From assembly GCF_015482585.1 (NCBI RefSeq), contig NZ_CP049742.1, forward strand, positions 516,501 through 580,500: DNA of 64,000 bases, in the 5' to 3' direction. This stretch comes from Mangrovibacillus cuniculi (GTDB taxonomy: Bacteria > Bacillota > Bacilli > Bacillales > R1DC41). Every line of letters starts with the position of its first letter. Positions within the stretch are counted from its first letter, which is position 1. Shown one piece after another: positions 1-64,000 of this stretch. The notes under the pieces are model-generated. The model searched no databases, was not told where the DNA came from, and saw nothing but the letters and a program-made list of their open reading frames with translations. The position numbers and the translations under genes were made by a program.

Positions 1-279
1 ATTGCTAGCTTTACTAGTAATCACTATTGCACAACAATTAGAAGGAAACGTACTATCTCCATTAATTTTAGGAAAGTCCTTACAAATACACCCAGCGACA
101 ATTATCATTGTCTTGCTGGTAGCAGGTAATATTGCGGGTGTGTTAGGTATGTTATTGGGGTACCAACTTTCGCCGTAATCCGTACGATTGTTGTGAACAT
201 TATTGACATGTTTGCACGAAGGAATGAACGATATCAAAATCAATATGGGTGGAAAGAGAAAGATGATCTACCTTCATAG
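1..279 (+). pseudogene. AI-2E family transporter, C-terminal end, frameshifted
   Basis: This is the 3' end of a membrane protein whose start lies outside the window. Reading from base 2 gives a hydrophobic stretch containing AQQLEGNVLSPLILGKS, typical of the C-terminal half of AI-2E/YdbI-type transporters (PF01594). That frame stops at 176-178. The expected continuation (GVPTFAVIRT, then a basic tail ending in DLPS) is in the next frame and runs to the stop at 277-279. The switch is at the G run 157-160; one additional G there would join the two frames into a normal family C-terminus. It is therefore either a pseudogene or a one-base sequence error. The family exports small molecules or acts as a sodium/proton antiporter; the substrate here is unknown. 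Confidence 0.75.
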
Positions 280-328
280 TTCTAATGTGTCTAGCACATA
301 CTACCTCTAAAAGAGTAGAGGTGTTGGA

Positions 329-793
329 ATGAGAACTATCCTGATTATGTTACTTTTATTTTGCTACCAACACGTAGCAAGTGCTGAGGAGTTGAATACG
401 ATGATCGGCTATGTTATTGATGTGGAAGATACGCGAGCATTAGTAGTGGAAAGAAGAGAAAGTTCTGAAGGAGTAGTTTTTGGTCAGCCTGTATGGTTTA
501 ATCTTGGTCAAAAAGCTCATATTGGAGACCTTTTAAAAGTGACGTACACCAATCTGCTAAAGTCTTATCCTGCTCAAGGTGCTGCAGAAACCGTTCAAGT
601 GTTGACGCCTACGTATGTGAATGGATCGAGAAATTCAGAAGGTGACATTATCCAAAAAGCGCTGATAAAAGATGAAGTGAAGCAGTTGAATAAGCCAGTT
701 ATTGTTTCCATGGTGTTTTCACAAGGGCAGTGGACTACGGTTTGGAAGCCTCTTTTAGATGAGAAAGAAGTAACGGTAGTAATAGCTGACTGA
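329..793 (+). CDS. small secreted protein, probably DUF3221 (YobA-like)
   Basis: A protein of 154 residues with an N-terminal signal peptide (hydrophobic residues 3-12, then the VASA-EE cleavage site near residue 19). The mature part is predicted to be beta-rich. It has a GYVIDVED start and a VGDLLKVTYT-like segment (IGDLLKVTYT), followed by SYPAQGAAE. That layout resembles DUF3221 proteins of Bacillus, which have no established biochemical role. The ATG at 329 follows a weak GAGGTG ribosome site. It lies 49 bp after the frameshifted transporter and is followed by a strong terminator. The family assignment comes from pattern memory and is moderate. Confidence 0.7.
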   Translation: MRTILIMLLLFCYQHVASAEELNTMIGYVIDVEDTRALVVERRESSEGVVFGQPVWFNLGQKAHIGDLLKVTYTNLLKSYPAQGAAETVQVLTPTYVNGSRNSEGDIIQKALIKDEVKQLNKPVIVSMVFSQGQWTTVWKPLLDEKEVTVVIAD

Positions 794-810
794 AGCTAAT
801 GCTAGAAAAG

Positions 811-835
811 GACTCGCAGATAATGCGAGTCTTTT
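811..835. terminator. bidirectional rho-independent terminator
   Basis: Perfect 8-bp stem GACTCGCA/TGCGAGTC with a 5-nt loop, followed by TTTT on the plus strand and preceded by an A-rich tract. It lies between two convergent genes and can serve both. Confidence 0.85.
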
Positions 836-838
836 GTG

Positions 839-1396
839 TTATTTTTCTATTTCTTTTAACACCATAGCTGGATTCCCACCAACAACGGTATAACTTGGAA
901 CATCCTTTGTGACAACAGCACCAGAGGCAATTACTGCTCCATCACCAATCGTTACGCCTGGATTGATAATTGCTCCGCCACCAATCCACACATCTTTTCC
1001 AATTGTTACAGGCTTTCCAAACTCTTTACCCGATTTTCTTTCAATTGCATCAAGTGGATGAGTTGCAGTATAAATATGTACACCAGGAGCAAGCATACAG
1101 TTATCCCCAATTTTAATTGGGCACACGTCTAGCATGATACAGTCAAAATTGGCAAAGAAATGATCCCCAACATGAATGTTGTACCCGTAATCACAGCGGA
1201 AAGTAGGCTCTATGAAAGCTCCTTTTCCTGTAGACCCAAACAACTCTTTTATCACTTCCATGCGTTCTTTTGCTTGAACTACACCCATGGCATTAAAGCG
1301 TTCCGTTAGTTGTCGTGCACGAATTCGGCCATCCAGTAATTCCTTATCTTGTGGATCATACATCTCTCCACGGATCATCTTCTCTTTTTCGGTCAT
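839..1396 (-). CDS. maa: sugar O-acetyltransferase (maltose acetyltransferase family)
   Basis: A 185-residue acetyl-CoA-dependent transferase that acetylates the 6-hydroxyl of sugars such as maltose or glucose. The N-terminal region ([20 protein letters not shown]) is the Maa/NodL-type N-terminal domain. It is followed by a left-handed beta-helix of hexapeptide repeats (residues about 75-180). The catalytic histidine of the family corresponds to the H in YTATHPLD, and the C-terminal [22 protein letters not shown] and VVGGNPA motifs are characteristic. Length matches the family. The ATG at 1396 has an AAGGAT ribosome site upstream. It stands alone between a terminator and a minus-strand membrane-protein pair, so it is probably monocistronic. 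Confidence 0.9.
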
Positions 1397-1455
1397 CGTT
1401 CTTCTATCCTTTCCTACTAAAAAGCTTCAATACCCACTGGCATTGAAGCTAAGCA

Positions 1456-1983
1456 TTAATAATATGGTGAAATCATTAGATAAACAATTACTCCAGTTAA
1501 ACTTACATACAACCAAATTGGCATTGTCCAACGAGCAATTTTCTTATGCTTATCAACTTTCATTGTAATTCCTCTGGCAAATGTTAGCAATGCTAAAGGT
1601 ACGATAGCGGCTGCCAAAACAATGTGTGTGATTAAGATGAAATAATAAACGTATGCGATTAAGCCTTCTCCACCAAAAGAGGTAGAATCAGAGGTAGAGT
1701 GATACGTTAAATAGGAAACTAAGAACACAGCAGTCGTAGTAAATGCTGCATAAATAAATCGCTTGTGCCAAGTGACATTTCCTTTAATGATTAAAAATAA
1801 TGCTCCTAACAAGAAGACAAAAGTGAATGAGTTCATGATGGCATTTAACAATGGTAAGAATGATAAATCCATCTCTGTTACAGCTAATTTTGGTGAGAAA
1901 ATCAATATAACAACAATGGCATTTATTGCAATTGATAAAGCTACTACCCATGGTACATAATTAAACTCTTTTTTCATTGACAT
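1456..1983 (-). CDS. yozB: DUF420 membrane protein, YozB-like
   Basis: A 175-residue integral membrane protein of the DUF420 family. About five hydrophobic segments are visible (residues about 12-30, 42-65, 75-95, 110-135, 152-170). Conserved histidines occur in WHKRF, YLTYHS and ILITHIVLAA, the pattern of DUF420 proteins. In Bacillus this family is often linked with cytochrome oxidase or haem functions, but no activity is established. The ATG at 1983 is preceded by GGAGGG with good spacing. The next minus-strand gene upstream ends 12 bp away, so the two are probably co-transcribed. Confidence 0.85.
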   Translation of the reverse strand: MSMKKEFNYVPWVVALSIAINAIVVILIFSPKLAVTEMDLSFLPLLNAIMNSFTFVFLLGALFLIIKGNVTWHKRFIYAAFTTTAVFLVSYLTYHSTSDSTSFGGEGLIAYVYYFILITHIVLAAAIVPLALLTFARGITMKVDKHKKIARWTMPIWLYVSLTGVIVYLMISPYY

Positions 1984-1995
1984 TATTTACCCTCC

Positions 1996-2289
1996 TTACA
2001 GTGCTTCTTCATCTTTACGAATTTGATGATCGTGGGCGATAAAGTAGAACGGTACTACAGCGGATAAAAAGGCAATAAATGTTCTCTTAATGCCCCAGCG
2101 ATCTTTGATTAACGCAACTAAACAAGCAACACAATATAAAACGAATAAAAATCCGTGTGCAGCACCAACGATTGAAACGGCGATATCATAGCCTAATCCA
2201 TATTTTAGCGGCATTGCAATTAGCAATAAAATAATGTACGACATTCCTTCAAGAAAACTCACGGAACGTAGCGCTTTTAAATGATTCAT
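1996..2289 (-). CDS. DUF3817 small membrane protein
   Basis: A 97-residue protein with three hydrophobic segments and the pattern LRSVSFLEGMSYIILL ... GAAHGFLFVLYC, typical of DUF3817 proteins. No biochemical role is known. A longer open frame reaches 2349, but the ATG at 2289 is preceded by an ideal GGAGG with 6-nt spacing and gives the usual family length, so I start there. It is the first gene of the pair with the DUF420 protein and diverges from topB. Confidence 0.85.
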   Translation of the reverse strand: MNHLKALRSVSFLEGMSYIILLLIAMPLKYGLGYDIAVSIVGAAHGFLFVLYCVACLVALIKDRWGIKRTFIAFLSAVVPFYFIAHDHQIRKDEEAL

Positions 2290-2416
2290 GAAAAGTCCTC
2301 CAAATTTCTTTACTACTGCTATCTTACTGATAAATTCCCATAGGAGCAACAGATGACATTCTTTGAAGTGGTGTCAATTTCGTGAATTCGTCGGTTCTGT
2401 GAATACTGCTACATTC

Positions 2417-2425
2417 TGTTATAAT
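2417..2425 (+). promoter_or_regulatory. extended -10 promoter for topB
   Basis: TGTTATAAT is a perfect TATAAT with an extended TGn motif, 31 bp before the topB start. No good -35 hexamer is visible, which suits an extended -10 sigma-A promoter. Confidence 0.6.
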
Positions 2426-2455
2426 GTCACTATTAGATAGAGAGAGGAAGTTTCG

Positions 2456-4639
2456 ATGAGTAAATCAGTTGTTTTAGCAGAAAAACCCTCAGTTGCAAGG
2501 GACATTGCACGTGTGTTGCAATGTGGTCAGAAAGGGAACGGTTTTTTTGAAGGCAAAAATTATATTGTTACCTGGGCTTTGGGTCATTTAGTAACGCATG
2601 CAGACCCAGAAGCATACGGAAAACACCTACAAACATGGAAGTTAGAAGACCTTCCAATAATGCCGGATGCGTTAAAGACTATTGTAATCAAGAAAACTTC
2701 TAAGCAATTTTATACTGTGAAAAATCAGTTGGAAAGAAAAGACGTATCCAAAATCATTATCGCAACAGATGCAGGTCGTGAAGGAGAGTTAGTTGCACGA
2801 TGGATTATTGATAAGGCAAAAGTAAAAAAGCCAATCGAACGTCTTTGGATTTCGTCTGTAACAGATCAAGCGATTAAACAAGGTTTTGCTAACTTAAAAC
2901 CAGGTAAAGCGTATGAGGATTTATATCACTCTGCGATTGCTAGAGCGGAAGCAGATTGGTTTGTTGGAATTAATGCCACACGAGCGTTAACGACAAAGCA
3001 TGGTGCACAGCTATCTTGTGGTCGTGTGCAAACGCCAACGCTAGCGATGATTGCCGCTCGTGAAGAAGAAATTAAATCTTTTAAACCAGCATCCTATTGG
3101 GGATTGAAAGCGGAGGCACCTGAATTCTCACTAACTTGGCAAGAAGCGGGAACAAATCAAACGCGTACGTTTAAAGAAGGTAAGATGGAAGAGCTTTCAC
3201 AAAAATTGAAAGGTCAAAAGAGTGTGGTGGAGGATTTTGCGACAAAGCGTAAGCAATCTTTTGCGCCTGGCCTATATGATTTAACAGAGCTTCAAAGAGA
3301 TGCGCACAAGGCTTTTCAGTTCTCCGCGAAAGAAACGCTATCCACTCTGCAAGCTTTATATGAACGACATAAGCTCGTAACCTATCCTCGTACGGACTCT
3401 CGATTCTTAAGTACAGACATGGTTGGTACGTTAATGGAGCGAGTAGATGCGTTGAAAAGTTCTGATTATAATCATGCTATTTCTCTTATAAAGAAGAATG
3501 GTATGAAAGCATCTAAGCGTTTTGTGGATGATGCACGTGTGTCCGATCACCACGCGATTATACCGACTGAAGTTTCAGCTGCTACTGCTTCTTTATCAGG
3601 AAAAGAATTCAAGCTGTACGATATGATTGTCAAACGATTCTTAGCAAACTTGCTGCCTGCTTATGAATTTGATCAGACAACGATTCGTGTGATGATTGGA
3701 GAAGAGACTTTTGTCGCAAAAGGGAATGTAACGGTTTCAAAAGGGTGGAAAGTCATTTATGACCGCGATACAGAAGAGGAAGAGACGGATATCAAAAGCC
3801 AGGAACTTCCTAGAGTGAATAAAGGTGACCAGTTAGCTATTAAGAGATTAGTTGTGACTTCAGGTGAAACGAAACCGCCGAAACGTTTTACAGAGGGAAC
3901 CTTGCTTTCCGCAATGGAAAACCCAAAAGCATTCTTAGAAGGCGGAGAACAAAAACTAGCTTCCGTTTTACAAAAAACAGGTGGACTAGGAACGGTTGCA
4001 ACTCGAGCGGATATTATTGAAAAGTTATTTAACACTTTCCTAATCGAGAAACGCCAGCAAGACATTTTTATTACTTCTAAAGGGAAGCAATTGCTCGACT
4101 TGGCCCCTCAAGACCTGCGTTCACCAGCATTAACTGGTGAGTGGGAAGAGAAGCTCGATAGGATTTCAAAAGGGAAACTTTCGAAAGATAGCTTCATTGG
4201 AGAAATGAAGCAATACACGAAAGAGATTGTTAAGGAGATTAAACAATCTACTACCGAGTTCAAGCATGATAACGTGACCGGTACTCACTGTCCAGAGTGC
4301 GGAAAGCTAATGCTTGAGGTGAACGGGAAAAAAGGAAAAATGCTAGTATGCCAAGACAGAGAGTGTGGAGCGAAGAAGAATATTGCCAAACAAACGAACG
4401 CTCGCTGTCCAAAGTGTCATAAGCGAATGGTCCTAAGAGGAGAAGGCGAAGGGCAAACATTCAGCTGTCAATGCGGGTACCGCGAGAAGCTGTCAGCTTT
4501 CGAAAAGCGTCGCAAAAATTCTAAATCCGATGCTGCAGGAAAGCGCGATGTCGCTAAGTATATGAAAAAGCAGAAAAAAGAAGACGATGAGCCAATGAAC
4601 TCAGCTCTTGCTGATGCTTTGAAGAATCTGAAACTTTAA
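2456..4639 (+). CDS. topB: DNA topoisomerase III
   Basis: A 727-residue type IA topoisomerase that passes single strands and decatenates replication or recombination intermediates. The N-terminal TOPRIM domain begins SKSVVLAEKPSVARDIA and has the acidic cluster ATDAGREGELV (residues 103-113). The active-site tyrosine lies in LVTYPRTDSRFLS (about residue 310). Near the C-terminus (residues about 610-690) four-cysteine zinc-ribbon-like motifs appear (HCPECGK ... CQDRECG; RCPKCHK ... CQCGY). Length equals the B. subtilis protein. The ATG at 2456 has a GAGAGAGGAAG ribosome site. It is followed by a strong terminator and then a repeat-filled intergenic region. Confidence 0.97.
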   Translation: MSKSVVLAEKPSVARDIARVLQCGQKGNGFFEGKNYIVTWALGHLVTHADPEAYGKHLQTWKLEDLPIMPDALKTIVIKKTSKQFYTVKNQLERKDVSKIIIATDAGREGELVARWIIDKAKVKKPIERLWISSVTDQAIKQGFANLKPGKAYEDLYHSAIARAEADWFVGINATRALTTKHGAQLSCGRVQTPTLAMIAAREEEIKSFKPASYWGLKAEAPEFSLTWQEAGTNQTRTFKEGKMEELSQKLKGQKSVVEDFATKRKQSFAPGLYDLTELQRDAHKAFQFSAKETLSTLQALYERHKLVTYPRTDSRFLSTDMVGTLMERVDALKSSDYNHAISLIKKNGMKASKRFVDDARVSDHHAIIPTEVSAATASLSGKEFKLYDMIVKRFLANLLPAYEFDQTTIRVMIGEETFVAKGNVTVSKGWKVIYDRDTEEEETDIKSQELPRVNKGDQLAIKRLVVTSGETKPPKRFTEGTLLSAMENPKAFLEGGEQKLASVLQKTGGLGTVATRADIIEKLFNTFLIEKRQQDIFITSKGKQLLDLAPQDLRSPALTGEWEEKLDRISKGKLSKDSFIGEMKQYTKEIVKEIKQSTTEFKHDNVTGTHCPECGKLMLEVNGKKGKMLVCQDRECGAKKNIAKQTNARCPKCHKRMVLRGEGEGQTFSCQCGYREKLSAFEKRRKNSKSDAAGKRDVAKYMKKQKKEDDEPMNSALADALKNLKL

Positions 4640-4647
4640 TGGATGGA

Positions 4648-4686
4648 GCCGCCCAGGTACTGTTGAGTGCTTTGGGTGGCTTTTTT
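4648..4686 (+). terminator. terminator of topB
   Basis: Long stem GCCGCCCA/TGGGTGGC with further inner pairing, ending in six T residues. The last bases touch the first bases of the structured repeat at 4687. Confidence 0.85.
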
Positions 4687-4749
4687 GTTACGTGACCAGT
4701 AACAACTCATCGTTAGCCACGTGATGTGGCTTGCTCTTAGATGAGTCTC
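4687..4749 (+). repeat. dispersed two-hairpin structured element, copy A
   Basis: Hairpin 1 is GTTAC (4687-4691), loop GTGACCA, GTAAC (4699-4703). An outer stem ACTCAT (4705-4710) pairs with ATGAGT (4741-4746). It encloses hairpin 2: AGCCAC (4715-4720), loop GTGAT, GTGGCT (4726-4731). The element starts directly after the topB terminator. Related copies are at 33506, 47213, 60828 and, degenerate, 17481. Stem sequences differ between copies but stay complementary. Confidence 0.8.
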
Positions 4750-5500
4750 CTTATTTTTGCAGTGCCGTGGTATATCAGGAGGAGTGGAAGCGGGTTCAGG
4801 TATACCAGAGGACCGTCTCGCGGTATAGCAGAAGGGGTGGAAACTGGTTTAGGTATACCAGAGGACCGTCTCGCGGTATAGCAGAAGGGATGGAAGTGGG
4901 TTCAGGTATACCAGAGGACCGTCTCGCGGTATAGCAGAAGGAGTGGAAACGGGTTTAGGTATACCAGAGGATCGTCCCGCGGTATAGCAGAAGGGGTAGA
5001 AACGAGTTTAGGTATACCAGAGGATCGTCTCGCGGTATAGCAGAAGGGGTAGAAACGGGTTTAGGTATACCAGGGGAGCTTCTCGCGGTATAGCAGAAGG
5101 GATGGAAGCGGGTTTAGGTATATCAGGGGAGCGAGCGGAAGACCACGAGAAGTGAGAAATAGGAGTTCAGGTGTCCCGCAAGAGCGACTCGTGGACCACG
5201 AAAAGCGAGAAAACAGAGTTCAGGTGTCCCGCAAGAGCGTCTCGCGGACCACGAGAAGCGAGAAAACAGAGTTCAGGTGTCCCGCAAGAGCGACTCGTGG
5301 ACCACGAAAAGCGAGAAAACAGAGTTCTGGTGTCCCGCAAGAGCGTCTCCCGGACCATGAGAAGTGAGAATTCGGAGTTCAGGTGTCCCGCAAGAGCGAC
5401 TCGCGGACCACGAAAAGCGAGAAAACAGAGTTCAGGTATCCCGCAAGAGCGTCTCCCGGGCCACGAGAAGCCAGAAATCTAATCACAAGTGATCCGCAAG
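4750..5500. repeat. tandem array of about 14 units of 53 bp, two subtypes
   Basis: Unit starts (the GG of GGTATACC or GGTGTCCC) fall at 4799, 4852, 4905, 4958, 5011, 5064, 5117, 5170, 5223, 5276, 5329, 5382 and 5435, exactly 53 bp apart. A truncated unit lies before them and a decayed one after. Units up to 5117 are subtype 1 (GGTATACC ... CTCGCGGTATAGC); those from 5170 are subtype 2 (GGTGTCCCGC ... CTCGCGGACCACG). The register is unbroken across the switch, so the subtypes share an origin. The array fills the gap between the convergent topB and GNAT genes. Open frames through it are by-products of the repeats. Confidence 0.92.
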
Positions 5501-5503
5501 CCT

Positions 5504-6013
5504 CTAAACTTCCTTCACCATCAACACTTCATTCAAATATCGATCATCAGCTTTCATTGCTCGCTGATCCAAACCATACACTTTAAAGCCTAGCTTCTCA
5601 TACAAACTTACTGCTGCATGATTATCCTCTACAACTGTTAAATAAACTTGCTCCATCCCATCTAATCCAGATACTTCCTCTAGTAAAAACTCCATTACTT
5701 GCTGCGCATAACCTTTTCCACGAACGGCAGACGAAGTATAGACAGCATAAATATCTCCTCTATGCCTCATCTTTGTAGCTGAATTTCGAACGAACGTAGC
5801 AACCGAAACAAGTTCTTCCTCCTCCAAGTAACCAATCGTAAACATCTCATCTGAAGTAGCCAATCGTCCTCGATACTTCTCCACAAAATTCGTATCATTG
5901 ACCGCATCTTCGTATGTCGCCAAAAACGCATCCGCAGCCGTTTTTAACGCTTCTAATCGTAAAGTAGCAACTCTCTCTGCGTCTTCAGGTGTAAGTCTTC
6001 TAATCATTTCCAT
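5504..6013 (-). CDS. GNAT family N-acetyltransferase
   Basis: A 169-residue GNAT-fold acetyltransferase that would move acetyl from acetyl-CoA to an unidentified amine. The N-terminus MIRRLTPEDAERVATLRLEAL fits the first strand and helix. The acetyl-CoA loop is VRGKGYAQQVM (an R/QxxGxG/A type), followed by LTVVEDNHAAVSLYEKLGFKVYG, the usual C-terminal motif. An upstream in-frame ATG exists at 6055, but the ATG at 6013 has GAAAGGATAC directly upstream, so it is preferred. The stop codon lies at the edge of the tandem array. The substrate cannot be predicted. Confidence 0.88.
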   Translation of the reverse strand: MEMIRRLTPEDAERVATLRLEALKTAADAFLATYEDAVNDTNFVEKYRGRLATSDEMFTIGYLEEEELVSVATFVRNSATKMRHRGDIYAVYTSSAVRGKGYAQQVMEFLLEEVSGLDGMEQVYLTVVEDNHAAVSLYEKLGFKVYGLDQRAMKADDRYLNEVLMVKEV

Positions 6014-6153
6014 GTATCCTTTCCAATTCCATAGATTTTCTTCAAATACTATCATACTATTTTAGTAAGTTTGAATTTTCTTTACAATTTCCTCCATCAT
6101 CAGTACACTTAGTGTAGGCAACTTTTGCCAAATATACAAAGGAGGAGATCAAT

Positions 6154-6213
6154 ATGATGAAGTTTACAAAAGTAGAAAAAGGTACAGAGGGAGTTACACA
6201 TATAGAAACCTAG
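6154..6213 (+). CDS. 19-residue upstream ORF (possible leader peptide)
   Basis: A short frame of 19 codons beginning MMKFTKVEKG and ending HIET. It sits behind a strong AAAGGAGGAG ribosome site and ends 16 bp before the next gene's ATG, which has its own AGGAGGA. It could be a leader peptide, a translational enhancer or the remnant of a gene. It resembles nothing I recognise. Confidence 0.4.
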   Translation: MMKFTKVEKGTEGVTHIET

Positions 6214-6229
6214 TTTACAGGAGGAACGT

Positions 6230-9200
6230 ATGGAAACGAAAACAACGAACGTACAAATCGTAGAATTCTCACCGCAATATGCAGAAGGTGTAGCGAAAAT
6301 GTGGAATGAGAGTAGAGATAATTGGGGTGGAGACGATTCTGTCATGACAGCAGCTCAAGTGCTAGAAAAAGAATCGAACTCTACGAATCTATTTCTATAC
6401 CTGGCTTTAGTGGACGGAGAGGTAGCAGGTTACTGTAGCTTATCTGAATACCGTGAAGACAGTAACGCGCTTTATATTCCTTTATTAAATGTTCACCCAG
6501 ACTATCACGGCCATAAGCTTGGGAAACAACTGGTGCTGAATGCCGTCAATAAAACAGTGGAATTAGGTTGGCCTCGTCTGGATCTATTTACATGGGCAGG
6601 TAACACGAAAGCAGTTCCACTTTACAAAAAATGTGGATTCTTTTGGGAAGACAGAGATGACTCTGTTCATTTGATGAACTTTATCCCAACCATTCTTCAG
6701 TTAGAATGCTTGAAGCCGTTTTTTGATAAGTATTCATGGTATGACACAAGCAAGCGAGCGCTCGAAGTAAAACCAGACGGCTACAAACATAACGGGTACA
6801 CATTCTATGAATATGAGTGGTCAGCTGACGATGCTTTCGTCAAAGTTCGTTTTGAGCGAACGAGCCGAAAACTTTGCTATGTAGAGACGAATGACTTCAA
6901 AGTGGAAATGGTACATCCGTCCTTTAAAACATTAGCGAACAAAGAATCACTGATGGAATACAAAGTGGAAAACAAGCGTCCAAATGCTATATCCGTTCAA
7001 ATTCAGGCAAATCAAGAAGGGGCAATCCAACACCAAGCTTCTTTTACTAATTTAGTAGAAGAAGAGGTCATTTTTACAGCTCCTGTTACTGTTCACTATT
7101 ACGAGCAAGAACCAAATGATTGGAAAACACATCCTACAATGGAAGCGACCGTGACGTTAGATGGATATGACATCTCACTAGGACTCGGAGTTTATCCAAT
7201 TCTACCGGTATCGATTAAACTTGCATCTACTAATCAACTTTTTGAAGCAAACAAGAATCCTAAGTTATTTTTAGAAGTCGAAAGCTTAGTAGAAGAAATA
7301 GGAACGCTAAAAGTATCAATTCCATCTAACGATATTCTTACTTTACATGACCAAAGTATTGAAATGAGTTTGAACAAAAAGCAAAGAACTAGCATTCCTT
7401 TATCTACGTCCTTGTTAAAAGGTGGAGCATTTAACGAAGAAATCATGTGCACGTTCAGCACAAATGGAGAAGAAATAACATTCCAAACGAGACTTCGTTT
7501 TGCGTTCCCAACCAAAACAGATTCATTTGTAGCAGAAACAACGGATAAATGGTTAATATTTAATGGTAGATATTACGCTTCTTTAGAAAAAAGAAATAAT
7601 ACACTCTCCTTAGGTAGACGTGGTAAAGGAGATCATGCACTGCCATTTTTTGCACCAAAGCTTGGGAAACCTTATGCAGACGAATGGACAAAGAAAGAAG
7701 CCGGTCAAATTAAGGTAGAAAAAACGGATGCAGGGATTACTTTTGTATCTGTGTTGTCATCTGATTTAAAACCAGGTCTTCACATAGAGAGTAAGGTATT
7801 CTTATCCAACTTTGGCTTGTATGACATGTCTTATCGTTTAGTGTTGGACGGAAGCCAAGAAGCGCAAAACGTATCTTGGGTGCAAAGCTTTGTTCCATTG
7901 GTAGCGTACACGTATATTCCGATGGGAGAAGAAGTCCTGCGCTTAAAAGAATCTCATGTCGCTTTTAATGATTATTTGGATAAGCGTCATTACTCGGAGC
8001 CGTGGACATTCACCGAAAAGGATGGAGAGACGATAGGTTTCGCATGGAGCGCAAATGTTGTCCACAGAAGAGATGAGTGGAAAAATGCGGTTGAGCTAAC
8101 GGATATTGATGTGCCAGAATCAGTGCAAACATCAATTCCGCTAGCAACCGTGTCGCTAGCTTACAACCACTTCTCCAGTTGGGAAGAGTGGCGTGAGGAA
8201 GTGATGGGAGAGCAAGAACCTTTACGAGAAGTTGGACCATTGACGTTAGAACAAACGGACGGGCAAATCATTGTTAAAGACAATAAGCCTTCCGTTTCGC
8301 TTAAATCACGATTGCATGTACCAGTGGTTGGGGAATTAGTAGCAGGTAATGAAGGGACCACTATCCAAAATAGTGAGGAAGATCTATCTGTTTCCGTTGA
8401 AGTTGAAATGGAACCAATCACGTTAGTCAACACATCTTTCACTTCACCTAATACAAAAGTGGAAGAAACACTACTTTATCTCCAACCAAATACATCGACT
8501 GTTTCTGTAGAAGAAGTGGAAAATGGGCATTGGAAGGTAACCAATGGAGACCTGCAATTTAGTGTGCATAAAGAGTACATGGCTGGGGTTTATTCCATTG
8601 TTTATAAAGGGGAAGAATGGTTGCATCACACGTACCCAACACCTAGTATGAAAGCATGGTGGAACCCTTGGACAGGTGGATTGCGCTACCGCTTCGGAGG
8701 AATGAACAGCTTCTCGTTGCAAAAGGAAGTAAGTGAGGTAAAAGCAGTAACGAAGCTTGACTCCAAAGGAAATGAGTGGTCAGGGGTAGAGGTGACGACG
8801 ACAATCGTCCACCATGAAAAATTTAAAGGGACGACGTTACAACAATTCTTCTTAACCTTGCCTGGGTTACCGATGATTACGACACTAGCTGAATGGAGAG
8901 CTAGTGAGGATAAGTTATTTGCTGGAGAAAGAATTTTCTGTGATGGATTCTGGAATCCTGGAGATGAATTAGCGACTGTCACGTATGATTCGAAAATTAG
9001 AGGTCAGAAAGAATATTATGCAGGAGCAGGAGAATTAATTTTAATTGATGATCCATATGCTAGACTTCGTTCTGCAAAATTAGCTGATGCACTTCATATT
9101 GTTCAACCGAAGTACGTTTTCGAGAAAGAAGCGTATGTAACAAAAGAAGTGTGTTATGTTAATACGGAGACGGAATGGACATTACAAGCAGGCGAGACCA

Positions 9201-9286
9201 CACACGTGCAACCGACAATTCATTTGTTTGATAACCGAGATTTGCGACCTTATATGGAACAACTTAGAGGTATTACATTTAAATAG
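6230..9286 (+). CDS. GNAT acetyltransferase fused to a large beta-rich domain
   Basis: A 1018-residue cytoplasmic protein without signal peptide or membrane segments. Residues about 8-155 form a GNAT domain with the acetyl-CoA motif HPDYHGHKLGKQLV and the C-terminal NTKAVPLYKKCGFFWED. The remaining 860 residues are strand-rich. Near residues 805-825 they contain a tryptophan-rich WWNPWTGGLRYRFGG motif, reminiscent of the supersandwich or mutarotase-like folds seen in carbohydrate enzymes; that resemblance is inference. No catalytic residues can be assigned. An amidohydrolase starts 13 bp downstream, so the two form an operon and may act on one N-acylated or sugar-derived substrate. The ATG at 6230 follows AGGAGGAACGT. 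Confidence 0.8.
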   Translation: METKTTNVQIVEFSPQYAEGVAKMWNESRDNWGGDDSVMTAAQVLEKESNSTNLFLYLALVDGEVAGYCSLSEYREDSNALYIPLLNVHPDYHGHKLGKQLVLNAVNKTVELGWPRLDLFTWAGNTKAVPLYKKCGFFWEDRDDSVHLMNFIPTILQLECLKPFFDKYSWYDTSKRALEVKPDGYKHNGYTFYEYEWSADDAFVKVRFERTSRKLCYVETNDFKVEMVHPSFKTLANKESLMEYKVENKRPNAISVQIQANQEGAIQHQASFTNLVEEEVIFTAPVTVHYYEQEPNDWKTHPTMEATVTLDGYDISLGLGVYPILPVSIKLASTNQLFEANKNPKLFLEVESLVEEIGTLKVSIPSNDILTLHDQSIEMSLNKKQRTSIPLSTSLLKGGAFNEEIMCTFSTNGEEITFQTRLRFAFPTKTDSFVAETTDKWLIFNGRYYASLEKRNNTLSLGRRGKGDHALPFFAPKLGKPYADEWTKKEAGQIKVEKTDAGITFVSVLSSDLKPGLHIESKVFLSNFGLYDMSYRLVLDGSQEAQNVSWVQSFVPLVAYTYIPMGEEVLRLKESHVAFNDYLDKRHYSEPWTFTEKDGETIGFAWSANVVHRRDEWKNAVELTDIDVPESVQTSIPLATVSLAYNHFSSWEEWREEVMGEQEPLREVGPLTLEQTDGQIIVKDNKPSVSLKSRLHVPVVGELVAGNEGTTIQNSEEDLSVSVEVEMEPITLVNTSFTSPNTKVEETLLYLQPNTSTVSVEEVENGHWKVTNGDLQFSVHKEYMAGVYSIVYKGEEWLHHTYPTPSMKAWWNPWTGGLRYRFGGMNSFSLQKEVSEVKAVTKLDSKGNEWSGVEVTTTIVHHEKFKGTTLQQFFLTLPGLPMITTLAEWRASEDKLFAGERIFCDGFWNPGDELATVTYDSKIRGQKEYYAGAGELILIDDPYARLRSAKLADALHIVQPKYVFEKEAYVTKEVCYVNTETEWTLQAGETTHVQPTIHLFDNRDLRPYMEQLRGITFK

Positions 9287-9299
9287 GAGTGAAAAAGGG

Positions 9300-10148
9300 A
9301 TGAGAATAATTGATGCTCATATCCATTTCTCCGCAATTGAAAGCTTCCGCCATACGGCTAGGGAGCTTTCTCTTGTTGATTATTCTGGAAATGGATTAGT
9401 GAATGAGATGAGAGACGGAAATATTGCTTATTGTATTGGAATGGGAGTAACAGAGACACCGGATATGGGTTTTCCTGATTATCATGCAGCTTCTCCGATG
9501 GGGTTAGATTTGGATCCTCTCCCACCGAATGTAGGAATGTGTCCCGGAATTAATCCGAAAACACTAAATCAAAAAGCATTGGATGATTTGGAGAAGCTTT
9601 TAAAAGAACCACATGTAGTAGGAATTAAAATTTACTTAGGCTACTATCCTTACTATGCGTACGATGATATTTATCAACCAGTATATGACTTGGCAGCAGC
9701 ATATGATAAGCCTGTTGTTTTTCACACGGGAGATACATACTCAGAGCGAGGGTTGTTAAAATATTCTCACCCATTAACACTAGACGAGGTTGCTGTTCAG
9801 CGTCGTGATGTGAATTTCATGATGGCTCATTTGGGTGATCCGTGGACATTAACTGGTGCAGAAGTTGTATATAAGAACAGGAACATGTATGCAGATTTAT
9901 CGGGATGGATTGTTGGAACGAAGGCTACTTTAGACGATTATTCTAAGGATCATTTTTTAGATCACATTCGACACGCTATTCGTTTTTGTGATCACTATGA
10001 AAAGTTAATTTTCGGCTCAGACTGGCCGCTTGCTCCAATAAAAGATTACGCGCAGTTCATTGGAGATTTAATCCCTGAGAAACATCATCAATTAGTTTTC
10101 TATGATAATGCAAAGAATCTATTTTTAAAAGATGTGAAGTTGGATTAG
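9300..10148 (+). CDS. amidohydrolase family 2 metal-dependent hydrolase
   Basis: A 282-residue TIM-barrel hydrolase of the amidohydrolase-2 type. Metal ligands are visible as the DAHIHF pair at residues 5-10, the histidine in VVFHTGDT, the histidine in FMMAHLGDP and the aspartate in FGSDWPLAP. Members of this family hydrolyse or decarboxylate cyclic and amide substrates; the exact reaction here is unknown. An open frame extends upstream to 9156, but the ATG at 9300 follows GGAGTGAAAAAGGG and starts with the family MRIIDAHIH. It lies 13 bp after the GNAT-fusion gene and ends at a strong terminator. Confidence 0.88.
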   Translation: MRIIDAHIHFSAIESFRHTARELSLVDYSGNGLVNEMRDGNIAYCIGMGVTETPDMGFPDYHAASPMGLDLDPLPPNVGMCPGINPKTLNQKALDDLEKLLKEPHVVGIKIYLGYYPYYAYDDIYQPVYDLAAAYDKPVVFHTGDTYSERGLLKYSHPLTLDEVAVQRRDVNFMMAHLGDPWTLTGAEVVYKNRNMYADLSGWIVGTKATLDDYSKDHFLDHIRHAIRFCDHYEKLIFGSDWPLAPIKDYAQFIGDLIPEKHHQLVFYDNAKNLFLKDVKLD

Positions 10149-10163
10149 GTAAAGGGAAGCTGG

Positions 10164-10215
10164 AACAACAAAAAAAAGGTACATTCAAAAAAAGAATGTA
10201 CCTTTTTTTGTTGTT
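10164..10215. terminator. long hairpin, terminator and repeat module
   Basis: A stem of about 22 bp (AACAACAAAAAAA-GGTACATTC against GAATGTACCTTTTTTTGTTGTT) with an A-rich loop. The core AAGGTACATTC/GAATGTACCTT also occurs in the elements at 49786-49931 and 52461-52587, so a mobile repeat module seems to supply the terminator here. Confidence 0.8.
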
Positions 10216-10392
10216 TTCGTTAAAAAATTCTGCAGAATTAGTGCATTTACAGACTAAATCTTTGGGATTGGAATGGTGGGTAGCTGAGACCCCAAAAGAG
10301 CGTGTACTTAAGCGACGAGGAGCTATTTGTCGCAATACTCGGCAAACTTAGATGGCCCCGTGGAAATCGTCGCCTGCAGCGGAAATCCCCGT
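10216..10392. repeat. mosaic intergenic repeat, inverted relative to the copy near 60.7-61 kb
   Basis: After the hairpin comes CTGCAGAATTAGTGCA, also present at 52541-52558. From 10264 to 10392 the sequence is the reverse complement of parts of 60744-61037. Shared blocks include GGGATTTCCGCTGCAG, GGGCCATCTRAGTTYGCCGAG, GCTCCTCGTCGC, GGGGTCTCAG and CCAATCCC. No credible gene lies between 10149 and the kinase at 10616. Confidence 0.8.
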
Positions 10393-10462
10393 GCCGTCAC
10401 ATATGGTTTTTGTTCGAGCCTGTTTTATTATTAATAAATACATATCACTAGGTGTAAAGTAG

Positions 10463-10538
10463 TGTCGATGTGTTTACGAAGTGAAAAATATTTGCAAAAT
10501 TTAATTTTTTGTGGAGGAATAAATGGAAAAATGTCGAA
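10463..10538 (+). promoter_or_regulatory. candidate Spo0A boxes upstream of the KinB-like kinase
   Basis: A perfect 0A box, TGTCGAA, lies at 10532-10538 and a 6/7 match, TGTCGAT, at 10463-10469. A 7-bp motif can occur by chance, but both lie in the leader of a sporulation-type kinase. An 11-codon frame with a GTGGAGGAATAA ribosome site starts at 10523. Confidence 0.35.
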
Positions 10539-10615
10539 ATATATATAGTGGTAAGTAGTTTTAGATTTGTGGAAGGCTGGTGGCGAAATTGGCGTTTATT
10601 ACAGAAGTAATGATA

Positions 10616-11857
10616 ATGAATATTTTGTCTATTTTTGCCAGTCTTTTTGTGTTTCAGATTTGGCTTGAAAGATCTTCCCACATCCGTTATGCCAAAACAA
10701 AAGCTATCTTTGGTTTTTCGGCGATATCTATTTTGTGGTGTATGGTTTTTCCTTTAGATAAGTTTGATTCATTCATACTAGATTTACGTCAAGTTCCAAT
10801 AATAATTGGAAGTTTATATGGTGGTCCTATTGTAGCAGTTGGTCTTTTTCTCTTAACGCTGATAGCAAGATATATATTCTTTGGAGCAGACGGGTATTTA
10901 ACATTTTTGTTAATGTATTTGTTATTAACTCCCATACTAATTTATTTCTCGAGAAAATTTTTGCAACTTACGTTAAAAAGGAAGATTATTCGATCTACAA
11001 TGGTATCACTTGGGTTTTCTCTTTTTATTTTAGTCATCATTACATTATTTAACTCAAGTCACTTAGACGCTAACTTGTTATTGAAATTAGTAATATTCCC
11101 GCCAGTTTCTATGGGAATGATCATCTACATAGTGGAAATCGTGTTAAACAATTATCATTTACGCCAAGAACTAATAAAATCGGAAAAGTTAGCCGTGATA
11201 AGTCACTTAGCTGCTAGTATTTCGCATGAGGTTAGAAACCCATTGACGGCAAGTAGAGGATTTATGCAATTGTTACAACAAGGATATACTTCTCCTGAAA
11301 AAATGCGTACGTTTTTAGACATTGCTATTAAAGAATTAGACAGAGCAGAGGGAATAATACAAGATTATTTAACGTTTGCTAAGCCTGCTGAGGATAAAAA
11401 AGAAGCAATCAATGTCTCATCAGAAATTAAAAAAATCGTAGAAATCTTGCAACCTCTAGCCAACATGAATTCAGTAGAATTAGATTTTTCACTTGCACCA
11501 TATATGGTGTTCGGGGAAAGGTCTAAATTTAAGCAATGTGTAATAAATGTTGCGAAAAATGCCATTGAAGCAATGCCTGAAGGTGGGAAGTTAAGCTTAC
11601 ATATTGAACGAAAAGGGGACTATGTCTACCTAAATGTTAGTGATACGGGGGTAGGAATGACGAAAGAGCAAGTGGATCGTTTAGGAGAACCATTCTTTAC
11701 TACGAGAGAAAAAGGAACCGGACTTGGAATGATGGTTGTTTATAGTATCGTGGATTCCTTTGGTGGTAAGGTAAAAGTAAAAAGCGAAAAAGGTTTAGGC
11801 ACTACGTTCACCATTTTGCTACCGATGTACAAAAATGCTGTTGAAGTTATTGGATAA
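10616..11857 (+). CDS. kinB: sporulation-type sensor histidine kinase, KinB-like
   Basis: A membrane-bound histidine kinase of about 413 residues. The N-terminal 175 residues carry about six hydrophobic segments (5TMR-type sensor). The dimerisation/phosphoacceptor domain is SHLAASISHEVRNPLTASRGFMQLL, with the phosphorylated histidine in SHEVRNP. It is followed by an HATPase domain with N (NVAKNAIEAM), DTGVGM and GTGLGMMVVYSIV boxes. Architecture and the kinase-core wording resemble KinB of B. subtilis, which feeds the Spo0F-Spo0B-Spo0A phosphorelay. A GTG at 10580 and an ATG at 10610 are alternatives; the ATG at 10616 aligns best with KinB and has AGAAG at 8-nt spacing. No cognate response regulator is adjacent, as expected for a phosphorelay kinase. 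Confidence 0.85.
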   Translation: MNILSIFASLFVFQIWLERSSHIRYAKTKAIFGFSAISILWCMVFPLDKFDSFILDLRQVPIIIGSLYGGPIVAVGLFLLTLIARYIFFGADGYLTFLLMYLLLTPILIYFSRKFLQLTLKRKIIRSTMVSLGFSLFILVIITLFNSSHLDANLLLKLVIFPPVSMGMIIYIVEIVLNNYHLRQELIKSEKLAVISHLAASISHEVRNPLTASRGFMQLLQQGYTSPEKMRTFLDIAIKELDRAEGIIQDYLTFAKPAEDKKEAINVSSEIKKIVEILQPLANMNSVELDFSLAPYMVFGERSKFKQCVINVAKNAIEAMPEGGKLSLHIERKGDYVYLNVSDTGVGMTKEQVDRLGEPFFTTREKGTGLGMMVVYSIVDSFGGKVKVKSEKGLGTTFTILLPMYKNAVEVIG

Positions 11858-11897
11858 AGCTAACATGGATTGTTTACATCTAATGTTAGCTTTTTTG
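11857..11897 (+). terminator. terminator of the kinase gene
   Basis: Stem AAGCTAACAT (11857-11866) with ATGTTAGCTT (11883-11892), followed by a T run. Confidence 0.85.
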
Positions 11898-12001
11898 TTA
11901 GGTGTTTTTTAGCAATGTGCTCTCGGTTTAAGTTGATTCCAGCACTTTGATACATGATTAATCCCTCTTTACACACACTAGAGGTATAGAGGTGATAGGG
12001 C

Positions 12002-12772
12002 GTGGAAACAGCTATCCGTAAGTATTATATGAGTAGACAAATATGGGAAAAAGAACGATTTTGGGCGAGTAATCTTAATAAACTTCACTTTCCTACTGCA
12101 CGTATTATTTGTTCTTCTTCAGACCCATCTGAATTATGGATAGATTTTGAATGGGTAGATGGAAGAAGTAGCACCTTAGAAGATGTGGATTCGATTTATG
12201 CTGTTTTACAGACATTTTCTTCTTTAGGCACGAAAATTATAAAAGAATTTCCGATTCCAAATTATATCGTTAGACAAGAGAAATGGACGTTGGAAGATTG
12301 GTTAAAGGAATACCTACTACTTTTCCAGTCAAATTCAACGTTTTGGGATATGTACACGTATCAATGGAATCATCAACAATATGGCGTCATTCATCGAGAC
12401 CCTCATTATTTCAATTGGATTGTTAGCAAAGATACTATTTTCTTACTCGACTTTGGTTTAGTGAGCTATGGACCTATACTTTATGATATTGCATATGTTT
12501 GGGTAAACGAATGTAAGAAGAACGCTTATCAAGAAGAGAAAGCAATACTGCTTCGGGAATGGGTAATGAAAAGCATCCCTAGTCAATCGTTTGTTTTCTT
12601 CTGTCTTTTCTTTTCAATCATGAAAAACTACGCGGATTATTACCAAGGAAAAGAAGATTGGAAGGCGCAAAATCGTTGTAAAGAGTGGATTGACTCAGAA
12701 GTAATTCATGGACTAATTAACGAATGTGTAAAGTTTCATAGTAACAATGGGGATAAGTCCATACACTATTGA
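12002..12772 (+). CDS. APH-fold phosphotransferase (aminoglycoside/choline kinase-like)
   Basis: A 256-residue protein with the C-terminal catalytic lobe of the aminoglycoside phosphotransferase superfamily. The catalytic loop is GVIHRDPHYFNWI (about residues 128-140; HxD with a downstream asparagine) and the metal site is LLDFGLVSYGP. The N-terminal lobe is shortened compared with typical 300-residue members. Such proteins phosphorylate small alcohols or amino sugars, and the substrate is unknown; resistance should not be assumed. The GTG at 12002 follows AGGTGATAGGGC. It is isolated between the kinase terminator and a small YjcZ gene. Confidence 0.75.
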   Translation: METAIRKYYMSRQIWEKERFWASNLNKLHFPTARIICSSSDPSELWIDFEWVDGRSSTLEDVDSIYAVLQTFSSLGTKIIKEFPIPNYIVRQEKWTLEDWLKEYLLLFQSNSTFWDMYTYQWNHQQYGVIHRDPHYFNWIVSKDTIFLLDFGLVSYGPILYDIAYVWVNECKKNAYQEEKAILLREWVMKSIPSQSFVFFCLFFSIMKNYADYYQGKEDWKAQNRCKEWIDSEVIHGLINECVKFHSNNGDKSIHY

Positions 12773-12838
12773 GCCATCTGAATAAAGTATAAATGTGAGG
12801 TAAAGCTCACGGCAATACTCATTCGGAGGTGATTGCTC

Positions 12839-12949
12839 ATGTGTTTCGGTTACGGTTACGGTTGTGGAAATAACTACGGTTCAACTTTCGTATTAATCGT
12901 TGTTCTTTTCATCCTTTTAATTATCGTTGGAGCAGCTTACCTAGACTAA
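12839..12949 (+). CDS. YjcZ family sporulation protein
   Basis: A 36-residue protein: a Gly/Tyr/Cys-rich head ([13 protein letters not shown]) followed by one hydrophobic segment, [19 protein letters not shown]. This is the signature of the tiny YjcZ/YhaL-neighbour family found on Bacillus spores. The ATG at 12839 is preceded by CGGAGGTGAT. Three further paralogues lie at 60311, 60447 and 60592; this one is alone and has cysteines the others lack. Function is unknown beyond the sporulation association. Confidence 0.88.
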
Positions 12950-12995
12950 TAAAGTCTACCTTTTAAAGTATGCGAGAGAATTTCTGCAGAAAACG

Positions 12996-13022
12996 GGATA
13001 GTCCTATGGGCTATCCTTTTTT
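12996..13022 (+). terminator. terminator of the YjcZ gene
   Basis: Stem GGATAGTCC (12996-13004) with GGGCTATCC (13008-13016), then TTTTTT. Confidence 0.85.
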
Positions 13023-13023
13023 C

Positions 13024-13052
13024 TTTACGAAATCATTACTTTATGGGATACT
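13024..13052 (+). promoter_or_regulatory. promoter of the TPP-riboswitch operon
   Basis: TTTACG at 13024-13029 and GATACT at 13047-13052, spacing 17 bp, with TGG directly before the -10. Transcription would begin about 15 bases before the riboswitch aptamer. Confidence 0.5.
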
Positions 13053-13069
13053 GAAAAAAAATAATAAGA

Positions 13070-13216
13070 ACGATGTGTGGGGGAACTGGTGATGCCAGTT
13101 GAGATCATGTCCGAGAGACGGAGACCCTTAGAACCTGATCTGGCTAAGACCAGCGTAGGGAACATATGTTAATTACCTCATACATATGCGCCCAAATGGT
13201 TTTGGGCGCTTTTTCG
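13070..13216 (+). promoter_or_regulatory. TPP riboswitch (THI element) with intrinsic terminator
   Basis: The aptamer (about 13070-13172) contains the conserved THI-box blocks: GGGGGAACT, TTGAGATC, ACCCTTAGAACCTGATCTGG, and CCAGCGTAGGGAA. A terminator follows: GCGCCCAAA (13188-13196) with TTTGGGCGC (13201-13209), then TTTTT. Thiamine pyrophosphate binding is expected to favour termination. The repeat of CATATG at the aptamer end and just before the terminator is a plausible switching segment. It controls the thiamine-precursor transport operon directly downstream. Confidence 0.95.
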
Positions 13217-13275
13217 TTTGCCCATATTAAGTGAGGAAAACCATTTGTAGCGAACGTTCGAACAGGAGGAGAAAG

Positions 13276-14262
13276 ATGAAAAGAAAGTTTTTTTCTGTAA
13301 TTACCATTGCAAGCGCTATTTTAGTGGGTGCTTGTGGAAACCAAGCAAGTCAGGAAGATAACAAAGTAACAGTAGTCTTAGATTGGACCCCAAATACGAA
13401 TCACACAGGATTATATGTTGCAGAAGCGGAAGGCTACTTTGAGCAGCAAGGGCTAGAAGTGGACATCATGTTACCAGGAGAAGCAGGAGCAGAGGCGCTA
13501 GTAGCATCTGGAAAAGCAGATTTCGGTATTAGTTATCAAGAAAACGTCACGTTATCCAGAACTGAAGACATACCTGTTGTCTCAGTTGCTGCGATTATTC
13601 AGCATAATACGTCAGGTTTTGCTTCACCTGTAGATAAAAATATTACGTCACCTAAAGATTTTGAAGGTAAACGATACGGTGGATTCGGAGCTCCGGTAGA
13701 AGAAGCGGTGTTAGGCGCTGTGATGAAGCAAGATGGCGTAGACGTGTCTAAAGTCGAAAATATTAACATCGGAAATGCAGATTATTTTACAGCAGTTAAG
13801 AGAGATATTGACTTTTCATGGATCTTCTATGGATGGACTGGAATCGAAGCAGAACTCCGAGGCGAACCAGTTAACATGCTGTATTTAACAGATTTCTCGG
13901 ATAATCTGGACTACTACACGCCAGTAATTATTACGAGTGAAGATAAGGTGAAAGAAGAACCAGAGCAAATTGAAAAATTCTTATCAGCAACAGCAGCGGG
14001 GTATAATTTCGCAATGGAAAATCCAGAAGACGCTGCTCAGCACTTAATTGATGCAGTACCTGACTTAAATGAAGAACTAGTAAAAGCAAGTCAGAAATGG
14101 TTAGCGAATGAGTATGCTCGTGATGCAGAGTATTGGGGGCAGCAAAAAGAAACTGTTTGGACTAACTACGCTAATTGGATGAAAGAAAACGAGTTATTAA
14201 CTGGAGAATTTATTGCGGAGGAAGCCTTTACAAATGACTTTCTTCCTAAGGAGGCACAATAA
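13276..14262 (+). CDS. thiY: thiamine precursor ABC transporter substrate-binding lipoprotein ThiY
   Basis: A 328-residue lipoprotein with signal peptide and lipobox LVGAC (lipidated cysteine about residue 20). The mature part begins VTVVLDWTPNTNHTGLYVAEAEGYF, the hallmark of NMT1/THI5-like binding proteins for pyrimidine precursors such as formylaminopyrimidine or HMP. FGISYQENVTLSR and DFSWIFYGWTGIEAE fit the family. An upstream in-frame start at 13231 lies within the leader; the ATG at 13276 with AGGAGGAGAAAG is clearly used. It is the first gene of a four-gene operon behind a TPP riboswitch, which strongly supports a thiamine role. The exact ligand is inferred. Confidence 0.93.
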   Translation: MKRKFFSVITIASAILVGACGNQASQEDNKVTVVLDWTPNTNHTGLYVAEAEGYFEQQGLEVDIMLPGEAGAEALVASGKADFGISYQENVTLSRTEDIPVVSVAAIIQHNTSGFASPVDKNITSPKDFEGKRYGGFGAPVEEAVLGAVMKQDGVDVSKVENINIGNADYFTAVKRDIDFSWIFYGWTGIEAELRGEPVNMLYLTDFSDNLDYYTPVIITSEDKVKEEPEQIEKFLSATAAGYNFAMENPEDAAQHLIDAVPDLNEELVKASQKWLANEYARDAEYWGQQKETVWTNYANWMKENELLTGEFIAEEAFTNDFLPKEAQ

Positions 14263-14552
14263 TGGCTAACTCATTAGTTTCGGTACAAATTATTCCCAAA
14301 ACACCTAATGGAAAGGACGTTATTCCATTTGTGGATGAAGCAATAACACTGATTCATGAATCTGGTTTACCATATCAAGTGAATCCTTTAGATACAACCA
14401 TAGAAGGGGAAATGACAGAGGTATTATCACTTGTGGAAAGAATGAATGAAAAAATGGTAGAGCTAGGCTGTCATAATGTCATTACACAAATGAAAATACT
14501 GTATCAACCTACTGGCATAACCCTATCCACGTTAACGGAGAAGTACCGTTAA
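14262..14552 (+). CDS. thiamine-binding domain protein (MTH1187/YkoF-like)
   Basis: A 96-residue cytoplasmic protein of the small ferredoxin-like thiamine-binding family (PF01910). It begins SLVSVQIIPKTPNGKDVIPFVDEAI. The family has been implicated in binding thiamine or HMP. Its ATG overlaps the last base of thiY's stop codon, and its stop codon overlaps the thiX start, so translation is tightly coupled. Its position between binding protein and permease suggests an intracellular sensor or ligand acceptor for the transporter, which is inference. Confidence 0.85.
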   Translation: MANSLVSVQIIPKTPNGKDVIPFVDEAITLIHESGLPYQVNPLDTTIEGEMTEVLSLVERMNEKMVELGCHNVITQMKILYQPTGITLSTLTEKYR

Positions 14553-15328
14553 TGAAAAAGTGGTTATCCACTTATGGAATATCCCTAGCTTTACTAATTG
14601 CTCTTTTAATGCTTTGGGAAGGTGCAACAGTTCTATTTTCTATTGAAAAGTGGCTGTTGCCTAGCCCAAGTATGATTGTACAAACTGGCATCACAGTATT
14701 TCCAGATCTATATGAGCACATAGAATCTACCCTTTTCTTATCTATTGTTGGGTTGCTTTTAGGCAGTATAATTGGCATCCTTACAGCAAGTATCATTCAT
14801 TATTGGCCAATACTAGACAAGGTTATGATGCCTTATTTAGTTGTTTCGCAAAACATTCCGATAATTGTTCTTGCCCCTTTATTAGTGATTTGGCTTGGTT
14901 TTGGAGCCCTTCCTAAAATTATTGTTATTTCTTTAGTTTGTTTTTTCCCAGTTACTATTTCATTTTTAAGTGGCCTACGTGAAACCCCTTCGTCTTATGT
15001 GACGTTTATGAAGATGTCTGGTGGAACAAAAAAACAGTTATTTTGGAAAGTGGAAACGCCGTTTGCTTTACCCTCCTTGTTTTCAGGGCTGCGTATAGCT
15101 GCTACCTACAGTGTAATGGGTGCAGTCATCTCAGAGTGGCTTGGAGCTCAAAGAGGAATTGGTGTGTTTATGACTTTAGCATCAGCAAATTTTAGAACTG
15201 ACCGAGTCTTTGTTGCCATAGTAGTGGTGGTTATCATTAGTTTGTTTTACGTCTCTCTGATTAAGTGGGTAGAATCCTTCTGGGCAAGAAAAACTGGAAG
15301 GGGGAAGACAGATGTTACGAGTCGATAG
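14552..15328 (+). CDS. thiX: thiamine precursor ABC transporter permease ThiX
   Basis: A 258-residue permease of the TauC/SsuC type with about six membrane helices. The ATPase-contact (EAA) loop lies near KMSGGTKKQLFWKVETPFALPSLFSG. It would carry hydroxymethyl- or formylaminopyrimidine across the membrane with ThiY and ThiZ. The ATG overlaps the upstream stop codon and the end overlaps thiZ by 17 bp, so it belongs to the riboswitch operon. Confidence 0.92.
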   Translation: MKKWLSTYGISLALLIALLMLWEGATVLFSIEKWLLPSPSMIVQTGITVFPDLYEHIESTLFLSIVGLLLGSIIGILTASIIHYWPILDKVMMPYLVVSQNIPIIVLAPLLVIWLGFGALPKIIVISLVCFFPVTISFLSGLRETPSSYVTFMKMSGGTKKQLFWKVETPFALPSLFSGLRIAATYSVMGAVISEWLGAQRGIGVFMTLASANFRTDRVFVAIVVVVIISLFYVSLIKWVESFWARKTGRGKTDVTSR

Positions 15329-16046
15329 TATATCGTTTTCGTTTAGTAAAAAGGAAATTTTACATGATATTACGTTTACTGCTGAAAAAGATAAGGTTAC
15401 GTGCATAGTTGGGCCTTCCGGTAGTGGGAAGAGTACGTTGTTTGAGATAATAGGTGGATTGCTCTCTCCAAACAGTGGAGATGTTCTATTGGAAGGAGCT
15501 TCGATTGTAGGAGAAAAAGGGAACATCGCTTTTATGCCCCAAGAGTCTACCTTGTTTCCTTGGCGAACAATAATGCAAAATATTACCCTTCCTATGGAGC
15601 TAAGTGGGACACCCATAAATGAAAAAGATATTCTAGGTTATTTAAGAAGGGCTGGTTTAGAAGAGTACGCTTTTGCCTTTCCAAACCAACTCTCAGGAGG
15701 CATGAAGCAAAGAGTTTCTTTTATCCGAGCACTAGTTTCTAATATTCCACTTTTGCTTTTAGATGAACCGTTTTCTGCATTGGATGAATTTACGAGAAGA
15801 GATATGCAAAATTGGTTATTGAAAACGATAAAAGATAGTCCGCGAACCATACTTTTTGTTACTCATCAGATAGAGGAAGCTCTGTTGATGGCAGATAAAA
15901 TAATTGTATTATCCAATAATCCAGCTACAGTGTTAAATGAAATTGTTTTACCAAACAAAGAACAACGAGAAGAAGATTGGACGTTTAGTCCAGAGGCTCA
16001 AGCGTTTAAGAAAGAAATAATTAATTTACTGAAACCATCTAGTTAA
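15312..16046 (+). CDS. thiZ: thiamine precursor ABC transporter ATP-binding protein ThiZ
   Basis: A 244-residue ABC ATPase. Walker A is GPSGSGKST, the Q-loop is FMPQEST, the signature is LSGGMKQR, Walker B is LLLLDEPFSALDEF and the H-loop is FVTHQIEEAL. It powers the ThiXY importer. The ATG at 15312 is preceded by GGGGGAAGACAG inside the end of thiX. The stop codon lies within the loop of the operon's terminator. Confidence 0.93.
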   Translation: MLRVDSISFSFSKKEILHDITFTAEKDKVTCIVGPSGSGKSTLFEIIGGLLSPNSGDVLLEGASIVGEKGNIAFMPQESTLFPWRTIMQNITLPMELSGTPINEKDILGYLRRAGLEEYAFAFPNQLSGGMKQRVSFIRALVSNIPLLLLDEPFSALDEFTRRDMQNWLLKTIKDSPRTILFVTHQIEEALLMADKIIVLSNNPATVLNEIVLPNKEQREEDWTFSPEAQAFKKEIINLLKPSS

Positions 16047-16061
16047 GCTAGATGGTTTTTG
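16033..16061 (+). terminator. terminator of the thi operon
   Basis: Stem ACCATCTAG (16034-16042) with CTAGATGGT (16048-16056), then a T run; it overlaps the thiZ stop codon. Confidence 0.9.
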
Positions 16062-16132
16062 TATTATTTGGAATAGATAAGAACGTGATAATGGTAAAAA
16101 CTATGTTTACATAAAGAGAGGGGTGTCTTGTT

Positions 16133-16381
16133 ATGAATGATTATGGGTCACAAGGTTTCCAAATGGGAGACGTGGTGTATGTCATGTACCGCAATCCACA
16201 TACGCAAAACGTAGCAAATGTACAGCAAGCAGCTGTTGTAAACGATCCGGAGATTCCAGGTCAATTAGCATTATTTTTATATGATGAATTTTACCCGTTA
16301 ACATCTGAAACAGCTGTATATACATCAGAAGATGAAGCGGAACAAGCTTATGCTTATTATTTTGGAGAACAGCTTCATTAG
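16133..16381 (+). CDS. splA: SplA, regulator of spore photoproduct lyase
   Basis: An 82-residue protein beginning with the SplA-like FQMGDVVYVMYRNPHTQNVANVQQAAVV. In B. subtilis SplA is a TRAP-like negative regulator of splB expression. GELALF-type wording (GQLALFLYDEFY) and an acidic C-terminus match the family length of about 80. The ATG follows a GAGAGGGGTGTC ribosome site, and splB starts 9 bp downstream, reproducing the known splAB operon. I looked for a sigma-G promoter upstream and found only weak matches. Confidence 0.9.
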   Translation: MNDYGSQGFQMGDVVYVMYRNPHTQNVANVQQAAVVNDPEIPGQLALFLYDEFYPLTSETAVYTSEDEAEQAYAYYFGEQLH

Positions 16382-16390
16382 GAGGAAAAT

Positions 16391-17416
16391 ATGAAACCAT
16401 TTGTTCCGCAATTAATTTATTTTGAACCGAAAGCTCTAGACTATCCTTTAGGAAAGCAATTACTAGAAAAATTTAAAGAGATGGGAAAAGAGATCCTTTA
16501 TACTACATCTCATAACCAAGTTCGTAATTTACCTGGTGATAATGACTTTCAAAAGTATCGTGTAGCAAAATCAACGTTGGTGGTTGGTGTTAGAAAGACG
16601 TTAAAGTTTGATACTTCTAAGCCTTCCGCTGAGTATGCCATTCCATTTGCGACAGGTTGTATGGGGCATTGTCATTACTGTTACCTTCAAACAACGATGG
16701 GGTCCAAACCTTACATTCGTACATATGTAAATGTGGACGAGATATTTGATGCTGCTGAAAATTACATGAAAGAGCGTGCTCCAGAGGAAACACGATTTGA
16801 AGCATCTTGTACATCAGATATCGTTGGGATAGACCACTTAACACATACATTAAAAAGAGCGATTGAATACTTTGGTAAGTCAGATCACGGGAAGCTTCGT
16901 TTTGTGACAAAATTTCACCATGTTGATCATTTACTTGATGCTGACCATCAAGGGAAAACAAGATTCCGTTTTAGTATGAATGCAGATTATGTAATTAAAA
17001 ACTTCGAGCCAGGTACTTCCCCATTAGCAAAAAGAATTGAAGCAGCTACCAAAGTGGCAGATGCGGATTATCCACTTGGATTCATCATTGCACCAATATA
17101 TTTGCATGATGGCTGGCAAGACGGATATAAGAAGTTATTTGAACAGCTAGAAGCAGAATTACCAGACAAAGCAAAAAAAGACTTAACATTTGAATTAATC
17201 CAGCATCGTTTTACTAAACCTGCTAAAAGAGTTATTGAGAAGAATTATCCAATGACTAAGCTTGAATTAGATGAAGAACAACGTCGATATAAGTGGGGGA
17301 AATACGGTATCGGGAAATACATTTATCAAAAAGATGAAGAGGCAGAGATGAAAGAAGTGTTGGGAGGATATATTGAAAAATATTTCCCGAAAGCTTCGTT
17401 AGAGTACTTTACTTGA
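16391..17416 (+). CDS. splB: spore photoproduct lyase
   Basis: A 341-residue radical SAM enzyme that reverses the 5-thyminyl-5,6-dihydrothymine spore photoproduct during germination. The [4Fe-4S] motif is CMGHCHYC (residues about 90-97), the CxxxCxxC form. The conserved hydrogen-donor cysteine lies in EASCTSDIVGIDHLTH (about residue 140). The N-terminus MKPFVPQLIYFEPKALDYPLG is typical. The ATG follows TAGGAGGAAAAT at the splA end. The protein is made in the forespore and stored in the spore core. Confidence 0.97.
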   Translation: MKPFVPQLIYFEPKALDYPLGKQLLEKFKEMGKEILYTTSHNQVRNLPGDNDFQKYRVAKSTLVVGVRKTLKFDTSKPSAEYAIPFATGCMGHCHYCYLQTTMGSKPYIRTYVNVDEIFDAAENYMKERAPEETRFEASCTSDIVGIDHLTHTLKRAIEYFGKSDHGKLRFVTKFHHVDHLLDADHQGKTRFRFSMNADYVIKNFEPGTSPLAKRIEAATKVADADYPLGFIIAPIYLHDGWQDGYKKLFEQLEAELPDKAKKDLTFELIQHRFTKPAKRVIEKNYPMTKLELDEEQRRYKWGKYGIGKYIYQKDEEAEMKEVLGGYIEKYFPKASLEYFT

Positions 17417-17436
17417 TTGTATGAACATACATTTCT

Positions 17437-17480
17437 ATACAACCTTTATTAAAAAAAGTAATAAAGGTTGTATAGTTTTT
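17437..17480 (+). terminator. terminator of splAB
   Basis: A 14-bp perfect stem ATACAACCTTTATT with AATAAAGGTTGTAT, then AGTTTTTT. Confidence 0.9.
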
Positions 17481-17530
17481 TGTTATGAACTAAAAACGTA
17501 TCGTTAGCCACGTAATGATTCTCTTTTATG
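17481..17530 (+). repeat. degenerate copy E of the two-hairpin element
   Basis: TGTTATGAAC ... followed by ATCGTTAGCCACGTAATG and TCTTTTATGA parallels copy A (4686-4746), including an identical CGTTAGCCACGT. The hairpin arms are decayed or partly deleted. Like copy A it starts immediately after a plus-strand terminator. The rest of the gap before the symporter holds a small palindrome, TGACTGAAAAGTCA (17533-17548 area), of unknown role. Confidence 0.5.
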
Positions 17531-17679
17531 ATTGTTAACTTGACTGAAAAGTCAGAACATCTTTATTCTACAAAAACAAACAAAATATGATAGAATAGAA
17601 AACAGGGTTTTATACAGTGGACATTTGTACACCTGGAATGACCAGACATTACCATTTCAATTTGATGGGAGGAGAATAG

Positions 17680-18915
17680 ATGAAATTAACTAGAAATATT
17701 TTATTAGGTCTATTATTCGGTCTAATAGCTGGTCTAATTTTAAATGCAATTGGGGGAGACGTATTTACGATTGCAAATACGTACGTTTTAACACCTTTAG
17801 GGAAAATCTTTTTAAACTTAATTACGATGCTTGTTGTTCCTATTGTACTGTTTTCTATCATACTTGGTACAGCAGGATTAGGAGATCCAAAAAAGCTTGG
17901 GAGAATTGGTGCAAAAACGATTGGGTTCTTTTTGATTACGACTACATTTGCTATCGTAATTGGCTTAACCCTATCTTCCATTGTGAAGCCTGGTTTAGCA
18001 GGAGACTATGACTTAGATAGTGCTTCCTTTGAAGCGAAAGAAGCACCACCAGTGTCTGATACATTATTAAACATCATTCCTACAAACCCTATACAGGCTA
18101 TGGCAGAAGGCAACATGCTGCAAATCATTACATTTGCTGTATTTATTGGTTTTGCCCTTGCAATTTTAGGTGAAAAAACTAAAGGCATACATCAATTGGT
18201 AGAGCAAGGCAATGAAATCATGATGTTCCTTGTAGGCTTGGTAATGAAGCTTGCTCCATATGGAACGTTTGGCTTGATTGCATCTGCTGTCGGAAGCCAA
18301 GGTTGGTCTTCCATAAAAGCAATGTTTATTTATATGTCTGTAGTATTAGGAGCATTGTTAATCCATTTAGTAATTGTTTATGGAAGTGCAATTAAGTTTT
18401 TAGCTAAAAAGAGTCCAGTTTGGTTCTTTAAAAACTTCTCTCCAGCAATGAGTGTTGCATTTGGTACTTCAAGTTCAAGTGGTACTCTACCTATTTCTAT
18501 GGAAGTTGCACAAAATAAATTAGGAATATCTAAGTCTGTTTCTGGATTCGTTCAGCCATTAGGCGCAACGATTAACATGGATGGAACAGCTATTATGCAA
18601 GGGGTCGCAACGTTATTTATCGCTCAAGCATATGGTGCTGATTTAACTACAGGTGAATTACTCACAGTTGTTTTAACAGCTGTACTTGCAAGTATAGGTA
18701 CTGCAGGTGTGCCTGGCGTAGGATTAATCATGCTAGCCATGGTATTATCAAGTGTTGATTTACCAGTGGAAGGTATCGGATTAATCTTAGGGATTGATCG
18801 ATTACTAGATATGGCACGAACAGCAGTTAACATTTCTGGTGACGCTGCATGTGCTTTATGGATTAATGAAAGTGAAAAGCGAAAAACAATTAAAGAACAA
18901 CGCGGGGAAGCGTAA
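17680..18915 (+). CDS. dicarboxylate/amino acid:cation symporter (DAACS family)
   Basis: A 411-residue secondary transporter of the GltP/GltT/DctA family that imports acidic amino acids or C4-dicarboxylates with H+ or Na+. Family marks: the serine-rich re-entrant loop FGTSSSSGTLPISM, the NMDGTA motif (INMDGTAIMQG) and the C-terminal DRLLDMARTAVNISGD. About eight membrane helices are predictable. The ATG follows GGGAGGAGAATAG. Glutamate/aspartate or dicarboxylate cannot be distinguished here. It is monocistronic, bounded by terminators. Confidence 0.93.
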   Translation: MKLTRNILLGLLFGLIAGLILNAIGGDVFTIANTYVLTPLGKIFLNLITMLVVPIVLFSIILGTAGLGDPKKLGRIGAKTIGFFLITTTFAIVIGLTLSSIVKPGLAGDYDLDSASFEAKEAPPVSDTLLNIIPTNPIQAMAEGNMLQIITFAVFIGFALAILGEKTKGIHQLVEQGNEIMMFLVGLVMKLAPYGTFGLIASAVGSQGWSSIKAMFIYMSVVLGALLIHLVIVYGSAIKFLAKKSPVWFFKNFSPAMSVAFGTSSSSGTLPISMEVAQNKLGISKSVSGFVQPLGATINMDGTAIMQGVATLFIAQAYGADLTTGELLTVVLTAVLASIGTAGVPGVGLIMLAMVLSSVDLPVEGIGLILGIDRLLDMARTAVNISGDAACALWINESEKRKTIKEQRGEA

Positions 18916-18925
18916 CTTATACTTA

Positions 18926-18964
18926 AAGAGGCTGTGTGGAGTGGAACATTCTGCATAGCCTCTT
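18926..18964 (+). terminator. probable terminator of the symporter gene
   Basis: Stem AAGAGGCTGTG with CATAGCCTCTT (one G-T pair). The T tract that follows is interrupted. Confidence 0.65.
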
Positions 18965-19024
18965 GCTTGTCTATGTGTAGGGGAGTATACTCAAGATAAA
19001 GATGAATGAAAGGGGTTACCTCCC

Positions 19025-19207
19025 ATGAATTTAGGATTTGGAGAAGTGGCCATAATTTTAATTGTAGCATTGTTATTGTTTGGACCATCCAAATTGCCGC
19101 AGTTAGGTAAAGCGGCAGGACAAACATTACACGAATTCAAACGTGGTATGAAGGGTGTAATGGAAGAGGAAGAGTCAGCAAAAGAGAAGAAGAACTCCTC
19201 TAATTGA
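19025..19207 (+). CDS. tatA: Sec-independent (twin-arginine) translocase protein TatA
   Basis: A 60-residue protein: one N-terminal membrane helix (GFGEVAIILIVALLLFGPSKLPQLG), the FGPSKLP hinge, an amphipathic helix (KAAGQTLHEFKRGMKG) and a charged tail. TatA oligomers form the pore for folded, RR-signal proteins. No tatC is adjacent, so it probably serves a TatC encoded elsewhere. The ATG follows GAAAGGGGTTACCTCCC. A terminator follows. Confidence 0.93.
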   Translation: MNLGFGEVAIILIVALLLFGPSKLPQLGKAAGQTLHEFKRGMKGVMEEEESAKEKKNSSN

Positions 19208-19234
19208 TTTTGCTACTTATATAGGTTGAGTGGA

Positions 19235-19271
19235 AGCGCGAGGTCTGGTTGTTGGACTTGGTGCTTTTTTG
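19235..19271 (+). terminator. terminator of tatA
   Basis: Imperfect stem AGCGCGAGGTC with GACTTGGTGCT, then TTTTTT. Confidence 0.7.
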
Positions 19272-19358
19272 TTGTGGATTTTTTGAGTGATTATTCCATG
19301 GTCTGATGAATTACTAATAGTATGTGCTTAAGGAAGGGGTGGATTGAGTAGAGCGCAC

Positions 19359-19389
19359 AAAAAAAGCACACGCAAAAATCAACGTGTAC
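19359..19389 (-). terminator. terminator of the photolyase operon
   Basis: On the minus strand, GTACACG pairs with CGTGTGC and is followed by seven T residues. Confidence 0.75.
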
Positions 19390-19410
19390 TCATCGTTTAT
19401 CTTCTAACTA

Positions 19411-20820
19411 CTACTTAATCTCTTGATACTTGGCCAAAGCTCGTTCTCTAGCAGCTTTATGGTCTACCATTGGACTCGGATAGTCTACCCCAAGTTTCAC
19501 ACCAGCATCTTTTAAAATGTGATCTGGTGCTGTCCAAGGTTCGTGGATATACTTTTCGGGTATACCCGCTAACTCAGGCACCCACTTCTTAATATACTCC
19601 CCTGATTTATCGAATTTTTTACTTTGGACAGTCGGGTTAAAGATTCGGAAGTATGGAGAAGCATCAGCTCCAGAGCCAGCTACCCATTGCCATCCCATCG
19701 TGTTATTTGCAATGTCAGCATCTACGAGTGTGTCCATAAACCATTCGGCACCAATTTGCCATGGTTGTAATAAGTGTTTGGTAAGAAAAGAAGCAACAAT
19801 CATTCGTACTCGATTGTGCATATGTCCAGTTCTCCATAATTGCCTCATACCTGCATCAACAATTGGATACCCTGTCATTCCTTTTTTCCACTTTTCCAAA
19901 ACTTGATTATCCGTTTCCCAAGCAAAATTCTCGAAATTTGGATTCAATGGTTGTTTGATTGTTTTTGGGAAGTGGTATAGAAGATGGTAAGCAAAATCTC
20001 TCCATATCAGCTGACGCATGAAGGGTTCTTCTCGACCATCCCCTTTTTTTGTAATATAAGAAGCGACACTTTTTGCAGAAAGCATACCTGTCGCTAGGTA
20101 AGGACTTATGGTAGATGTTTTATCAACTGCGGGAAAATCTCGTAACTGGTTGTATCGTCCCAAATCATACTCTGTAAACTTCTTTACTAACTTAACGGCA
20201 TATGCCTCTGATATGGTCCATTTCTTATCCATTTCCTTATACCAAGCAATAGAGGGGTGCAGTCCTAAGTCTGAAATATCACCTTGTGGTAAAGGGAATG
20301 CACTTGGAACTGTAATGTCTTTTACAGCTTTTAAAGGCTTTGGTAAAGGTTGAGCCATACATGCTCGGAAGTAAGGGCTATATACTCGATATGGGGTCCC
20401 ATCTTGTTTGGAGACTTCCCATGGAGAGAAAATTGTTGTACCATCGAATATTTTATATGTGATGTTATTGGATTTTAGCCAATCGGCTAATGCTAAATCT
20501 TTTTCCCATCCTTCTGGGTGGAGTTGATAGTGAAAGACTACTTGGTGAATCTTCTTTGTTTCTACAAAAGATTTTACCACTTCCAATGTATCACCCATAC
20601 GGTACCAAAGTTTTCCTCCTATTTTTTCTAAGCTTTGTTGGAACGACAAAATAGCATGATGTAACCACCATGCCTTTGCGCCACTAATAGGAAAGGAGAA
20701 GTTACTATCATTGTCTATCACAACAAGAGGAATAACTTCACCTGATTGAACAGCATGATAAAGTCCAGGATGATCATGTAAACGAAAAGTATCTCTTAGT
20801 AGTAACAAGCTTGTTTGCAA
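19411..20820 (-). CDS. phr: deoxyribodipyrimidine photolyase
   Basis: A 469-residue light-driven DNA repair enzyme of the cryptochrome/photolyase family. The N-terminal antenna domain is Rossmann-like (SLLLLRDTFRLHDHPGLYHA). The FAD domain carries SPYLATGMLS, the IWRDFAYHLL region, KGMTGYPIVDAGMRQLWRTGHMHNRVRM and NNTMGWQWVAGSGADASPYFRIFNP. It repairs cyclobutane pyrimidine dimers. The frame opens at a TTG at 20829, but the TTG at 20820 lies 9 nt after AGGAG and is preferred. It starts 24 bp after a TetR-type gene and is probably co-transcribed with it. With splB it gives this organism two UV-lesion reversal enzymes within 3 kb. Confidence 0.93.
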   Translation of the reverse strand: MQTSLLLLRDTFRLHDHPGLYHAVQSGEVIPLVVIDNDSNFSFPISGAKAWWLHHAILSFQQSLEKIGGKLWYRMGDTLEVVKSFVETKKIHQVVFHYQLHPEGWEKDLALADWLKSNNITYKIFDGTTIFSPWEVSKQDGTPYRVYSPYFRACMAQPLPKPLKAVKDITVPSAFPLPQGDISDLGLHPSIAWYKEMDKKWTISEAYAVKLVKKFTEYDLGRYNQLRDFPAVDKTSTISPYLATGMLSAKSVASYITKKGDGREEPFMRQLIWRDFAYHLLYHFPKTIKQPLNPNFENFAWETDNQVLEKWKKGMTGYPIVDAGMRQLWRTGHMHNRVRMIVASFLTKHLLQPWQIGAEWFMDTLVDADIANNTMGWQWVAGSGADASPYFRIFNPTVQSKKFDKSGEYIKKWVPELAGIPEKYIHEPWTAPDHILKDAGVKLGVDYPSPMVDHKAARERALAKYQEIK

Positions 20821-20844
20821 CGTAATCAACTCCTGATAAAAAAT

Positions 20845-21423
20845 CTAGTCTGATGCCTTCATCCCATTTTCTAATAAATCAAATAACATAGATGCCCATT
20901 GATCTTGTGGCATCTCGGATCGATTGGGTATTAATACACTATGGAAAAATAGGCCTGCAATGAGAGAAGTTTGAATATCTGCCCTAATTGATCCTTCAGC
21001 CTTCCCTTTTTCAATAGCAGAATGTAAAATCACTAGCAGTTGCATCCGTGACTGATCTAGTTCTCTTAAATGTTCTGAGACTAACGGGGAAGAAGACTCT
21101 TTTATATGTGGCCGCATTTGAATCATGGAGTATATTTGAGAATGTTTTAGAAAAAGTTGAAGTAAACTGTGTAATTTCTTTAATCCAGTTTCCTGGCTTT
21201 GGTCAATACTATAAGTATCTTTCATAATGCGTTTCATTAAGTCACACATATAAGCTGTAATTAGTTCGTCCTTGTTACGGTAATACTCATAAAGAGTACT
21301 TCTAGCAACAGAGAGTTTCTCAGAAAGAGCTTTAAAATGGAATCCTTCGTACCCTTTGTCTAAAAGGAGTGCTTCTGTTTCCTCCATTAATTCTTGTAAA
21401 TCTATTTTTTTATTTCTACCCAT
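20845..21423 (-). CDS. TetR/AcrR family transcriptional regulator
   Basis: A 192-residue repressor with an N-terminal helix-turn-helix (EALLLDKGYEGFHFKALSEKLSVARSTLYEYYRNKDELITAYM), the TetR pattern. The ligand-binding C-terminus is unassigned. The ATG at 21423 follows AAAGGATGAACC. It lies first in an operon with photolyase and diverges from the PBP gene; the 148-bp intergenic region could hold a shared operator. In B. subtilis a TetR-type gene (yhgD) lies near pbpF, so its neighbour here is suggestive. Confidence 0.88.
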   Translation of the reverse strand: MGRNKKIDLQELMEETEALLLDKGYEGFHFKALSEKLSVARSTLYEYYRNKDELITAYMCDLMKRIMKDTYSIDQSQETGLKKLHSLLQLFLKHSQIYSMIQMRPHIKESSSPLVSEHLRELDQSRMQLLVILHSAIEKGKAEGSIRADIQTSLIAGLFFHSVLIPNRSEMPQDQWASMLFDLLENGMKASD

Positions 21424-21571
21424 ATAGGTTCATCCTTTATATCATGCTTTTCTTTAGTATAATCTAAAAGTGTTCTAACGAAAAATATGGATTGGTTATC
21501 CCTTTAAGGGACGGTCATTTTCTACAAATATTTTACGAAAAGTATAGCAGTAAATTGAAAGGAAGATCAAA

Positions 21572-23632
21572 ATGAAAGGCTTTATACAAAAATGGTGGGA
21601 TAAAGGGAAAATCCTATGGAAGAAATACCACCTAACTCAATGGTCATTATTATTTATAGGTGCAGCTATTTTAAGTGTGCTCTTATTCTTTTTCATTATG
21701 ATACAACGAACAGATTTATCTTCATTACGAGCAGGACTTGCTCAGGCAACAGAATTATATGATGTTAACGAAGAACTGGCAAGTAAGGTTTCAGCCAATA
21801 GGATGGAAGGCGTAGAGCAAGAATTAATACCAGAACATATGATGAATGCTGTTATTGCCATAGAAGACGAACGCTTCTATGAACATGGTGGATATGATGT
21901 GCGAGGAATATTGCGTGCAGCATGGACAAATATGACATCTGGTGGTGTGGTCGCTGGAGGATCAACGGTTACTCAACAGCTAACGAAAAATGCGATCTTG
22001 TCAGACGAAAGGACTTTACGACGTAAAGTAGAAGAATTATTTTTAGCAGTAGAGATTGAAAAACAATATTCCAAAAAAGAAATCATGACAATGTATCTAA
22101 ACCAAATATATTTTGGAGAAGGTGCGTGGGGTATACAGCGAGCGGCACAAACCTATTTTGCAAAAGATGCGAAAGATTTAACCATTTCTGAATCTGCCCT
22201 TATTGCTGGAATTATCAAAGCTCCTTCTGTTTTAAATCCATATGCGGATGAAAAGAAAGCTATTTCTAGACGAAATATCGTCTTAGAGAAAATGTATGAC
22301 CTTGGCTTAATTCGTTCAGCAGAGTACTTTGAAGCATTGAAAGAAGAACTTGTGTTCAAAAAAGGCAAACCAGATCCACTCAAAGGTATGTTCCCAAGCT
22401 ATGTGGATGCAGTCATTGAAGAAGCTATCAAGCGATATGGCCTTTCGGAGAATGAGTTGTTAACGCGTGGTTATAAGATTTATACAGAATTAGACCCTGT
22501 AATGCAAGCTGGTGTAGAAGAATTATATAAAGATAACTCTATTTTCCCAGCTGATAAAGGTGGAGAAATGGTGCAAAGTGGAGCGGTATTTCTAAATCCT
22601 GAAACAGGTGGAGTAAGGGCATCTGTTGGAGGTCGTGGGGAACATGTATTTAGAGGGTTTAATCGTGCAACGCAGTTATCAAGGCAACCAGGATCTACGT
22701 TTAAACCACTTGCCGTTTACTTACCCGCATTAGAAGAAGGATATACTCCATTCTCTATTTTGAAAGATGAGCAACACTCCTATGGAACATATTCTCCAAA
22801 GAATTTCTCGGGACAATATTATGGAGATGTAACGATGTATACGGCTTTAGAAAAATCATTAAATGCTTCAACAGTATGGTTATTTAATGAGATTGGACCT
22901 GGTAAGGGCATGAACGCATTAGAGCGATTAGGATTTAATGTAGAAAAAGAAGAACAGCAATTAGGTCTGGCTCTTGGAGGTACCAATGGTGGTGTATCAC
23001 CACTCTTAATGGCACAAGCATATTCCACGTTTGCAAATGAAGGGAATCGAGAAGATGCCCATTATATACGTAAAATTGAAAACGCAAACGGTGAAGTATT
23101 GGCTGAGTTTGAAAAGGGGTCAACGGAAGTTACCTCTAAAGAAGTAGTGGATCAAATGAATGCTATGTTATTAAATGTAACAGAAACAGGTACTGGTAGT
23201 GGTGTAAACGTGCCTGGTCACCAAGTTGCTGGAAAAACAGGTTCCACACAATTAGGTTTTGAAACTACGGATGGAACGAAAGACCAGTGGTTTGTTGGAT
23301 ATACGCCTAATCTTGTAGGAGCGGTATGGATTGGGTTTGATAATACAAGTGAAGAGCGTTACCTATCTGGAGCAAGTTCCACAGGTGTCGTGCCAGTTTT
23401 TGATCGACTCATGGAGCAGGCATCAAAGAGCGTTGAGCCAGTAGCCTTTGATGTAACTTCTATTAACGAACAAGTTGCAAATACAAGAAGAGAGCAAGAA
23501 GAAGTAGAAGAACAAGATGAACGTCGCGGCTGGGGAGAACGATGGGAAAAAGAGAGGAAGAAAATTGAGAAAGAACTTCAAAAAGAAAGAGAAAAGTTTG
23601 AGAAGTGGATTGATCGTTTCTTCAATAACTAA
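21572..23632 (+). CDS. pbpF: class A penicillin-binding protein (transglycosylase/transpeptidase)
   Basis: A 686-residue bifunctional cell-wall synthase. One N-terminal membrane anchor (about residues 25-45) is followed by a GT51 glycosyltransferase with AVIAIEDERFYEHGG (catalytic Glu) and GGSTVTQQLTKN. The transpeptidase has the SxxK motif in RQPGSTFKPLAVY, an SLN triad in EKSLNASTVW and the KTGS box in VAGKTGSTQLG. The C-terminus is a charged coiled coil (residues about 640-686). Length and organisation resemble sporulation-related PBP2c/PBP2d (PbpF/PbpG). The symbol is tentative. The ATG follows AAAGGAAGATCAA. Confidence 0.88.
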   Translation: MKGFIQKWWDKGKILWKKYHLTQWSLLFIGAAILSVLLFFFIMIQRTDLSSLRAGLAQATELYDVNEELASKVSANRMEGVEQELIPEHMMNAVIAIEDERFYEHGGYDVRGILRAAWTNMTSGGVVAGGSTVTQQLTKNAILSDERTLRRKVEELFLAVEIEKQYSKKEIMTMYLNQIYFGEGAWGIQRAAQTYFAKDAKDLTISESALIAGIIKAPSVLNPYADEKKAISRRNIVLEKMYDLGLIRSAEYFEALKEELVFKKGKPDPLKGMFPSYVDAVIEEAIKRYGLSENELLTRGYKIYTELDPVMQAGVEELYKDNSIFPADKGGEMVQSGAVFLNPETGGVRASVGGRGEHVFRGFNRATQLSRQPGSTFKPLAVYLPALEEGYTPFSILKDEQHSYGTYSPKNFSGQYYGDVTMYTALEKSLNASTVWLFNEIGPGKGMNALERLGFNVEKEEQQLGLALGGTNGGVSPLLMAQAYSTFANEGNREDAHYIRKIENANGEVLAEFEKGSTEVTSKEVVDQMNAMLLNVTETGTGSGVNVPGHQVAGKTGSTQLGFETTDGTKDQWFVGYTPNLVGAVWIGFDNTSEERYLSGASSTGVVPVFDRLMEQASKSVEPVAFDVTSINEQVANTRREQEEVEEQDERRGWGERWEKERKKIEKELQKEREKFEKWIDRFFNN

Positions 23633-23646
23633 GGGGGAGTTTGTGT

Positions 23647-24816
23647 TTGTTAACTTATATAAAAAATGGAACCGTCTTTGCGCCTGAAAAGGTGGGAGCA
23701 AAAGAAATTTTAGTAGCAAATGGTGTAATAGAAGAAATAGATAATAAGATCAACATGCAAGCTACAACCCTAACCACAATTGATGCTGAGGGACTACTTA
23801 TAGTCCCTGGCTTTATTGATAGTCACGTACACTTAATTGGTGGTGGAGGAGAAGGTGGTTATGCAACAAGAACACCAGAAGCCTCACTGACAGATTTCAC
23901 ACGTTACGGTATTACGACAGCAGTAGGGGTTATCGGTACAGATGGCATTACAAGAACAATGCCTTCTCTTTTAGCGAAAGCTAGAGGATTAACAGAAGAA
24001 GGAATGACTTGTTACATCCATACAGGGTCTTATCAAATTCCTGTAAAAACGCTGACAGACTCTATTGAAAAGGATCTATTATTCGTACCAGAAATAATAG
24101 GAGTTGGAGAGATTGCGATAGCAGATCACCGTTCTTCCCAACCTACTATGGAAGAATTAATAAAGGTAACAGCAGAAGCCAGAGTAGCTGGTATGCTTTC
24201 TGGAAAAGCAGGTATAGTCAATATTCATTTAGGAGATGCACCAGATGGGTTTGAATTGTTGTGGAATATAGTGAAAAATTCACCAATTCCTATTACGCAG
24301 TTCCATCCAACTCATATAAATAGGAATCGCTCTTTATTCGAAGATGCTATGGAGTTTGCTAAACAGGGTGGTGTAGTTGATTTTACCACAAGCACTGTTC
24401 CAACATTTTTAGAAGAAGGTGAAGTTGCATGCTCTAAAGGGCTAGCAGAAATGTTATCAAAAGATGTTCCAATCTCCCAAATTACTTTTACATCTGATGG
24501 ACAAGCAAGTTTACCTCATTTCTCAAAAAAGGGCGAATTACTCGGTCTACAAATAGGGAAAATGCATAGTCTATATGAGGCTGTCAAAGAAGCGGTACTA
24601 AATGAAGGTGTTCCGCTAGAAATTGCTATACAAGTTATTACCTCTAATCCAGCAAGACATTTAAAGTTAGCCCAAAAAGGACAGCTCACAACAGGTTATC
24701 ATGCTGATATGGTGTTTTTAGATGAAACAACTCTAGAAATAAGAGGGGTAATGGCGAAAGGGATTGTCCATATGTGGAATGGACAAATGAAGCAAAAAGG
24801 TACCTTTGAAAAATAA
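23647..24816 (+). CDS. iadA: isoaspartyl dipeptidase / beta-aspartyl peptidase
   Basis: A 389-residue amidohydrolase-superfamily enzyme that hydrolyses beta-aspartyl dipeptides from damaged proteins. Metal-binding PGFIDSHVHLIGGGGEGG holds the HxH pair and the glycine-rich loop of IadA. VNIHLGD, QFHPTHINR and FTSDGQAS match later ligands and the catalytic aspartate. LTTGYHADMVFLD is the C-terminal beta-sandwich return. TTG at 23641 is one base from the GGGGGAG ribosome site, whereas TTG at 23647 has 7-nt spacing and gives MLTYIKNG, so I prefer the latter. It starts 14 bp after the PBP gene and may be co-transcribed. Confidence 0.9.
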   Translation: MLTYIKNGTVFAPEKVGAKEILVANGVIEEIDNKINMQATTLTTIDAEGLLIVPGFIDSHVHLIGGGGEGGYATRTPEASLTDFTRYGITTAVGVIGTDGITRTMPSLLAKARGLTEEGMTCYIHTGSYQIPVKTLTDSIEKDLLFVPEIIGVGEIAIADHRSSQPTMEELIKVTAEARVAGMLSGKAGIVNIHLGDAPDGFELLWNIVKNSPIPITQFHPTHINRNRSLFEDAMEFAKQGGVVDFTTSTVPTFLEEGEVACSKGLAEMLSKDVPISQITFTSDGQASLPHFSKKGELLGLQIGKMHSLYEAVKEAVLNEGVPLEIAIQVITSNPARHLKLAQKGQLTTGYHADMVFLDETTLEIRGVMAKGIVHMWNGQMKQKGTFEK

Positions 24817-24839
24817 TATGAAAAATTTAGAAAAATCCG

Positions 24840-24869
24840 TTGACTTTCATTCTTGGCTTTTGTTAGTCT
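24840..24869 (+). promoter_or_regulatory. probable promoter of the bmrCD leader
   Basis: TTGACT at 24840-24845 and TAGTCT at 24864-24869, spacing 18 bp. It lies about 45 bp before the first leader ORF. Confidence 0.45.
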
Positions 24870-24911
24870 AAGAAAGTAATCAAAACAAAAACTTTTAAGG
24901 AGGTGTGTGTC

Positions 24912-24980
24912 ATGATCAAACGTTTGAAAAAAATGAATCAACTAAATATGACATTGCACCATCCAAATGAGTTATTTTAA
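24912..24980 (+). CDS. 22-residue leader peptide 1 of bmrCD
   Basis: MIKRLKKMNQLNMTLHHPNELF, basic at the start, behind a very strong AAGGAGGTGTGTGTC ribosome site. It ends 33 nt before the first of two terminator-like hairpins. In B. subtilis the short bmrB gene precedes bmrCD and mediates ribosome-dependent attenuation; this peptide holds the equivalent place, though I cannot claim sequence similarity. Confidence 0.6.
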   Translation: MIKRLKKMNQLNMTLHHPNELF

Positions 24981-25013
24981 CGAATTATTTGCTATTCTTT
25001 TCGTATACTCAAT

Positions 25014-25085
25014 CGGCATGGGTGCGTATCGCACTAGTGCCGTTTTATATTTAGACGTACTGCACATAGCGCAGTGCGTCTTTTT
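25014..25085 (+). promoter_or_regulatory. tandem hairpins, likely transcription attenuator of bmrCD
   Basis: Hairpin 1: CGGCA (25014-25018) ... GTGCGTATCGCAC ... TGCCG (25038-25042), then TTTT. Hairpin 2: AGACGTACTGC (25053-25063) with GCAGTGCGTCT (25071-25081), then TTTTT, a convincing intrinsic terminator 180 bp before bmrC. Terminators inside a leader with short ORFs indicate attenuation. Confidence 0.75.
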
Positions 25086-25165
25086 ATCATTTTAGAGTGG
25101 GAAATTTAGTTGATTTCGAGAGTTCTCGTTTTCATAAATCAATAAAAGTAAAGGAGGAAATAAAA

Positions 25166-25222
25166 ATGAGTGTTCGTACAAGAGGTACATGGTTTTCTAT
25201 AGTGGAGGCAGAAGGTGGCTAG
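25166..25222 (+). CDS. 18-residue leader peptide 2 of bmrCD
   Basis: MSVRTRGTWFSIVEAEGG behind an ideal AAGGAGGAAATAAAA. It lies between the attenuator and bmrC. A further 13-codon frame (25234-25275) overlaps the bmrC start codon. Their role is inferred from position only. Confidence 0.5.
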   Translation: MSVRTRGTWFSIVEAEGG

Positions 25223-25267
25223 TGAGAGTTTTAATGAATGGGTTGAAAAAAGAGGAGGATTGGGAAC

Positions 25268-27025
25268 TTGTTTAGTGTATTAGGGAAATTAACCTGGTTT
25301 TTTAAACAGCATTGGAAACGGTATGCGATAGCGGTTGCTCTTTTAATGGTAGTAAACATTTTTGAAGTATTACCACCTTATTTAGTTGGAGCAGCGATTG
25401 ATGATATTCAAATGAACACGTTAACGTGGGACGGATTAGTAAGATACCTAGTTTATTTAGCAGTGATTGCTGTGTTAACTTACTTGTCAACGTACATTTG
25501 GATGTATCAATTATTTGGAGGAGCATTTATTTTAGAGCGTCATATGCGCTCTACACTGATGAGTCATTTTTTACGTATGACACCTACGTTTTACGAAAAG
25601 AATCGTACAGGTGATTTAATGGCTCTTGCTACGAATGATTTAAAAGCTGTATCTGTAACAGCAGGATTTGGAATTTTAACGCTAGTAGACTCTACGTTGT
25701 TTATGATTACAATTCTAGCAACAATGAGTATTTTAATTAGTTGGAAATTGACGTTAGCGGCGATATTACCATTGCCAATTATGGCTGTATTGATGAAAAT
25801 ATACGGGGCAAAAATTCATACAAGGTTTATGGAAGCTCAAGATAAGTTTGGGGAACTGAACGATAGAGTTTTAGAATCTGTAGCTGGCGTTCGGGTTATT
25901 CGTGCTTACGTGCAAGAGAGAGCAGATGAGAAAAAGTTTAAAGATATGACGGAAGAAGTTTTTCAAAAGAACATTTCTGTTGCAAAGATAGATGCACTAT
26001 TTGACCCCACGATTAAAGTGGTAGTTGGGCTTAGTTTTATCATTGGACTGGGGTATGGATCATATTTAGTCTTTAATAACCAATTAACGCTTGGAGCATT
26101 AGTATCCTTTAACGTTTACCTTGGCATGTTGATTTGGCCAATGTTTGCAATTGGAGAACTAATTAATATTATGCAACGCGGAAATGCTTCTTTAGACCGT
26201 GTACAAACGAACTTGGCGTACGAAGAAGACGTGAAGGATCCTGCAGAGCCGAAAGAAACGAAAGAACTAGGTGCTATCACATTTGATTCGACAACTTTCC
26301 AATATCCTACCTCTAATGTGAAAAATTTAGAGGACGTATTCGTTAGTATTCAAGCCGGTCAAACGCTCGGCATTGTTGGAAAAACAGGAAGTGGAAAAAC
26401 GACTTTCTTAAAACAACTTCTTAGAGAGTATCCAAACGGCGAAGGTACAATATCTATCTCAGACGTTGATATCACCCTGCAAACGAAAGATCACGTGCGC
26501 TCTAAGATTGGTTATGTTCCCCAGGATCATGTGTTATTCTCTCGTTCGGTAAGAGAGAACATTTTGTTTGGGTATGAGAATGCTACTGAAAATGAATTAG
26601 AGCATGCGATTAAATTAGCAGCTTTTGATAAAGATTTAACCTTCTTACCAGATGGACTAGAAACATTAGTAGGAGAAAAAGGTGTGGCACTATCTGGAGG
26701 GCAAAAGCAACGTATTTCCATTGCTCGTGCAATGGTTTTAAATCCAGATATTTTAATTCTCGATGATTCTCTTTCAGCGGTGGATGCAAAAACAGAAACA
26801 CGTATTATTGAAAATATCCAGGGTGAGCGTAGCGGTAAAACAACATTAATCACAACACATAGATTATCAGCAGTAGAGCACGCTGATCAAATTATTGTAC
26901 TAGATCAAGGAAAAGTTATTCAAAAAGGAACACACGAAGAACTAATTGCTCAACTAGGGTGGTATCAAGAGCAATTCGTTCGTCAACAAATTGAAAGAAA
27001 TGTAGAAGAGGGGGTGCAGGTATGA
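25268..27025 (+). CDS. bmrC: heterodimeric multidrug ABC exporter subunit BmrC (YheI)
   Basis: A 585-residue ABC half-transporter, identical in length to B. subtilis BmrC and starting with the same MFSVL. Six membrane helices (residues about 15-290) precede a nucleotide-binding domain with Walker A GKTGSGKTTF, signature LSGGQKQR and Walker B LILDDSLSAVD. The residue after Walker B is aspartate rather than the catalytic glutamate, the mark of the degenerate site in heterodimeric exporters. Start is TTG at 25268 with GAGGAGGA at 8-nt spacing. Its last codons overlap bmrD by 4 bp. Expression is probably limited by the leader attenuator. Confidence 0.95.
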   Translation: MFSVLGKLTWFFKQHWKRYAIAVALLMVVNIFEVLPPYLVGAAIDDIQMNTLTWDGLVRYLVYLAVIAVLTYLSTYIWMYQLFGGAFILERHMRSTLMSHFLRMTPTFYEKNRTGDLMALATNDLKAVSVTAGFGILTLVDSTLFMITILATMSILISWKLTLAAILPLPIMAVLMKIYGAKIHTRFMEAQDKFGELNDRVLESVAGVRVIRAYVQERADEKKFKDMTEEVFQKNISVAKIDALFDPTIKVVVGLSFIIGLGYGSYLVFNNQLTLGALVSFNVYLGMLIWPMFAIGELINIMQRGNASLDRVQTNLAYEEDVKDPAEPKETKELGAITFDSTTFQYPTSNVKNLEDVFVSIQAGQTLGIVGKTGSGKTTFLKQLLREYPNGEGTISISDVDITLQTKDHVRSKIGYVPQDHVLFSRSVRENILFGYENATENELEHAIKLAAFDKDLTFLPDGLETLVGEKGVALSGGQKQRISIARAMVLNPDILILDDSLSAVDAKTETRIIENIQGERSGKTTLITTHRLSAVEHADQIIVLDQGKVIQKGTHEELIAQLGWYQEQFVRQQIERNVEEGVQV

Positions 27026-29034
27026 GTGTTGGACGTAGATTAACACAATATGCCTTGCACATGAAAGGGATGATTGTGTTCGCCTTATTCATGCTTACCA
27101 TAGCGGTAGCAGCGGAATTAGGAGGACCATACATTGCTAAAATCGTCATTGACGATCATGTATTAGGAATAGAATCTAACTGGTACCAGGTAAATGAAAA
27201 AGCAACAGATACTGTTGAATTTAATGGCAACTATTATGTTAGAGAGAAATATGCATCAGGAGTTCAAAAAGCTGGTGCAGAGGTAAGTGTGGTTCAAGTT
27301 GAAAGAGACTTTATCTTTGTTAACGAGCCAGTACCACTAACAGGTGGTCGTTCCTTTGAGAATGGGGTATTAACAATCTCTGAAAACGATAGGGTAGAAA
27401 ACTTTTCAGCACAGAAAATTCCTGCAACAGAGTTATTTGGATTTTTCCAGCCAGAAGTAAAAAGAATTGCAGGATGGCTTAGTTTTTATCTTGGATTATT
27501 AATTTTCGCTGCATTTTTCCAGTATGGTCAGAGATATTATTTACAAAAAGCAGCAAACCGAATTATTCAAAAAATGCGTAACGATGTGTTCCAGCACATT
27601 TCTCGTTTACCAATTAAGTACTTTGATAATTTGCCAGCGGGAAAAGTAGTTGCACGAATTACGAATGATACAGAAGCTATTCGTGATCTATATGTAACCG
27701 TCCTTTCTACGTTTTTTGCAAGTGCAATCAACATGATAGGTATCTATATCGCTCTATTTATTTTAGACGTTCAACTGGCATCGATTGTTTTAATTTTGAT
27801 TCCAATTTTAGTGGTTTGGATCTGGTTTTATAGAAAGTACGCTTCAAAATATAACCGTGTCATCCGTTCTAAAAACAGTGAAATCAATGCGATGGTAAAT
27901 GAATCAATAAACGGTATGACCATTATTCAAGCGTTTAGAAGAGAGAAGAAAACGAACGAAGAGTTTGAAGAATTAAATAAGACTCATTTTGAATATCAAA
28001 ATAAGCTCTTGAATTTAAATTCTTTGTTATCTCATAACATGGTTAATATCCTACGAACTGCAGCACTATTTGCTCTTGTATGGTATTTTGGGGCAGGCTC
28101 CTTACAAATTCAATCGTTCGTAACATTAGGTGTTTTATATGCATTTGTTGAGTATTTATCTCGTCTTTTTCATCCTGTCAGTGGAATTGTTAACCAGCTT
28201 GCTAACCTAGAGCAAGCGTTAGTAGCTGGAGAACGTGTCTTCAAGCTTATGGATGAAGATGGGGTGGATGTAGAAGATCAAAAGATGCAACGATACGAGG
28301 GAAATGTAGCGTTTAAGGATGTATCTTTTGCTTATAAGGGTGATGATTATGTTCTTAAGAACATCTCATTTGAAGCCAAAAAAGGGGAAACAGTAGCACT
28401 TGTAGGTCATACGGGTTCAGGGAAAAGTTCAATTATGAATCTCTTGTTCCGTTTTTATGACAGTTCTAAAGGGGAAATAGTTATTGATGGAAAGAACATT
28501 CAAGACATTCCATTACAAACACTACGAGATCATATGGGGATTGTATTACAAGATCCGTATTTATTTACTGGAACTATTGCGTCGAATGTTAGTCTCGATG
28601 ACCCTCGAATTTCCAGGGAAATAGTCGAAAAAGCATTGAAAGATGTCGGAGCGGATCGAGTATTTACACATTTGGAAAACGGATATGACGAACCGGTTAT
28701 TGAGAAAGGTAGTACGCTTTCTTCTGGTCAACGACAGTTAATTTCCTTTGCCCGAGCACTTGCTTTTAATCCAGCAATACTGATACTTGATGAAGCGACA
28801 TCTAGTATTGATACGGAAACGGAGTCAATTATACAAGAAGCGATGGAAGTGTTGAAAAAAGGACGAACAACATTTATGATCGCTCACCGTTTATCGACCA
28901 TAAAAAATGCAGATCAAATCCTCGTTCTTGATCGAGGAGAAATAGTTGAAAAAGGATCACATGATGAATTGATGGAGAAAAAAGGAAAGTATTATCAAAT
29001 GTACGAGTTACAGAAAGGTAATATTGCTAGCTAA
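27022..29034 (+). CDS. bmrD: heterodimeric multidrug ABC exporter subunit BmrD (YheH)
   Basis: A 670-residue ABC half-transporter. Between membrane helices 1 and 2 there is an extra extracellular segment of about 95 residues (about 48-145), a known trait of BmrD. The NBD has Walker A GHTGSGKSS, signature LSSGQRQL, and a canonical Walker B LILDEATSSID with the catalytic glutamate. It would provide the active ATP site of the heterodimer with BmrC. The ATG overlaps the bmrC stop region (4 bp), and a bidirectional terminator follows. Confidence 0.95.
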   Translation: MSVGRRLTQYALHMKGMIVFALFMLTIAVAAELGGPYIAKIVIDDHVLGIESNWYQVNEKATDTVEFNGNYYVREKYASGVQKAGAEVSVVQVERDFIFVNEPVPLTGGRSFENGVLTISENDRVENFSAQKIPATELFGFFQPEVKRIAGWLSFYLGLLIFAAFFQYGQRYYLQKAANRIIQKMRNDVFQHISRLPIKYFDNLPAGKVVARITNDTEAIRDLYVTVLSTFFASAINMIGIYIALFILDVQLASIVLILIPILVVWIWFYRKYASKYNRVIRSKNSEINAMVNESINGMTIIQAFRREKKTNEEFEELNKTHFEYQNKLLNLNSLLSHNMVNILRTAALFALVWYFGAGSLQIQSFVTLGVLYAFVEYLSRLFHPVSGIVNQLANLEQALVAGERVFKLMDEDGVDVEDQKMQRYEGNVAFKDVSFAYKGDDYVLKNISFEAKKGETVALVGHTGSGKSSIMNLLFRFYDSSKGEIVIDGKNIQDIPLQTLRDHMGIVLQDPYLFTGTIASNVSLDDPRISREIVEKALKDVGADRVFTHLENGYDEPVIEKGSTLSSGQRQLISFARALAFNPAILILDEATSSIDTETESIIQEAMEVLKKGRTTFMIAHRLSTIKNADQILVLDRGEIVEKGSHDELMEKKGKYYQMYELQKGNIAS

Positions 29035-29040
29035 TTCAAG

Positions 29041-29084
29041 AAAAAAGAGTAGGATCTCTAATACGAGATGCCTACTCTTTTTTT
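29041..29084. terminator. bidirectional terminator between bmrD and the oxidoreductase
   Basis: AAAAAAGAGTAGG pairs with CCTACTCTTTTTTT, with an inner CTC/GAG stem. A and T tracts flank both sides, suiting the convergent genes. Confidence 0.88.
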
Positions 29085-29669
29085 GGAATGCAATTGTTTT
29101 TTAAACACTTCACAAACAAAATTGGCTGTATCAGCTGTGGAAATCAATTTTCCATCTAGGGGAAGAAAGTTTTCTTCTACACGGTATGTTCCTTTTTCTT
29201 CTCCATCTGGTAAATAGGTAGGACAAACAATTGTCCAGTCTAAATTTGACAAAAGGAGTGCTTGCCAGGCTTTTTCATGTTCGAGGGATGCTCTAGTTAA
29301 TCCTCTTTTGGATTCGTCTGTTTGAAAGCGCAACTTGCGAGGCTCTTCGCGTGATTGTAAGATCCCAGCTGTTCCAATCGTAATGATGCGTTGAAGGTGA
29401 GCGTGCTTCATTGCACGTATTAGCTTTGGTGTCACATCACTTAGGACATCTGATTTATCTGTGCTTAAACAGGAAATAACTGCATCAGCATCTTGAAGTG
29501 TTTCCACAATTTTTTCGTAGTTCCTAGCGTCACCTACAATGGTTTTAGCTGGAGAATGTAATCTCGATGGATCCCGAACTAACGCTGTAACTTCGACATT
29601 TGCATCTCCTAGTTTTTGATGTACTAATTGACCTACTCTACCTGTCGCTCCGAATAAAGCAACTTTCAT
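29058..29669 (-). CDS. NAD(P)-binding oxidoreductase, atypical SDR
   Basis: A 203-residue Rossmann-fold protein of the NAD(P)H-binding (NmrA/YwnB-like) group. The dinucleotide motif is MKVALFGATGRVGQLV (GxxGxxG) and further family segments are ADAVISCLS, RIITIGTAGI and WTIVCPTYL. It lacks a classic YxxxK pair, so it may bind NAD(P) as a sensor or reduce an unknown substrate. The frame extends to 29687, but the ATG at 29669 has AGGAGGAATTAAC and is chosen. Confidence 0.82.
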   Translation of the reverse strand: MKVALFGATGRVGQLVHQKLGDANVEVTALVRDPSRLHSPAKTIVGDARNYEKIVETLQDADAVISCLSTDKSDVLSDVTPKLIRAMKHAHLQRIITIGTAGILQSREEPRKLRFQTDESKRGLTRASLEHEKAWQALLLSNLDWTIVCPTYLPDGEEKGTYRVEENFLPLDGKLISTADTANFVCEVFKKQLHSKKRVGISY

Positions 29670-29760
29670 GTTAATTCCTCCTGTCATTATTTACACTTTA
29701 CCCTAAATTACTACACATATCACATTTCATTGCAGGAAAAGATAATTTTGAGCAAATGCA

Positions 29761-29789
29761 TTGACTTTATGAGTCTTACGTCATATGAT
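29761..29789 (+). promoter_or_regulatory. sigma-A promoter of the cystine transporter operon
   Basis: TTGACT (29761-29766), 17 bp, TATGAT (29784-29789): a near-consensus promoter 46 bp before the first gene. No T-box or S-box could be seen in the short leader. Confidence 0.7.
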
Positions 29790-29835
29790 TTGGAACGTAC
29801 TTAATAATTCCGATAAGATTAATGGGGGTTTAAAC

Positions 29836-30660
29836 ATGAAAAAGAAATTACTATCTGGGTTAATGATTGGATTTGCAAGCTTAGCGTTAGTTGCTTGTGG
29901 AACATCTAATTCATCTGGCTCTAGTTCTTCAACGAATGATCAAGAAACAAATGCAGAGGGTACTCTATACGATAAAGTGATGGAAGAGGGAGAATTACTA
30001 GTTGGTACTGAGGGCACATATCCTCCTTTTACTTTCCACGATGAAACTGGTAAGCTAACTGGTTTTGACGTAGAAATTGCGGAAGAAGTTGCAAAGCGTT
30101 TAGGTGTAGAGGCTAAGTTCATGGAGACACAATGGGACGCTATGTTTGCAGGGCTTGATGCGGAGCGTTTTGATATGATTGCAAATCAAGTTGGAATTCG
30201 TCCTGACCGTGAGGAGAAGTATTTATTCTCTGAACCGTATATTTCTTCCGCAGCTGTACTAGTAACAGGTGCTGATTCAGATGTCGCTGCTTTTGAGGAC
30301 ATAAAAGGTTTAAATGCAGCACAGTCATTAACTTCAAATTACCGTGATATAGCAGAAGAATATGGTGCTGAAATTATTGGAGTAGAAGGGTTAGCTCAAG
30401 CAATTGAATTATTAGCAGCTGGTCGTGTAGATGTAACAATTAATGACAAATTATCTATTTTAGATTATCAACAAAAACAGCCAAACGCACCAATCAAGAT
30501 TGCTGCTGAGGCAGAAGATGCATCTTCAAGCGGTCTAATGTTCCGTAAAGGTAGCGAAGAGTTAGTGGAAGCAGTAGATAAGGCGTTAGCAGAAATGAAA
30601 GAAGATGGAACTTATGAAGAAATTTCTGTGAAATGGTTCGGAGAAGATGTTTCTAAATAG
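29836..30660 (+). CDS. tcyA: amino acid (probably cystine) ABC transporter binding lipoprotein
   Basis: A 274-residue lipoprotein with lipobox LVACG and a Ser/Asn-rich linker. The solute-binding domain starts [33 protein letters not shown], typical of family 3 polar amino acid binders. Wording through [26 protein letters not shown] is close to what I know of cystine binders TcyA/TcyK. The ATG at 29836 follows GGGGG; an upstream frame start at 29785 is rejected. First gene of an ABC operon. The cystine assignment is moderate; glutamine or histidine are alternatives. Confidence 0.85.
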
Positions 30661-31339
30661 TATTTTAGCGGATCCACAAGCAACAATTGATTTAGTATTG
30701 AGATCGCTCCCTCCTATGATTGAGGGGGCGATTACGCATTCTATTCCACTAACATTAATCTCGTTTGCACTTGGATTAACAATTGCCTTACTTACTGCGT
30801 TGGCAAGGTTATCTAGAATTACTTTATTTAGAGCTATTGCAAGGGTGTACGTTTCAGCAATTCGTGGAACTCCATTACTTGTTCAATTATTTATTATCTT
30901 TTATGGTCTACCTAATTTAGGGTTAAGAATTGATCCTTTCCCATCCGCAATTATTGCCTTTTCTTTAAACGTGGGTGCCTATGCTTCCGAGGTTGTACGT
31001 GCATCTATTCTGTCCATTCCTAAAGAACAATGGGAAGCAGGATATTCTATTGGTATGACATATGGTCAAACGTTAAAGAGAATTATCATCCCTCAAGCGG
31101 CACGTGTGTCTTTACCCCCGCTTTCTAATACTTTTATTAGCTTAGTGAAGGATACGTCTTTAGCATCATTAATCTTAGTTACAGAAATGTTCAGAAGAGC
31201 ACAAGAAATTGCAGCAACGACGTATGAATTTTTATTGCTGTATATGACTGCAGCAGCATTGTACTGGATTATTTGCTTTATCCTTTCTATTTTCCAAGGT
31301 ATGTTAGAGAAACGATTAGATCGTCATGTAGCGAAATAG
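30647..31339 (+). CDS. tcyB: amino acid (probably cystine) ABC transporter permease
   Basis: A 230-residue HisM/GlnP-type permease with about five helices. The contact loop is [29 protein letters not shown]. It overlaps the binding-protein gene by 14 bp and is followed after 12 bp by the ATPase gene, so the importer is encoded as one unit. Length agrees with TcyB. Confidence 0.87.
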
Positions 31340-31351
31340 GAGGTGAGTTTC

Positions 31352-32092
31352 ATGCTTAACATTAATAAATTAGAGAAACGATTTGATGATATAGAAGTGT
31401 TAAAAGGTTTAGACCTTGTGGTTAAAGAAGGAGATGTAACAGTTCTTATTGGACCGTCTGGTTCCGGAAAGACTACATTTTTACGTTGTATTAATGCGTT
31501 GGAGGAGCCTAATGCTGGAACAGTTGAAATAGATTCCTTAGAGGTTAATTACAATCGTTCGTATAAGCAATCGGATGTACGATTACTTCGCCAAAAGACG
31601 GGCATGGTTTTCCAAACGTATAATCTGTTCCCACATAAAACGGCTCTTCAAAACGTAATGGAGGGACCAGTTCAGGTTCAAAAAAGAAATAAAGCGGAAG
31701 TGGAGAGAGAAGCAAAGAGTTTATTAGAAAAAGTAGGTCTTGGAGATAAGCTAGATGCTTATCCATTCCAGCTTTCTGGTGGTCAACAGCAACGTGTAGG
31801 AATTGCACGAGCATTAGCGATGAAGCCTAAACTAATGCTTTTTGATGAACCGACTTCCGCTTTAGATCCAGAGTTAGTTGGGGAAGTGTTAAAAGTGATG
31901 AAAGACTTAGCTAACGAAGGTATGACTATGGTTGTAGTCACTCACGAAATGAGATTCGCAAAGGAAGTTGCGAATACCGTAGTATTTATGGATGGAGGCC
32001 ATATTGTTGAGCAAGGGCCACCGGAGCAAATTTTTGAAATGCCAAGAGAAGAAAGAACGAGAAGATTCTTACAATTAATATCACATTCATGA
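31352..32092 (+). CDS. tcyC: amino acid (probably cystine) ABC transporter ATP-binding protein
   Basis: A 246-residue ABC ATPase with Walker [11 protein letters not shown]-loop [11 protein letters not shown], signature LSGGQQQR, Walker [15 protein letters not shown] and H-loop [10 protein letters not shown], the polar amino acid type. A GTG at 31343 is in frame, but the ATG at 31352 lies 8 nt after AGGAGG and is chosen. It completes the three-gene importer. Confidence 0.88.
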
Positions 32093-32122
32093 ACTATCAC
32101 CTTTATAGGTGGTAGTTTTTTT
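32093..32122 (+). terminator. terminator of the cystine transporter operon
   Basis: Ten-base-pair stem ACTATCACCT with AGGTGGTAGT, loop TTAT, then TTTTTTT. Confidence 0.92.
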
Positions 32123-32154
32123 GATTTGAAGATGCTTAAACTCGTCTGGGTGGA

Positions 32155-32698
32155 CTGAATTGGCCGCTAGGAGAGAATAAGAGGTGTTTAAACTCATGAA
32201 GGAGAAGAAAAATTGCCGCTAGGAGAGAATAAGAGGCGTTTAAACTCATGAAGGAGAAGAAAAATTGCTGCTAGGAGAGAATAAGAGGCGTTTAAACTCA
32301 TCAAGGAGAAGAAAAATTGCTGCTAGGAGAGAATAAGAGGCGTTTAAACTCATGAAGGAGAAGAAAAATTGCTGCTAGGAGAGAATAAGAGGCGTTTAAC
32401 TCATGAAGGAGAAGAAAAATTGCTGCTAGGAGAGAATAAGAGGCGTTTAACTCATGAAGGAGAAGAAAAATTGCTGCTAGGAGAGAATAAGAAGCGTTTA
32501 AACTCATGAAGGAGAAGAGGAATTGTCGCTAGGAGAGAATAAGAGGCGTTTAAACTCATGAAGGAGAAAAAAAATTGCCGCTAGGAGAGAATAAGAGGCG
32601 TTTAAACTCATGAAGGAGAAAAGAAATTGTCGCTAGGAGAGAATAAGACGCGTTTAAACTTATGAAGGAGAAGAGGAATTGCCGCTAGGAGAGAATAA
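32155..32698. repeat. tandem array of about 11 units of 52 bp
   Basis: The motif CTAGGAGAGAATAAG recurs at 32167, 32219, 32271, 32323, 32375, 32426, 32477, 32529, 32581, 32633 and 32685. Eight steps are 52 bp and two are 51 bp; the two 51-bp steps lack one A in TTTAAAC. Each unit carries GCGTTTAAACTCATGAAGGAG. The array fills the gap between a plus-strand terminator and the minus-strand SASP terminator. A repetitive 68-residue frame on the minus strand exists only because three consecutive units keep reading phase. Confidence 0.92.
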
Positions 32699-32708
32699 AA
32701 TAGATAAA

Positions 32709-32730
32709 CCCCTAGGTCGAAACCTAGGGG
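32709..32730 (-). terminator. terminator of the SASP gene
   Basis: Nine-base-pair stem CCCCTAGGT/ACCTAGGGG with a 4-nt loop; on the minus strand it is followed by TTTATCTATTTT. Confidence 0.8.
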
Positions 32731-32743
32731 AATAGCCATACTA

Positions 32744-32956
32744 TTAGTATTGAGATTTACCGCCAAGTTGTTGTTCAGCCATTTGAACTAAACGCTTAGT
32801 GATTTCTCCACCTACTGAACCGTTAGCACGAGCTGTTGTATCTGGTCCAAGGTTTACTCCGAATTCGTTAGCGATTTCGTACTTCATTTGATCGATAGCT
32901 TGTTGTGCGCCAGGAGCTACTAAATCATTAGAGCTGTTACGTGTTTGGTTTGTCAT
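32744..32956 (-). CDS. alpha/beta-type small acid-soluble spore protein
   Basis: A 70-residue DNA-binding protein that saturates spore DNA and protects it from UV and chemicals. [30 protein letters not shown] and the C-terminal [18 protein letters not shown] are signature segments; the germination protease site lies in KYEIANEF. The ATG is preceded by TAAGGAGATG. A textbook sigma-G promoter is upstream, and the mRNA leader contains a tRNA-like cloverleaf. It is monocistronic. Confidence 0.96.
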
Positions 32957-32986
32957 GTTGATTCATCTCCTTAAGATCATGTAGTG

Positions 32987-33055
32987 TGGTTGGGCCAGTA
33001 GGGTTTGCACCTACAAGTCAACGTCTTTGACTACTACCTAGTGTAGCTTGGCCCA
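32987..33055 (-). ncRNA. tRNA-like cloverleaf with encoded ACCA end, in the SASP leader
   Basis: On the minus strand, from 33055 down: acceptor TGGGCCA, AG, D-type stem CTAC with a 5-nt loop and GTAG, T, anticodon-type stem AGTCA, 7-nt loop AAGACGT, TGACT, one base, T-type stem GTAGG, 7-nt loop TGCAAAC, CCTAC, acceptor TGGCCCA (32997-32991), then A and CCA (32990-32987). All 21 stem pairs are Watson-Crick. It is not a normal tRNA: U8, U33 and the D-loop GG are missing, and the D-loop and variable region are too short. The loop would present GAC. A pseudo-tRNA or tRNA mimic is the simplest reading. It lies between the sigma-G start and the SASP ribosome site. Confidence 0.65.
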
Positions 33056-33089
33056 GTAAAAGTTGATTGCTTGTTGCTGTTTGTACTCT

Positions 33090-33118
33090 TAGTATGGTTT
33101 GCTTTTGAACTCTTATAC
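33090..33118 (-). promoter_or_regulatory. sigma-G promoter of the SASP gene
   Basis: On the minus strand GTATA (33118-33114), 17 bp, CATACTA (33096-33090), matching the sigma-G consensus in both elements. Start of transcription is expected near 33083, giving a leader of about 125 nt. Confidence 0.85.
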
Positions 33119-33226
33119 TGTTACTTTTTGGAAATATTTTTTATTTTCATAAGAATCGTCCGTTACATAAATTATGATTTACCGTAAACGCTAATCTTAT
33201 ACAAAAAGGTTAGAGGAGTAGATGAA

Positions 33227-33442
33227 ATGATCTGTCATGTATGTAATGGGTTTAATCAAATTGATTTCTTTTGCGAAGAATGTGGAGGAAAGATGAATGA
33301 TATGGGGAAGCGAATGGATTATGAAGATAAGTATAGTGCGTATTTAACGGATTTATATGAGGATAACGTTTTAGAGTGTGAACATCTGTTGGTGTGTACA
33401 TCTTGTTTTAGAGATCGTGTAGTAGGGATTAGAGTGGAATAG
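33227..33442 (+). CDS. small protein with three Cys pairs (zinc-ribbon-like)
   Basis: A 71-residue hypothetical protein. CHVC (residues 3-6), CEEC (16-19) and CTSC (58-61, preceded by a CEHLLV segment) suggest zinc binding. The middle is acidic. The ATG at 33227 follows AGAGGAGTAGATGAA. It diverges from the SASP gene. A hairpin (GCCGCATCAT/ATGATGCGGC, 33454-33483) without a T run follows. No function can be assigned. Confidence 0.7.
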   Translation: MICHVCNGFNQIDFFCEECGGKMNDMGKRMDYEDKYSAYLTDLYEDNVLECEHLLVCTSCFRDRVVGIRVE

Positions 33443-33453
33443 AATAGAATAAA

Positions 33454-33568
33454 GCCGCATCATCGATAGAAGAATGATGCGGCTAAACGCGCGCCTTCCG
33501 CCTTTGTTACGTGAACAGTAACAACTCAGTGTTGACGACGTGATGTCGTCCGTTCTTAACTGAGTATC
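33454..33568 (+). repeat. structured element copy B with flanking repeat module
   Basis: Hairpin 1 GTTAC (33506-33510), loop GTGAACA, GTAAC (33518-33522). Outer stem ACTCAG (33524-33529) with CTGAGT (33560-33565). Hairpin 2 GACGAC (33534-33539), loop GTGAT, GTCGTC (33545-33550). Relative to copy A both outer and inner stems changed in a compensatory way. CTAAACGCGCGCCTT at 33483-33497 is the reverse complement of 60780-60794 next to copy D. Confidence 0.8.
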
Positions 33569-33575
33569 CTTAGTC

Positions 33576-35273
33576 TTACTCCACCTTAAACCTCTTCACA
33601 ACCTCCTGCAAAGATTGCGCCAATTCCTTTAGCTGGTGGTTTTGCTTTTTTAAGGTTTGTACTGTATGGTTTTGCGTTTGGGAAGAAGCCGAAATTTCAT
33701 CCATTGTCGCTACACGCTCTTCTGATATTGCTGCAATTTCATGTAATGCATTAACGGAGTCTTTTGATACCTTGCTCATGTCCTCCATGTTTTTCACAAT
33801 GTCTTCTACTTTCTTTGTTAAAGCTTCTACGGAATTATAGATATTTGTAAAAAGTTCTCCACTTGTTTGGACCATGTATACGCCTTTTTCAATATCATCA
33901 TTCACTTCTTTATTGGAATGGTGCATTAATGTCGTTTGGTTTGTAATTTCGTTGAGTGCATCATTTATAGTTCTTACATTATTCTCCGTTAGACCAGCTA
34001 ACTTCTGCACTTCTTGCGCAACGATTGAGAATCCTTTACCTGCATCGCCAGCACGAGCTGCTTCAATTGCTGCATTTAGCGCCAATAAGTTTGTTTGATC
34101 GGCAACATCTTTGATTAGACGAGTATATTGATGCACTTGATCCATTTTTTCCCCTAAAATAGTTAATCGTTTCTGACTTTCGTTTCCGCTTTTCTGGATT
34201 TTGCTCATTTGTTGTGTAATAGAAAGGATTTGCTCTGTACCGGCCTTTGCAACATTTCCAGTTTCTTTAGCAAATTCGTCAATCGCTTTCGTTCTATTAT
34301 TTACAGAATCAATCTTTTTTGCCATCAAAGTAGTACCTTCAGAGACATCATTAATGTGTAAAGCCTGAACTTCACTTGCTTTCGCTTCTTCTCCAGTGCC
34401 AACAGCAATTAAGGAAGATGCCTCTGATAATTCATCAAAGGAGCTAACCAAAATATTACTGTTTTCGTCTATTTGTTTCGAATTGAAGATAACGTTTTGA
34501 ATAATTCTCACTAAATTCTTTCGCATTTCTTCAAAATTGCTAGCTAAAATACCTATTTCATCTTTTCGCTTAATGGAGATATTTTCCGTTAAATCACCAT
34601 TACTAATTTTAGTCATCGATTGAAGAAGCAACTTGATTGGCTTCGTCAAATGTCGTCCCAAGATAAAAGCAATAATCGAGATTAAGATAATGGAAAGTAT
34701 GAAGAATACAGCCTGGAAAACCTGGATATTTCTTTGTAAATCTTCTATAAATTGTGTGCTCATATCAATTCCAATAATGGCATCCGCATCGGTAAGAGGA
34801 ATAAAGTAAGACTTGTGACTTCCCCATTCATCTACATAAATATCTGTTGTAACTGGAACCTTTTCATTAAATGCTTTACTTTGGTCTTCCGTTAGAGGAT
34901 ATTCCACCATAAGATCTGGGCTTCCATTTAAAGCCACGATATAATCCTTACCATCCTGCTTACTTAACACATACACATACTCTATTTTATCTTTCCCTTC
35001 CATAAACGTGTTCAAAAAGGAGACGACAGAAGAATTCTCGAAATCGCCTTCGAGTAATTGATTAATTTCTTCTTGATCGATTGTGTCAGCGAGAGCTTGT
35101 CCTTGAATCTGCAGAATCTCCTCAAATTGAGGAAGAACATGCTCCGTAATAATGTATTCCTTAATAGACCAAACATAAGCAAAAGTAATGACACTAATAA
35201 CGACAAAAGGAAGTAGGAAACCAATAAATAATTGTGCTCGAAGTGATTTTTTAGGATGTAATAAGTTTTTCAA
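33576..35273 (-). CDS. methyl-accepting chemotaxis protein
   Basis: A 565-residue chemoreceptor. Membrane helix 1 is at about residues 13-35, then an extracytoplasmic sensor of about 150 residues, helix 2 near 185-208, a HAMP domain ([23 protein letters not shown]) and the signalling hairpin with [33 protein letters not shown]. It signals to CheA/CheW. Start is TTG at 35273, behind AAAGGAGATGTTACT. It begins 13 bp after the ATP-grasp gene, so the two are probably co-transcribed. The ligand is unknown. Confidence 0.93.
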
Positions 35274-35286
35274 AGTAACATCTCCT

Positions 35287-36381
35287 TTATTTAAAAAAAG
35301 CTAGTATATCTAACGTAAGAATGGATTGTAATTCAGCTTCATCTAATGTTTTAAAAAAGATTATGGCGAGAGTGCGGTCTGTGGTAGCTGTTATCTCTCT
35401 ATACTCCAATAAATTACTGAATTGTTGCTGGAACAGTTCATGCTGAAATGTATCCTTTTTATTCAAAGGGAACTCTACAGGGAGTTCAGCAACAACAAAT
35501 CCATAGATAATGGTGGACGGAAGCTGTATCAACTTGTTCCAGTCAGGAATTTGATCTTGAAAATAAGCAGATGAGGTATTTATTCCATAAGCATAGTAAG
35601 CGATATCGGTTGTACCTGCTCCAGCAAAACGGAGAGGGTTAATCTCAATCGGAATGAATCCATCTTTTGTCTTACGAACTTCTATGTGAAAAGGAAAGTC
35701 CAAAGCGGGAAACAGTGGGTAGAGTTTATAAAGAAAATTCTTCAATTCTTCCAAATTTTCTTCGATGATTTTGTTACTCGTAACATAAAGTCTGTCAGAG
35801 GTGTCCTTTGAATTCGAAAAAAAATGTTGAAGAATAGATAGAATTACTGGATTTCCATTTGAATCGAAATAGCAATCAATAGCGAACTCTGGACCATCAA
35901 TCCATTCTTCTACGATGATCTGATCTAATTGGAGGACGGAAGAATCATATAACTGTTCTGCGTTATTCAACTGTTGAATGTCCTTTAACTCGTTTAACGT
36001 ATCCTTCCAGTCGTCAGCGGTTTGAACTATTTTAACCCCAACACTCGAGTACCCTTTGTTAGGTTTTAGAACTAACGGAAATGGTAAAGAAGTGACAGAC
36101 ATGGTGGTCAACTCTTCTAATGTAGAAAGGCGATAAAAGAATGTTGGTAAAAGGGTAGAAAGAGCTCGACGGAAAGCAGCCTTATCTTTTACTACATGGG
36201 AAACTTGGATATGGGGGTGAGTAGGATAGAGATCTTCGATAACTTTTAAGCAGCTTTCTGAGTTTGTCAGTAATTTTACTGGATAAATAGGGGCACTAGT
36301 AGGAGTATAGACGGGAATATCCATTTGGTTAATTGATTTTTCTAAAATTGGTGAAAGGATAGTTCTATCTAGAAATAACAT
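35287..36381 (-). CDS. ATP-grasp domain protein
   Basis: A 364-residue protein of the ATP-grasp ligase superfamily. [21 protein letters not shown] is the ATP-binding glycine-rich loop, [18 protein letters not shown] is the acidic segment and [26 protein letters not shown] carries the metal-binding E/N pair. Such enzymes ligate a carboxylate to an amine; the substrate is unknown. The ATG at 36381 has GAGGGGG at 9-nt spacing and is preferred over in-frame codons up to 36435. It lies upstream of, and probably in an operon with, the chemoreceptor, an unusual pairing. Confidence 0.82.
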
Positions 36382-36513
36382 AATTAGTAGCCCCCTCAAG
36401 ACATGGCTTGTCATTTTTCTTTGCTTCTTTAGCACTATATAGTAAATGCAAAGATAAGAAGAGGGTGCATAGGGATAAGTGGAATTGATGGAATAATTTA
36501 GATAGCAAACAGA

Positions 36514-36542
36514 AAACCATCCTCCTAAAAGGAGGATGGTTT
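36514..36542 (-). terminator. terminator of msmX
   Basis: Twelve-base-pair stem AACCATCCTCCT/AGGAGGATGGTT. On the minus strand it is followed by TTCTGTTTG, on the plus strand by TTATTTAT. Confidence 0.8.
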
Positions 36543-36570
36543 ATTTATCGATCATTCTTAGGGGGTAAGA

Positions 36571-37668
36571 TTATCGAATGCGTAATTCTGTTTCGTTATC
36601 GAAGAAGTGACATTTGTTCATATCAAATGCTAATTGAACTTTTTGATTCGGTTTAATATCTGAACGAGAGTCTACACGAGCAACGAAGTCTTGACCACCG
36701 ATTTTCGCATAAACCATTAACTCAGCACCAGTTAACTCGGCAACTTCTACATCGATATCGAAAGTAGAACCTACAGCTGCTTCGATAAATACTGGCTCAT
36801 CATGGATGTCTTCTGGACGAACTCCAAGGATGATTTCTTTTCCTACATAACCTTGGTCACGTAATGTTTTCATTTTTCCTTCTGGAACAGCGATTGTTTT
36901 GTCTCCAACAACAAACTGTCCATCTTCTAATTTACCATGGAAGAAGTTCATAGCTGGTGAACCGATAAATCCGCCAACGAATACGTTTTCAGGCTTGTCG
37001 TAAACTTCTTTAGGAGAACCAACTTGTTGAATTACTCCGTCTTTCATAACAACGATACGAGTTGCCATTGTCATCGCTTCTGTTTGGTCATGTGTTACGT
37101 AAATAGTTGTTGTTTGTAGACGTTGGTGAAGTTTAGCAATTTCCGCACGCATTTGTACACGAAGTTTTGCATCTAGGTTAGATAATGGCTCATCCATTAA
37201 GAATACCTTTGCATCACGAACGATTGCACGGCCTAGAGCAACACGCTGACGCTGACCACCAGATAATGCTTTTGGTTTACGATCTAGAAGTGCTTCAAGA
37301 CCTAGGATTTTCGCAGCATCTTGAACACGACGGTCAATCTCTGCTTTATCCATTTTACGAAGTTTTAATCCGAAAGCCATGTTGTCATATACGCTCATGT
37401 GAGGGTATAGTGCGTAGTTTTGGAATACCATTGCGATATCGCGATCTTTAGGAGCAACATCGTTTACTAATTTTTCATCAATGTAGAATTCACCTTTAGA
37501 AATATCCTCAAGACCTGCAATCATACGTAGAGTAGTAGATTTACCACAACCAGATGGTCCTACGAAAACGATAAATTCTTTATCTTGAATATGAAGATTG
37601 AAGTCAGTAACTGCTGTTACCTTCTTATCGTAGATTTTATAAATATTTTGTAATTTTAATTCTGCCAT
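36571..37668 (-). CDS. msmX: multiple-sugar ABC transporter ATPase MsmX/UgpC
   Basis: A 365-residue ABC ATPase, the exact length of B. subtilis MsmX. It starts MAELKLQNIYKIYD; Walker A is GPSGCGKST, the signature LSGGQRQR, Walker B KVFLMDEPLSNLDAKLR, and a C-terminal TOBE-type regulatory domain (GVRPEDIHDE) ends in FFDNETELRIR. MsmX energises several oligosaccharide importers whose own operons lack an ATPase. The ATG at 37668 has GAAAGGAATG at suitable spacing; one at 37677 is too close. A PucR-type regulator lies upstream. Confidence 0.95.
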   Translation of the reverse strand: MAELKLQNIYKIYDKKVTAVTDFNLHIQDKEFIVFVGPSGCGKSTTLRMIAGLEDISKGEFYIDEKLVNDVAPKDRDIAMVFQNYALYPHMSVYDNMAFGLKLRKMDKAEIDRRVQDAAKILGLEALLDRKPKALSGGQRQRVALGRAIVRDAKVFLMDEPLSNLDAKLRVQMRAEIAKLHQRLQTTTIYVTHDQTEAMTMATRIVVMKDGVIQQVGSPKEVYDKPENVFVGGFIGSPAMNFFHGKLEDGQFVVGDKTIAVPEGKMKTLRDQGYVGKEIILGVRPEDIHDEPVFIEAAVGSTFDIDVEVAELTGAELMVYAKIGGQDFVARVDSRSDIKPNQKVQLAFDMNKCHFFDNETELRIR

Positions 37669-37756
37669 GAAAAACATTCCTTTCGTAACGACTATGAAAT
37701 CGTTTTCTTATGACTTTTAGTTTACAGAAAGCCCTTACATTTTTCTATGGACAACA

Positions 37757-37796
37757 TGCACAAAAAAACTGCCGAACTTTTTCGGCAGTTTGTGCA
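37757..37796 (-). terminator. terminator of the PucR-type regulator gene
   Basis: Stem AACTGCCGAA/TTCGGCAGTT with a 4-nt loop, extended by TGCACAAA/TTTGTGCA, giving a T run on the minus strand. Confidence 0.88.
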
Positions 37797-37798
37797 CA

Positions 37799-38692
37799 TT
37801 AATCAATTTTACCTACTTCCATATGAATACAAGCTAAGTATGTTAGTAGAGCACCTTCGAACGATTTTAAATCAACACTTGTTTTTTCTGTGAATTTATC
37901 CAGTCGATATTGTAGGCTATTTCGATGCATATATAGAGCTTTGGCTGTTTGCGATGTATTTTGTTGACAGGTAATATATGTCTTTATCGTCTTGACCATT
38001 TCTGGCTCTTCTAAGAACAAATGAAGGATTCGTTCAAATAGTGCGTTTCGTTCTTTAACAGGATAGTTTGCCATTAAATAATAAGGTAGTACGGATGCAC
38101 GATTAAAAATTACGTTGTTATGCTGTAGGGAAACTCCAACATCAAACAGTTTTTCATCGAGTTGTATGTGTAAATCCGCATGTTCTTTTACTTGTAAAGG
38201 ATCACCTATAAAAAAAGATACTCGATGATAGAAGTCGCCTTCCATTGCTTGACTCCAAGCTTGCCATTCTTCTTCACCTAAAAAGGGTGAGTCACCGTAT
38301 TCTACGATCCAACCATAATAGTGAGTTTGTGGGATAAGAACGGTGTCTTCTGGAAGAAGCGATTGCATGATGTCCAACACATTTTCTTTTGATGTGGTGT
38401 TAGAAGAAGAACGATAATGTGTTACACGATAGGAAGTAAACTCATCTACAGGAAAAGTGGATGAATCGCCTTCTAAAAAGTTTTTCCAAGTTTGTGCAAA
38501 TGGCGACAACGGAAAGGTGTCTGTAGGAAGTGGAAACCATTCTAGTAAAAATGTCTGTTCTTGTTCACTAAATTGTGTTTTATGTAGACCTATATATTGG
38601 TTGTCGTCATAAATCCAGAATAATGAGGAATCTTTATGAATATGAGTACCAGTAATTAGATATGGATCGCGTTTTAACAATTTAACTTTCAT
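37799..38692 (-). CDS. PucR/CdaR-type helix-turn-helix regulator
   Basis: A 297-residue protein whose C-terminal 60 residues (TSQTAKALYMHRNSLQYRLDKFTEKTSVDLKSFEGALLTYLA) are the PucR-type HTH_30 domain. The N-terminal 230 residues are an uncharacterised sensor region. A related gene (yxkF) lies next to msmX in B. subtilis, so regulation of sugar uptake is a reasonable inference. The gene has its own terminator before msmX. The start is the ATG at 38692. Confidence 0.82.
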   Translation of the reverse strand: MKVKLLKRDPYLITGTHIHKDSSLFWIYDDNQYIGLHKTQFSEQEQTFLLEWFPLPTDTFPLSPFAQTWKNFLEGDSSTFPVDEFTSYRVTHYRSSSNTTSKENVLDIMQSLLPEDTVLIPQTHYYGWIVEYGDSPFLGEEEWQAWSQAMEGDFYHRVSFFIGDPLQVKEHADLHIQLDEKLFDVGVSLQHNNVIFNRASVLPYYLMANYPVKERNALFERILHLFLEEPEMVKTIKTYITCQQNTSQTAKALYMHRNSLQYRLDKFTEKTSVDLKSFEGALLTYLACIHMEVGKID

Positions 38693-38754
38693 TACATACT
38701 CCTAAGACGTAAGATATTTCTTCCTATTCTACTGGGTATAGGGGAAAAATGAAA

Positions 38755-38778
38755 GAACGAGCATCTATATGCCCGTTC
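38755..38778 (-). terminator. possible terminator
   Basis: Stem GAACGAGCAT/ATGCCCGTTC with one mismatch; on the minus strand TTTCATTTTT follows. Confidence 0.65.
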
Positions 38779-38786
38779 CAAAGTAA

Positions 38787-38978
38787 TTATTGTGATTTGT
38801 GAGGCGGATCCTCTTGATCCACGATGACATCTGATTCTGGGATGTTTGTGCTTTCTTCTCTGTCAAAGACACTTCCGCCACCCATGCCTTCATTTATAAA
38901 GCGGTCGACATCTATATAGGCTTTATCTCTTCCAGAGTGCTCTGTGTCGGGTAAAAATTCAGGTTTTTCTTTTTTCAC
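38787..38978 (-). CDS. small acidic hypothetical protein
   Basis: A 63-residue hydrophilic protein, highly charged, with a central GMGGGSVFDREES segment and acidic C-terminal half. I do not recognise a family. The GTG at 38978 has GGAGGG at 6-nt spacing. It follows the yheE-like gene by 63 bp on the same strand and ends at a hairpin terminator. Confidence 0.68.
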   Translation of the reverse strand: MKKEKPEFLPDTEHSGRDKAYIDVDRFINEGMGGGSVFDREESTNIPESDVIVDQEDPPHKSQ

Positions 38979-39041
38979 CAAAATCCCTCCTAGAAAAGTG
39001 TGTTCCTAGTATTGCCAGAATGGATGGTGATTATGTTTTTA

Positions 39042-39245
39042 TTATTTTTCATACACATGAAAGAGCATCATTTCATGAACAAACTTCTCCGCGTCACTTC
39101 GCTCTCGAGGCTCATTTCCCCAATTAATTGTGCCGTCCTTCTCATATGTACCGTGAACTTTTTCCCCTTGTGCAAAAAAGGAAAACGACCAGCCTGGAAT
39201 CTCTCTATTTTCAAATAAAGATTTGACTTGGAAATGTGTAAACAT
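39042..39245 (-). CDS. yheE: YheE family protein
   Basis: A 67-residue cytoplasmic protein with FENREIPGWSFSFFAQGEKVHGTYEKDGTINWG, resembling the YheE/DUF5342 family of Bacillus. Function is unknown. The ATG at 39245 follows AAGGGGGAAGAAATA. Its position next to the yheD/yheC cluster fits the B. subtilis order. Confidence 0.8.
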   Translation of the reverse strand: MFTHFQVKSLFENREIPGWSFSFFAQGEKVHGTYEKDGTINWGNEPRERSDAEKFVHEMMLFHVYEK

Positions 39246-39331
39246 TATTTCTTCCCCCTTATCTACTTCTAGTTTATCATCATAACAATTCTTCTTGCAT
39301 CATATTGTCAAAAAGAAGGGGAATGTGGCAC

Positions 39332-39724
39332 ATGTTTATTCAGCAACTAGCGATGGCTATTCAAAATGAATATCAAGCTTACCACTACTACTCACTATTA
39401 AAAGACCGAACAAATAACCCGTTGTTTGTTGATTGGATTACGATTGCAATGGAGGAAGAACGGGGACATTACGAGTCGTTACAGCAGCTATATTACTCTT
39501 ACACACAAAGCTTTGCTCCGGTTGAAAAGAAAGAAGAAGAAATGGTTTCTTTTCGAGCAGCTGTTTTACAATCACTAGAAAGTGAATTAGAAGCAGCGGA
39601 AATGTACAGAAATATGATTTTAGAAATTCCGACACAGGAAGCTTATAAGCCTTTGTTTGTAGCCATGACAGATGAGCAAGAGCATGCGATTCGCTTTGGA
39701 ACAATTTTAGGCATGATGAAGTGA
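39332..39724 (+). CDS. ferritin-like domain protein
   Basis: A 130-residue protein predicted to be a four-helix bundle. Repeated glutamate/histidine metal-type motifs occur as NEYQAYHYYSLL, EEERGHYESLQ, ESELEAAEMYRN and TDEQEHAIRFG, the rubrerythrin/ferritin pattern with EExxH and DExxH. It may bind iron or be spore-associated; neither can be shown. The ATG at 39332 lies 9 nt after GAAGGGGA. It diverges from yheE. Confidence 0.82.
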   Translation: MFIQQLAMAIQNEYQAYHYYSLLKDRTNNPLFVDWITIAMEEERGHYESLQQLYYSYTQSFAPVEKKEEEMVSFRAAVLQSLESELEAAEMYRNMILEIPTQEAYKPLFVAMTDEQEHAIRFGTILGMMK

Positions 39725-39740
39725 GGCAGGTAACTCCGCC

Positions 39741-40769
39741 TCACTTTTGTCTTAACATCGAGTATCTTTTCGCTTGATGTACAAGTTCTTTCACTCTCGC
39801 TTGTTCTATTTCTAATTCATCGAATACCATAGGCTTTGCATTCACCTCAAAGATCCACAACTTACCGTTTTGGTCTCTACCGATATCAACGGAAAATTCT
39901 CCGATATCTCCAAACTTCTCGCTTAAGGTCTTTCCTATTTCCTCCACAATCATTGCTAGTACTTTTTCTGTTTCACTATCTGAGAAGGCATTGTAAGGGA
40001 GGATCATTCCACCTCTTGGTACATGCGTGGTCACAGCATTTTCAGCTGATGCTCGCATGCCTATTCCAGTTATTCGATGACTAGATCGGACTAGATGAGC
40101 TAGAACGCGATAGTCGTAACGAAGACCATCCCTTATGTCAGGAAGGATTGCTTTTTGCATGAGATAGTGAGTTTCATTAAGATGAAGCTTCTTGGAAATG
40201 GAGGTATAGGTGTCAGTGGTGGTTTCATTTGTACTTTGAGTAAGGAGAGAAGATTCATCGATCCAGTTTAATTTGTAGAGATGATTTCCTTTTCTACCTT
40301 GGCTACTTTTGACATAGATACTTCCATGTTCTTTTAAGAACTTCCTTAATTGTGGAATATCTTTTAGTTTAAGAGTTTTAGGTATGTGATGGGCAAGTTG
40401 CTCATTTTCCTTTAACGTATTCATGACAGTTATTTTTTCAAAAAAATGTGGATTAAAGAACCAAGTGTTTTGTTGACTAGAGAAGCGTTTAAACGAATGC
40501 CATCGATCCGTCGTTTCTACTTTTCTACTAGCAACTCTGTTGTAAATGACATCTGGAAAAGAAAAAGTTGATTGTTTCCAAGTTTCCTTATCTTTCAAAT
40601 AGCGGCCCACAATGAGAGTATTGTTCGTTGGTGGAAGAGTAAAAAGAAAACAGGTACCGCCTTGCGAAGAACAGTACTCTGTTAATTTCTGAAAAAGGGA
40701 AATAGGTGTAATCCATTTGTCCTTTTCTGTTTTATGCACGAGCATCCCTAACGAAAAAGCCGTATTCAT
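39741..40769 (-). CDS. YheC/YheD family ATP-grasp protein (third paralogue)
   Basis: A 342-residue member of the endospore coat-associated YheC/YheD family (PF14398). Segments KEHGSIYVKSSQGRKGNHLYKL, YDYRVLAHLV, GGMILPYNA and IGEFSVDIGRDQNGKLWIFEVNAKP form an ATP-grasp fold with the final E/N metal pair. It is last in a four-gene minus-strand cluster and overlaps the upstream gene by 4 bp. Substrate unknown; a role in spore coat or cortex modification is inferred from the family. Confidence 0.87.
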   Translation of the reverse strand: MNTAFSLGMLVHKTEKDKWITPISLFQKLTEYCSSQGGTCFLFTLPPTNNTLIVGRYLKDKETWKQSTFSFPDVIYNRVASRKVETTDRWHSFKRFSSQQNTWFFNPHFFEKITVMNTLKENEQLAHHIPKTLKLKDIPQLRKFLKEHGSIYVKSSQGRKGNHLYKLNWIDESSLLTQSTNETTTDTYTSISKKLHLNETHYLMQKAILPDIRDGLRYDYRVLAHLVRSSHRITGIGMRASAENAVTTHVPRGGMILPYNAFSDSETEKVLAMIVEEIGKTLSEKFGDIGEFSVDIGRDQNGKLWIFEVNAKPMVFDELEIEQARVKELVHQAKRYSMLRQK

Positions 40770-42127
40770 AATTTTAGTCCTGCAAGGTCGTGATTAAGTT
40801 GTTGGTTCATCACATGGATACTAAAAGCTAACGAAAGCTTCCTTGTTAACCATTCATATTCACGATGGTCTACATGACTGAAAATAGACCTTCCGGGTTT
40901 AGAATTTGCTTCGAAAAACCATATCCTCCCATCTGTATCCATTCCGAAATCAAATCCTACTTCACCGATGACGCCAGAAAGTTGGCGTTCCAAAGATAAG
41001 GAAAGTTCTAAGGCAGCTTTTTTTAACTTCTTTTGCACTTCTTGTCGAGTGGAGAGATCTTCGAATAACTCTTGCAGAGAGACGATTTTTCCACCATTTT
41101 TCACATGAGTAGTTGCACTACCAGAACCTGCACGCTTGGCTGCAATTGCAGTAACTTGCCAGACGCCATGTTGGTCCTTATTTGTATGCACGCGAAAATC
41201 AACTACTTGCCCTTCGTTGATGTGTAGTGGAATACCTTGTTGAACAAGGAATCGTTGAAGGGGTCTGCCGCGCAAGGCTTGCTTAATTAAGGGTTCAAGT
41301 GCGACAGATTTTTGTAACTTTTGTACTTCGTTTCTTTCGTAACGTGCATAGTACATTCCTTCTTTTTTTTCATAGTAAAACTGTACAATGCCCTTTCCCA
41401 AACTTCCATGAATAGGCTTGACATATATGGAAGGATATTTCCGAAGCATTTGTTCTAATTGAAAGATAGACTCTGCCGATTGCGTCTCTGGAAGGTAATG
41501 CTGGATTTGCTCTTCTGCATCTAATCTTTCAAAAATCGCTAGCTTATCAAAAAAGCCAGGATTATACCAAGGGATAGTAAATTCTGTTTCCATCCGTTCC
41601 TTCACTATCCTAGAGCGTTTGAGTCGTTCACTTTTTCGGTTTGGTAGTCGATCGTAAATGACGGATGGAAATGGATAAACGGCTTGCTTCCATCCATCTT
41701 CTTCTGTGAAGTAGTATCCATTAATTAATTTGTTCTCCCAATCAATGTGTTCCTCACCGAAAATATAAGCACAGACAGAAATTGTTTTCTGTGCTGTTAA
41801 CAATTTCGAAAAGAAGCGAGATCGTTCTCCGATTGGGCGTAATAAGTAAGGAGTAAACCCACTTGTGAAAATCCCAACCAATGGTCCTAGATGCAAAGTG
41901 GTGTCTTTAATAGAGAAGTGAATTCTGCTTAAATCTATTGGAAGTAATAAACTATTCCAAAGGTCTTCTGTGAGTTTAATAGAAGTATTGTTCGTTCGGA
42001 CAGTCGTACATGGAATGGACTTTGAGCCAAAGCAAACGGTTGTAACAGGTATGCTCTCTTGAATAGTAGCTGGCAAATAGATAACCCCTTTGCCGGGAGC
42101 TTTCGAAATGGTGACTGCTTGTAGCAT
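40766..42127 (-). CDS. yheD: YheD, endospore coat-associated ATP-grasp protein
   Basis: A 453-residue protein, the same length as B. subtilis YheD. The N-terminal 110 residues form a beta-rich extra domain with HLGPLVGIFTSGF. The ATP-grasp part includes SIYVKPIHGSLGKGIVQF, VDFRVHTNKD and GEVGFDFGMDTDGRIWFFEANSKPGRSIF. YheD localises to the spore coat in B. subtilis. It is 4 bp from the next gene upstream and overlaps the third paralogue downstream. Confidence 0.93.
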   Translation of the reverse strand: MLQAVTISKAPGKGVIYLPATIQESIPVTTVCFGSKSIPCTTVRTNNTSIKLTEDLWNSLLLPIDLSRIHFSIKDTTLHLGPLVGIFTSGFTPYLLRPIGERSRFFSKLLTAQKTISVCAYIFGEEHIDWENKLINGYYFTEEDGWKQAVYPFPSVIYDRLPNRKSERLKRSRIVKERMETEFTIPWYNPGFFDKLAIFERLDAEEQIQHYLPETQSAESIFQLEQMLRKYPSIYVKPIHGSLGKGIVQFYYEKKEGMYYARYERNEVQKLQKSVALEPLIKQALRGRPLQRFLVQQGIPLHINEGQVVDFRVHTNKDQHGVWQVTAIAAKRAGSGSATTHVKNGGKIVSLQELFEDLSTRQEVQKKLKKAALELSLSLERQLSGVIGEVGFDFGMDTDGRIWFFEANSKPGRSIFSHVDHREYEWLTRKLSLAFSIHVMNQQLNHDLAGLKL

Positions 42128-42131
42128 ATCA

Positions 42132-43208
42132 TTAGCTCCTTTCTAATTTGGTAGATACTAGATAGTTAGCATATAAAAGCGGTGCGAATTTTTGCTTTTC
42201 ATATAAATCAGGTGACAAAATAGAGAGGATTTTACGGCCAGGTTTAGAGTTAATATCAAGAATTTTTATATCTCCAGTTGGAAGAAGCAATATGTCTACA
42301 CCAAGCTCGAATAAAGAGTGGAAAGCTTCTTCTAATTCTAAAGGTAATAAAGTTAGACATTCCTTTACCTGTTCTTCTACTTTTTGAGCTATGTCGTAAT
42401 GGACTGATTTTTGCCATTCTTGAAAAGGAATGACGGAGGCACCAGCAGATAAATTCGTTAATAGGCCATTTGCTTTTCCTAAACGAACACCTTTTTGTAC
42501 GATACCCCAATCCCCTTTAACATCCTTTTGGAGAAAAACGCGAATATCAATGGGCTGTTTCTGCTTCGTTACGCTAGGAATTCGGGGTTGGAAGATCCAT
42601 TGAAATTGAGAAAAAAGGTGATTAAACCAACGATAAAATTCATCAATGGAAGGAACATAAACGGTCTTTAAATGATCGTTTTTAGTGGTTTGTACTCTGA
42701 TTGTTCCGTCTCTTTTTTGTTGGATAGCATAAACTGCAAAGCCATGTGCACCATTTACAGGTTTCATAATCCATTCATCATAGGAGAGTAATAGATCTTC
42801 TATTTGAAACAAGTCTTCTAGTAGAAAGGTAGGGACCAAATAACGTTGCAAAATAGGATGTGTACGTAATTGTTGATATAGCCTGAATTTGTCCGGTAAT
42901 CCATAACCTAAGAAAGTCTGGTCAGGGTTAGACTTGAGTTTTTTTACTATTTCTCGTCCTTGTTGAGAAGTGGTATCTTCACCGTAAAGGCATCGATCAT
43001 ACCAAATAGAAGGAAGTGGAATGGTTTCTTTCAGCCAGTGATCTTTGGCTTGATCCCAACCATAAGCTTCTACGGTAGGTGAGTCAAGATCAATATCCTT
43101 TACTAAAACTATTACAGCTTTACAGCTACTTTCATTACTTGCCATAACAATATCCCTTAAGTAAGAAGATATGGAGGGGAGGGATAGAGTTAGAATTCCG
43201 AGTGTCAT
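42132..43208 (-). CDS. yheC: YheC, endospore coat-associated ATP-grasp protein
   Basis: A 358-residue protein near the length of YheC. It starts MTLGILTLSLPSISSYLRDI; ATP-grasp motifs are DEWIMKPVNGAHGFAVYAI, IDIRVFLQKDVKGDW, LSAGASVIPF and LGVDILLLPTGDIKILDINSKPGRKIL. Its start overlaps the stop of the upstream paralogue by 4 bp. The family resembles peptide ligases, so ligation of an amino acid or carboxylate in the mother cell is a reasonable guess. Confidence 0.92.
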   Translation of the reverse strand: MTLGILTLSLPSISSYLRDIVMASNESSCKAVIVLVKDIDLDSPTVEAYGWDQAKDHWLKETIPLPSIWYDRCLYGEDTTSQQGREIVKKLKSNPDQTFLGYGLPDKFRLYQQLRTHPILQRYLVPTFLLEDLFQIEDLLLSYDEWIMKPVNGAHGFAVYAIQQKRDGTIRVQTTKNDHLKTVYVPSIDEFYRWFNHLFSQFQWIFQPRIPSVTKQKQPIDIRVFLQKDVKGDWGIVQKGVRLGKANGLLTNLSAGASVIPFQEWQKSVHYDIAQKVEEQVKECLTLLPLELEEAFHSLFELGVDILLLPTGDIKILDINSKPGRKILSILSPDLYEKQKFAPLLYANYLVSTKLERS

Positions 43209-44500
43209 ATTAATTTCTCCCTTTCAAAAAGACTTTTCCAAATTGCTTTTGTAGAGGCTCTAATTCCAGTAGCGATATCCTGTTGCTTAGAAGGCTTAAT
43301 ATTGCATTCAATCAACCATGGCTTTCCATTTACATCTACTCCCATATCGATGCCGAACTCTCTGTAGCTCCCATCAAGTTCATATGAGAGCAGAGAAGCC
43401 ATTTCTATACTAAGTTCTTTCATTAGCGAGTAAATGGTCTTTGCCTTCTCTGAATCAAACAAACTTTTTAGAACATTTAACGACTTCCCTAACTCGCCAC
43501 CTTGTGATAAATTAGAAACTATTTTATTTTTGGCTGATACCCTAGCAATTATGGAAGTAACCTCGAATTCAGAAGTAGTAGAAGCTATTAGGTGAATGCG
43601 AAAATCTACGGGTCTATCATCATAGGTTACTAACGATACTTTTTGTTGGAGAATATGAGGAGACTTAGCGACAAGTTTATCTAAATACGTACAAGCCTCT
43701 TGGATAGAATGATAACGTTGCACTTTATTCCCGTCTGTAATTAACCAGTGAGAAAGATTTTGATTAAACTCCACATAATGAATGCCCTTCCCTAGAGAAC
43801 CCCAAGCTGGTTTCAAAAAGAAAGAAACCTTTTCGTGTAGAAAGTCGTAAATACACTCATACTGAGCGTATTCGGTTTTAGGCAGATAGGCTCTAAAAGA
43901 TGGTTCAGTCGATAAAACTTTATGAACTTCCCATTTAGACACATACTGGTGATTAAAGAATGCAATTTCTTTTTCCTGAAAATCTTTTCGAAGAAGGTCC
44001 ATCCCCTGGCTAGCGTCTATCTTACGGTTATGCACGCGATTGTAAACAGTTGTTGGCAGTGGAACAAATTCTTCTTTCCATTCCCCACCTATATGAATGA
44101 AACCTTTGGATTCTTTATATAAGTGGTAGTCAGTAAGTGGCAAAATATACGTAACAGCACCAATGCTGTTTCCGTATTCTAACATTTCTAAGTAAAAAGA
44201 TTCGTAGGAGGTAAAGTTGGCTGATCCTACTCTACTGTCTGTTAAAATCATTAATACAGGTTCCACAACAATCTCATTATTACGTATCGAAACATGTAAC
44301 TCATGTGATAAACAGGTAGGGACATCTTTCCATTGTTTTTGTTCAAAAATAAATGTATTTTCATCCTTCATCTCACCAAAAAAGATAGATGTCCCAATGC
44401 GCAGAACTTGGACAGTGTTAGAATCTTTTGAAAGTGCATGTGTCATGGTAAAATGAAAGCAATTTGGTTTAGATAAGTCTTGGGACAGAAGGGCTTTCAT
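43205..44500 (-). CDS. YheC/YheD family ATP-grasp protein (fourth paralogue)
   Basis: A 431-residue paralogue with an N-terminal domain like YheD. ATP-grasp motifs: VSFFLKPAWGSLGKGIHYV, VDFRIHLIASTTSEFEV, LSQGGELGKSL and YREFGIDMGVDVNGKPWLIECNIKPSKQ. The frame extends to 44533, but the ATG at 44500 lies 8 nt after GAGGAG. It is the first gene of the four-gene cluster and diverges from yheB. B. subtilis has two such genes here; this genome has four. Confidence 0.9.
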   Translation of the reverse strand: MKALLSQDLSKPNCFHFTMTHALSKDSNTVQVLRIGTSIFFGEMKDENTFIFEQKQWKDVPTCLSHELHVSIRNNEIVVEPVLMILTDSRVGSANFTSYESFYLEMLEYGNSIGAVTYILPLTDYHLYKESKGFIHIGGEWKEEFVPLPTTVYNRVHNRKIDASQGMDLLRKDFQEKEIAFFNHQYVSKWEVHKVLSTEPSFRAYLPKTEYAQYECIYDFLHEKVSFFLKPAWGSLGKGIHYVEFNQNLSHWLITDGNKVQRYHSIQEACTYLDKLVAKSPHILQQKVSLVTYDDRPVDFRIHLIASTTSEFEVTSIIARVSAKNKIVSNLSQGGELGKSLNVLKSLFDSEKAKTIYSLMKELSIEMASLLSYELDGSYREFGIDMGVDVNGKPWLIECNIKPSKQQDIATGIRASTKAIWKSLFEREKLI

Positions 44501-44592
44501 TTCATTCGCTCCTCGTCTATAGGCAAATATCACCCTATCGTATGTAGGGAAAGCATGTTAGGTTCCGACTTAGAGAAAGAAGGGTATGTACA

Positions 44593-45726
44593 ATGAACGA
44601 CTGGATGACAATAGTAATAATGATTAGTATCGGAGCAGCAATTGGAGGGTTCACTAACTCTCTAGCAATCAAAATGCTGTTTCGCCCATACAAACCTATA
44701 TATATAGGCAAAATGAGAGTACCTTTTACACCAGGTTTAATCCCAAAAAGAAGAGAGGAACTCGCAAAGCAATTAGGGAACATGGTGACCACTCATTTGG
44801 TGACACCAGAGCGCTTTATCAAGAAGTGGATGAGTGAAGAAACGAAACATAGTGTTAACACACAAGTAACTAGATTGTTTCGTGAATGGTTAGAAAAAGA
44901 AACAACTATTGAACAAATGGGAAAGTGGTTTACGAAAGAAGATTTGGAAGAAAAGATAGTCACTCAATTGAAAAATGTGCTTGTTAAAGGTGGAAACAGC
45001 TGGTGGTTAACAAATCGTTCGGAAAAGCTGGTAGATGTATTAACGGAAGACTTTGAAGAGAAAATTACAGGTGCTTTTCCAAGTTTAAGTAAAACTATTG
45101 TAAAAAAGTTAGAAATTTATGTAGCAAGTCCTGAAGGAAAAGACACACTAGAAGGCTTAATTCAAGACTTTTTAAAAGACAAAGGGATGCTTGGAAACAT
45201 GATTACCATGTTTCTCGGAAATGTATCTTTGTCTGATAAGATCCAACCAGAGTTGTTAAAATTTTTACGACGCGAGGAAACAGCTGAATTAGTAGAAGGG
45301 TTTATGCAGAGTCGATGGACAAAGTGGAGAGTGACACCTCTTGAAGATTGGGTATCTCCAGAAAAAGGAGAAGTGTTCATAGAACAAGTAAGTTCATTTG
45401 TGGTTGGAAAATTACCGATTGCTTCTCTTTTGCATACACCGGTCCAAAACTGGGTACGCCCCTTTGAAGAGACAGTTGCACAAGATTGGATTCCAAACGG
45501 AGTAGAAGTGGTTATGAAGAAAGGTGTTGGACAAATTCCGCATATGATGGAATCTTTCCGCATAGATAAAATGGTGGAAGAACAAGTGGAGTCTCTACCA
45601 GTCTCTCAATTAGAAGAGTTACTTTTATCGATATCAAGAAAAGAATTTAAGATGATCACGGTTTTAGGAGCTTTACTTGGTGGAGTAATTGGCCTTTTCC
45701 AAGGAATCCTAGTCTTATTTTTATAA
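44593..45726 (+). CDS. yheB: DUF445 membrane protein YheB
   Basis: A 377-residue DUF445 protein, the same length as B. subtilis YheB. A helix at the N-terminus ([21 protein letters not shown]) carries the family GxxTNxxAIxMLF motif and is followed by [29 protein letters not shown] second helix lies at the extreme C-terminus ([19 protein letters not shown]). The middle is helical and presumably exposed. Function is unknown. yheA follows after 101 bp. Confidence 0.94.
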
Positions 45727-45762
45727 GCTAATAGCATGTTCCTGGCCATGTAAGGTGTAGTT

Positions 45763-45771
45763 TGTTATGAT
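45763..45771 (+). promoter_or_regulatory. extended -10 promoter before yheA
   Basis: TGTTATGAT is an extended -10 of good quality. A hairpin CCACAAGTG/CACTTGGTGG follows in the leader (about 45784-45808). Confidence 0.45.
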
Positions 45772-45827
45772 GGTAAAGGATTTCCACAAGTGAGGATACA
45801 CTTGGTGGGTAAAGGAGGAGTTTTGAA

Positions 45828-46181
45828 ATGGCTACAAATTTATATGATTACGCGTACGAATTAGAAAAAGCATTACGTGAAAGTGATGAGTATGTTCAAT
45901 TAAGAGGTTTATATGATCAAGTAAATGCAGATGAATCAGCAAAGCGTATTTTCGAAAACTTCCGTGATATTCAAATGAACCTGCAGCAAAAACAAATGAC
46001 AGGCCAAGAAATTACACAAGAAGAAGTAGAACAAGCGCAAAAGTCTGCTGCAATCGTTCAACAACATGAGTTAATCTCTCAGCTAATGCAAGCAGAACAA
46101 CGCATGAGCATGGCAATTGGTGAATTAAACAAAATCATCATGAAGCCTCTTGAAGAACTATACGGTTCACTAGGTGAATAA
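45828..46181 (+). CDS. yheA: YheA, YlbF/YmcA family protein
   Basis: A 117-residue all-helical protein of the YlbF/YmcA superfamily (UPF0342). LEKALRESDEYVQLRGLYDQVNADESAKRIFENFRDIQ is typical. Relatives YlbF and YmcA work with YaaT in sporulation and RNase Y control; a role for YheA itself is not established. The ATG follows AAAGGAGGAGTTTTGAA. A terminator follows. Confidence 0.94.
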   Translation: MATNLYDYAYELEKALRESDEYVQLRGLYDQVNADESAKRIFENFRDIQMNLQQKQMTGQEITQEEVEQAQKSAAIVQQHELISQLMQAEQRMSMAIGELNKIIMKPLEELYGSLGE

Positions 46182-46188
46182 TTTGGTT

Positions 46189-46217
46189 ACTCCTTACATT
46201 TTGTAAGGAGTTTTTTT
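46189..46217 (+). terminator. terminator of yheA
   Basis: Ten-base-pair stem ACTCCTTACA with TGTAAGGAGT and a TTT loop, then a run of T. Confidence 0.92.
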
Positions 46218-46310
46218 CTTTTCCTACTTCTACAATGTCCATGCCATACATATGAGTAACTAAGGACCCATTGTGGGTGACCTGGATGGACAATGTAGGA
46301 GGGATCAAGA

Positions 46311-47168
46311 ATGAATTATCAAATGTTAGCAATGAACATTGACGGTACGCTGCTTCACGATAATGGGCGTTTGCATAAATCAACTAGAGAATCCATTGAA
46401 TTTGCTGTTGAGAAAGGAATTTATGTGACTTTGGTAACGTCGCGTCCTTTTGCTTCTGCAAAACGCGTAGCTAGAGCACTAAAGCTCGATACATTTTTGG
46501 TCACTCAATCTGGTTCATTTATTGCTTCTGATGCAGAAAAGCCGATTTCTGTGAAAAAGCTAACGGAAGAAAAAACATATGAGCTAGCAAGATTCTTAGA
46601 GCAAGTAAATGGGCAAGTAAGGGTAATGGACGAACAGCGTACGTTATCTAACAAAATTCCGTTGCAACAGCAATTGTTAGCAAAAGCTGTGTTCCAGCCT
46701 GCCTATCGTTTAACTCATGCATACACATATGTAGACTCGATTTGCGATGTTCTACAAGAAACTCCAATGGCAGCTTCCAAAGTAGAAGTGACATTTGAAA
46801 ATCGTAATACGTTGGATGATGTACATGGAGCACTAAATGCATTATTTGATGAGTTTACGTATATCATTTGCGAGGATAACCGTTTGGAAATCACCACAAA
46901 GGGTGTATCTAAGTTGAATGGTGTGAAATATATTTGTGACCGTTTAGGAGTAAAAAGAGAAAAAGTAGTCATGATTGGATCTAGCCAAGATGATATTCCG
47001 CTTATGGAGTGGGCTGGACTAGGAGTAGCCATGGGGCAATCCTCTAAAACAGTATTAGATGCAGCGGACTGGGTAACCAGATCAAATCAAGAGAACGGTG
47101 TAGCATATATGGTAAAAGAACACTTCCGAAAGCAGCAGCACCAAGACTTTTTATCAAAATTTAAATAA
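46311..47168 (+). CDS. yhaX: Cof-type HAD hydrolase YhaX
   Basis: A 285-residue haloacid dehalogenase-type phosphatase. Motif I is degenerate at its first aspartate: MNYQMLAMNIDGTLLH has N where most members have D (DxDGT becomes NIDGT). Motif II is TLVTSRPF, motif III the lysine in ISKLNGVKYI (SKLNG), and motif IV GSSQDDIPLMEWAG. In B. subtilis yhaX is sporulation-controlled. If the nucleophilic aspartate is truly lost, the enzyme may be inactive or a sensor. The ATG at 46311 follows AGGAGGGATCAAGA. Confidence 0.9.
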   Translation: MNYQMLAMNIDGTLLHDNGRLHKSTRESIEFAVEKGIYVTLVTSRPFASAKRVARALKLDTFLVTQSGSFIASDAEKPISVKKLTEEKTYELARFLEQVNGQVRVMDEQRTLSNKIPLQQQLLAKAVFQPAYRLTHAYTYVDSICDVLQETPMAASKVEVTFENRNTLDDVHGALNALFDEFTYIICEDNRLEITTKGVSKLNGVKYICDRLGVKREKVVMIGSSQDDIPLMEWAGLGVAMGQSSKTVLDAADWVTRSNQENGVAYMVKEHFRKQQHQDFLSKFK

Positions 47169-47178
47169 GTTTACGTAG

Positions 47179-47214
47179 TCCAAGGAGGGAATGAACTCCT
47201 TGGATTTTTTTTTT
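47179..47214 (+). terminator. terminator of yhaX
   Basis: Nine-base-pair stem TCCAAGGAG/CTCCTTGGA, then ten T residues, which run straight into repeat copy C. Confidence 0.93.
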
Positions 47215-47271
47215 GAACAGCAACAACTCATTGTTGACCTTGTGATGTGGTTTGTAGTGACATGAGTATCC
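47213..47271 (+). repeat. structured element copy C (first hairpin truncated)
   Basis: After the T run of the yhaX terminator come GAACAGCAAC, the outer stem ACTCAT (47226-47231) with ATGAGT (47262-47267), the GTTG linker and a GTGAT loop. The inner hairpin is weak (ACC/GGT). ATCC ends the element as in copy B. Confidence 0.65.
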
Positions 47272-47358
47272 TTTTATAAAGGGAAGAGATACATACGCTT
47301 GAAATCCCACTGCCTATTCAGTAAACTTAAGAGAGTTTTGACACGAAAGGTGAGAAGG

Positions 47359-48864
47359 ATGAAGCTATCAATTAATGGACTGCATGATGAAAGATTTCAG
47401 CGTCCCTTACAACTAATTGCTAACCTATTTTTTGAAGACTGCAAAGTGCAGTTAGAACAAGAAAATAGTGATATAAATATTCATTTCTCTGTGACGAAAA
47501 GCGCTGGAAAAGTACACGTGGCAGGTGAATTACTTCATGGAGATAACCATTACAAGGAAGAACATGAACGAACAATTCAAGAATCATTGACGGAAAAAGA
47601 GCAATTTAAACAGGTGAAATTTGCCGTTTCTTATGTGTACTTAAGTTTGCTACAACAGGAAACAGGTGTCATCCAACCATGGGGAATTCTAACCGGAGTT
47701 CGCCCAACAAAATTACTTCATAAATTTTTAAAACAAGGTCTAACAAAAGATGAAGCACATCAAATCTTACGTGATCAATACATGATTACAGAGGAAAAGA
47801 TTGCATTAATGCAGACTATAGTAGACCGTCAGCTGCAAGTAATACCAGATCTTTATACCATTCAAAATGAAGTTAGCATCTACATTGGTATTCCATTTTG
47901 TCCCACAAAGTGTGCATACTGTACGTTCCCGGCTTTCGCTATTCAAGGGAAACTAGGTAAAGTAGATACATTCTTAGAAGGACTTCATTATGAAATAAAA
48001 GAAATGGGTGCTTGGTTAAAAGAAAAAGGAATTAGAATTACTTCTATTTATTATGGTGGAGGAACTCCTACTTCTATTAGTGCGGAACAAATGGACCTTT
48101 TATATGCAGAGATGTATCGCTCTTTCCCAGATGTAAAAGACATTCGTGAGATTACGGTGGAAGCGGGACGCCCAGATACCATTTTCCCTGACAAATTAGA
48201 AGTACTGAAGAAACATAACATTGATCGTATTTCTGTGAACCCTCAGTCCTATACACAAGAAACATTAAAAGCAATCGGTCGCCATCATACGGTGGAGGAA
48301 ACGATTGAAAAGTTCTGGTTATCGAGAAACATGGGAATGAAAAACATTAATATGGACTTAATTATTGGATTACCTGGTGAAGGAGTGCCTGAATTCCAAC
48401 ACACTATTGATGAAACAGAAAAATTAATGCCAGAATCATTAACAGTCCATACACTATCATTCAAACGTGCGTCCGAAATGACTCAGAATAAAGAGAAGTA
48501 TCCAGTTGCTTCACGTCCTGAGATTGAAGAGATGATGAGCATGGCAGAAAAGTGGACGAAAGAGAACGGCTATACACCTTATTACCTGTATCGAATGAAG
48601 AACATCTTAGGTAATTTAGAGAACGTAGGGTATGCACAAGAAGGACAAGATAGCATCTACAACATTGTGATTATGGAAGAAGTACAAACAATCATCGGCC
48701 TTGGATGTGGAGCTTCCTCTAAATTTGTCCACCCAACAACTGGTGTCATTACACAATTGGCAAACCCAAAAGACCCGAAATCGTATAACGACACATACAA
48801 AGAATACAGTAAGAAGAAAATCGATATTCTAGAAGAGTTGTTTAGAGATTCTGTGACTGTATAA
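47359..48864 (+). CDS. hemZ: coproporphyrinogen III oxidase-like radical SAM protein HemZ
   Basis: A 501-residue radical SAM protein, equal in length to B. subtilis HemZ. The iron-sulfur motif is CPTKCAYCTF (CxxxCxxC) in IYIGIPFCPTKCAYC. SIYYGGGTPTS, EITVEAGRPDT and NMDLIIGLPGEG are HemN/HemZ family motifs. It has been linked to anaerobic haem or coproporphyrin metabolism. The frame opens at 47299, but the ATG at 47359 with AAAGGTGAGAAGG gives the family N-terminus MKLSINGL. Confidence 0.94.
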   Translation: MKLSINGLHDERFQRPLQLIANLFFEDCKVQLEQENSDINIHFSVTKSAGKVHVAGELLHGDNHYKEEHERTIQESLTEKEQFKQVKFAVSYVYLSLLQQETGVIQPWGILTGVRPTKLLHKFLKQGLTKDEAHQILRDQYMITEEKIALMQTIVDRQLQVIPDLYTIQNEVSIYIGIPFCPTKCAYCTFPAFAIQGKLGKVDTFLEGLHYEIKEMGAWLKEKGIRITSIYYGGGTPTSISAEQMDLLYAEMYRSFPDVKDIREITVEAGRPDTIFPDKLEVLKKHNIDRISVNPQSYTQETLKAIGRHHTVEETIEKFWLSRNMGMKNINMDLIIGLPGEGVPEFQHTIDETEKLMPESLTVHTLSFKRASEMTQNKEKYPVASRPEIEEMMSMAEKWTKENGYTPYYLYRMKNILGNLENVGYAQEGQDSIYNIVIMEEVQTIIGLGCGASSKFVHPTTGVITQLANPKDPKSYNDTYKEYSKKKIDILEELFRDSVTV

Positions 48865-48878
48865 GCACCCCGCTAGAT

Positions 48879-48926
48879 AAAAAGAGAGAGCTACCTATGT
48901 TTCAAAGGTGGTTTTCTCTTTTTTTT
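48879..48926 (+). terminator. terminator of hemZ
   Basis: Long stem: AAAGAGA ... AGCTACCT with AAGGTGGTT ... TCTCTTT, followed by T residues. Confidence 0.8.
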
Positions 48927-48983
48927 ATAAAACAACTGAAAGCGATGTCATTTTGTGGTATAACATAAATAGGAGGGGATTGA

Positions 48984-49775
48984 ATGGTCATTCATTTATC
49001 GTATGAAACATTGCTCGTGTCAACAGAGGGGAACTGTACGACGATTACATTAAATCGTCCACAAAGTATGAATGCATTAAATGAAACACTTCTTCAAGAA
49101 CTAGCACACTGTCTAAATGTTGTGAGTAGAGACGATTCACAACAAATTGTGGTACTTCGTGGAAACAACGGGGTATTTTCAGCAGGTGGAGATATCAAGG
49201 ATATGCTGCTGAAAGAATCTACAGAAGAAGAGTTTTCGGCCATTATGTCTGCCATTACAGACATTGTCGTGACACTATACACGATGCCGAAATTGACCAT
49301 TAGTTTGGTAGAGGGAGCGGCTGCTGGATTAGGTCTAAGCTTAGCTTTAGCAACGGATCGTTTAGTAGCGACACCTTCAACTGTTCTTGCGATGAACTTT
49401 ATTGGCATTGGATTAATTCCTGACGGTGGAGGACATTATTTCTTAGCGGAGCGACTTGGACCGAAAAAAGCGCAAGAAATGATTTGGGCTGGAAATAAAC
49501 TAACGGCCCAAGAAGCAAAAGAAGCTGGATTAGTTCACGAGGTAGTGGAATCTGTCGAAGAATACTTAGGTGCTACACTAAAAGAGTGGAGAAGAAAGCC
49601 GCTTTTAGCCATGATCAAAACTAAGATGATTTATGCATCCATGAATAGAGATGAATTACTTCGAGTATTGCAAATGGAGAAACAAGGCCAATGGAAAATG
49701 CGTTTAACAGATGACCATAAAGAGGGTGTTGATGCATTCCTAATGAAGCGATATCCGAAGTTTGAGGGGAAATAA
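48984..49775 (+). CDS. yhaR: enoyl-CoA hydratase/isomerase family protein YhaR
   Basis: A 263-residue crotonase-fold protein. TITLNRPQSMNALNETLL, FSAGGDIKDML (oxyanion hole), EGAAAGLGLSLALATDRLVAT and IGIGLIPDGGGHYFLAERLG are family motifs. The position of the catalytic glutamates is not fully conserved: IGLIPDGG has D where many hydratases have E, so hydratase activity is uncertain and isomerase activity is possible. The ATG follows AGGAGGGGATTGA. Confidence 0.88.
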   Translation: MVIHLSYETLLVSTEGNCTTITLNRPQSMNALNETLLQELAHCLNVVSRDDSQQIVVLRGNNGVFSAGGDIKDMLLKESTEEEFSAIMSAITDIVVTLYTMPKLTISLVEGAAAGLGLSLALATDRLVATPSTVLAMNFIGIGLIPDGGGHYFLAERLGPKKAQEMIWAGNKLTAQEAKEAGLVHEVVESVEEYLGATLKEWRRKPLLAMIKTKMIYASMNRDELLRVLQMEKQGQWKMRLTDDHKEGVDAFLMKRYPKFEGK

Positions 49776-49785
49776 CATAAAAAAT

Positions 49786-49931
49786 AGGTTGGGACACAAG
49801 CCAAAATTGACTGCACAGGGATTTCCATTTTAATAAAGCACTAATAATGCAGTATTGCAAAAGCAAATTCAACGTAAAAAAGGTACATTCATTTTTCGAA
49901 TGTACCTTTCCGATTTTTGTCCCACCATCTT
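49786..49931. repeat. mosaic TIR element, reversed copy
   Basis: GGTTGGGACACAA at the left and TTTTTGTCCCACC at the right are inverted repeats. Inside are ACTGCACAGGGATTTCC, GCACTAATAATGCAG and the hairpin AAAGGTACATTC/GAATGTACCTTT (49879-49909). The order is opposite to the copy at 52461-52587. The hairpin could terminate yhaR and yhzC transcripts from both sides. Confidence 0.8.
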
Positions 49932-49937
49932 CCATAT

Positions 49938-50123
49938 TTACGAATGAAACAAAATCAACTTCCCAGCTGATGAGGTAAGTCTGTAAGTAGCATCTAGTGC
50001 CTTCAATTCTTCTAATCTCTTATTTCCACGCTCTTTGGCTTCTGCTTCTGATGAAGCTTCAACTGTCTCCTCTAAATGTTCCCCTTCTGAAAGTCCGTAA
50101 ATTGTTAGTTTGTACGTAGTCAT
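49938..50123 (-). CDS. yhzC: YhzC family small protein
   Basis: A 61-residue cytoplasmic protein beginning MTTYKLTIYGLSEGEHLEETVEASSEAEAKERG, with a predicted beta-alpha-beta layout. It matches the position and appearance of YhzC between yhaR and yhaQ of B. subtilis. Function unknown. The ATG at 50123 follows GGAGGGGTTGTAAA. Confidence 0.78.
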   Translation of the reverse strand: MTTYKLTIYGLSEGEHLEETVEASSEAEAKERGNKRLEELKALDATYRLTSSAGKLILFHS

Positions 50124-50239
50124 TTTACAACCCCTCCATAAATGAATAGTGATTCACTTTATTTAATTATAAACTTTTAGAAGAAAAGTTGAAACTCTTT
50201 TCTTTTTGCAAACGTAAATAGGTAAAAGGGAGTGATACG

Positions 50240-51139
50240 ATGACACTAGAAGTAAGAAATGTCACAAAACGTTTTGGTGAATTTACAGCAGTTAACAATT
50301 TAACGTTGCGCTTAGAAAAAGGAGAAATGTTTGGTTTGCTTGGGGCAAATGGCGCTGGAAAAACAACTACATTCCGTATGATCTTAGGTTTGTTGGATGT
50401 AACGGATGGAGAAGTTTTATGGAACAACAAAAAAGTTGGGAACCATCTTGCAGACATTATTGGGTATCTGCCAGAAGAACGTGGTCTTTATCCAAAACTA
50501 ACGGTGAAAGAACAATTAGTGTATTTGGCAAAGTTACGAGGTATGAAAAAAGAAGCCTCTATTCAATCATTGCGTTACTGGTTAGATCGATTTAATGTCC
50601 CTGAATATGAAAATAAGAAAGTAGAAGAGCTATCTAAAGGTAATCAGCAAAAGATTCAATTCATTGCATCTGTGTTGCATAAGCCGGAACTTTTAATATT
50701 AGATGAACCCTTTAGTGGATTAGACCCAGTCAATGTTGAATTATTAAAATCTGCTGTACATGAAGTAAGAGATAGCGGAACTTCCATCATTTTCTCCAGT
50801 CATAGAATGGATCATGTAGAAGAATTATGTGAAAACTTAGCTATTATGAGTCAGGGAACACCAATTGTTCAAGGAAAGTTGAAAGAGATAAAACGATCCT
50901 TCGGACAAAAAGCCCTTCGAATTTACAGTGATGATGACTTAACGTACCTCACAGAACATCCGCTTGTCTTAGACAGTAAACGTGTCGGAGAAGGACTAGA
51001 ATATAAAATTGCCAGAGAAGAAGATTCACAAGATCTACTGAAAATTGCGGCAGAACGCTCTTTTATTCGTAAATTCGAATTAGATGAGCCTTCGTTACAG
51101 GACATCTTTATTGCAAAGGTAGGTGGAAAAGATGAATAA
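50240..51139 (+). CDS. yhaQ: ABC transporter ATP-binding protein YhaQ
   Basis: A 299-residue ATPase of the NatA/DrrA type. Walker A GANGAGKTT, Q-loop YLPEERGLYPKL, signature LSKGNQQK, Walker B LLILDEPFSGLDPVN and H-loop SSHRMDHVEEL. The C-terminal 80 residues are the family accessory region. With YhaP it forms an exporter that may remove sodium or a drug; substrate is unproven. It overlaps yhaP by 8 bp. Confidence 0.94.
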   Translation: MTLEVRNVTKRFGEFTAVNNLTLRLEKGEMFGLLGANGAGKTTTFRMILGLLDVTDGEVLWNNKKVGNHLADIIGYLPEERGLYPKLTVKEQLVYLAKLRGMKKEASIQSLRYWLDRFNVPEYENKKVEELSKGNQQKIQFIASVLHKPELLILDEPFSGLDPVNVELLKSAVHEVRDSGTSIIFSSHRMDHVEELCENLAIMSQGTPIVQGKLKEIKRSFGQKALRIYSDDDLTYLTEHPLVLDSKRVGEGLEYKIAREEDSQDLLKIAAERSFIRKFELDEPSLQDIFIAKVGGKDE

Positions 51140-52373
51140 GTTTTTTACCAGCTTAGGTCACACGTATTTGACCAAATTAAAATCAAAATCATTTATTATC
51201 ACAACGGCCATTTTCATACTTGCTATTATTGTATTAAGTAATCTTTCTACCATCATTGATGTATTTGACCGTGAAGAAGATCAAGAGGTCGTTCACATGA
51301 TTAGTGCTGATGCAGAGATCGCTTCTGTCGTAGCAGCACAACTAAAAGCAATAGATAACGAATTGAAAATAGAGTTAGTAGATGAATCCCAAGAAAAGCA
51401 AGAGAAATTAGTAAGAGACGGCACAATTGATGGACTATTGGTCGTAAATAATGATGTTACACCGTTCCAAGCAACTTTTTTCGTGGAATCTTTTACAAAT
51501 GAAGGCTTGTATAACAAACTTCAAGCAGGTCTTCAACAAGTGTATACAATGGAAATGGCTGGAGAACTAAATTTAAGCGCTGAACAAGTAGCGCAGTTAA
51601 ATACTCCAGTATCTATTGAGAGGGAAGCCTTAAATGAAGCGGCAAAGTCTGAAGAAGAGCTTAGTGAGGCTCGTGGACTAGTGTATATTCTTCTCTTCAT
51701 CATTTATTTCAGTGTCATCATATATGCTTCCATGGTAGCGACAGAAGTTGCGAATGAAAAATCCTCGAGAGTAATGGAAATCTTGGTTTCTAGTATATCT
51801 CCTGTTCAACAAATGTTTGCAAAGGTATTTGGTATTGCATTGTTAGGTATGACTCAACTTGCAATTATATTAGCGGTTGGATATGCATCGTTACAAATGA
51901 GTTTGGATGACATGACAGGTGGTTTTTATGAGTTCTTTGGCTTTGGAAATACATCTGTGTCCACTATTTTGTATGGATTTATCTTCTTTGTTTTAGGGTA
52001 CTTATTGTATGCAACACTAGCTGCTTTCCTTGGCTCGATAGTGAGTAGAATAGAAGAGGTTCAACAACTGATTGCACCAATGACCATTCTCATCGTGATT
52101 GCCTTTATGTTAGCTATAAACGGACTGTCGAATCCGGAAGCTGGTTTTGTGACGGTTACTTCATTTATTCCGTTTTTCACACCAATGCTTATGTTCCTAA
52201 GAGTTGGAATGATAGAAGTGCCAGTCTATGAAGTATGGTTAGGTATTGGTATTTTAGTAGCGACAATTGTTTTATTAGGTTGGTTCGGTGCAAAAGTTTA
52301 CCGTGGTGGGGTGTTAATGTACGGCAAATCAGCATCATTTAAGGATATTAAGAAAGCGTTGCAGTTAAAATAA
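51132..52373 (+). CDS. yhaP: ABC transporter permease YhaP (NatB-like)
   Basis: A 413-residue permease of the ABC-2 type. The first helix (residues about 19-40) is followed by an extracytoplasmic domain of about 130 residues, then five helices after residue 175. VATEVANEKSSRVMEILVSSISPVQQMFAKVFG is the ABC-2 motif. The ATG at 51132 is behind GGTAGGTGGAAAAG; a GTG at 51123 is an alternative. It is the partner of YhaQ. Confidence 0.93.
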   Translation: MNKFFTSLGHTYLTKLKSKSFIITTAIFILAIIVLSNLSTIIDVFDREEDQEVVHMISADAEIASVVAAQLKAIDNELKIELVDESQEKQEKLVRDGTIDGLLVVNNDVTPFQATFFVESFTNEGLYNKLQAGLQQVYTMEMAGELNLSAEQVAQLNTPVSIEREALNEAAKSEEELSEARGLVYILLFIIYFSVIIYASMVATEVANEKSSRVMEILVSSISPVQQMFAKVFGIALLGMTQLAIILAVGYASLQMSLDDMTGGFYEFFGFGNTSVSTILYGFIFFVLGYLLYATLAAFLGSIVSRIEEVQQLIAPMTILIVIAFMLAINGLSNPEAGFVTVTSFIPFFTPMLMFLRVGMIEVPVYEVWLGIGILVATIVLLGWFGAKVYRGGVLMYGKSASFKDIKKALQLK

Positions 52374-52460
52374 TAATGGTAGAGCCTTTTTACCTGTTAA
52401 CAATTTACCAGTAAAGGGATCTCCGCTAGACGATAAATGCTGCTTTAATAGATAACGAGA

Positions 52461-52587
52461 AACGAGACTGGGACAGAACAAAGAAGGTACATTCCGAAAA
52501 AACGAATGTACCTTTTTTGCGTTGTATTTAAGAACATAATACTGCAGAATTAGTGCAGTCACTTTTGGGTTTTGTCCCAGCCTCGTT
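52461..52587. repeat. 127-bp palindromic element with 19-bp terminal inverted repeats
   Basis: Left end AACGAGACTGGGACAGAAC (52461-52479) and right end GTTTTGTCCCAGCCTCGTT (52569-52587) are inverted repeats with two mismatches. Inside lie AAGGTACATTC/GAATGTACCTT and CTGCAGAATTAGTGCAG. There is no coding capacity, so it is MITE-like or a folded RNA element. The rest of 52374-52672 holds no gene; a TTATAAT-like -10 for yhaO is not clear. Confidence 0.85.
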
Positions 52588-52672
52588 TTCTGTATGTATC
52601 CTCCCAAATATTTCGTACCATCTACTAAATGTGCTATAATTATGGAACATACATTCGGTAGGAGGTTCACTC

Positions 52673-53883
52673 ATGGCTGTTACGATAATGCATATCGCAG
52701 ACCTTCATTTAGATCGTCCTTTCAAAGGATTTTCACATTTGCCAGACAATATAGTGGAAACACTTCACTCGAGCACATACACATCCCTTCAAAGGCTTGT
52801 GGACGTTGCGATTGAACGAAAAGTAGATGCTTTTGTCATTGTGGGGATATTTTTGACTCCGAATTAAAAAGCGTAAAAGCCATTTATTTCTTACATAAAA
52901 TGTTTGATCAACTGCACGAAAGTGGGATTGAAATCATCCTTTGCTTCGGAAATCACGATGGTTTCTATTTGCAACATGCCACTGTCCCAGATTTTGTGCA
53001 TGTGTTTAAAGAACAGGTAGAAACTATTTCCATACAAGCAAGTTCTGGAGAAGAAGTGTATTTTCATGGATTTAGTTACTATTCTCAACATGTAAAAGAA
53101 GACAAACTATCACATTACCCTTTAAGAGGTCCTAGTGGAGTTCATATTGGAATTCTTCACGGTCAAGAAAAAGGGAGTGAAGAGTCGAATAATTATGCTC
53201 CATTCACGATTCCATCGCTAGTAGAAAAACAATATGACTACTGGGCTCTCGGACATATTCACCAAACATTGACTTTGTATCAAAAACCAATCATTCAATA
53301 TGCCGGCTCTATCCAAGGAGCAAATAGAAAAGAAGAAGGCGAAAAGGGCGGAATACTAGTCGAGTTTAAGAATGGCCAAGTATCTACAGAATTTATTTCA
53401 ACAAGTCCAGTTGTGTGGAAAAAGGTTGTAGTAGATCTCAGAGCAGAAGGTACTATTTCGCTTATGATCGATAAAATAAAGAAAGAAGTCTCCTCGATTA
53501 TCTCCAACGAAGTTTTCTGGATGATTCATTTACAGTTAACTATTTCAGAGGATGCTACCGATCTATTCGGTAAACCGTTAACGGAAAATTTCTTACTAGA
53601 GTGGTTTGAGGAATCTTTATCTTCTTATGAACAAGGGTATTGGATTGAACATGTCAGTACGAAGAAGGTATTTTCAGTGGATAATTCATCAGATTTCCAT
53701 CAAGCAATATCTTCCTATATAACTGATCTACCTAAAAAAGAAGTAATAGAATTGGTGAAAGAAATATATTATCAACCTTCTATCTATTCTCTTTTATCAA
53801 ATGAAATGGACGAAGAAGGGTTACAAGAAGAGTCTTTAAAAGCATGTTTTGAGTTATTGGAAGAGGTGAAAGTTAGTCGATGA
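52673..53883 (+). pseudogene. yhaO: YhaO DNA exonuclease (SbcD-like), frameshifted as read
   Basis: A metallophosphoesterase-type nuclease subunit. MHIADLHLDRPFKG holds the first metal motif (DLHLD), CFGNHDGFYLQHA the GNHD motif, ILHGQEKG and YWALGHIHQ the histidine motifs. The frame beginning at 52673 stops at 52865-52867; the rest runs from about 52850 to 53883 in the next frame. Adding one G to the run at 52843-52846 restores VIVGDIFDSELKSVKAI, including the GDIFD metal motif, and gives 403 residues, close to the B. subtilis protein. It is either a recent mutation or a sequence error. It overlaps yhaN by 4 bp. Confidence 0.88.
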
Positions 53884-56576
53884 AAATAAAAGAAATTTAT
53901 TTTTATAGCTGTGGACATTTTCAAGACTTCACTCTGCCTGTTTTTCCTTCTTTAACGGTAGCAGTAGGGCATAACGAGTTAGGGAAAACCACTTTAAGAC
54001 ATGGTATTTTTCAATTACTTTATGGACCACAACCGAAACGTCTGATCGATGGCTATGAGTTTGACCGTCCTGTAAGTGGTTATTTGGTAATGGAAAAAAG
54101 CGATGGAAGTACATACAAGCTAGAACGACGAGTTGGTAAGGAAAAAGAACTTTTCCTAACGAGTGAAGATGGAAGAATCTTATCGGAAGAAGAGAGAGAA
54201 CGATGGCTGAATGGTGTGACGGCACAAACATTCCATTCCATTTTTACGTTTAATGTGTTGGACCTTCAACAAGTACAAAAAGTGAATGAACAAGAATTAT
54301 CTAGAATATTATTCACCACTGCATTAATAGGAAGAGATGAACTAGAGGCTGCAGAGAAGAATCTAACGCAACAAATGGATGATCGCTTTAAACCACAAGG
54401 TAGAAAACCACTCATCAATACTTTGTTGAAAGATAGAGAACAAGTGAAAAAAGAAATTGGCAAAATGGAAAAAAATCAAGAAGAAGTATTACAGTTGCTG
54501 GCAAAGACACCAGAAAAAGAGCAGGTAGTAACGACACATTATCAAGAATTAGCGGAACTGACAGAACAATTGCACCTATTAGAACAAACGGAAGAAAAGT
54601 GGGAACTGCTCTCCGACTATCATACTTTACAAGTAGGGGATAAAGCGCCAGGAGATAGTGATGTAACGGAACAGGTCAATACTTATTTGCAATTGGAGGC
54701 AGATAAAAGCCGACTTCTGGAGGAACTGGAGTACTATTTGGAAAAGGTGGAAGTGGAAGAGAAACACGTACATCAGAAAGAAGATAAAAGAAAACAATTA
54801 CACCTGTTTAAGGAATCCTTAGAAGGTGTAGAAGAACAGTTAGAGATACAATCATCAATAGAAACACTAGAAAATACAAAGCAAAAGTTACATATACGAA
54901 TCAATCAAGTTTTACAATCAATCGGAATTAACCGATATGATGAGACATTTGACGTAACCGTTCCAGTGTATATGGAAGAAGAAGTACGGGAAATGCAACG
55001 TGAAAAGGAAGTAAATGCTAGAGAGCTTGAAAAATTAGAAGAAATGAAAAGGCCTCTAGTTAGTGAAAAAGATGAGTTGGAAAATAGGATTAACCGGTTA
55101 GAAATTGACCGTGCTGAAGGAAAGACTAATTCTTTGCAGAAATTCTCACTGAAATTAATACTGTTACCAACAGCTATACTACTAGTTATTAGTATAATAT
55201 GTTTGCTTTTATCTGAATTCGTAGCAGCTGGTGTTTCTATTATAAGTAGTATGGTAATAGTGACAATGTATTTGTTGAATAGAGGAAAGAAAGCGAGTTC
55301 TAAAGAATTTGATTCCACTTGGAAAGCTGCTCTGTTTGCTTTAGATCAAGTAGTAGAAAAAATGCATCTACTTGAAGAAAATCAGCAAAGAGTAAAGAGA
55401 AAGATAGATAAGTGGGAGCGGAATTATGAGCGATTACTGGCAGAGCTTCAGTTACCTGCAAATACACCGCTAGATGCACTTCCTTCTATTTTATTCAAGT
55501 TACAAGAAATGACGCAGTTAATAGAGGAAGAAAAAGAAGTCATTGCTGAACTTAATGAACGTAGAAATTACGTAAATGATAGGAGAAGTATATTATCTAA
55601 AATTCATTTTATTCAAGGTGACAGACCGTTACAGGAAATTCGAAATGACTTGAAAAATTCCATGGCAAAAGTAGAAGAAGAACTTCTATTGATTGCAAAA
55701 AAAGAAGAGTTGATAGAAGATTGGCGAGACAAAATAGTTCGAATGACTGCTAGGAAGAGTATACTAGACAATCAACTAAAGGAAGAACTTGTTAGTGCCG
55801 AGGTTTCTTCTAAACAAGAGCTCCTTCAGAAAAAAGAAATATGGATGGTGTATCGTAGTCAACAAGAAGAGCTCTCGGAAATTCGTCAGCGAGTGACTGA
55901 CCGTCAATATGAATGCTTTGTTTCCTTTTCAACCAAAGATGAGTTACTCCAAGCAATTCGAGGGAAGAAAGAAGAAAAAGCGGAGTTACAGGAAAATGTA
56001 AGAACGATACAAGAAGAGATAATTAAAGTGAAACAAGAAGTAAAAAGATTAGAAGAGAATGGAACCTATCTTCTGAAAGTACAAGAATTGATAATGATGG
56101 AGGAAAAGATTAAATTAGAGACAAAAGAGTGGATGAAAGCAAAAATTGCCTTAGCGAGTCTACAACATGCCATTCAACAGCTAGAGGCAGAAAGATTACC
56201 AGCTGTCATGGGATTTGTAAACCGTTATCTACAAGTGGTGACAGCAGGAAAGTATCATACGTTTATGTTCCAAAACCAAGTTGCTTCTATTCAAAGGCAA
56301 GACGGTAGTTGGATGACGCCAAACGTAATGAGTCAAGGAACGAAAGAGCTCCTTTATATACTTATTCGAATTGCACTTGCTGTGGAGTTAAATGAAAAAG
56401 GTTGTTTCCCATTATTAATGGATGATAGTTTTGTACACATAGATCCATCACGTAGAGAGGCGCTATTTACGTTGTTAAACAAAGAAGGTATTCAGACAAT
56501 TTATTTTACTTGTCAAGATCACGAAATACTGAAAGAGTGCCATGTGAATCTAGAATCTACTGTAGTAAAAGTGTAA
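53880..56576 (+). CDS. yhaN: YhaN, SbcC/Rad50-like AAA ATPase
   Basis: An 898-residue SMC-like ATPase. The N-terminal half-domain has Walker A AVGHNELGKTTLRHGI and QLLYGPQP. Long coiled coils run through residues about 160-410 and 490-760. A short hydrophobic pair lies near residues 422-460 (LILLPTAILLVISIICLLL). The C-terminal half carries MSQGTKELLYILIRIALA (signature) and FPLLMDDSFVHID (Walker B). With YhaO it should form a DNA-end-processing nuclease. Start codon ATGA overlaps the yhaO stop. Confidence 0.92.
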   Translation: MKIKEIYFYSCGHFQDFTLPVFPSLTVAVGHNELGKTTLRHGIFQLLYGPQPKRLIDGYEFDRPVSGYLVMEKSDGSTYKLERRVGKEKELFLTSEDGRILSEEERERWLNGVTAQTFHSIFTFNVLDLQQVQKVNEQELSRILFTTALIGRDELEAAEKNLTQQMDDRFKPQGRKPLINTLLKDREQVKKEIGKMEKNQEEVLQLLAKTPEKEQVVTTHYQELAELTEQLHLLEQTEEKWELLSDYHTLQVGDKAPGDSDVTEQVNTYLQLEADKSRLLEELEYYLEKVEVEEKHVHQKEDKRKQLHLFKESLEGVEEQLEIQSSIETLENTKQKLHIRINQVLQSIGINRYDETFDVTVPVYMEEEVREMQREKEVNARELEKLEEMKRPLVSEKDELENRINRLEIDRAEGKTNSLQKFSLKLILLPTAILLVISIICLLLSEFVAAGVSIISSMVIVTMYLLNRGKKASSKEFDSTWKAALFALDQVVEKMHLLEENQQRVKRKIDKWERNYERLLAELQLPANTPLDALPSILFKLQEMTQLIEEEKEVIAELNERRNYVNDRRSILSKIHFIQGDRPLQEIRNDLKNSMAKVEEELLLIAKKEELIEDWRDKIVRMTARKSILDNQLKEELVSAEVSSKQELLQKKEIWMVYRSQQEELSEIRQRVTDRQYECFVSFSTKDELLQAIRGKKEEKAELQENVRTIQEEIIKVKQEVKRLEENGTYLLKVQELIMMEEKIKLETKEWMKAKIALASLQHAIQQLEAERLPAVMGFVNRYLQVVTAGKYHTFMFQNQVASIQRQDGSWMTPNVMSQGTKELLYILIRIALAVELNEKGCFPLLMDDSFVHIDPSRREALFTLLNKEGIQTIYFTCQDHEILKECHVNLESTVVKV

Positions 56577-56643
56577 ACGCTTATTCGCTTTTCTCTTCTA
56601 AAAGCAGTACAATGATAGAGAGATTTTATTGGAAAGGGATAGG

Positions 56644-57858
56644 ATGCAGATGAAAGCAGATAACGCACAACAAAGATCAATCGTCCCTCTTGTCCTGCTT
56701 AGTTTTAATTTGTTTATCGTTATGCTTGGAATTGGTTTAGTTATACCAGTACTACCTTTTTATATTGAAGAATTTCAAGCAAATGCACAAACTTTAGGAC
56801 TACTAGTAGCTGTTTTTGCCTTTATGCAGTTTCTGTTTGCGCCGATTTGGGGAAGGCTATCGGATAAGATTGGGAGAAAACCCTTGATTACAATTGGGTT
56901 ATTTGGCTTTGCGGCAGCTGAATTTATTTTTGCGTACGCAATTGGCCTATGGATGTTATTTTTATCAAGAATGCTAGCAGGGATTTTTGGATCTGCCATT
57001 ATGCCAACTGCAATGGCTTATGTTTCTGACGTGACAACGCCAGAAAAAAGAGGTCAAGGAATGGGGATTCTTGGTGCTTCAATGGGATTTGGTATCGTAG
57101 TAGGACCGGCAGTAGGTGGCTCACTTGCTGAAATAGACTTGGCATACCCGTTCATTTTTGCCGGAATCGCGGCGACTATTGCAGGTATTGTTTCCATTTT
57201 TGTTTTACCGGAGTCTCATGCGAAAGAAAAACGTACTGTTCAGACTGGAAAGAGAGTACCTCAATGGAGACAAATGAGAGATGCTCTTCAATCTCCTGTT
57301 GGTTTCTTACTAATATTGGTATTTATTATGAGCTTCGGTTTAGCAAACTTTCAAGCCATATTTAGTTACTATGCGTTGGAACGATATGGATACGGTACGA
57401 GAGATGTAGGAACTATATTGCTTATAACAGGAGTCGTAGGAATTCTAGTTCAAGGCGTTGGTGTAGGGCGACTTACCCAAAAATTCGGAGAAGCCAAAGT
57501 AGTAACATTTGCACTACTTATTAGTAGCATTGGATTTGTAGTGATGACTTGGGCAAATAGCTTCTTATGGGTAATCATTACTACTTCTTTCTTCTTTATT
57601 GGAAATTCTCTATTAAGACCATCTTTAAACTCTTATATTTCCAAACTAGCTGGTGATCAGCAAGGAGCTATGATGGGATTAAATAATTCCTTTTTAAGTC
57701 TAGGGAATGTGATAGGTCCAATTATTGCAGGTACCATATTTGAGTGGAATATTCATTCACCTTATTTACTAGGTGCCATTATTATGTTTGTTGGTTTAAT
57801 AGCTATGAGAGCTTGGCTTTCTCAAAACAAAGTAACAAACGTTCATTCTTCTATTTAA
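56644..57858 (+). CDS. MFS multidrug efflux-type transporter
   Basis: A 404-residue major facilitator with twelve helices. Motif A is GRLSDKIGRKPLI between helices 2 and 3, and the drug-proton antiporter motif C is GASMGFGIVVGPAVGG in helix 5. The start IGLVIPVLPFYIEEF is typical of the NorA/Bmr/TetA-like 12-helix drug antiporters. Substrate unknown. The ATG at 56644 lies behind GGAAAGGGATAGG; an in-frame TTG at 56629 is less likely. It interrupts the yhaN-yhaM adjacency known from B. subtilis. Confidence 0.9.
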   Translation: MQMKADNAQQRSIVPLVLLSFNLFIVMLGIGLVIPVLPFYIEEFQANAQTLGLLVAVFAFMQFLFAPIWGRLSDKIGRKPLITIGLFGFAAAEFIFAYAIGLWMLFLSRMLAGIFGSAIMPTAMAYVSDVTTPEKRGQGMGILGASMGFGIVVGPAVGGSLAEIDLAYPFIFAGIAATIAGIVSIFVLPESHAKEKRTVQTGKRVPQWRQMRDALQSPVGFLLILVFIMSFGLANFQAIFSYYALERYGYGTRDVGTILLITGVVGILVQGVGVGRLTQKFGEAKVVTFALLISSIGFVVMTWANSFLWVIITTSFFFIGNSLLRPSLNSYISKLAGDQQGAMMGLNNSFLSLGNVIGPIIAGTIFEWNIHSPYLLGAIIMFVGLIAMRAWLSQNKVTNVHSSI

Positions 57859-57942
57859 TTAATTCGTCCTGTAAGGGATAGGGGTACTTTAAATGAGAGA
57901 AGGAACAATATACAGATTTTAACGTTAGAGGAGGACAAGAAA

Positions 57943-58884
57943 GTGAAGAAATTAATGGAATATAACGTTGGTGAACAAGTCCAATTATACTTATTGGTCA
58001 AATCACAAACAAAAGGAATTGCAAGTAACGGTAAGGCATTTCTGACGTTAATTTTACAAGATAAATCAGGTGACATTGAAGCAAAGTTTTGGGATGCTTC
58101 TTCAGAAGATGAGCAAACGTACCAACCGCAAACAATTGTTCAAGTAGCTGGTGAGATTCATGAATACAGAGGACGCTTGCAGTTAAAGTTGAAACAAATT
58201 AGACCTACAAACGAGCAAGATGGTGTGGAAGTAGGGGATTTATTAGAACGAGCTCCTCTTGCAGTAAAAGAAATGCAAGATATTGTCACGCAATATATCT
58301 TTGATATGAAGAGTCCTGCGATTCAACGAATTACTAGACATTTAGTCAAAAAAGTAGAGAAAGATTTTTTCTTGTACCCAGCTGCAACAAAGAATCATCA
58401 TGAATTTGTATCAGGTTTAGCATATCATGTGGTCTCCATGTTGAAGTTAGCTAAGTCAATTGCAGATTTATATCCTTCGTTAGATAGAGATTTACTTTAC
58501 GCAGGAGTGATATTACATGACTTAGGGAAGGTACAAGAGCTGTCAGGCCCTGTAGCTACAAGTTATACAGTAGAAGGAAATCTATTAGGACATATTAACA
58601 TCATGGTGGAGCAAATTAGTCAAGCTGCGATCGAGCTGTCGATTGAAGGAGAAGAAGTGATGATCTTAAAGCACCTTGTCTTAAGTCATCATGGTAAAGC
58701 TGAGTGGGGCTCACCAAAACCACCGATGGTAAAAGAAGCAGAAATCTTACATTATATTGATAATATTGATGCGAAGATGAATATGCTAGACCGAGCTTTA
58801 GAGCGCGTGAAACCAGGAGAGTTTTCTGAAAGAGTGTTTGCACTAGATAACCGAAATTTTTACAAACCAACTTTTCATAATTAA
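57943..58884 (+). CDS. yhaM: 3'-5' exoribonuclease YhaM
   Basis: A 313-residue exonuclease acting on RNA and single-stranded DNA. An N-terminal OB-fold ([40 protein letters not shown]) is followed by an HD phosphohydrolase domain ([41 protein letters not shown]). Length equals the B. subtilis enzyme. The start is GTG at 57943 after GAGGAGGACAAGAAA. Confidence 0.95.
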
Positions 58885-58968
58885 TAAGTCTACTTCTTCT
58901 TTCTCTATCATATATTCTACTATCTCATGTTTTTAGAGAATTTACATGATGGAGGAGAGTATATACTA

Positions 58969-59154
58969 ATGACACTACCATTTTGGATTTATTTCGTTGT
59001 AGCAGGGATCGTATTTAGTGCCATCATGGCAGTTCGCTCAGCTAGGGAAGAACGAGATGAGGAACATGCTTGGATAGAGAAAGAGGGAGAAGTTTATTTA
59101 GAGCGTATAGAAGAGGAAAGAAGTAAAAAGAGAGAGCATGTTGGTAGTAACTAA
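58969..59154 (+). CDS. yhaL: sporulation protein YhaL
   Basis: A 61-residue protein with one N-terminal membrane helix (PFWIYFVVAGIVFSAIMAV) and a charged, coiled-coil-like tail (RSAREERDEEHAWIEKEGEVYLERIEEERSKKR). It matches YhaL between yhaM and prsA. Role in sporulation is known only by regulation. The ATG at 58969 has GGAGGAGAG; an ATG at 58927 has no ribosome site. Confidence 0.9.
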   Translation: MTLPFWIYFVVAGIVFSAIMAVRSAREERDEEHAWIEKEGEVYLERIEEERSKKREHVGSN

Positions 59155-59162
59155 CCATATAT

Positions 59163-59198
59163 AAAAGAGGACCCACACTTAAGTGTGGGTCCTCTTTT
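59163..59198. terminator. bidirectional terminator between yhaL and prsA
   Basis: Perfect 18-bp palindrome AAAAGAGGACCCACACTT/AAGTGTGGGTCCTCTTTT with A and T tracts on both sides. Confidence 0.93.
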
Positions 59199-59207
59199 AA
59201 TTGAACA

Positions 59208-60143
59208 TTACTTTTCTTCAGTAGATTCTTCAGAAGTTTGACCTTCTTCTTGTCCACCTTGACCTTCTCCACCTTCAGCAGGTGCTTCGAAGTTTAGATA
59301 TTGATCTAGAGCCGTTTTTAGATCTTCATCTTTAATATCTACTTTAGCTGCTTTTAATTCACGAGCCATAGCAGCTTGGATTACGTCTGGAGTTAATTTA
59401 GAAACTTTTAAGTCGTTTTCCATTTTTTCTTTTACTTCTTCAAATGGCTGTTTTTCTTTTTTATCTGTTAATTTAATGATGTGGACGCCAAATTGAGTTT
59501 CAACTGGTTCGCTCACTTCACCAACTTCTAGCGCGTATGCCGCTTCTTCAAACGCAGGATCCATTACACCTGTTCCAAAGAATCCAAGGTCTCCACCATT
59601 CTCAGCGCTTCCTGGGTCAGTAGAGTACTCTTTTGCAAGCTCAGCGAAGTCTCCACCAGCATCAATTTTACCTTGAACTTCTTTTGCAGTATCCATATCT
59701 GCTACTAGGATGTGGCTAGCTTGAATTTCAGGCTTTTGATTTTCATAAAATTCTTTTACTTCTTCTTCTGTTACTTCAATGTCTGCAATTGCAGCTTTCT
59801 CTTGAAGCATACCAGTACGGAATGTTTCTTTTAATGCATCTTCGTCAGCAAGACCACTTTGTGCCAAAGCCATCTCGAAGTTTGCGCCTAGTTCTTGTTT
59901 CACTTCTTCTACTTTTGCATTTACTTCTTCTTCTGTTACTTCATACTTGTCTGCTAAGACTTTTTCAATTACTAGTTGTTGAAGAGCTTGTTGGCCTGCA
60001 ACTGTTTTTAGTTCGCTATATAATTCCTCTTTTGTTACATCTCCTGCACTTGTGGAAACAAGTACTTCACCGTCTCCTCCGTTACATGCAGCTAGTCCAA
60101 TTACACCCGCTGCTAAAGAAAGAGATAATACAAACTTCTTCAT
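59208..60143 (-). CDS. prsA: PrsA foldase lipoprotein (peptidyl-prolyl isomerase)
   Basis: A 311-residue lipoprotein that folds secreted proteins on the outer face of the membrane. Signal peptide with lipobox GLAACNG; N-terminal SurA-like helices; a central parvulin domain (about residues 140-235: IQASHILVADMDTAKEVQGKI, YSTDPGSAENGGDLGFFG, VEPVETQFGVHIIKL-type). The C-terminal 35 residues are Gly/Glu/Gln-rich and disordered. The ATG at 60143 follows GTAGGAGTTGTTC. It is monocistronic. Confidence 0.96.
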   Translation of the reverse strand: MKKFVLSLSLAAGVIGLAACNGGDGEVLVSTSAGDVTKEELYSELKTVAGQQALQQLVIEKVLADKYEVTEEEVNAKVEEVKQELGANFEMALAQSGLADEDALKETFRTGMLQEKAAIADIEVTEEEVKEFYENQKPEIQASHILVADMDTAKEVQGKIDAGGDFAELAKEYSTDPGSAENGGDLGFFGTGVMDPAFEEAAYALEVGEVSEPVETQFGVHIIKLTDKKEKQPFEEVKEKMENDLKVSKLTPDVIQAAMARELKAAKVDIKDEDLKTALDQYLNFEAPAEGGEGQGGQEEGQTSEESTEEK

Positions 60144-60310
60144 ATGAACAACTCCTACTCTGATGAAATGTCTTTAAATCTTCAAAGAGTACTATAGCAC
60201 ACTTTTTGGAAGAACGAAAACATTTCGATAAATAAGGAAATAGGCGATAGCTCAAACCCATTCGAATTTCTTGCATATGATGCATGGAAAACGTAAAGGA
60301 GGTAAGAAAA

Positions 60311-60397
60311 ATGGGAAACTCATATAATGCTGGTTTTGCGTTACTTGTAGTTCTGTTTATCTTATTAATCATTGTTGGAGCAGCTTATTTAAACTAA
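60311..60397 (+). CDS. YjcZ family sporulation protein, paralogue 1
   Basis: A 28-residue protein with an N-terminal [25 protein letters not shown] helix. The ATG follows AAAGGAGGTAAGAAAA. First of three tandem paralogues between prsA and the repeat region. Confidence 0.88.
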   Translation: MGNSYNAGFALLVVLFILLIIVGAAYLN

Positions 60398-60446
60398 GGA
60401 ATAAACCGCAAACAAAATCCTAATTTTCTATTTGGAGGTGTTATAC

Positions 60447-60530
60447 ATGGGTGGACAATACGGAAGTGGTTTCGCGTTAATCGTTGTTCTTTTCATTCTT
60501 TTAATCATCGTTGGAGCAGCTTGGTTGTAA
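60447..60530 (+). CDS. YjcZ family sporulation protein, paralogue 2
   Basis: A 27-residue protein, [20 protein letters not shown] core, ending in AAWL. The ATG follows TTGGAGGTGTTATAC. Nucleotide similarity to the copy at 12839 (shared GTTGTTCTTTTCAT stretch) suggests duplication. Confidence 0.88.
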   Translation: MGGQYGSGFALIVVLFILLIIVGAAWL

Positions 60531-60591
60531 TAAATAAGTAACCATAAGGTCATCACTCGAATATGGTAAAAAGGGAAGGAGGGGATTACAC

Positions 60592-60678
60592 ATGTCACAC
60601 GGATACAATTCTGGTTTCGCTTTAGTGGTTGTTCTTTTCATTCTATTAATCATCATCGGTGCAGCTTGGTTATACTAA
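60592..60678 (+). CDS. YjcZ family sporulation protein, paralogue 3
   Basis: A 28-residue protein, [20 protein letters not shown] core, ending in AAWLY. The ATG follows GGGAAGGAGGGGATTACAC. A terminator ends the trio. Confidence 0.88.
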   Translation: MSHGYNSGFALVVVLFILLIIIGAAWLY

Positions 60679-60689
60679 TCTAAACGAAG

Positions 60690-60716
60690 AGACGTCCCAG
60701 TAATGGGGCGTCTTTT
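60690..60716 (+). terminator. terminator of the YjcZ trio
   Basis: Nine-base-pair stem AGACGTCCC/GGGGCGTCT (one G-T pair), then TTTT. Confidence 0.85.
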
Positions 60717-60743
60717 GTTATGTACATAACAAATAATGACTGC

Positions 60744-61037
60744 ACTGGGATTTCCGCTGCAGGGGGCTTCGAAAAGCGAAAGGCGCGCGTTTAGATGCGG
60801 CAGCAAACTTGGAGGGACCGAGGGCTTGTACGTGACGTACTGTCTTCTGCGTTGGTGACGTGATGTCACCGGTTCTTAGCAGAAGGTCCATCCGCAGCCG
60901 CCACAGGGCCATCTGAGTTCGCCGAGCATCTGCGTACCTGGAGCTAGACATGGCTCCTCGTCGCGATAGTTCGCGCTCCTGTGGGGTCTCAGTAACCCAC
61001 CTTTCCCGTAGGAGTCGCCCCCTTCCGCTCCAATCCC
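60744..61037 (+). repeat. long mosaic intergenic repeat carrying structured element copy D
   Basis: Blocks GGGATTTCCGCTGCAG, GGGCCATCTGAGTTCGCCGAG, GCTCCTCGTCGC, GGGGTCTCAG and CTCCAATCCC also occur, in reverse, at 10264-10392. Between the first two blocks this copy holds about 140 bp absent from the other, including AAGGCGCGCGTTTAG (also near copy B) and copy D. Nothing in 60717-61170 looks coding, despite open frames in this GC-richer segment. Confidence 0.82.
60828..60888 (+). repeat. structured element copy D
   Basis: Hairpin 1 GTAC/GTAC (60828-60840) with loop GTGAC. Outer stem CTTCTGC (60844-60850) with GCAGAAG (60879-60885). Hairpin 2 GGTGAC (60854-60859), loop GTGAT, GTCACC (60865-60870). 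The GTT linker and GTTCTTA are conserved. Every stem differs in sequence from copies A and B yet pairs fully. Confidence 0.8.
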
Positions 61038-61170
61038 TATATATAGTAGAAGTAATAAATTACTGCATTTATATAGGTTTGAGAATTAATTTACTTTTAA
61101 TGATCAGCTATAAAAATATAAAAACAGCACCCCTTAGAAAATCTTTTACATTATCACTGTTATTCAAGTA

Positions 61171-61210
61171 AAAAAGCCACACAGAAAAGAATTTTTCTGT
61201 GTGGCTTTTT
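61171..61210. terminator. strong bidirectional terminator
   Basis: AAAAAGCCACACAGAAAA pairs with TTTTCTGTGTGGCTTTTT around a 4-nt loop. It ends the minus-strand genes downstream of it. Confidence 0.92.
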
Positions 61211-61230
61211 TACTGAATTAGAGGCATCAA

Positions 61231-61407
61231 TTAAAATTTGATATCCACGTAAGTTGATAGTAACAAAATAGTGATTAGGATATTTATTGTACGAAAAACC
61301 TTTGGTTGTTTTTCATCTGGGACCTCTTTTTGTAAACAAAGTTGAAACGTTAATCGATTAATAAAATACAGAATAATACCCGCGTATATTAGAAAGACGG
61401 GAAGCAT
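61231..61407 (-). CDS. small two-helix membrane protein
   Basis: A 58-residue protein starting MLPVFLIYAGIILYFINRL, with a charged middle (QKEVPDEKQPKVFR) and a second hydrophobic segment (TINILITILLLSTYVDI). The ATG at 61407 is preceded by GGAGGGGATAGA. It lies downstream of the DUF3267 gene on the same strand and ends at a strong terminator. I do not recognise a named family. Confidence 0.75.
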   Translation of the reverse strand: MLPVFLIYAGIILYFINRLTFQLCLQKEVPDEKQPKVFRTINILITILLLSTYVDIKF

Positions 61408-61467
61408 TCTATCCCCTCCTATCTTCAGTACATCTTTACCATACCAAAAAATGAGTATAAAGAATAG

Positions 61468-62010
61468 TCAAGATGCTTCGTTAACTAAAACTTCAAAGCC
61501 TATACTGTTTTCTTCTATATAAGAAGCGTTAGGGCACGTAACAATGGATTTTAAAATAAATAAATCTTGTGCACATATTCCAAAATGGACAGCTTGTAAA
61601 ATAGTGAAATAATGTGAATATGCTGGAAAAGCAAAAGTTAGCGAGCTAAGAATTAAACTGTTTATTAGTAATGGGAACATAAGACTAGTTAAGTAATGCC
61701 ATTTAACTAACGGTTTTCTAACCTGTATTGTTAAGAGTGGAACAAATTTACCTAACGTTGACCAAGAAAATTTCATATCATGCCATAAATGAATGATGGG
61801 TAATATATGAAAAAACTTGTGAAGGGGATATAATAGTATAAGCCCAATAATAAGAATTAGAACATGGTCATCTCTATTTGGTGTTTGACTCCAAAGATGG
61901 ACAGGTACATATATGACACAAAAAGTTATTACTGCAATAAGCAGGGACCAGATAATCATGCGATCTTTTGAATGAACTTTTTGTTTACGATAAGGTTGAT
62001 AACAGTGCAC
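61468..62010 (-). CDS. yhaJ: DUF3267 membrane protein (YhaJ-like)
   Basis: A protein of about 180 residues with four to five hydrophobic segments. The HKFFHILPIIHLW segment resembles the histidine-containing core of DUF3267, possibly a degenerate metalloprotease-like fold, and GICAQDLFILKSIVTCPNASYIEENSIGFEV the C-terminus. The GTG at 62010 has AGGAGG at 9-nt spacing; the ATG at 62034 lies upstream of that ribosome site and is rejected. Position between prsA and yhaI suits yhaJ. Confidence 0.78.
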   Translation of the reverse strand: MHCYQPYRKQKVHSKDRMIIWSLLIAVITFCVIYVPVHLWSQTPNRDDHVLILIIGLILLYPLHKFFHILPIIHLWHDMKFSWSTLGKFVPLLTIQVRKPLVKWHYLTSLMFPLLINSLILSSLTFAFPAYSHYFTILQAVHFGICAQDLFILKSIVTCPNASYIEENSIGFEVLVNEAS

Positions 62011-62143
62011 AAAAAGCAACCTCCTATAAAGCATTGTTTAGTGGGAAACTTCCATTTTCCTACTTTACTCTCATTGTAGTTGAAAATCAATAGGTTTTTA
62101 ATAGATAATAGGACTTTATAGGAAGGTAGAAAGGTTGATTTTG

Positions 62144-62473
62144 TTGAGTAACTTAGAAAAGCGTTTAGAGCGAATTGAATTTCATCAAAAACTAATTGTT
62201 GAGTACATCGATAATCCTAAGGCGGGGTTGTATAAGTTTGTTGTTCAACATGGCGTTTCCAAGGAAGAATATATGGAATTCACAACCTTATGCCAATCGT
62301 TGATGCAAAAATTTGAGACAGAAAAAAAAGCGGAATCTGTTTACTACACACCGCTTTTCCTGGAATTTGTGAATGGACTTCCTAAAACATTTAACTTAAA
62401 AGTAATTGATGCATGTATCAAACATGGATTATATAAAGAAATGATGATTGCATTTAAGAAGCATCTGAATTAG
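62144..62473 (+). CDS. yhaI: DUF1878 protein YhaI
   Basis: A helical cytoplasmic protein of about 109 residues of the YhaI/DUF1878 family: [21 protein letters not shown], then ALYKF-like ([17 protein letters not shown]). Function unknown. Start codons TTG at 62135, 62141 and 62144 are all possible after AGAAAGG; 62144 has the best spacing. Its 3' end overlaps the end of hpr by 20 bp on the opposite strand. Confidence 0.87.
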
Positions 62474-63032
62474 GTTGATGCTTTTTTTGTATTTTACCAG
62501 AATCTGATTCTACAAAATCTGTTTCGATATTATGGAAAGAAGTCTCGAAAATCTCCATAAAATCATCCCCATAAATATTCTTCACCATCGTCATCATCTC
62601 AATAACGTCTGGGAATTTCCCGTAAAGATCTCTAAGTGGAGAAGCCCCTTGTAAAATAGAGTGTTCGTCTGGATTATAGTTTTCCATTAAATCCAATAAA
62701 AGCGCTTCCCCTTTTGACGTCAGTTCAATATAAGTATTTCGTTTATCAGATTGTTTTTTTGAAAAGGTAAGAAGACCACGTTCTTCTAGTTTCTTTGAAA
62801 AGTTAAATGCAGTGGATACATGCATGACTCCAAACTTAGCGACATCGGAAATAGAAGCGCCCTTTAAGTGATACGCTATCCATAAAATGTGATGTTCGTT
62901 AATATTCAAATCATAGGGTTTAATCCATTGTTGCCAATCTTTTTCGACCGTCTTCCAAAGTGCTTTACTTAATTGAGCCATACGTTGCGAAAATAGCATA
63001 GCTTCTTTCATGGTAAAAACACGATCCGTCAT
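62454..63032 (-). CDS. hpr: HTH-type transcriptional regulator Hpr (ScoC)
   Basis: A 192-residue MarR-family regulator that in B. subtilis represses extracellular protease and sporulation genes. [81 protein letters not shown] is highly characteristic. The N-terminus [12 protein letters not shown] matches. The ATG at 63032 lies behind GAAGGTGATATAA. It is convergent with yhaI. Confidence 0.95.
62459..62490. terminator. shared terminator inside overlapping gene ends
   Basis: AAGCATC (62459-62465) pairs with GATGCTT (62477-62483), then TTTTT. The hairpin includes both stop codons of yhaI and hpr. Confidence 0.7.
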
Positions 63033-63173
63033 TTATATCACCTTCTTTTCGTATCTAATCTTATTATGCCAATAAAACAAAGATTAATAAAGACTTAATT
63101 TACAAAATATTTAGAAACAATTGTAGAATTTGCTATTTTTAAAGAGTTTTAAAGAATTTACCTTCTGAAAATG

Positions 63174-63206
63174 AAAAAAGGCCGTCCATTTAAGGAGGCC
63201 TTTTGT
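63174..63206. terminator. terminator of yhaH
   Basis: AAAAGGCCGTCC with GGAGGCCTTTT, T tract on the plus strand and A tract giving T on the minus strand. Confidence 0.8.
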
Positions 63207-63216
63207 GTTTCATTTA

Positions 63217-63606
63217 TTATTCGACTGTTACTTTATCATTCTCTAGGTTGTCCAATTTTTGAAGTTCCTTTTCTAACTGTGCAAGAGCGAATTGAATATC
63301 ATCCATCTCTTCCTTTAAAGCATGTTGATGAGGGTCTACTGATTCCTTCCAATCCTGTACAGCAAATTTTATGTCCGTGACAAGCTGTTGAATGGTTTCT
63401 TTTCCTTCTCTAGTTGCATATGCAATAGAAGAGGATAGTGATTGAATGGATTGATTAACATCTTTTAACATTACTTTCCATTCTTCTGCACTTCGTTTTA
63501 CGTTATGTCTTACTTGTTCACCAGAAGAAGGTGTTGATAGTAACGTAGTGACAGCTCCAGCTAATCCTCCGACAAAGAGGCCTAGTAGTAAAGATGAAGT
63601 TTTCAT
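63217..63606 (-). CDS. yhaH: YtxH-like protein YhaH
   Basis: A 129-residue protein with one N-terminal glycine-rich helix (SSLLLGLFVGGLAGAVTTLLSTPSSGEQVR) and a long amphipathic coiled-coil tail, the YtxH/general-stress pattern. The C-terminus is acidic. The ATG at 63606 follows GGGAAAGGGGAAAATAC. Position next to hpr agrees with yhaH. Confidence 0.88.
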   Translation of the reverse strand: MKTSSLLLGLFVGGLAGAVTTLLSTPSSGEQVRHNVKRSAEEWKVMLKDVNQSIQSLSSSIAYATREGKETIQQLVTDIKFAVQDWKESVDPHQHALKEEMDDIQFALAQLEKELQKLDNLENDKVTVE

Positions 63607-63709
63607 AGTATTTTCCCCTTTCCCTGTTACCTAAGCTAATACTTATTTTACACATTGTTCTAGCTATTTGCGAATAGAATAATAAAAATTACGGAAAAGG
63701 ATGATGGTC

Positions 63710-63913
63710 GTGGAATGGATGATCTTTTTTGTCTTCTTAATATCATTTATTGGTCTAAGCGTTGCTGTCCATTTTGTTCGTATGACACTTCGACCAAGTT
63801 TGTATCCACCTAAACATATTGCCAAAAAACATGCAGTGCTTTGTGCAGCTATAGGAATTATCTTTTTATTTTTAGGATTTTTGCTTATCTTTTTACAAGG
63901 ACCTACCCCTTAG
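63710..63913 (+). CDS. small two-helix membrane protein
   Basis: A protein of about 67 residues with helices at both ends (MIFFVFLISFIGLSVAVHFV and ALCAAIGIIFLFLGFLLIF-like) and a basic middle (RMTLRPSLYPPKHIAKKHA). The GTG at 63710 is 9 nt from AAAAGG; ATG at 63701 or 63704 are alternatives that crowd the ribosome site. No family recognised. It diverges from yhaH. Confidence 0.7.
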   Translation: MEWMIFFVFLISFIGLSVAVHFVRMTLRPSLYPPKHIAKKHAVLCAAIGIIFLFLGFLLIFLQGPTP

Positions 63914-63944
63914 TAGTATAATGACGGTCAAGGAGGGGTAAACC

Positions 63945-64000
63945 TTGACGTGGTTTGTGAAAGAATTTGAAGAGTTATCTGTACATGAATTATATGATTT
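63945..64000 (+). CDS. ElaA-like GNAT acetyltransferase, N-terminal fragment
   Basis: The first 18 codons (TWFVKEFEELSVHELYD) match the start of ElaA-type GNAT proteins. The TTG at 63945 follows AAGGAGGGGTAAACC. The gene runs off the window. Confidence 0.6.
   Translation, partial: MTWFVKEFEELSVHELYD

Follow-up and report, generated by a model that had tools for sequence, protein, structure and literature searches.

What a tRNA-like cloverleaf might be doing in the leader of a spore-protein gene is the question raised by one locus of Mangrovibacillus cuniculi. In the 64,000-nucleotide stretch of its genome analysed here (the window), the minus strand carries a 70-aa alpha/beta-type SASP gene (32744-32956; PF00269, E 7e-23), preceded on the same strand by the Shine-Dalgarno sequence AAGGAG (32967-32972). 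Further upstream, a sigma-G/F-type promoter (33090-33118, minus strand) can be read from the sequence, with GTATA at 33118-33114 and CATACTA at 33096-33090 separated by 17 nt. The transcription start estimated from the -10 box leaves an A/C-rich 5' leader at 33056-33083 (minus strand). Between this leader and the ribosome site lies a 69-nt element (32987-33055, minus strand), recognized by its fold, by a strict descriptor and by a covariance model, which forms a cloverleaf and ends in an encoded ACCA. An earlier note on this DNA had placed such a cloverleaf between a sigma-G-like promoter and the SASP Shine-Dalgarno sequence, and both signals were found where it had put them.

The acceptor stem of the element is formed by TGGGCCA (33049-33055), whose U1, G2 and G3 are shared with tRNA-Gln, and TGGCCCA (32991-32997), both on the minus strand like all other parts. 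Enclosed by these are a D-type arm GCTAC-ACTAG-GTAGT (33033-33047), with AG in the loop where a tRNA has GG, an anticodon-type arm AGTCAA-AGACG-TTGACT (33016-33032), the loop of which is not kept across the family described below, a variable region of one base, and a T arm GTAGG-TGCAAAC-CCTAC (32998-33014) in which position 55 is G. The encoded ACCA (32987-32990) corresponds to RCCA in the family consensus. The cloverleaf is the minimum-free-energy fold (-26.3 kcal/mol, z -2.74; one of 200 shuffles was as good), in which the D stem has 5 bp, the anticodon stem 6 bp and the anticodon loop 5 nt. Both strands were also scanned with a strict descriptor demanding Watson-Crick-only stems of 7 bp (acceptor), 4 bp (D), 5 bp (anticodon) and 5 bp (T), 7-nt anticodon and T loops, and NCCA. 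Its sole match in the 64-kb window is 32987-33055 on the minus strand, which bears out the stems and loops claimed in the earlier note. The note was equally correct that A-CCA is encoded, that the T loop TGCAAAC is one base away from TTCRANY, and that U8, U33 and the D-loop GG are absent. Neither 20 Markov windows nor the 489 kb of 80 SASP loci (the best 80 of 553) contained a match to the strict descriptor; with G-U pairs allowed and CCA not required, 0.1 matches per Markov window were found. The covariance model R3 scores the element at 54.1 bits (E 6e-11); the rows of R3 exclude the window, yet they were aligned using the model R2, whose rows had included it. A second R3 match in the window lies at 14455-14524 (minus strand), with 15.7 bits.

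The element is not peculiar to this genome. The window SASP protein was searched against public genome records, and the 80 best of 553 loci were taken. When the leaders were read, the same design was found before the start codon in 21 of these 80 best-ranked loci: UGGG..., small arms, CTGG-TGCAA-NN-CCAG, ...CCCA, ACCA, a short A-rich linker, GGAG and the start. Rossellomorea, Metabacillus, Domibacillus, Cytobacillus, Neobacillus, Peribacillus and several Bacillus records are among the 21. With the acceptor and T arm fixed, four arms form in 20 of the 21 leaders, L095 having one hairpin in place of two; these relatives escape the strict descriptor because their lower arms differ. The earlier note had named loss of the fold in close relatives as the result that would speak against its reading, and the comparison of related SASP leaders found the fold conserved. 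The element is absent from 59 of the 80 loci (best 80 of 553), same-genome paralogs included, and SASP messages can therefore do without it. Pairs of paralogs from one assembly, one member of which lacks the element, are L037 beside L042, L030/L053, L048/L104 and L051/L093; similarly, the two other SASP genes examined in the window's genome are without it.

A covariance model built from ten elements (R1) recovered 20 of the 21 leaders, namely nine training rows, ten held-out leaders at E<0.01 (one of which, L062, is identical to a training row) and L087 at E 0.57-0.98, and it missed L095. Away from a SASP leader, R1 gave a 44-nt match of 26.9 bits in L098 (2628-2671, minus strand). The order-wide R1 search covered 397 genomes, and every genome's best listed match of at least 38.6 bits was examined. 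Of these 119 matches, 30 came with the search output itself, and the loci of the others were fetched in two rounds, 80 first and nine last. A SASP gene lies directly downstream in 117 of them (30 + 78 + 9), the window's own included, and the other two (L201 and L214) are tRNAs according to ARAGORN. The match in L214 (151-223, plus strand) is called tRNA-Leu(cag), although by eye it has no long variable arm and resembles tRNA-Gln in its acceptor, D and T arms; it is perhaps another pseudo-tRNA. Four further SASP leaders with the element, scoring below 38.6 bits, were found by other routes (L230, L231, L237 and L238). The element is present in at least 121 of the 397 genomes of the order and in 21 of 47 family labels by our own count. 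Some R1 match at E<=1e-3 occurs in 340 of the 397 genomes; many of these matches score about 37 bits and span 75 nt, which would be expected of tRNA-Gln.

A broader covariance model (R2) was searched against 398 genomes of the class, and its matches of at least 48 bits were confined to the window's order. Outside the order, R2 gave thirteen matches of about 45 bits, and the four that were fetched (L233-L236) are tRNA-Gln(ttg) according to ARAGORN; spread of the element beyond the order was rejected on these grounds. Plasmids and phages, each searched with one element, gave no match. A single ortholog group carrying the element was also considered and rejected, since the element label is clustered on a tree of 160 SASP proteins (29 changes compared with 47 in shuffles) but does not form one clade. 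At least five label changes are forced by well supported branches of this tree, which has 68 columns and an unsettled bootstrap. The leaders of alpha/beta-type SASP genes contain a conserved RNA family, and the window element is a member of it.

The structure of this element is under selection. Removal of the two tRNAs (L201 and L214) and of the window (L121) left 129 elements, and removal of 12 duplicates left 117 distinct ones; the nine loci fetched last are outside this count, and at least six elements (L041, L054, L093, L154, L160 and L169) were read one base out of register, which lowers the counts slightly. The alignment guided by R2 comprises 79 distinct rows, the window not among them; pairing holds in 93.4% of its cells, as against 20-45% when the partners are slid. 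Both sides have changed at 16 of 20 pairs and all four helices covary in these 79 rows. The alignment was fitted to the structure and, therefore, the ungapped acceptor and T columns were checked separately; the top eight APC-corrected covariation scores there are all true pairs (about 24 effective sequences). The acceptor is paired at 7/7 positions in 95 of the 117 elements and the T stem at 5/5 in 108 (G-U counted), and in whole-leader ensembles the acceptor and T arm both have a mean probability above 0.5 in 81 of 107. Both lower arms reach 4 bp in 54/117 elements, compared with 5.6% of shuffled interiors. These lower arms differ in length and loop across the family, of which the 7-nt anticodon loop is not a feature. 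The element of L192, with a long insertion within its anticodon-type arm, is 111 nt long.

What stands directly before the ribosome site of these SASP genes is a conserved RNA like tRNA-Gln, consisting of a top half (7-bp acceptor, 5-bp T stem, T loop and RCCA) and two short lower arms. Among the 117 distinct elements, the T loop has T54 in 117, G55 in 105, U55 in 12, C56 in 113, R57 in 116 and A58 in 115, and the 3' end has R73 in 112, C74 in 111, C75 in 111 and A76 in 112, the discriminator being A73 in 85 and G73 in 27. The acceptor pairs U1-A72, G2-C71 and G3-C70 are kept in 109, 113 and 113 of the 117, respectively. Changes on both sides were seen in 4, 0 and 2 sequences at pairs 1-3 and in 8, 10, 17 and 6 at pairs 4-7 (79 rows). 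Position 8 is T in 11/117 elements. By eye, CCA is absent in five of the 117 (L070, L087, L124, L187 and L205), and the acceptor of L095 is divergent (GGACTAT/ATAGTCC). In L070, L124, L237 and L238, AAA stands where CCA is otherwise encoded.

In real tRNAs, G18 contacts U55 and G19 contacts C56. The D loop of the 105 G55 members has AG in 93, GG in 7 and another combination in 3, two members being stemless, while that of the 12 U55 members has GG in 8 and neither in 4. The association of G55 with AG gave a Fisher P of 1.5e-5 in a first version of the count, which ignores relatedness. This count used a 3-bp D stem and thus puts the window in the GG class, though its 5-bp stem leaves ACTAG. Finding AG with G55 and GG with U55 is as expected if the elbow contact were kept in rewritten form, and A18-G55 plus G19-C56, judged from the sequences, looks like such a rewritten contact. 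In 111/117 elements, the acceptor and T arms are nearest to tRNA-Gln(ttg), with a mean identity of 75% (next tRNA, 58%), when ranked among 23 tRNA sequences that are a part of the tRNAs of the window's genome. The pairs U1-A72, G2-C71 and G3-C70 of the tRNA-Gln acceptor are present; its G73 is not the family rule.

Just before the acceptor, C occurs at -3 in 92/117 elements and a purine at -2 in 112/117; the tRNA flanks of the window's genome have C-3 in 2/35 and a purine at -2 in 21/35. A general RNase P leader signature was considered for C-3 and rejected, as only those 2 of 35 same-genome tRNA flanks have it. In the four bases after the CCA, no conserved 3' signal other than A/T-richness was found. 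Ten leaders (L143, L159, L167, L172, L173, L175, L176, L193, L205 and L209), all of family label f47 in our own mapping, are tandem, with a second tRNA-like body after the first; by eye, CCA is absent from the second body, position 55 is U and a GG lies close to the D loop. L087 is also tandem, its second body likewise with U55 and without CCA by eye, and its first body seems by eye to have a hairpin inserted in the T stem.

The position of the element with respect to transcription and translation signals is similar across the family. The motif CATA[ACT][TC]A occurs within 110 nt upstream in 85 of the 117 distinct elements, compared with 16.6 in shuffles. The earlier note's idea of a SASP leader that contains a tRNA mimic and is transcribed from a forespore-type promoter is supported. 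The rule used for the ribosome site left 10/117 leaders without one, so that the Shine-Dalgarno and promoter work has n=107; in these 107 of the 117 leaders, where the site was read, the distance from element to start codon is 24-38 nt. That the element simply occludes the ribosome site is unsupported, as the mean pairing of the Shine-Dalgarno sequence with the element is 0.04 (107 leaders). Nor is the Shine-Dalgarno sequence freely accessible: the median predicted probability that it is unpaired is 0.39, most of its pairing being with the 5' leader, at 0.29, and with the linker, at 0.22. Likewise unsupported as a family feature is an anti-Shine-Dalgarno sequence located in the 5' leader and removed with it by RNase P. 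Pairing of the Shine-Dalgarno sequence with this leader averaged 0.205 in the real leaders, compared with 0.188 after shuffling (Wilcoxon P 0.72, n=107), and it exceeded 0.5 in 17 real leaders vs 5 shuffled means. In the window, a five-codon ORF (ATG ATC TTA AGG AGA TGA; 32963-32980, minus strand) overlaps the SASP Shine-Dalgarno sequence.

The SASP-leader element is not a functional tRNA, nor is it a decayed one. In the window ARAGORN gives no tRNA, and it makes no tRNA call on the elements of 21 relatives, 10 further members and 11 more. Rfam gave no RF00005 match at E<=10 in window 32000-34000 and no family match at gathering thresholds in 14 relatives; its T-box model has no match in the window region or in the 14 relatives. 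Under permissive thresholds, L207 alone among 20 further members reaches the RF00005 cut-off (29.1 bits vs 29). The best Rfam match on the element is to the opposite strand (32989-33055, plus), where the Plastid-ycf2 5'UTR RNA scores 19.9 bits (cut-off 65.7). The same model matches L189 at 23.5 bits; our guess is that this plastid RNA is perhaps tRNA-like as well. Among the features of a functional tRNA, the window element has the 7-bp acceptor, the 5-bp T stem with 7-nt loop and the CCA, and lacks U8, U33, G18G19, U55 and a variable region of at least 4 bases. No conserved anticodon was found in the family.

Several known RNAs share some of these features. The tRNA-Gln(UUG) of the same genome is like the element in its acceptor UGGG...CCCA, U1-A72, T-stem pattern and CCA, and its GCCAAG-type D arm is found in many members. 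The element, however, lies ahead of an mRNA, conserves neither an anticodon nor a 7-nt anticodon loop, mostly has G55 instead of U55 and AG instead of GG and, in the window, has a one-base variable region. The Escherichia coli thrS operator, which mimics a tRNA from within the leader of a synthetase mRNA, is likewise a tRNA-like structure in a bacterial 5' leader. It is described as mimicking the anticodon arm, without an acceptor arm (PMC9976931), whereas the element keeps the acceptor/T half and not the anticodon, and its gene encodes a spore DNA-binding protein rather than a synthetase. Similarly, tmRNA and viral 3' tRNA-like structures, which are described as RNase P substrates, share the tRNA top half and CCA; the fold of the element, in contrast, is 5' on the mRNA and its CCA is internal and not chargeable while attached. 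Another Bacilli pseudo-tRNA, tRNAOther of Bacillus cereus, has been proposed to be the tRNA-like part of a larger regulatory RNA. It differs in lying beside a genomic island and in its Trp anticodon and Fur sites, and the words spore, sporulation and SASP do not occur in the main text of the paper describing it. T-boxes are also leader RNAs tied to tRNA biology, but they bind a tRNA, whereas the element is itself a tRNA-like body. By the features tested, the element is a member of none of the thrS operator, tmRNA, viral tRNA-like end and tRNAOther classes. The earlier note mentioned pseudo-tRNAs reported in Bacillus but none in a SASP leader, and none of this kind was found in the open full-text literature, outside which most subscription papers fall, so that an older description is possible. 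It is a real RNA element and seems to be undescribed.

Parts of the tRNA maturation literature suggest how such an element could act. RNase P is described as binding the stack of T stem-loop and acceptor together with the elbow, and CCA as an antideterminant for RNase Z (PMC4919913). Cleavage of an unusual RNase P substrate is reported to depend on a 3' RCCA (PMC12710915), and RNase P is reported to process other RNAs as well, including tRNA-like structures and some mRNAs (PMC11143913). The reading tentatively preferred here, with a confidence somewhat short of even, is that the element acts in cis via the tRNA machinery, RNase P trimming the mRNA at the fold and leaving a tRNA-capped SASP message. 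The element would present itself to this machinery as a substrate: RNase P would recognize the 12-bp acceptor/T stack, the elbow and the RCCA and cleave immediately 5' of U1, so that the short A/C-rich leader would be lost from the mRNA, while the encoded CCA would hold RNase Z off the 3' side. The SASP message would then start with a folded, recessed tRNA-like cap. Such a cap might conceivably resist a 5' exonuclease or pyrophosphohydrolase, which could make the mRNA of one SASP paralog long-lived in the forespore.

The 12-bp acceptor/T stack, the T loop and the 3' RCCA of an RNase P substrate are all present, and RNase P trimming is favoured because the features kept are those that RNase P reads, whereas the lower half varies. 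The encoded CCA argues against cutting by RNase Z. A SASP gene downstream in 117/119 matches, with the other two being tRNAs, and covariation in four helices count for a cis element. Several observations count against RNase P trimming, however. CCA is missing in 5/117 elements, in L238 and in the second copies of the tandem leaders. U1-A72, G2-C71 and G3-C70 are kept, though an RNase P that measures shape would need none of them. C-3 and the purine at -2 are kept beside the supposed cut, and C-3 is not a feature of same-genome tRNA flanks. In addition, 59 of the 80 SASP loci (best 80 of 553) are without the element, and the acceptor and T arm are formed in 81/107 leaders, not in all. A wider proposal, that many spore-forming Bacillales have tRNA-capped mRNAs in which a captured and rewritten tRNA-Gln in the leader is 5'-matured by RNase P, shielded from RNase Z by its internal CCA, sets message lifetime through its body and is maybe read by glutamine-tRNA enzymes, is possible but doubtful.

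The main rival to RNase P trimming is mimicry of glutamine tRNA, in which a handler of tRNA-Gln (a non-discriminating GluRS, GatCAB, or a complex of these) would bind the leader and tie the synthesis of Gln/Asn-rich SASPs to glutamine charging. The top half is nearest to tRNA-Gln(ttg) in 111/117 elements (23 tRNAs compared), and the window SASP has 8 Q and 6 N among its 70 residues. Pairs 1-3 change less than pairs 4-7; U1-A72, G2-C71 and G3-C70 are described as bacterial Gln identity pairs in the acceptor, and amidotransferases as relying on U1-A72 (PMC9976931). However, the family has not kept an anticodon, the principal element for GluRS; position 73, the discriminator, has A in 85/117 and G in only 27/117, divergent acceptors such as that of L095 occur, and the 3' end is not chargeable while the mRNA is attached. 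The likeness may also be ancestry alone, and on balance such mimicry seems unlikely. The encoded RCCA and tRNA-like shape would also suit a small RNA excised by cuts on both sides, which would accumulate in tRNA-like form specifically in the forespore and act in trans. This is improbable: apart from the two tRNAs, none of the 119 matches lies away from a SASP gene, RNase Z is reported to be blocked by CCA, and the four bases past the CCA have no conserved 3' signal other than A/T-richness.

An operator bound by a forespore or SASP protein, which would adjust translation or stability without tRNA enzymes (e.g. in SASP feedback), would fit the fixed place of the element 24-38 nt ahead of the start codon (107/117 leaders) and the conservation of C-3 and R-2 outside the tRNA-like body. 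It leaves the RCCA and the tRNA-Gln likeness unexplained, however, and the Shine-Dalgarno sequence scarcely pairs with the fold (mean 0.04), nor does it pair with the 5' leader above shuffles (P 0.72); there is little likelihood of this explanation either. Decay of a tRNA, which the earlier note had listed as an option, or a functionless chance fold would be in line with the tRNA-Gln likeness of an element that is unrecognized as a real tRNA. Against this stand the compensation seen in every arm among 79 distinct sequences, the constant gene linkage and the E of 6e-11 for the window element. The conserved fold gives no support to decay, and the covariation refutes both forms of the explanation, whose probability is close to nil.

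A tRNA-like element kept across many lineages before one kind of gene is a natural experiment in the reuse of tRNA outside translation, in which the anticodon has been dropped and the elbow contact apparently rewritten. It offers a concrete entry to post-transcriptional control in the forespore and a clean evolutionary test of which tRNA features RNase P, RNase Z and the tRNA-Gln enzymes depend on. If tRNA-capped mRNAs exist, they would have a type of 5' end not found for cellular genes in the open literature.

Two further features of the neighbourhood were noted in the window. A unit of about 52 bp is present in head-to-tail copies (about 32032-32802) downstream of the SASP gene, and these repeats sit between that gene and an amino-acid ABC transporter operon. 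Further, the Bacillaceae-1 RNA model (RF01690) matches 33506-33575 (minus strand) at 32.8 bits, just below its cut-off of 35, directly after a chemotaxis receptor gene. By eye, a stretch resembling this match adjoins the SASP paralog in locus L010 (about 1365-1436, plus strand).
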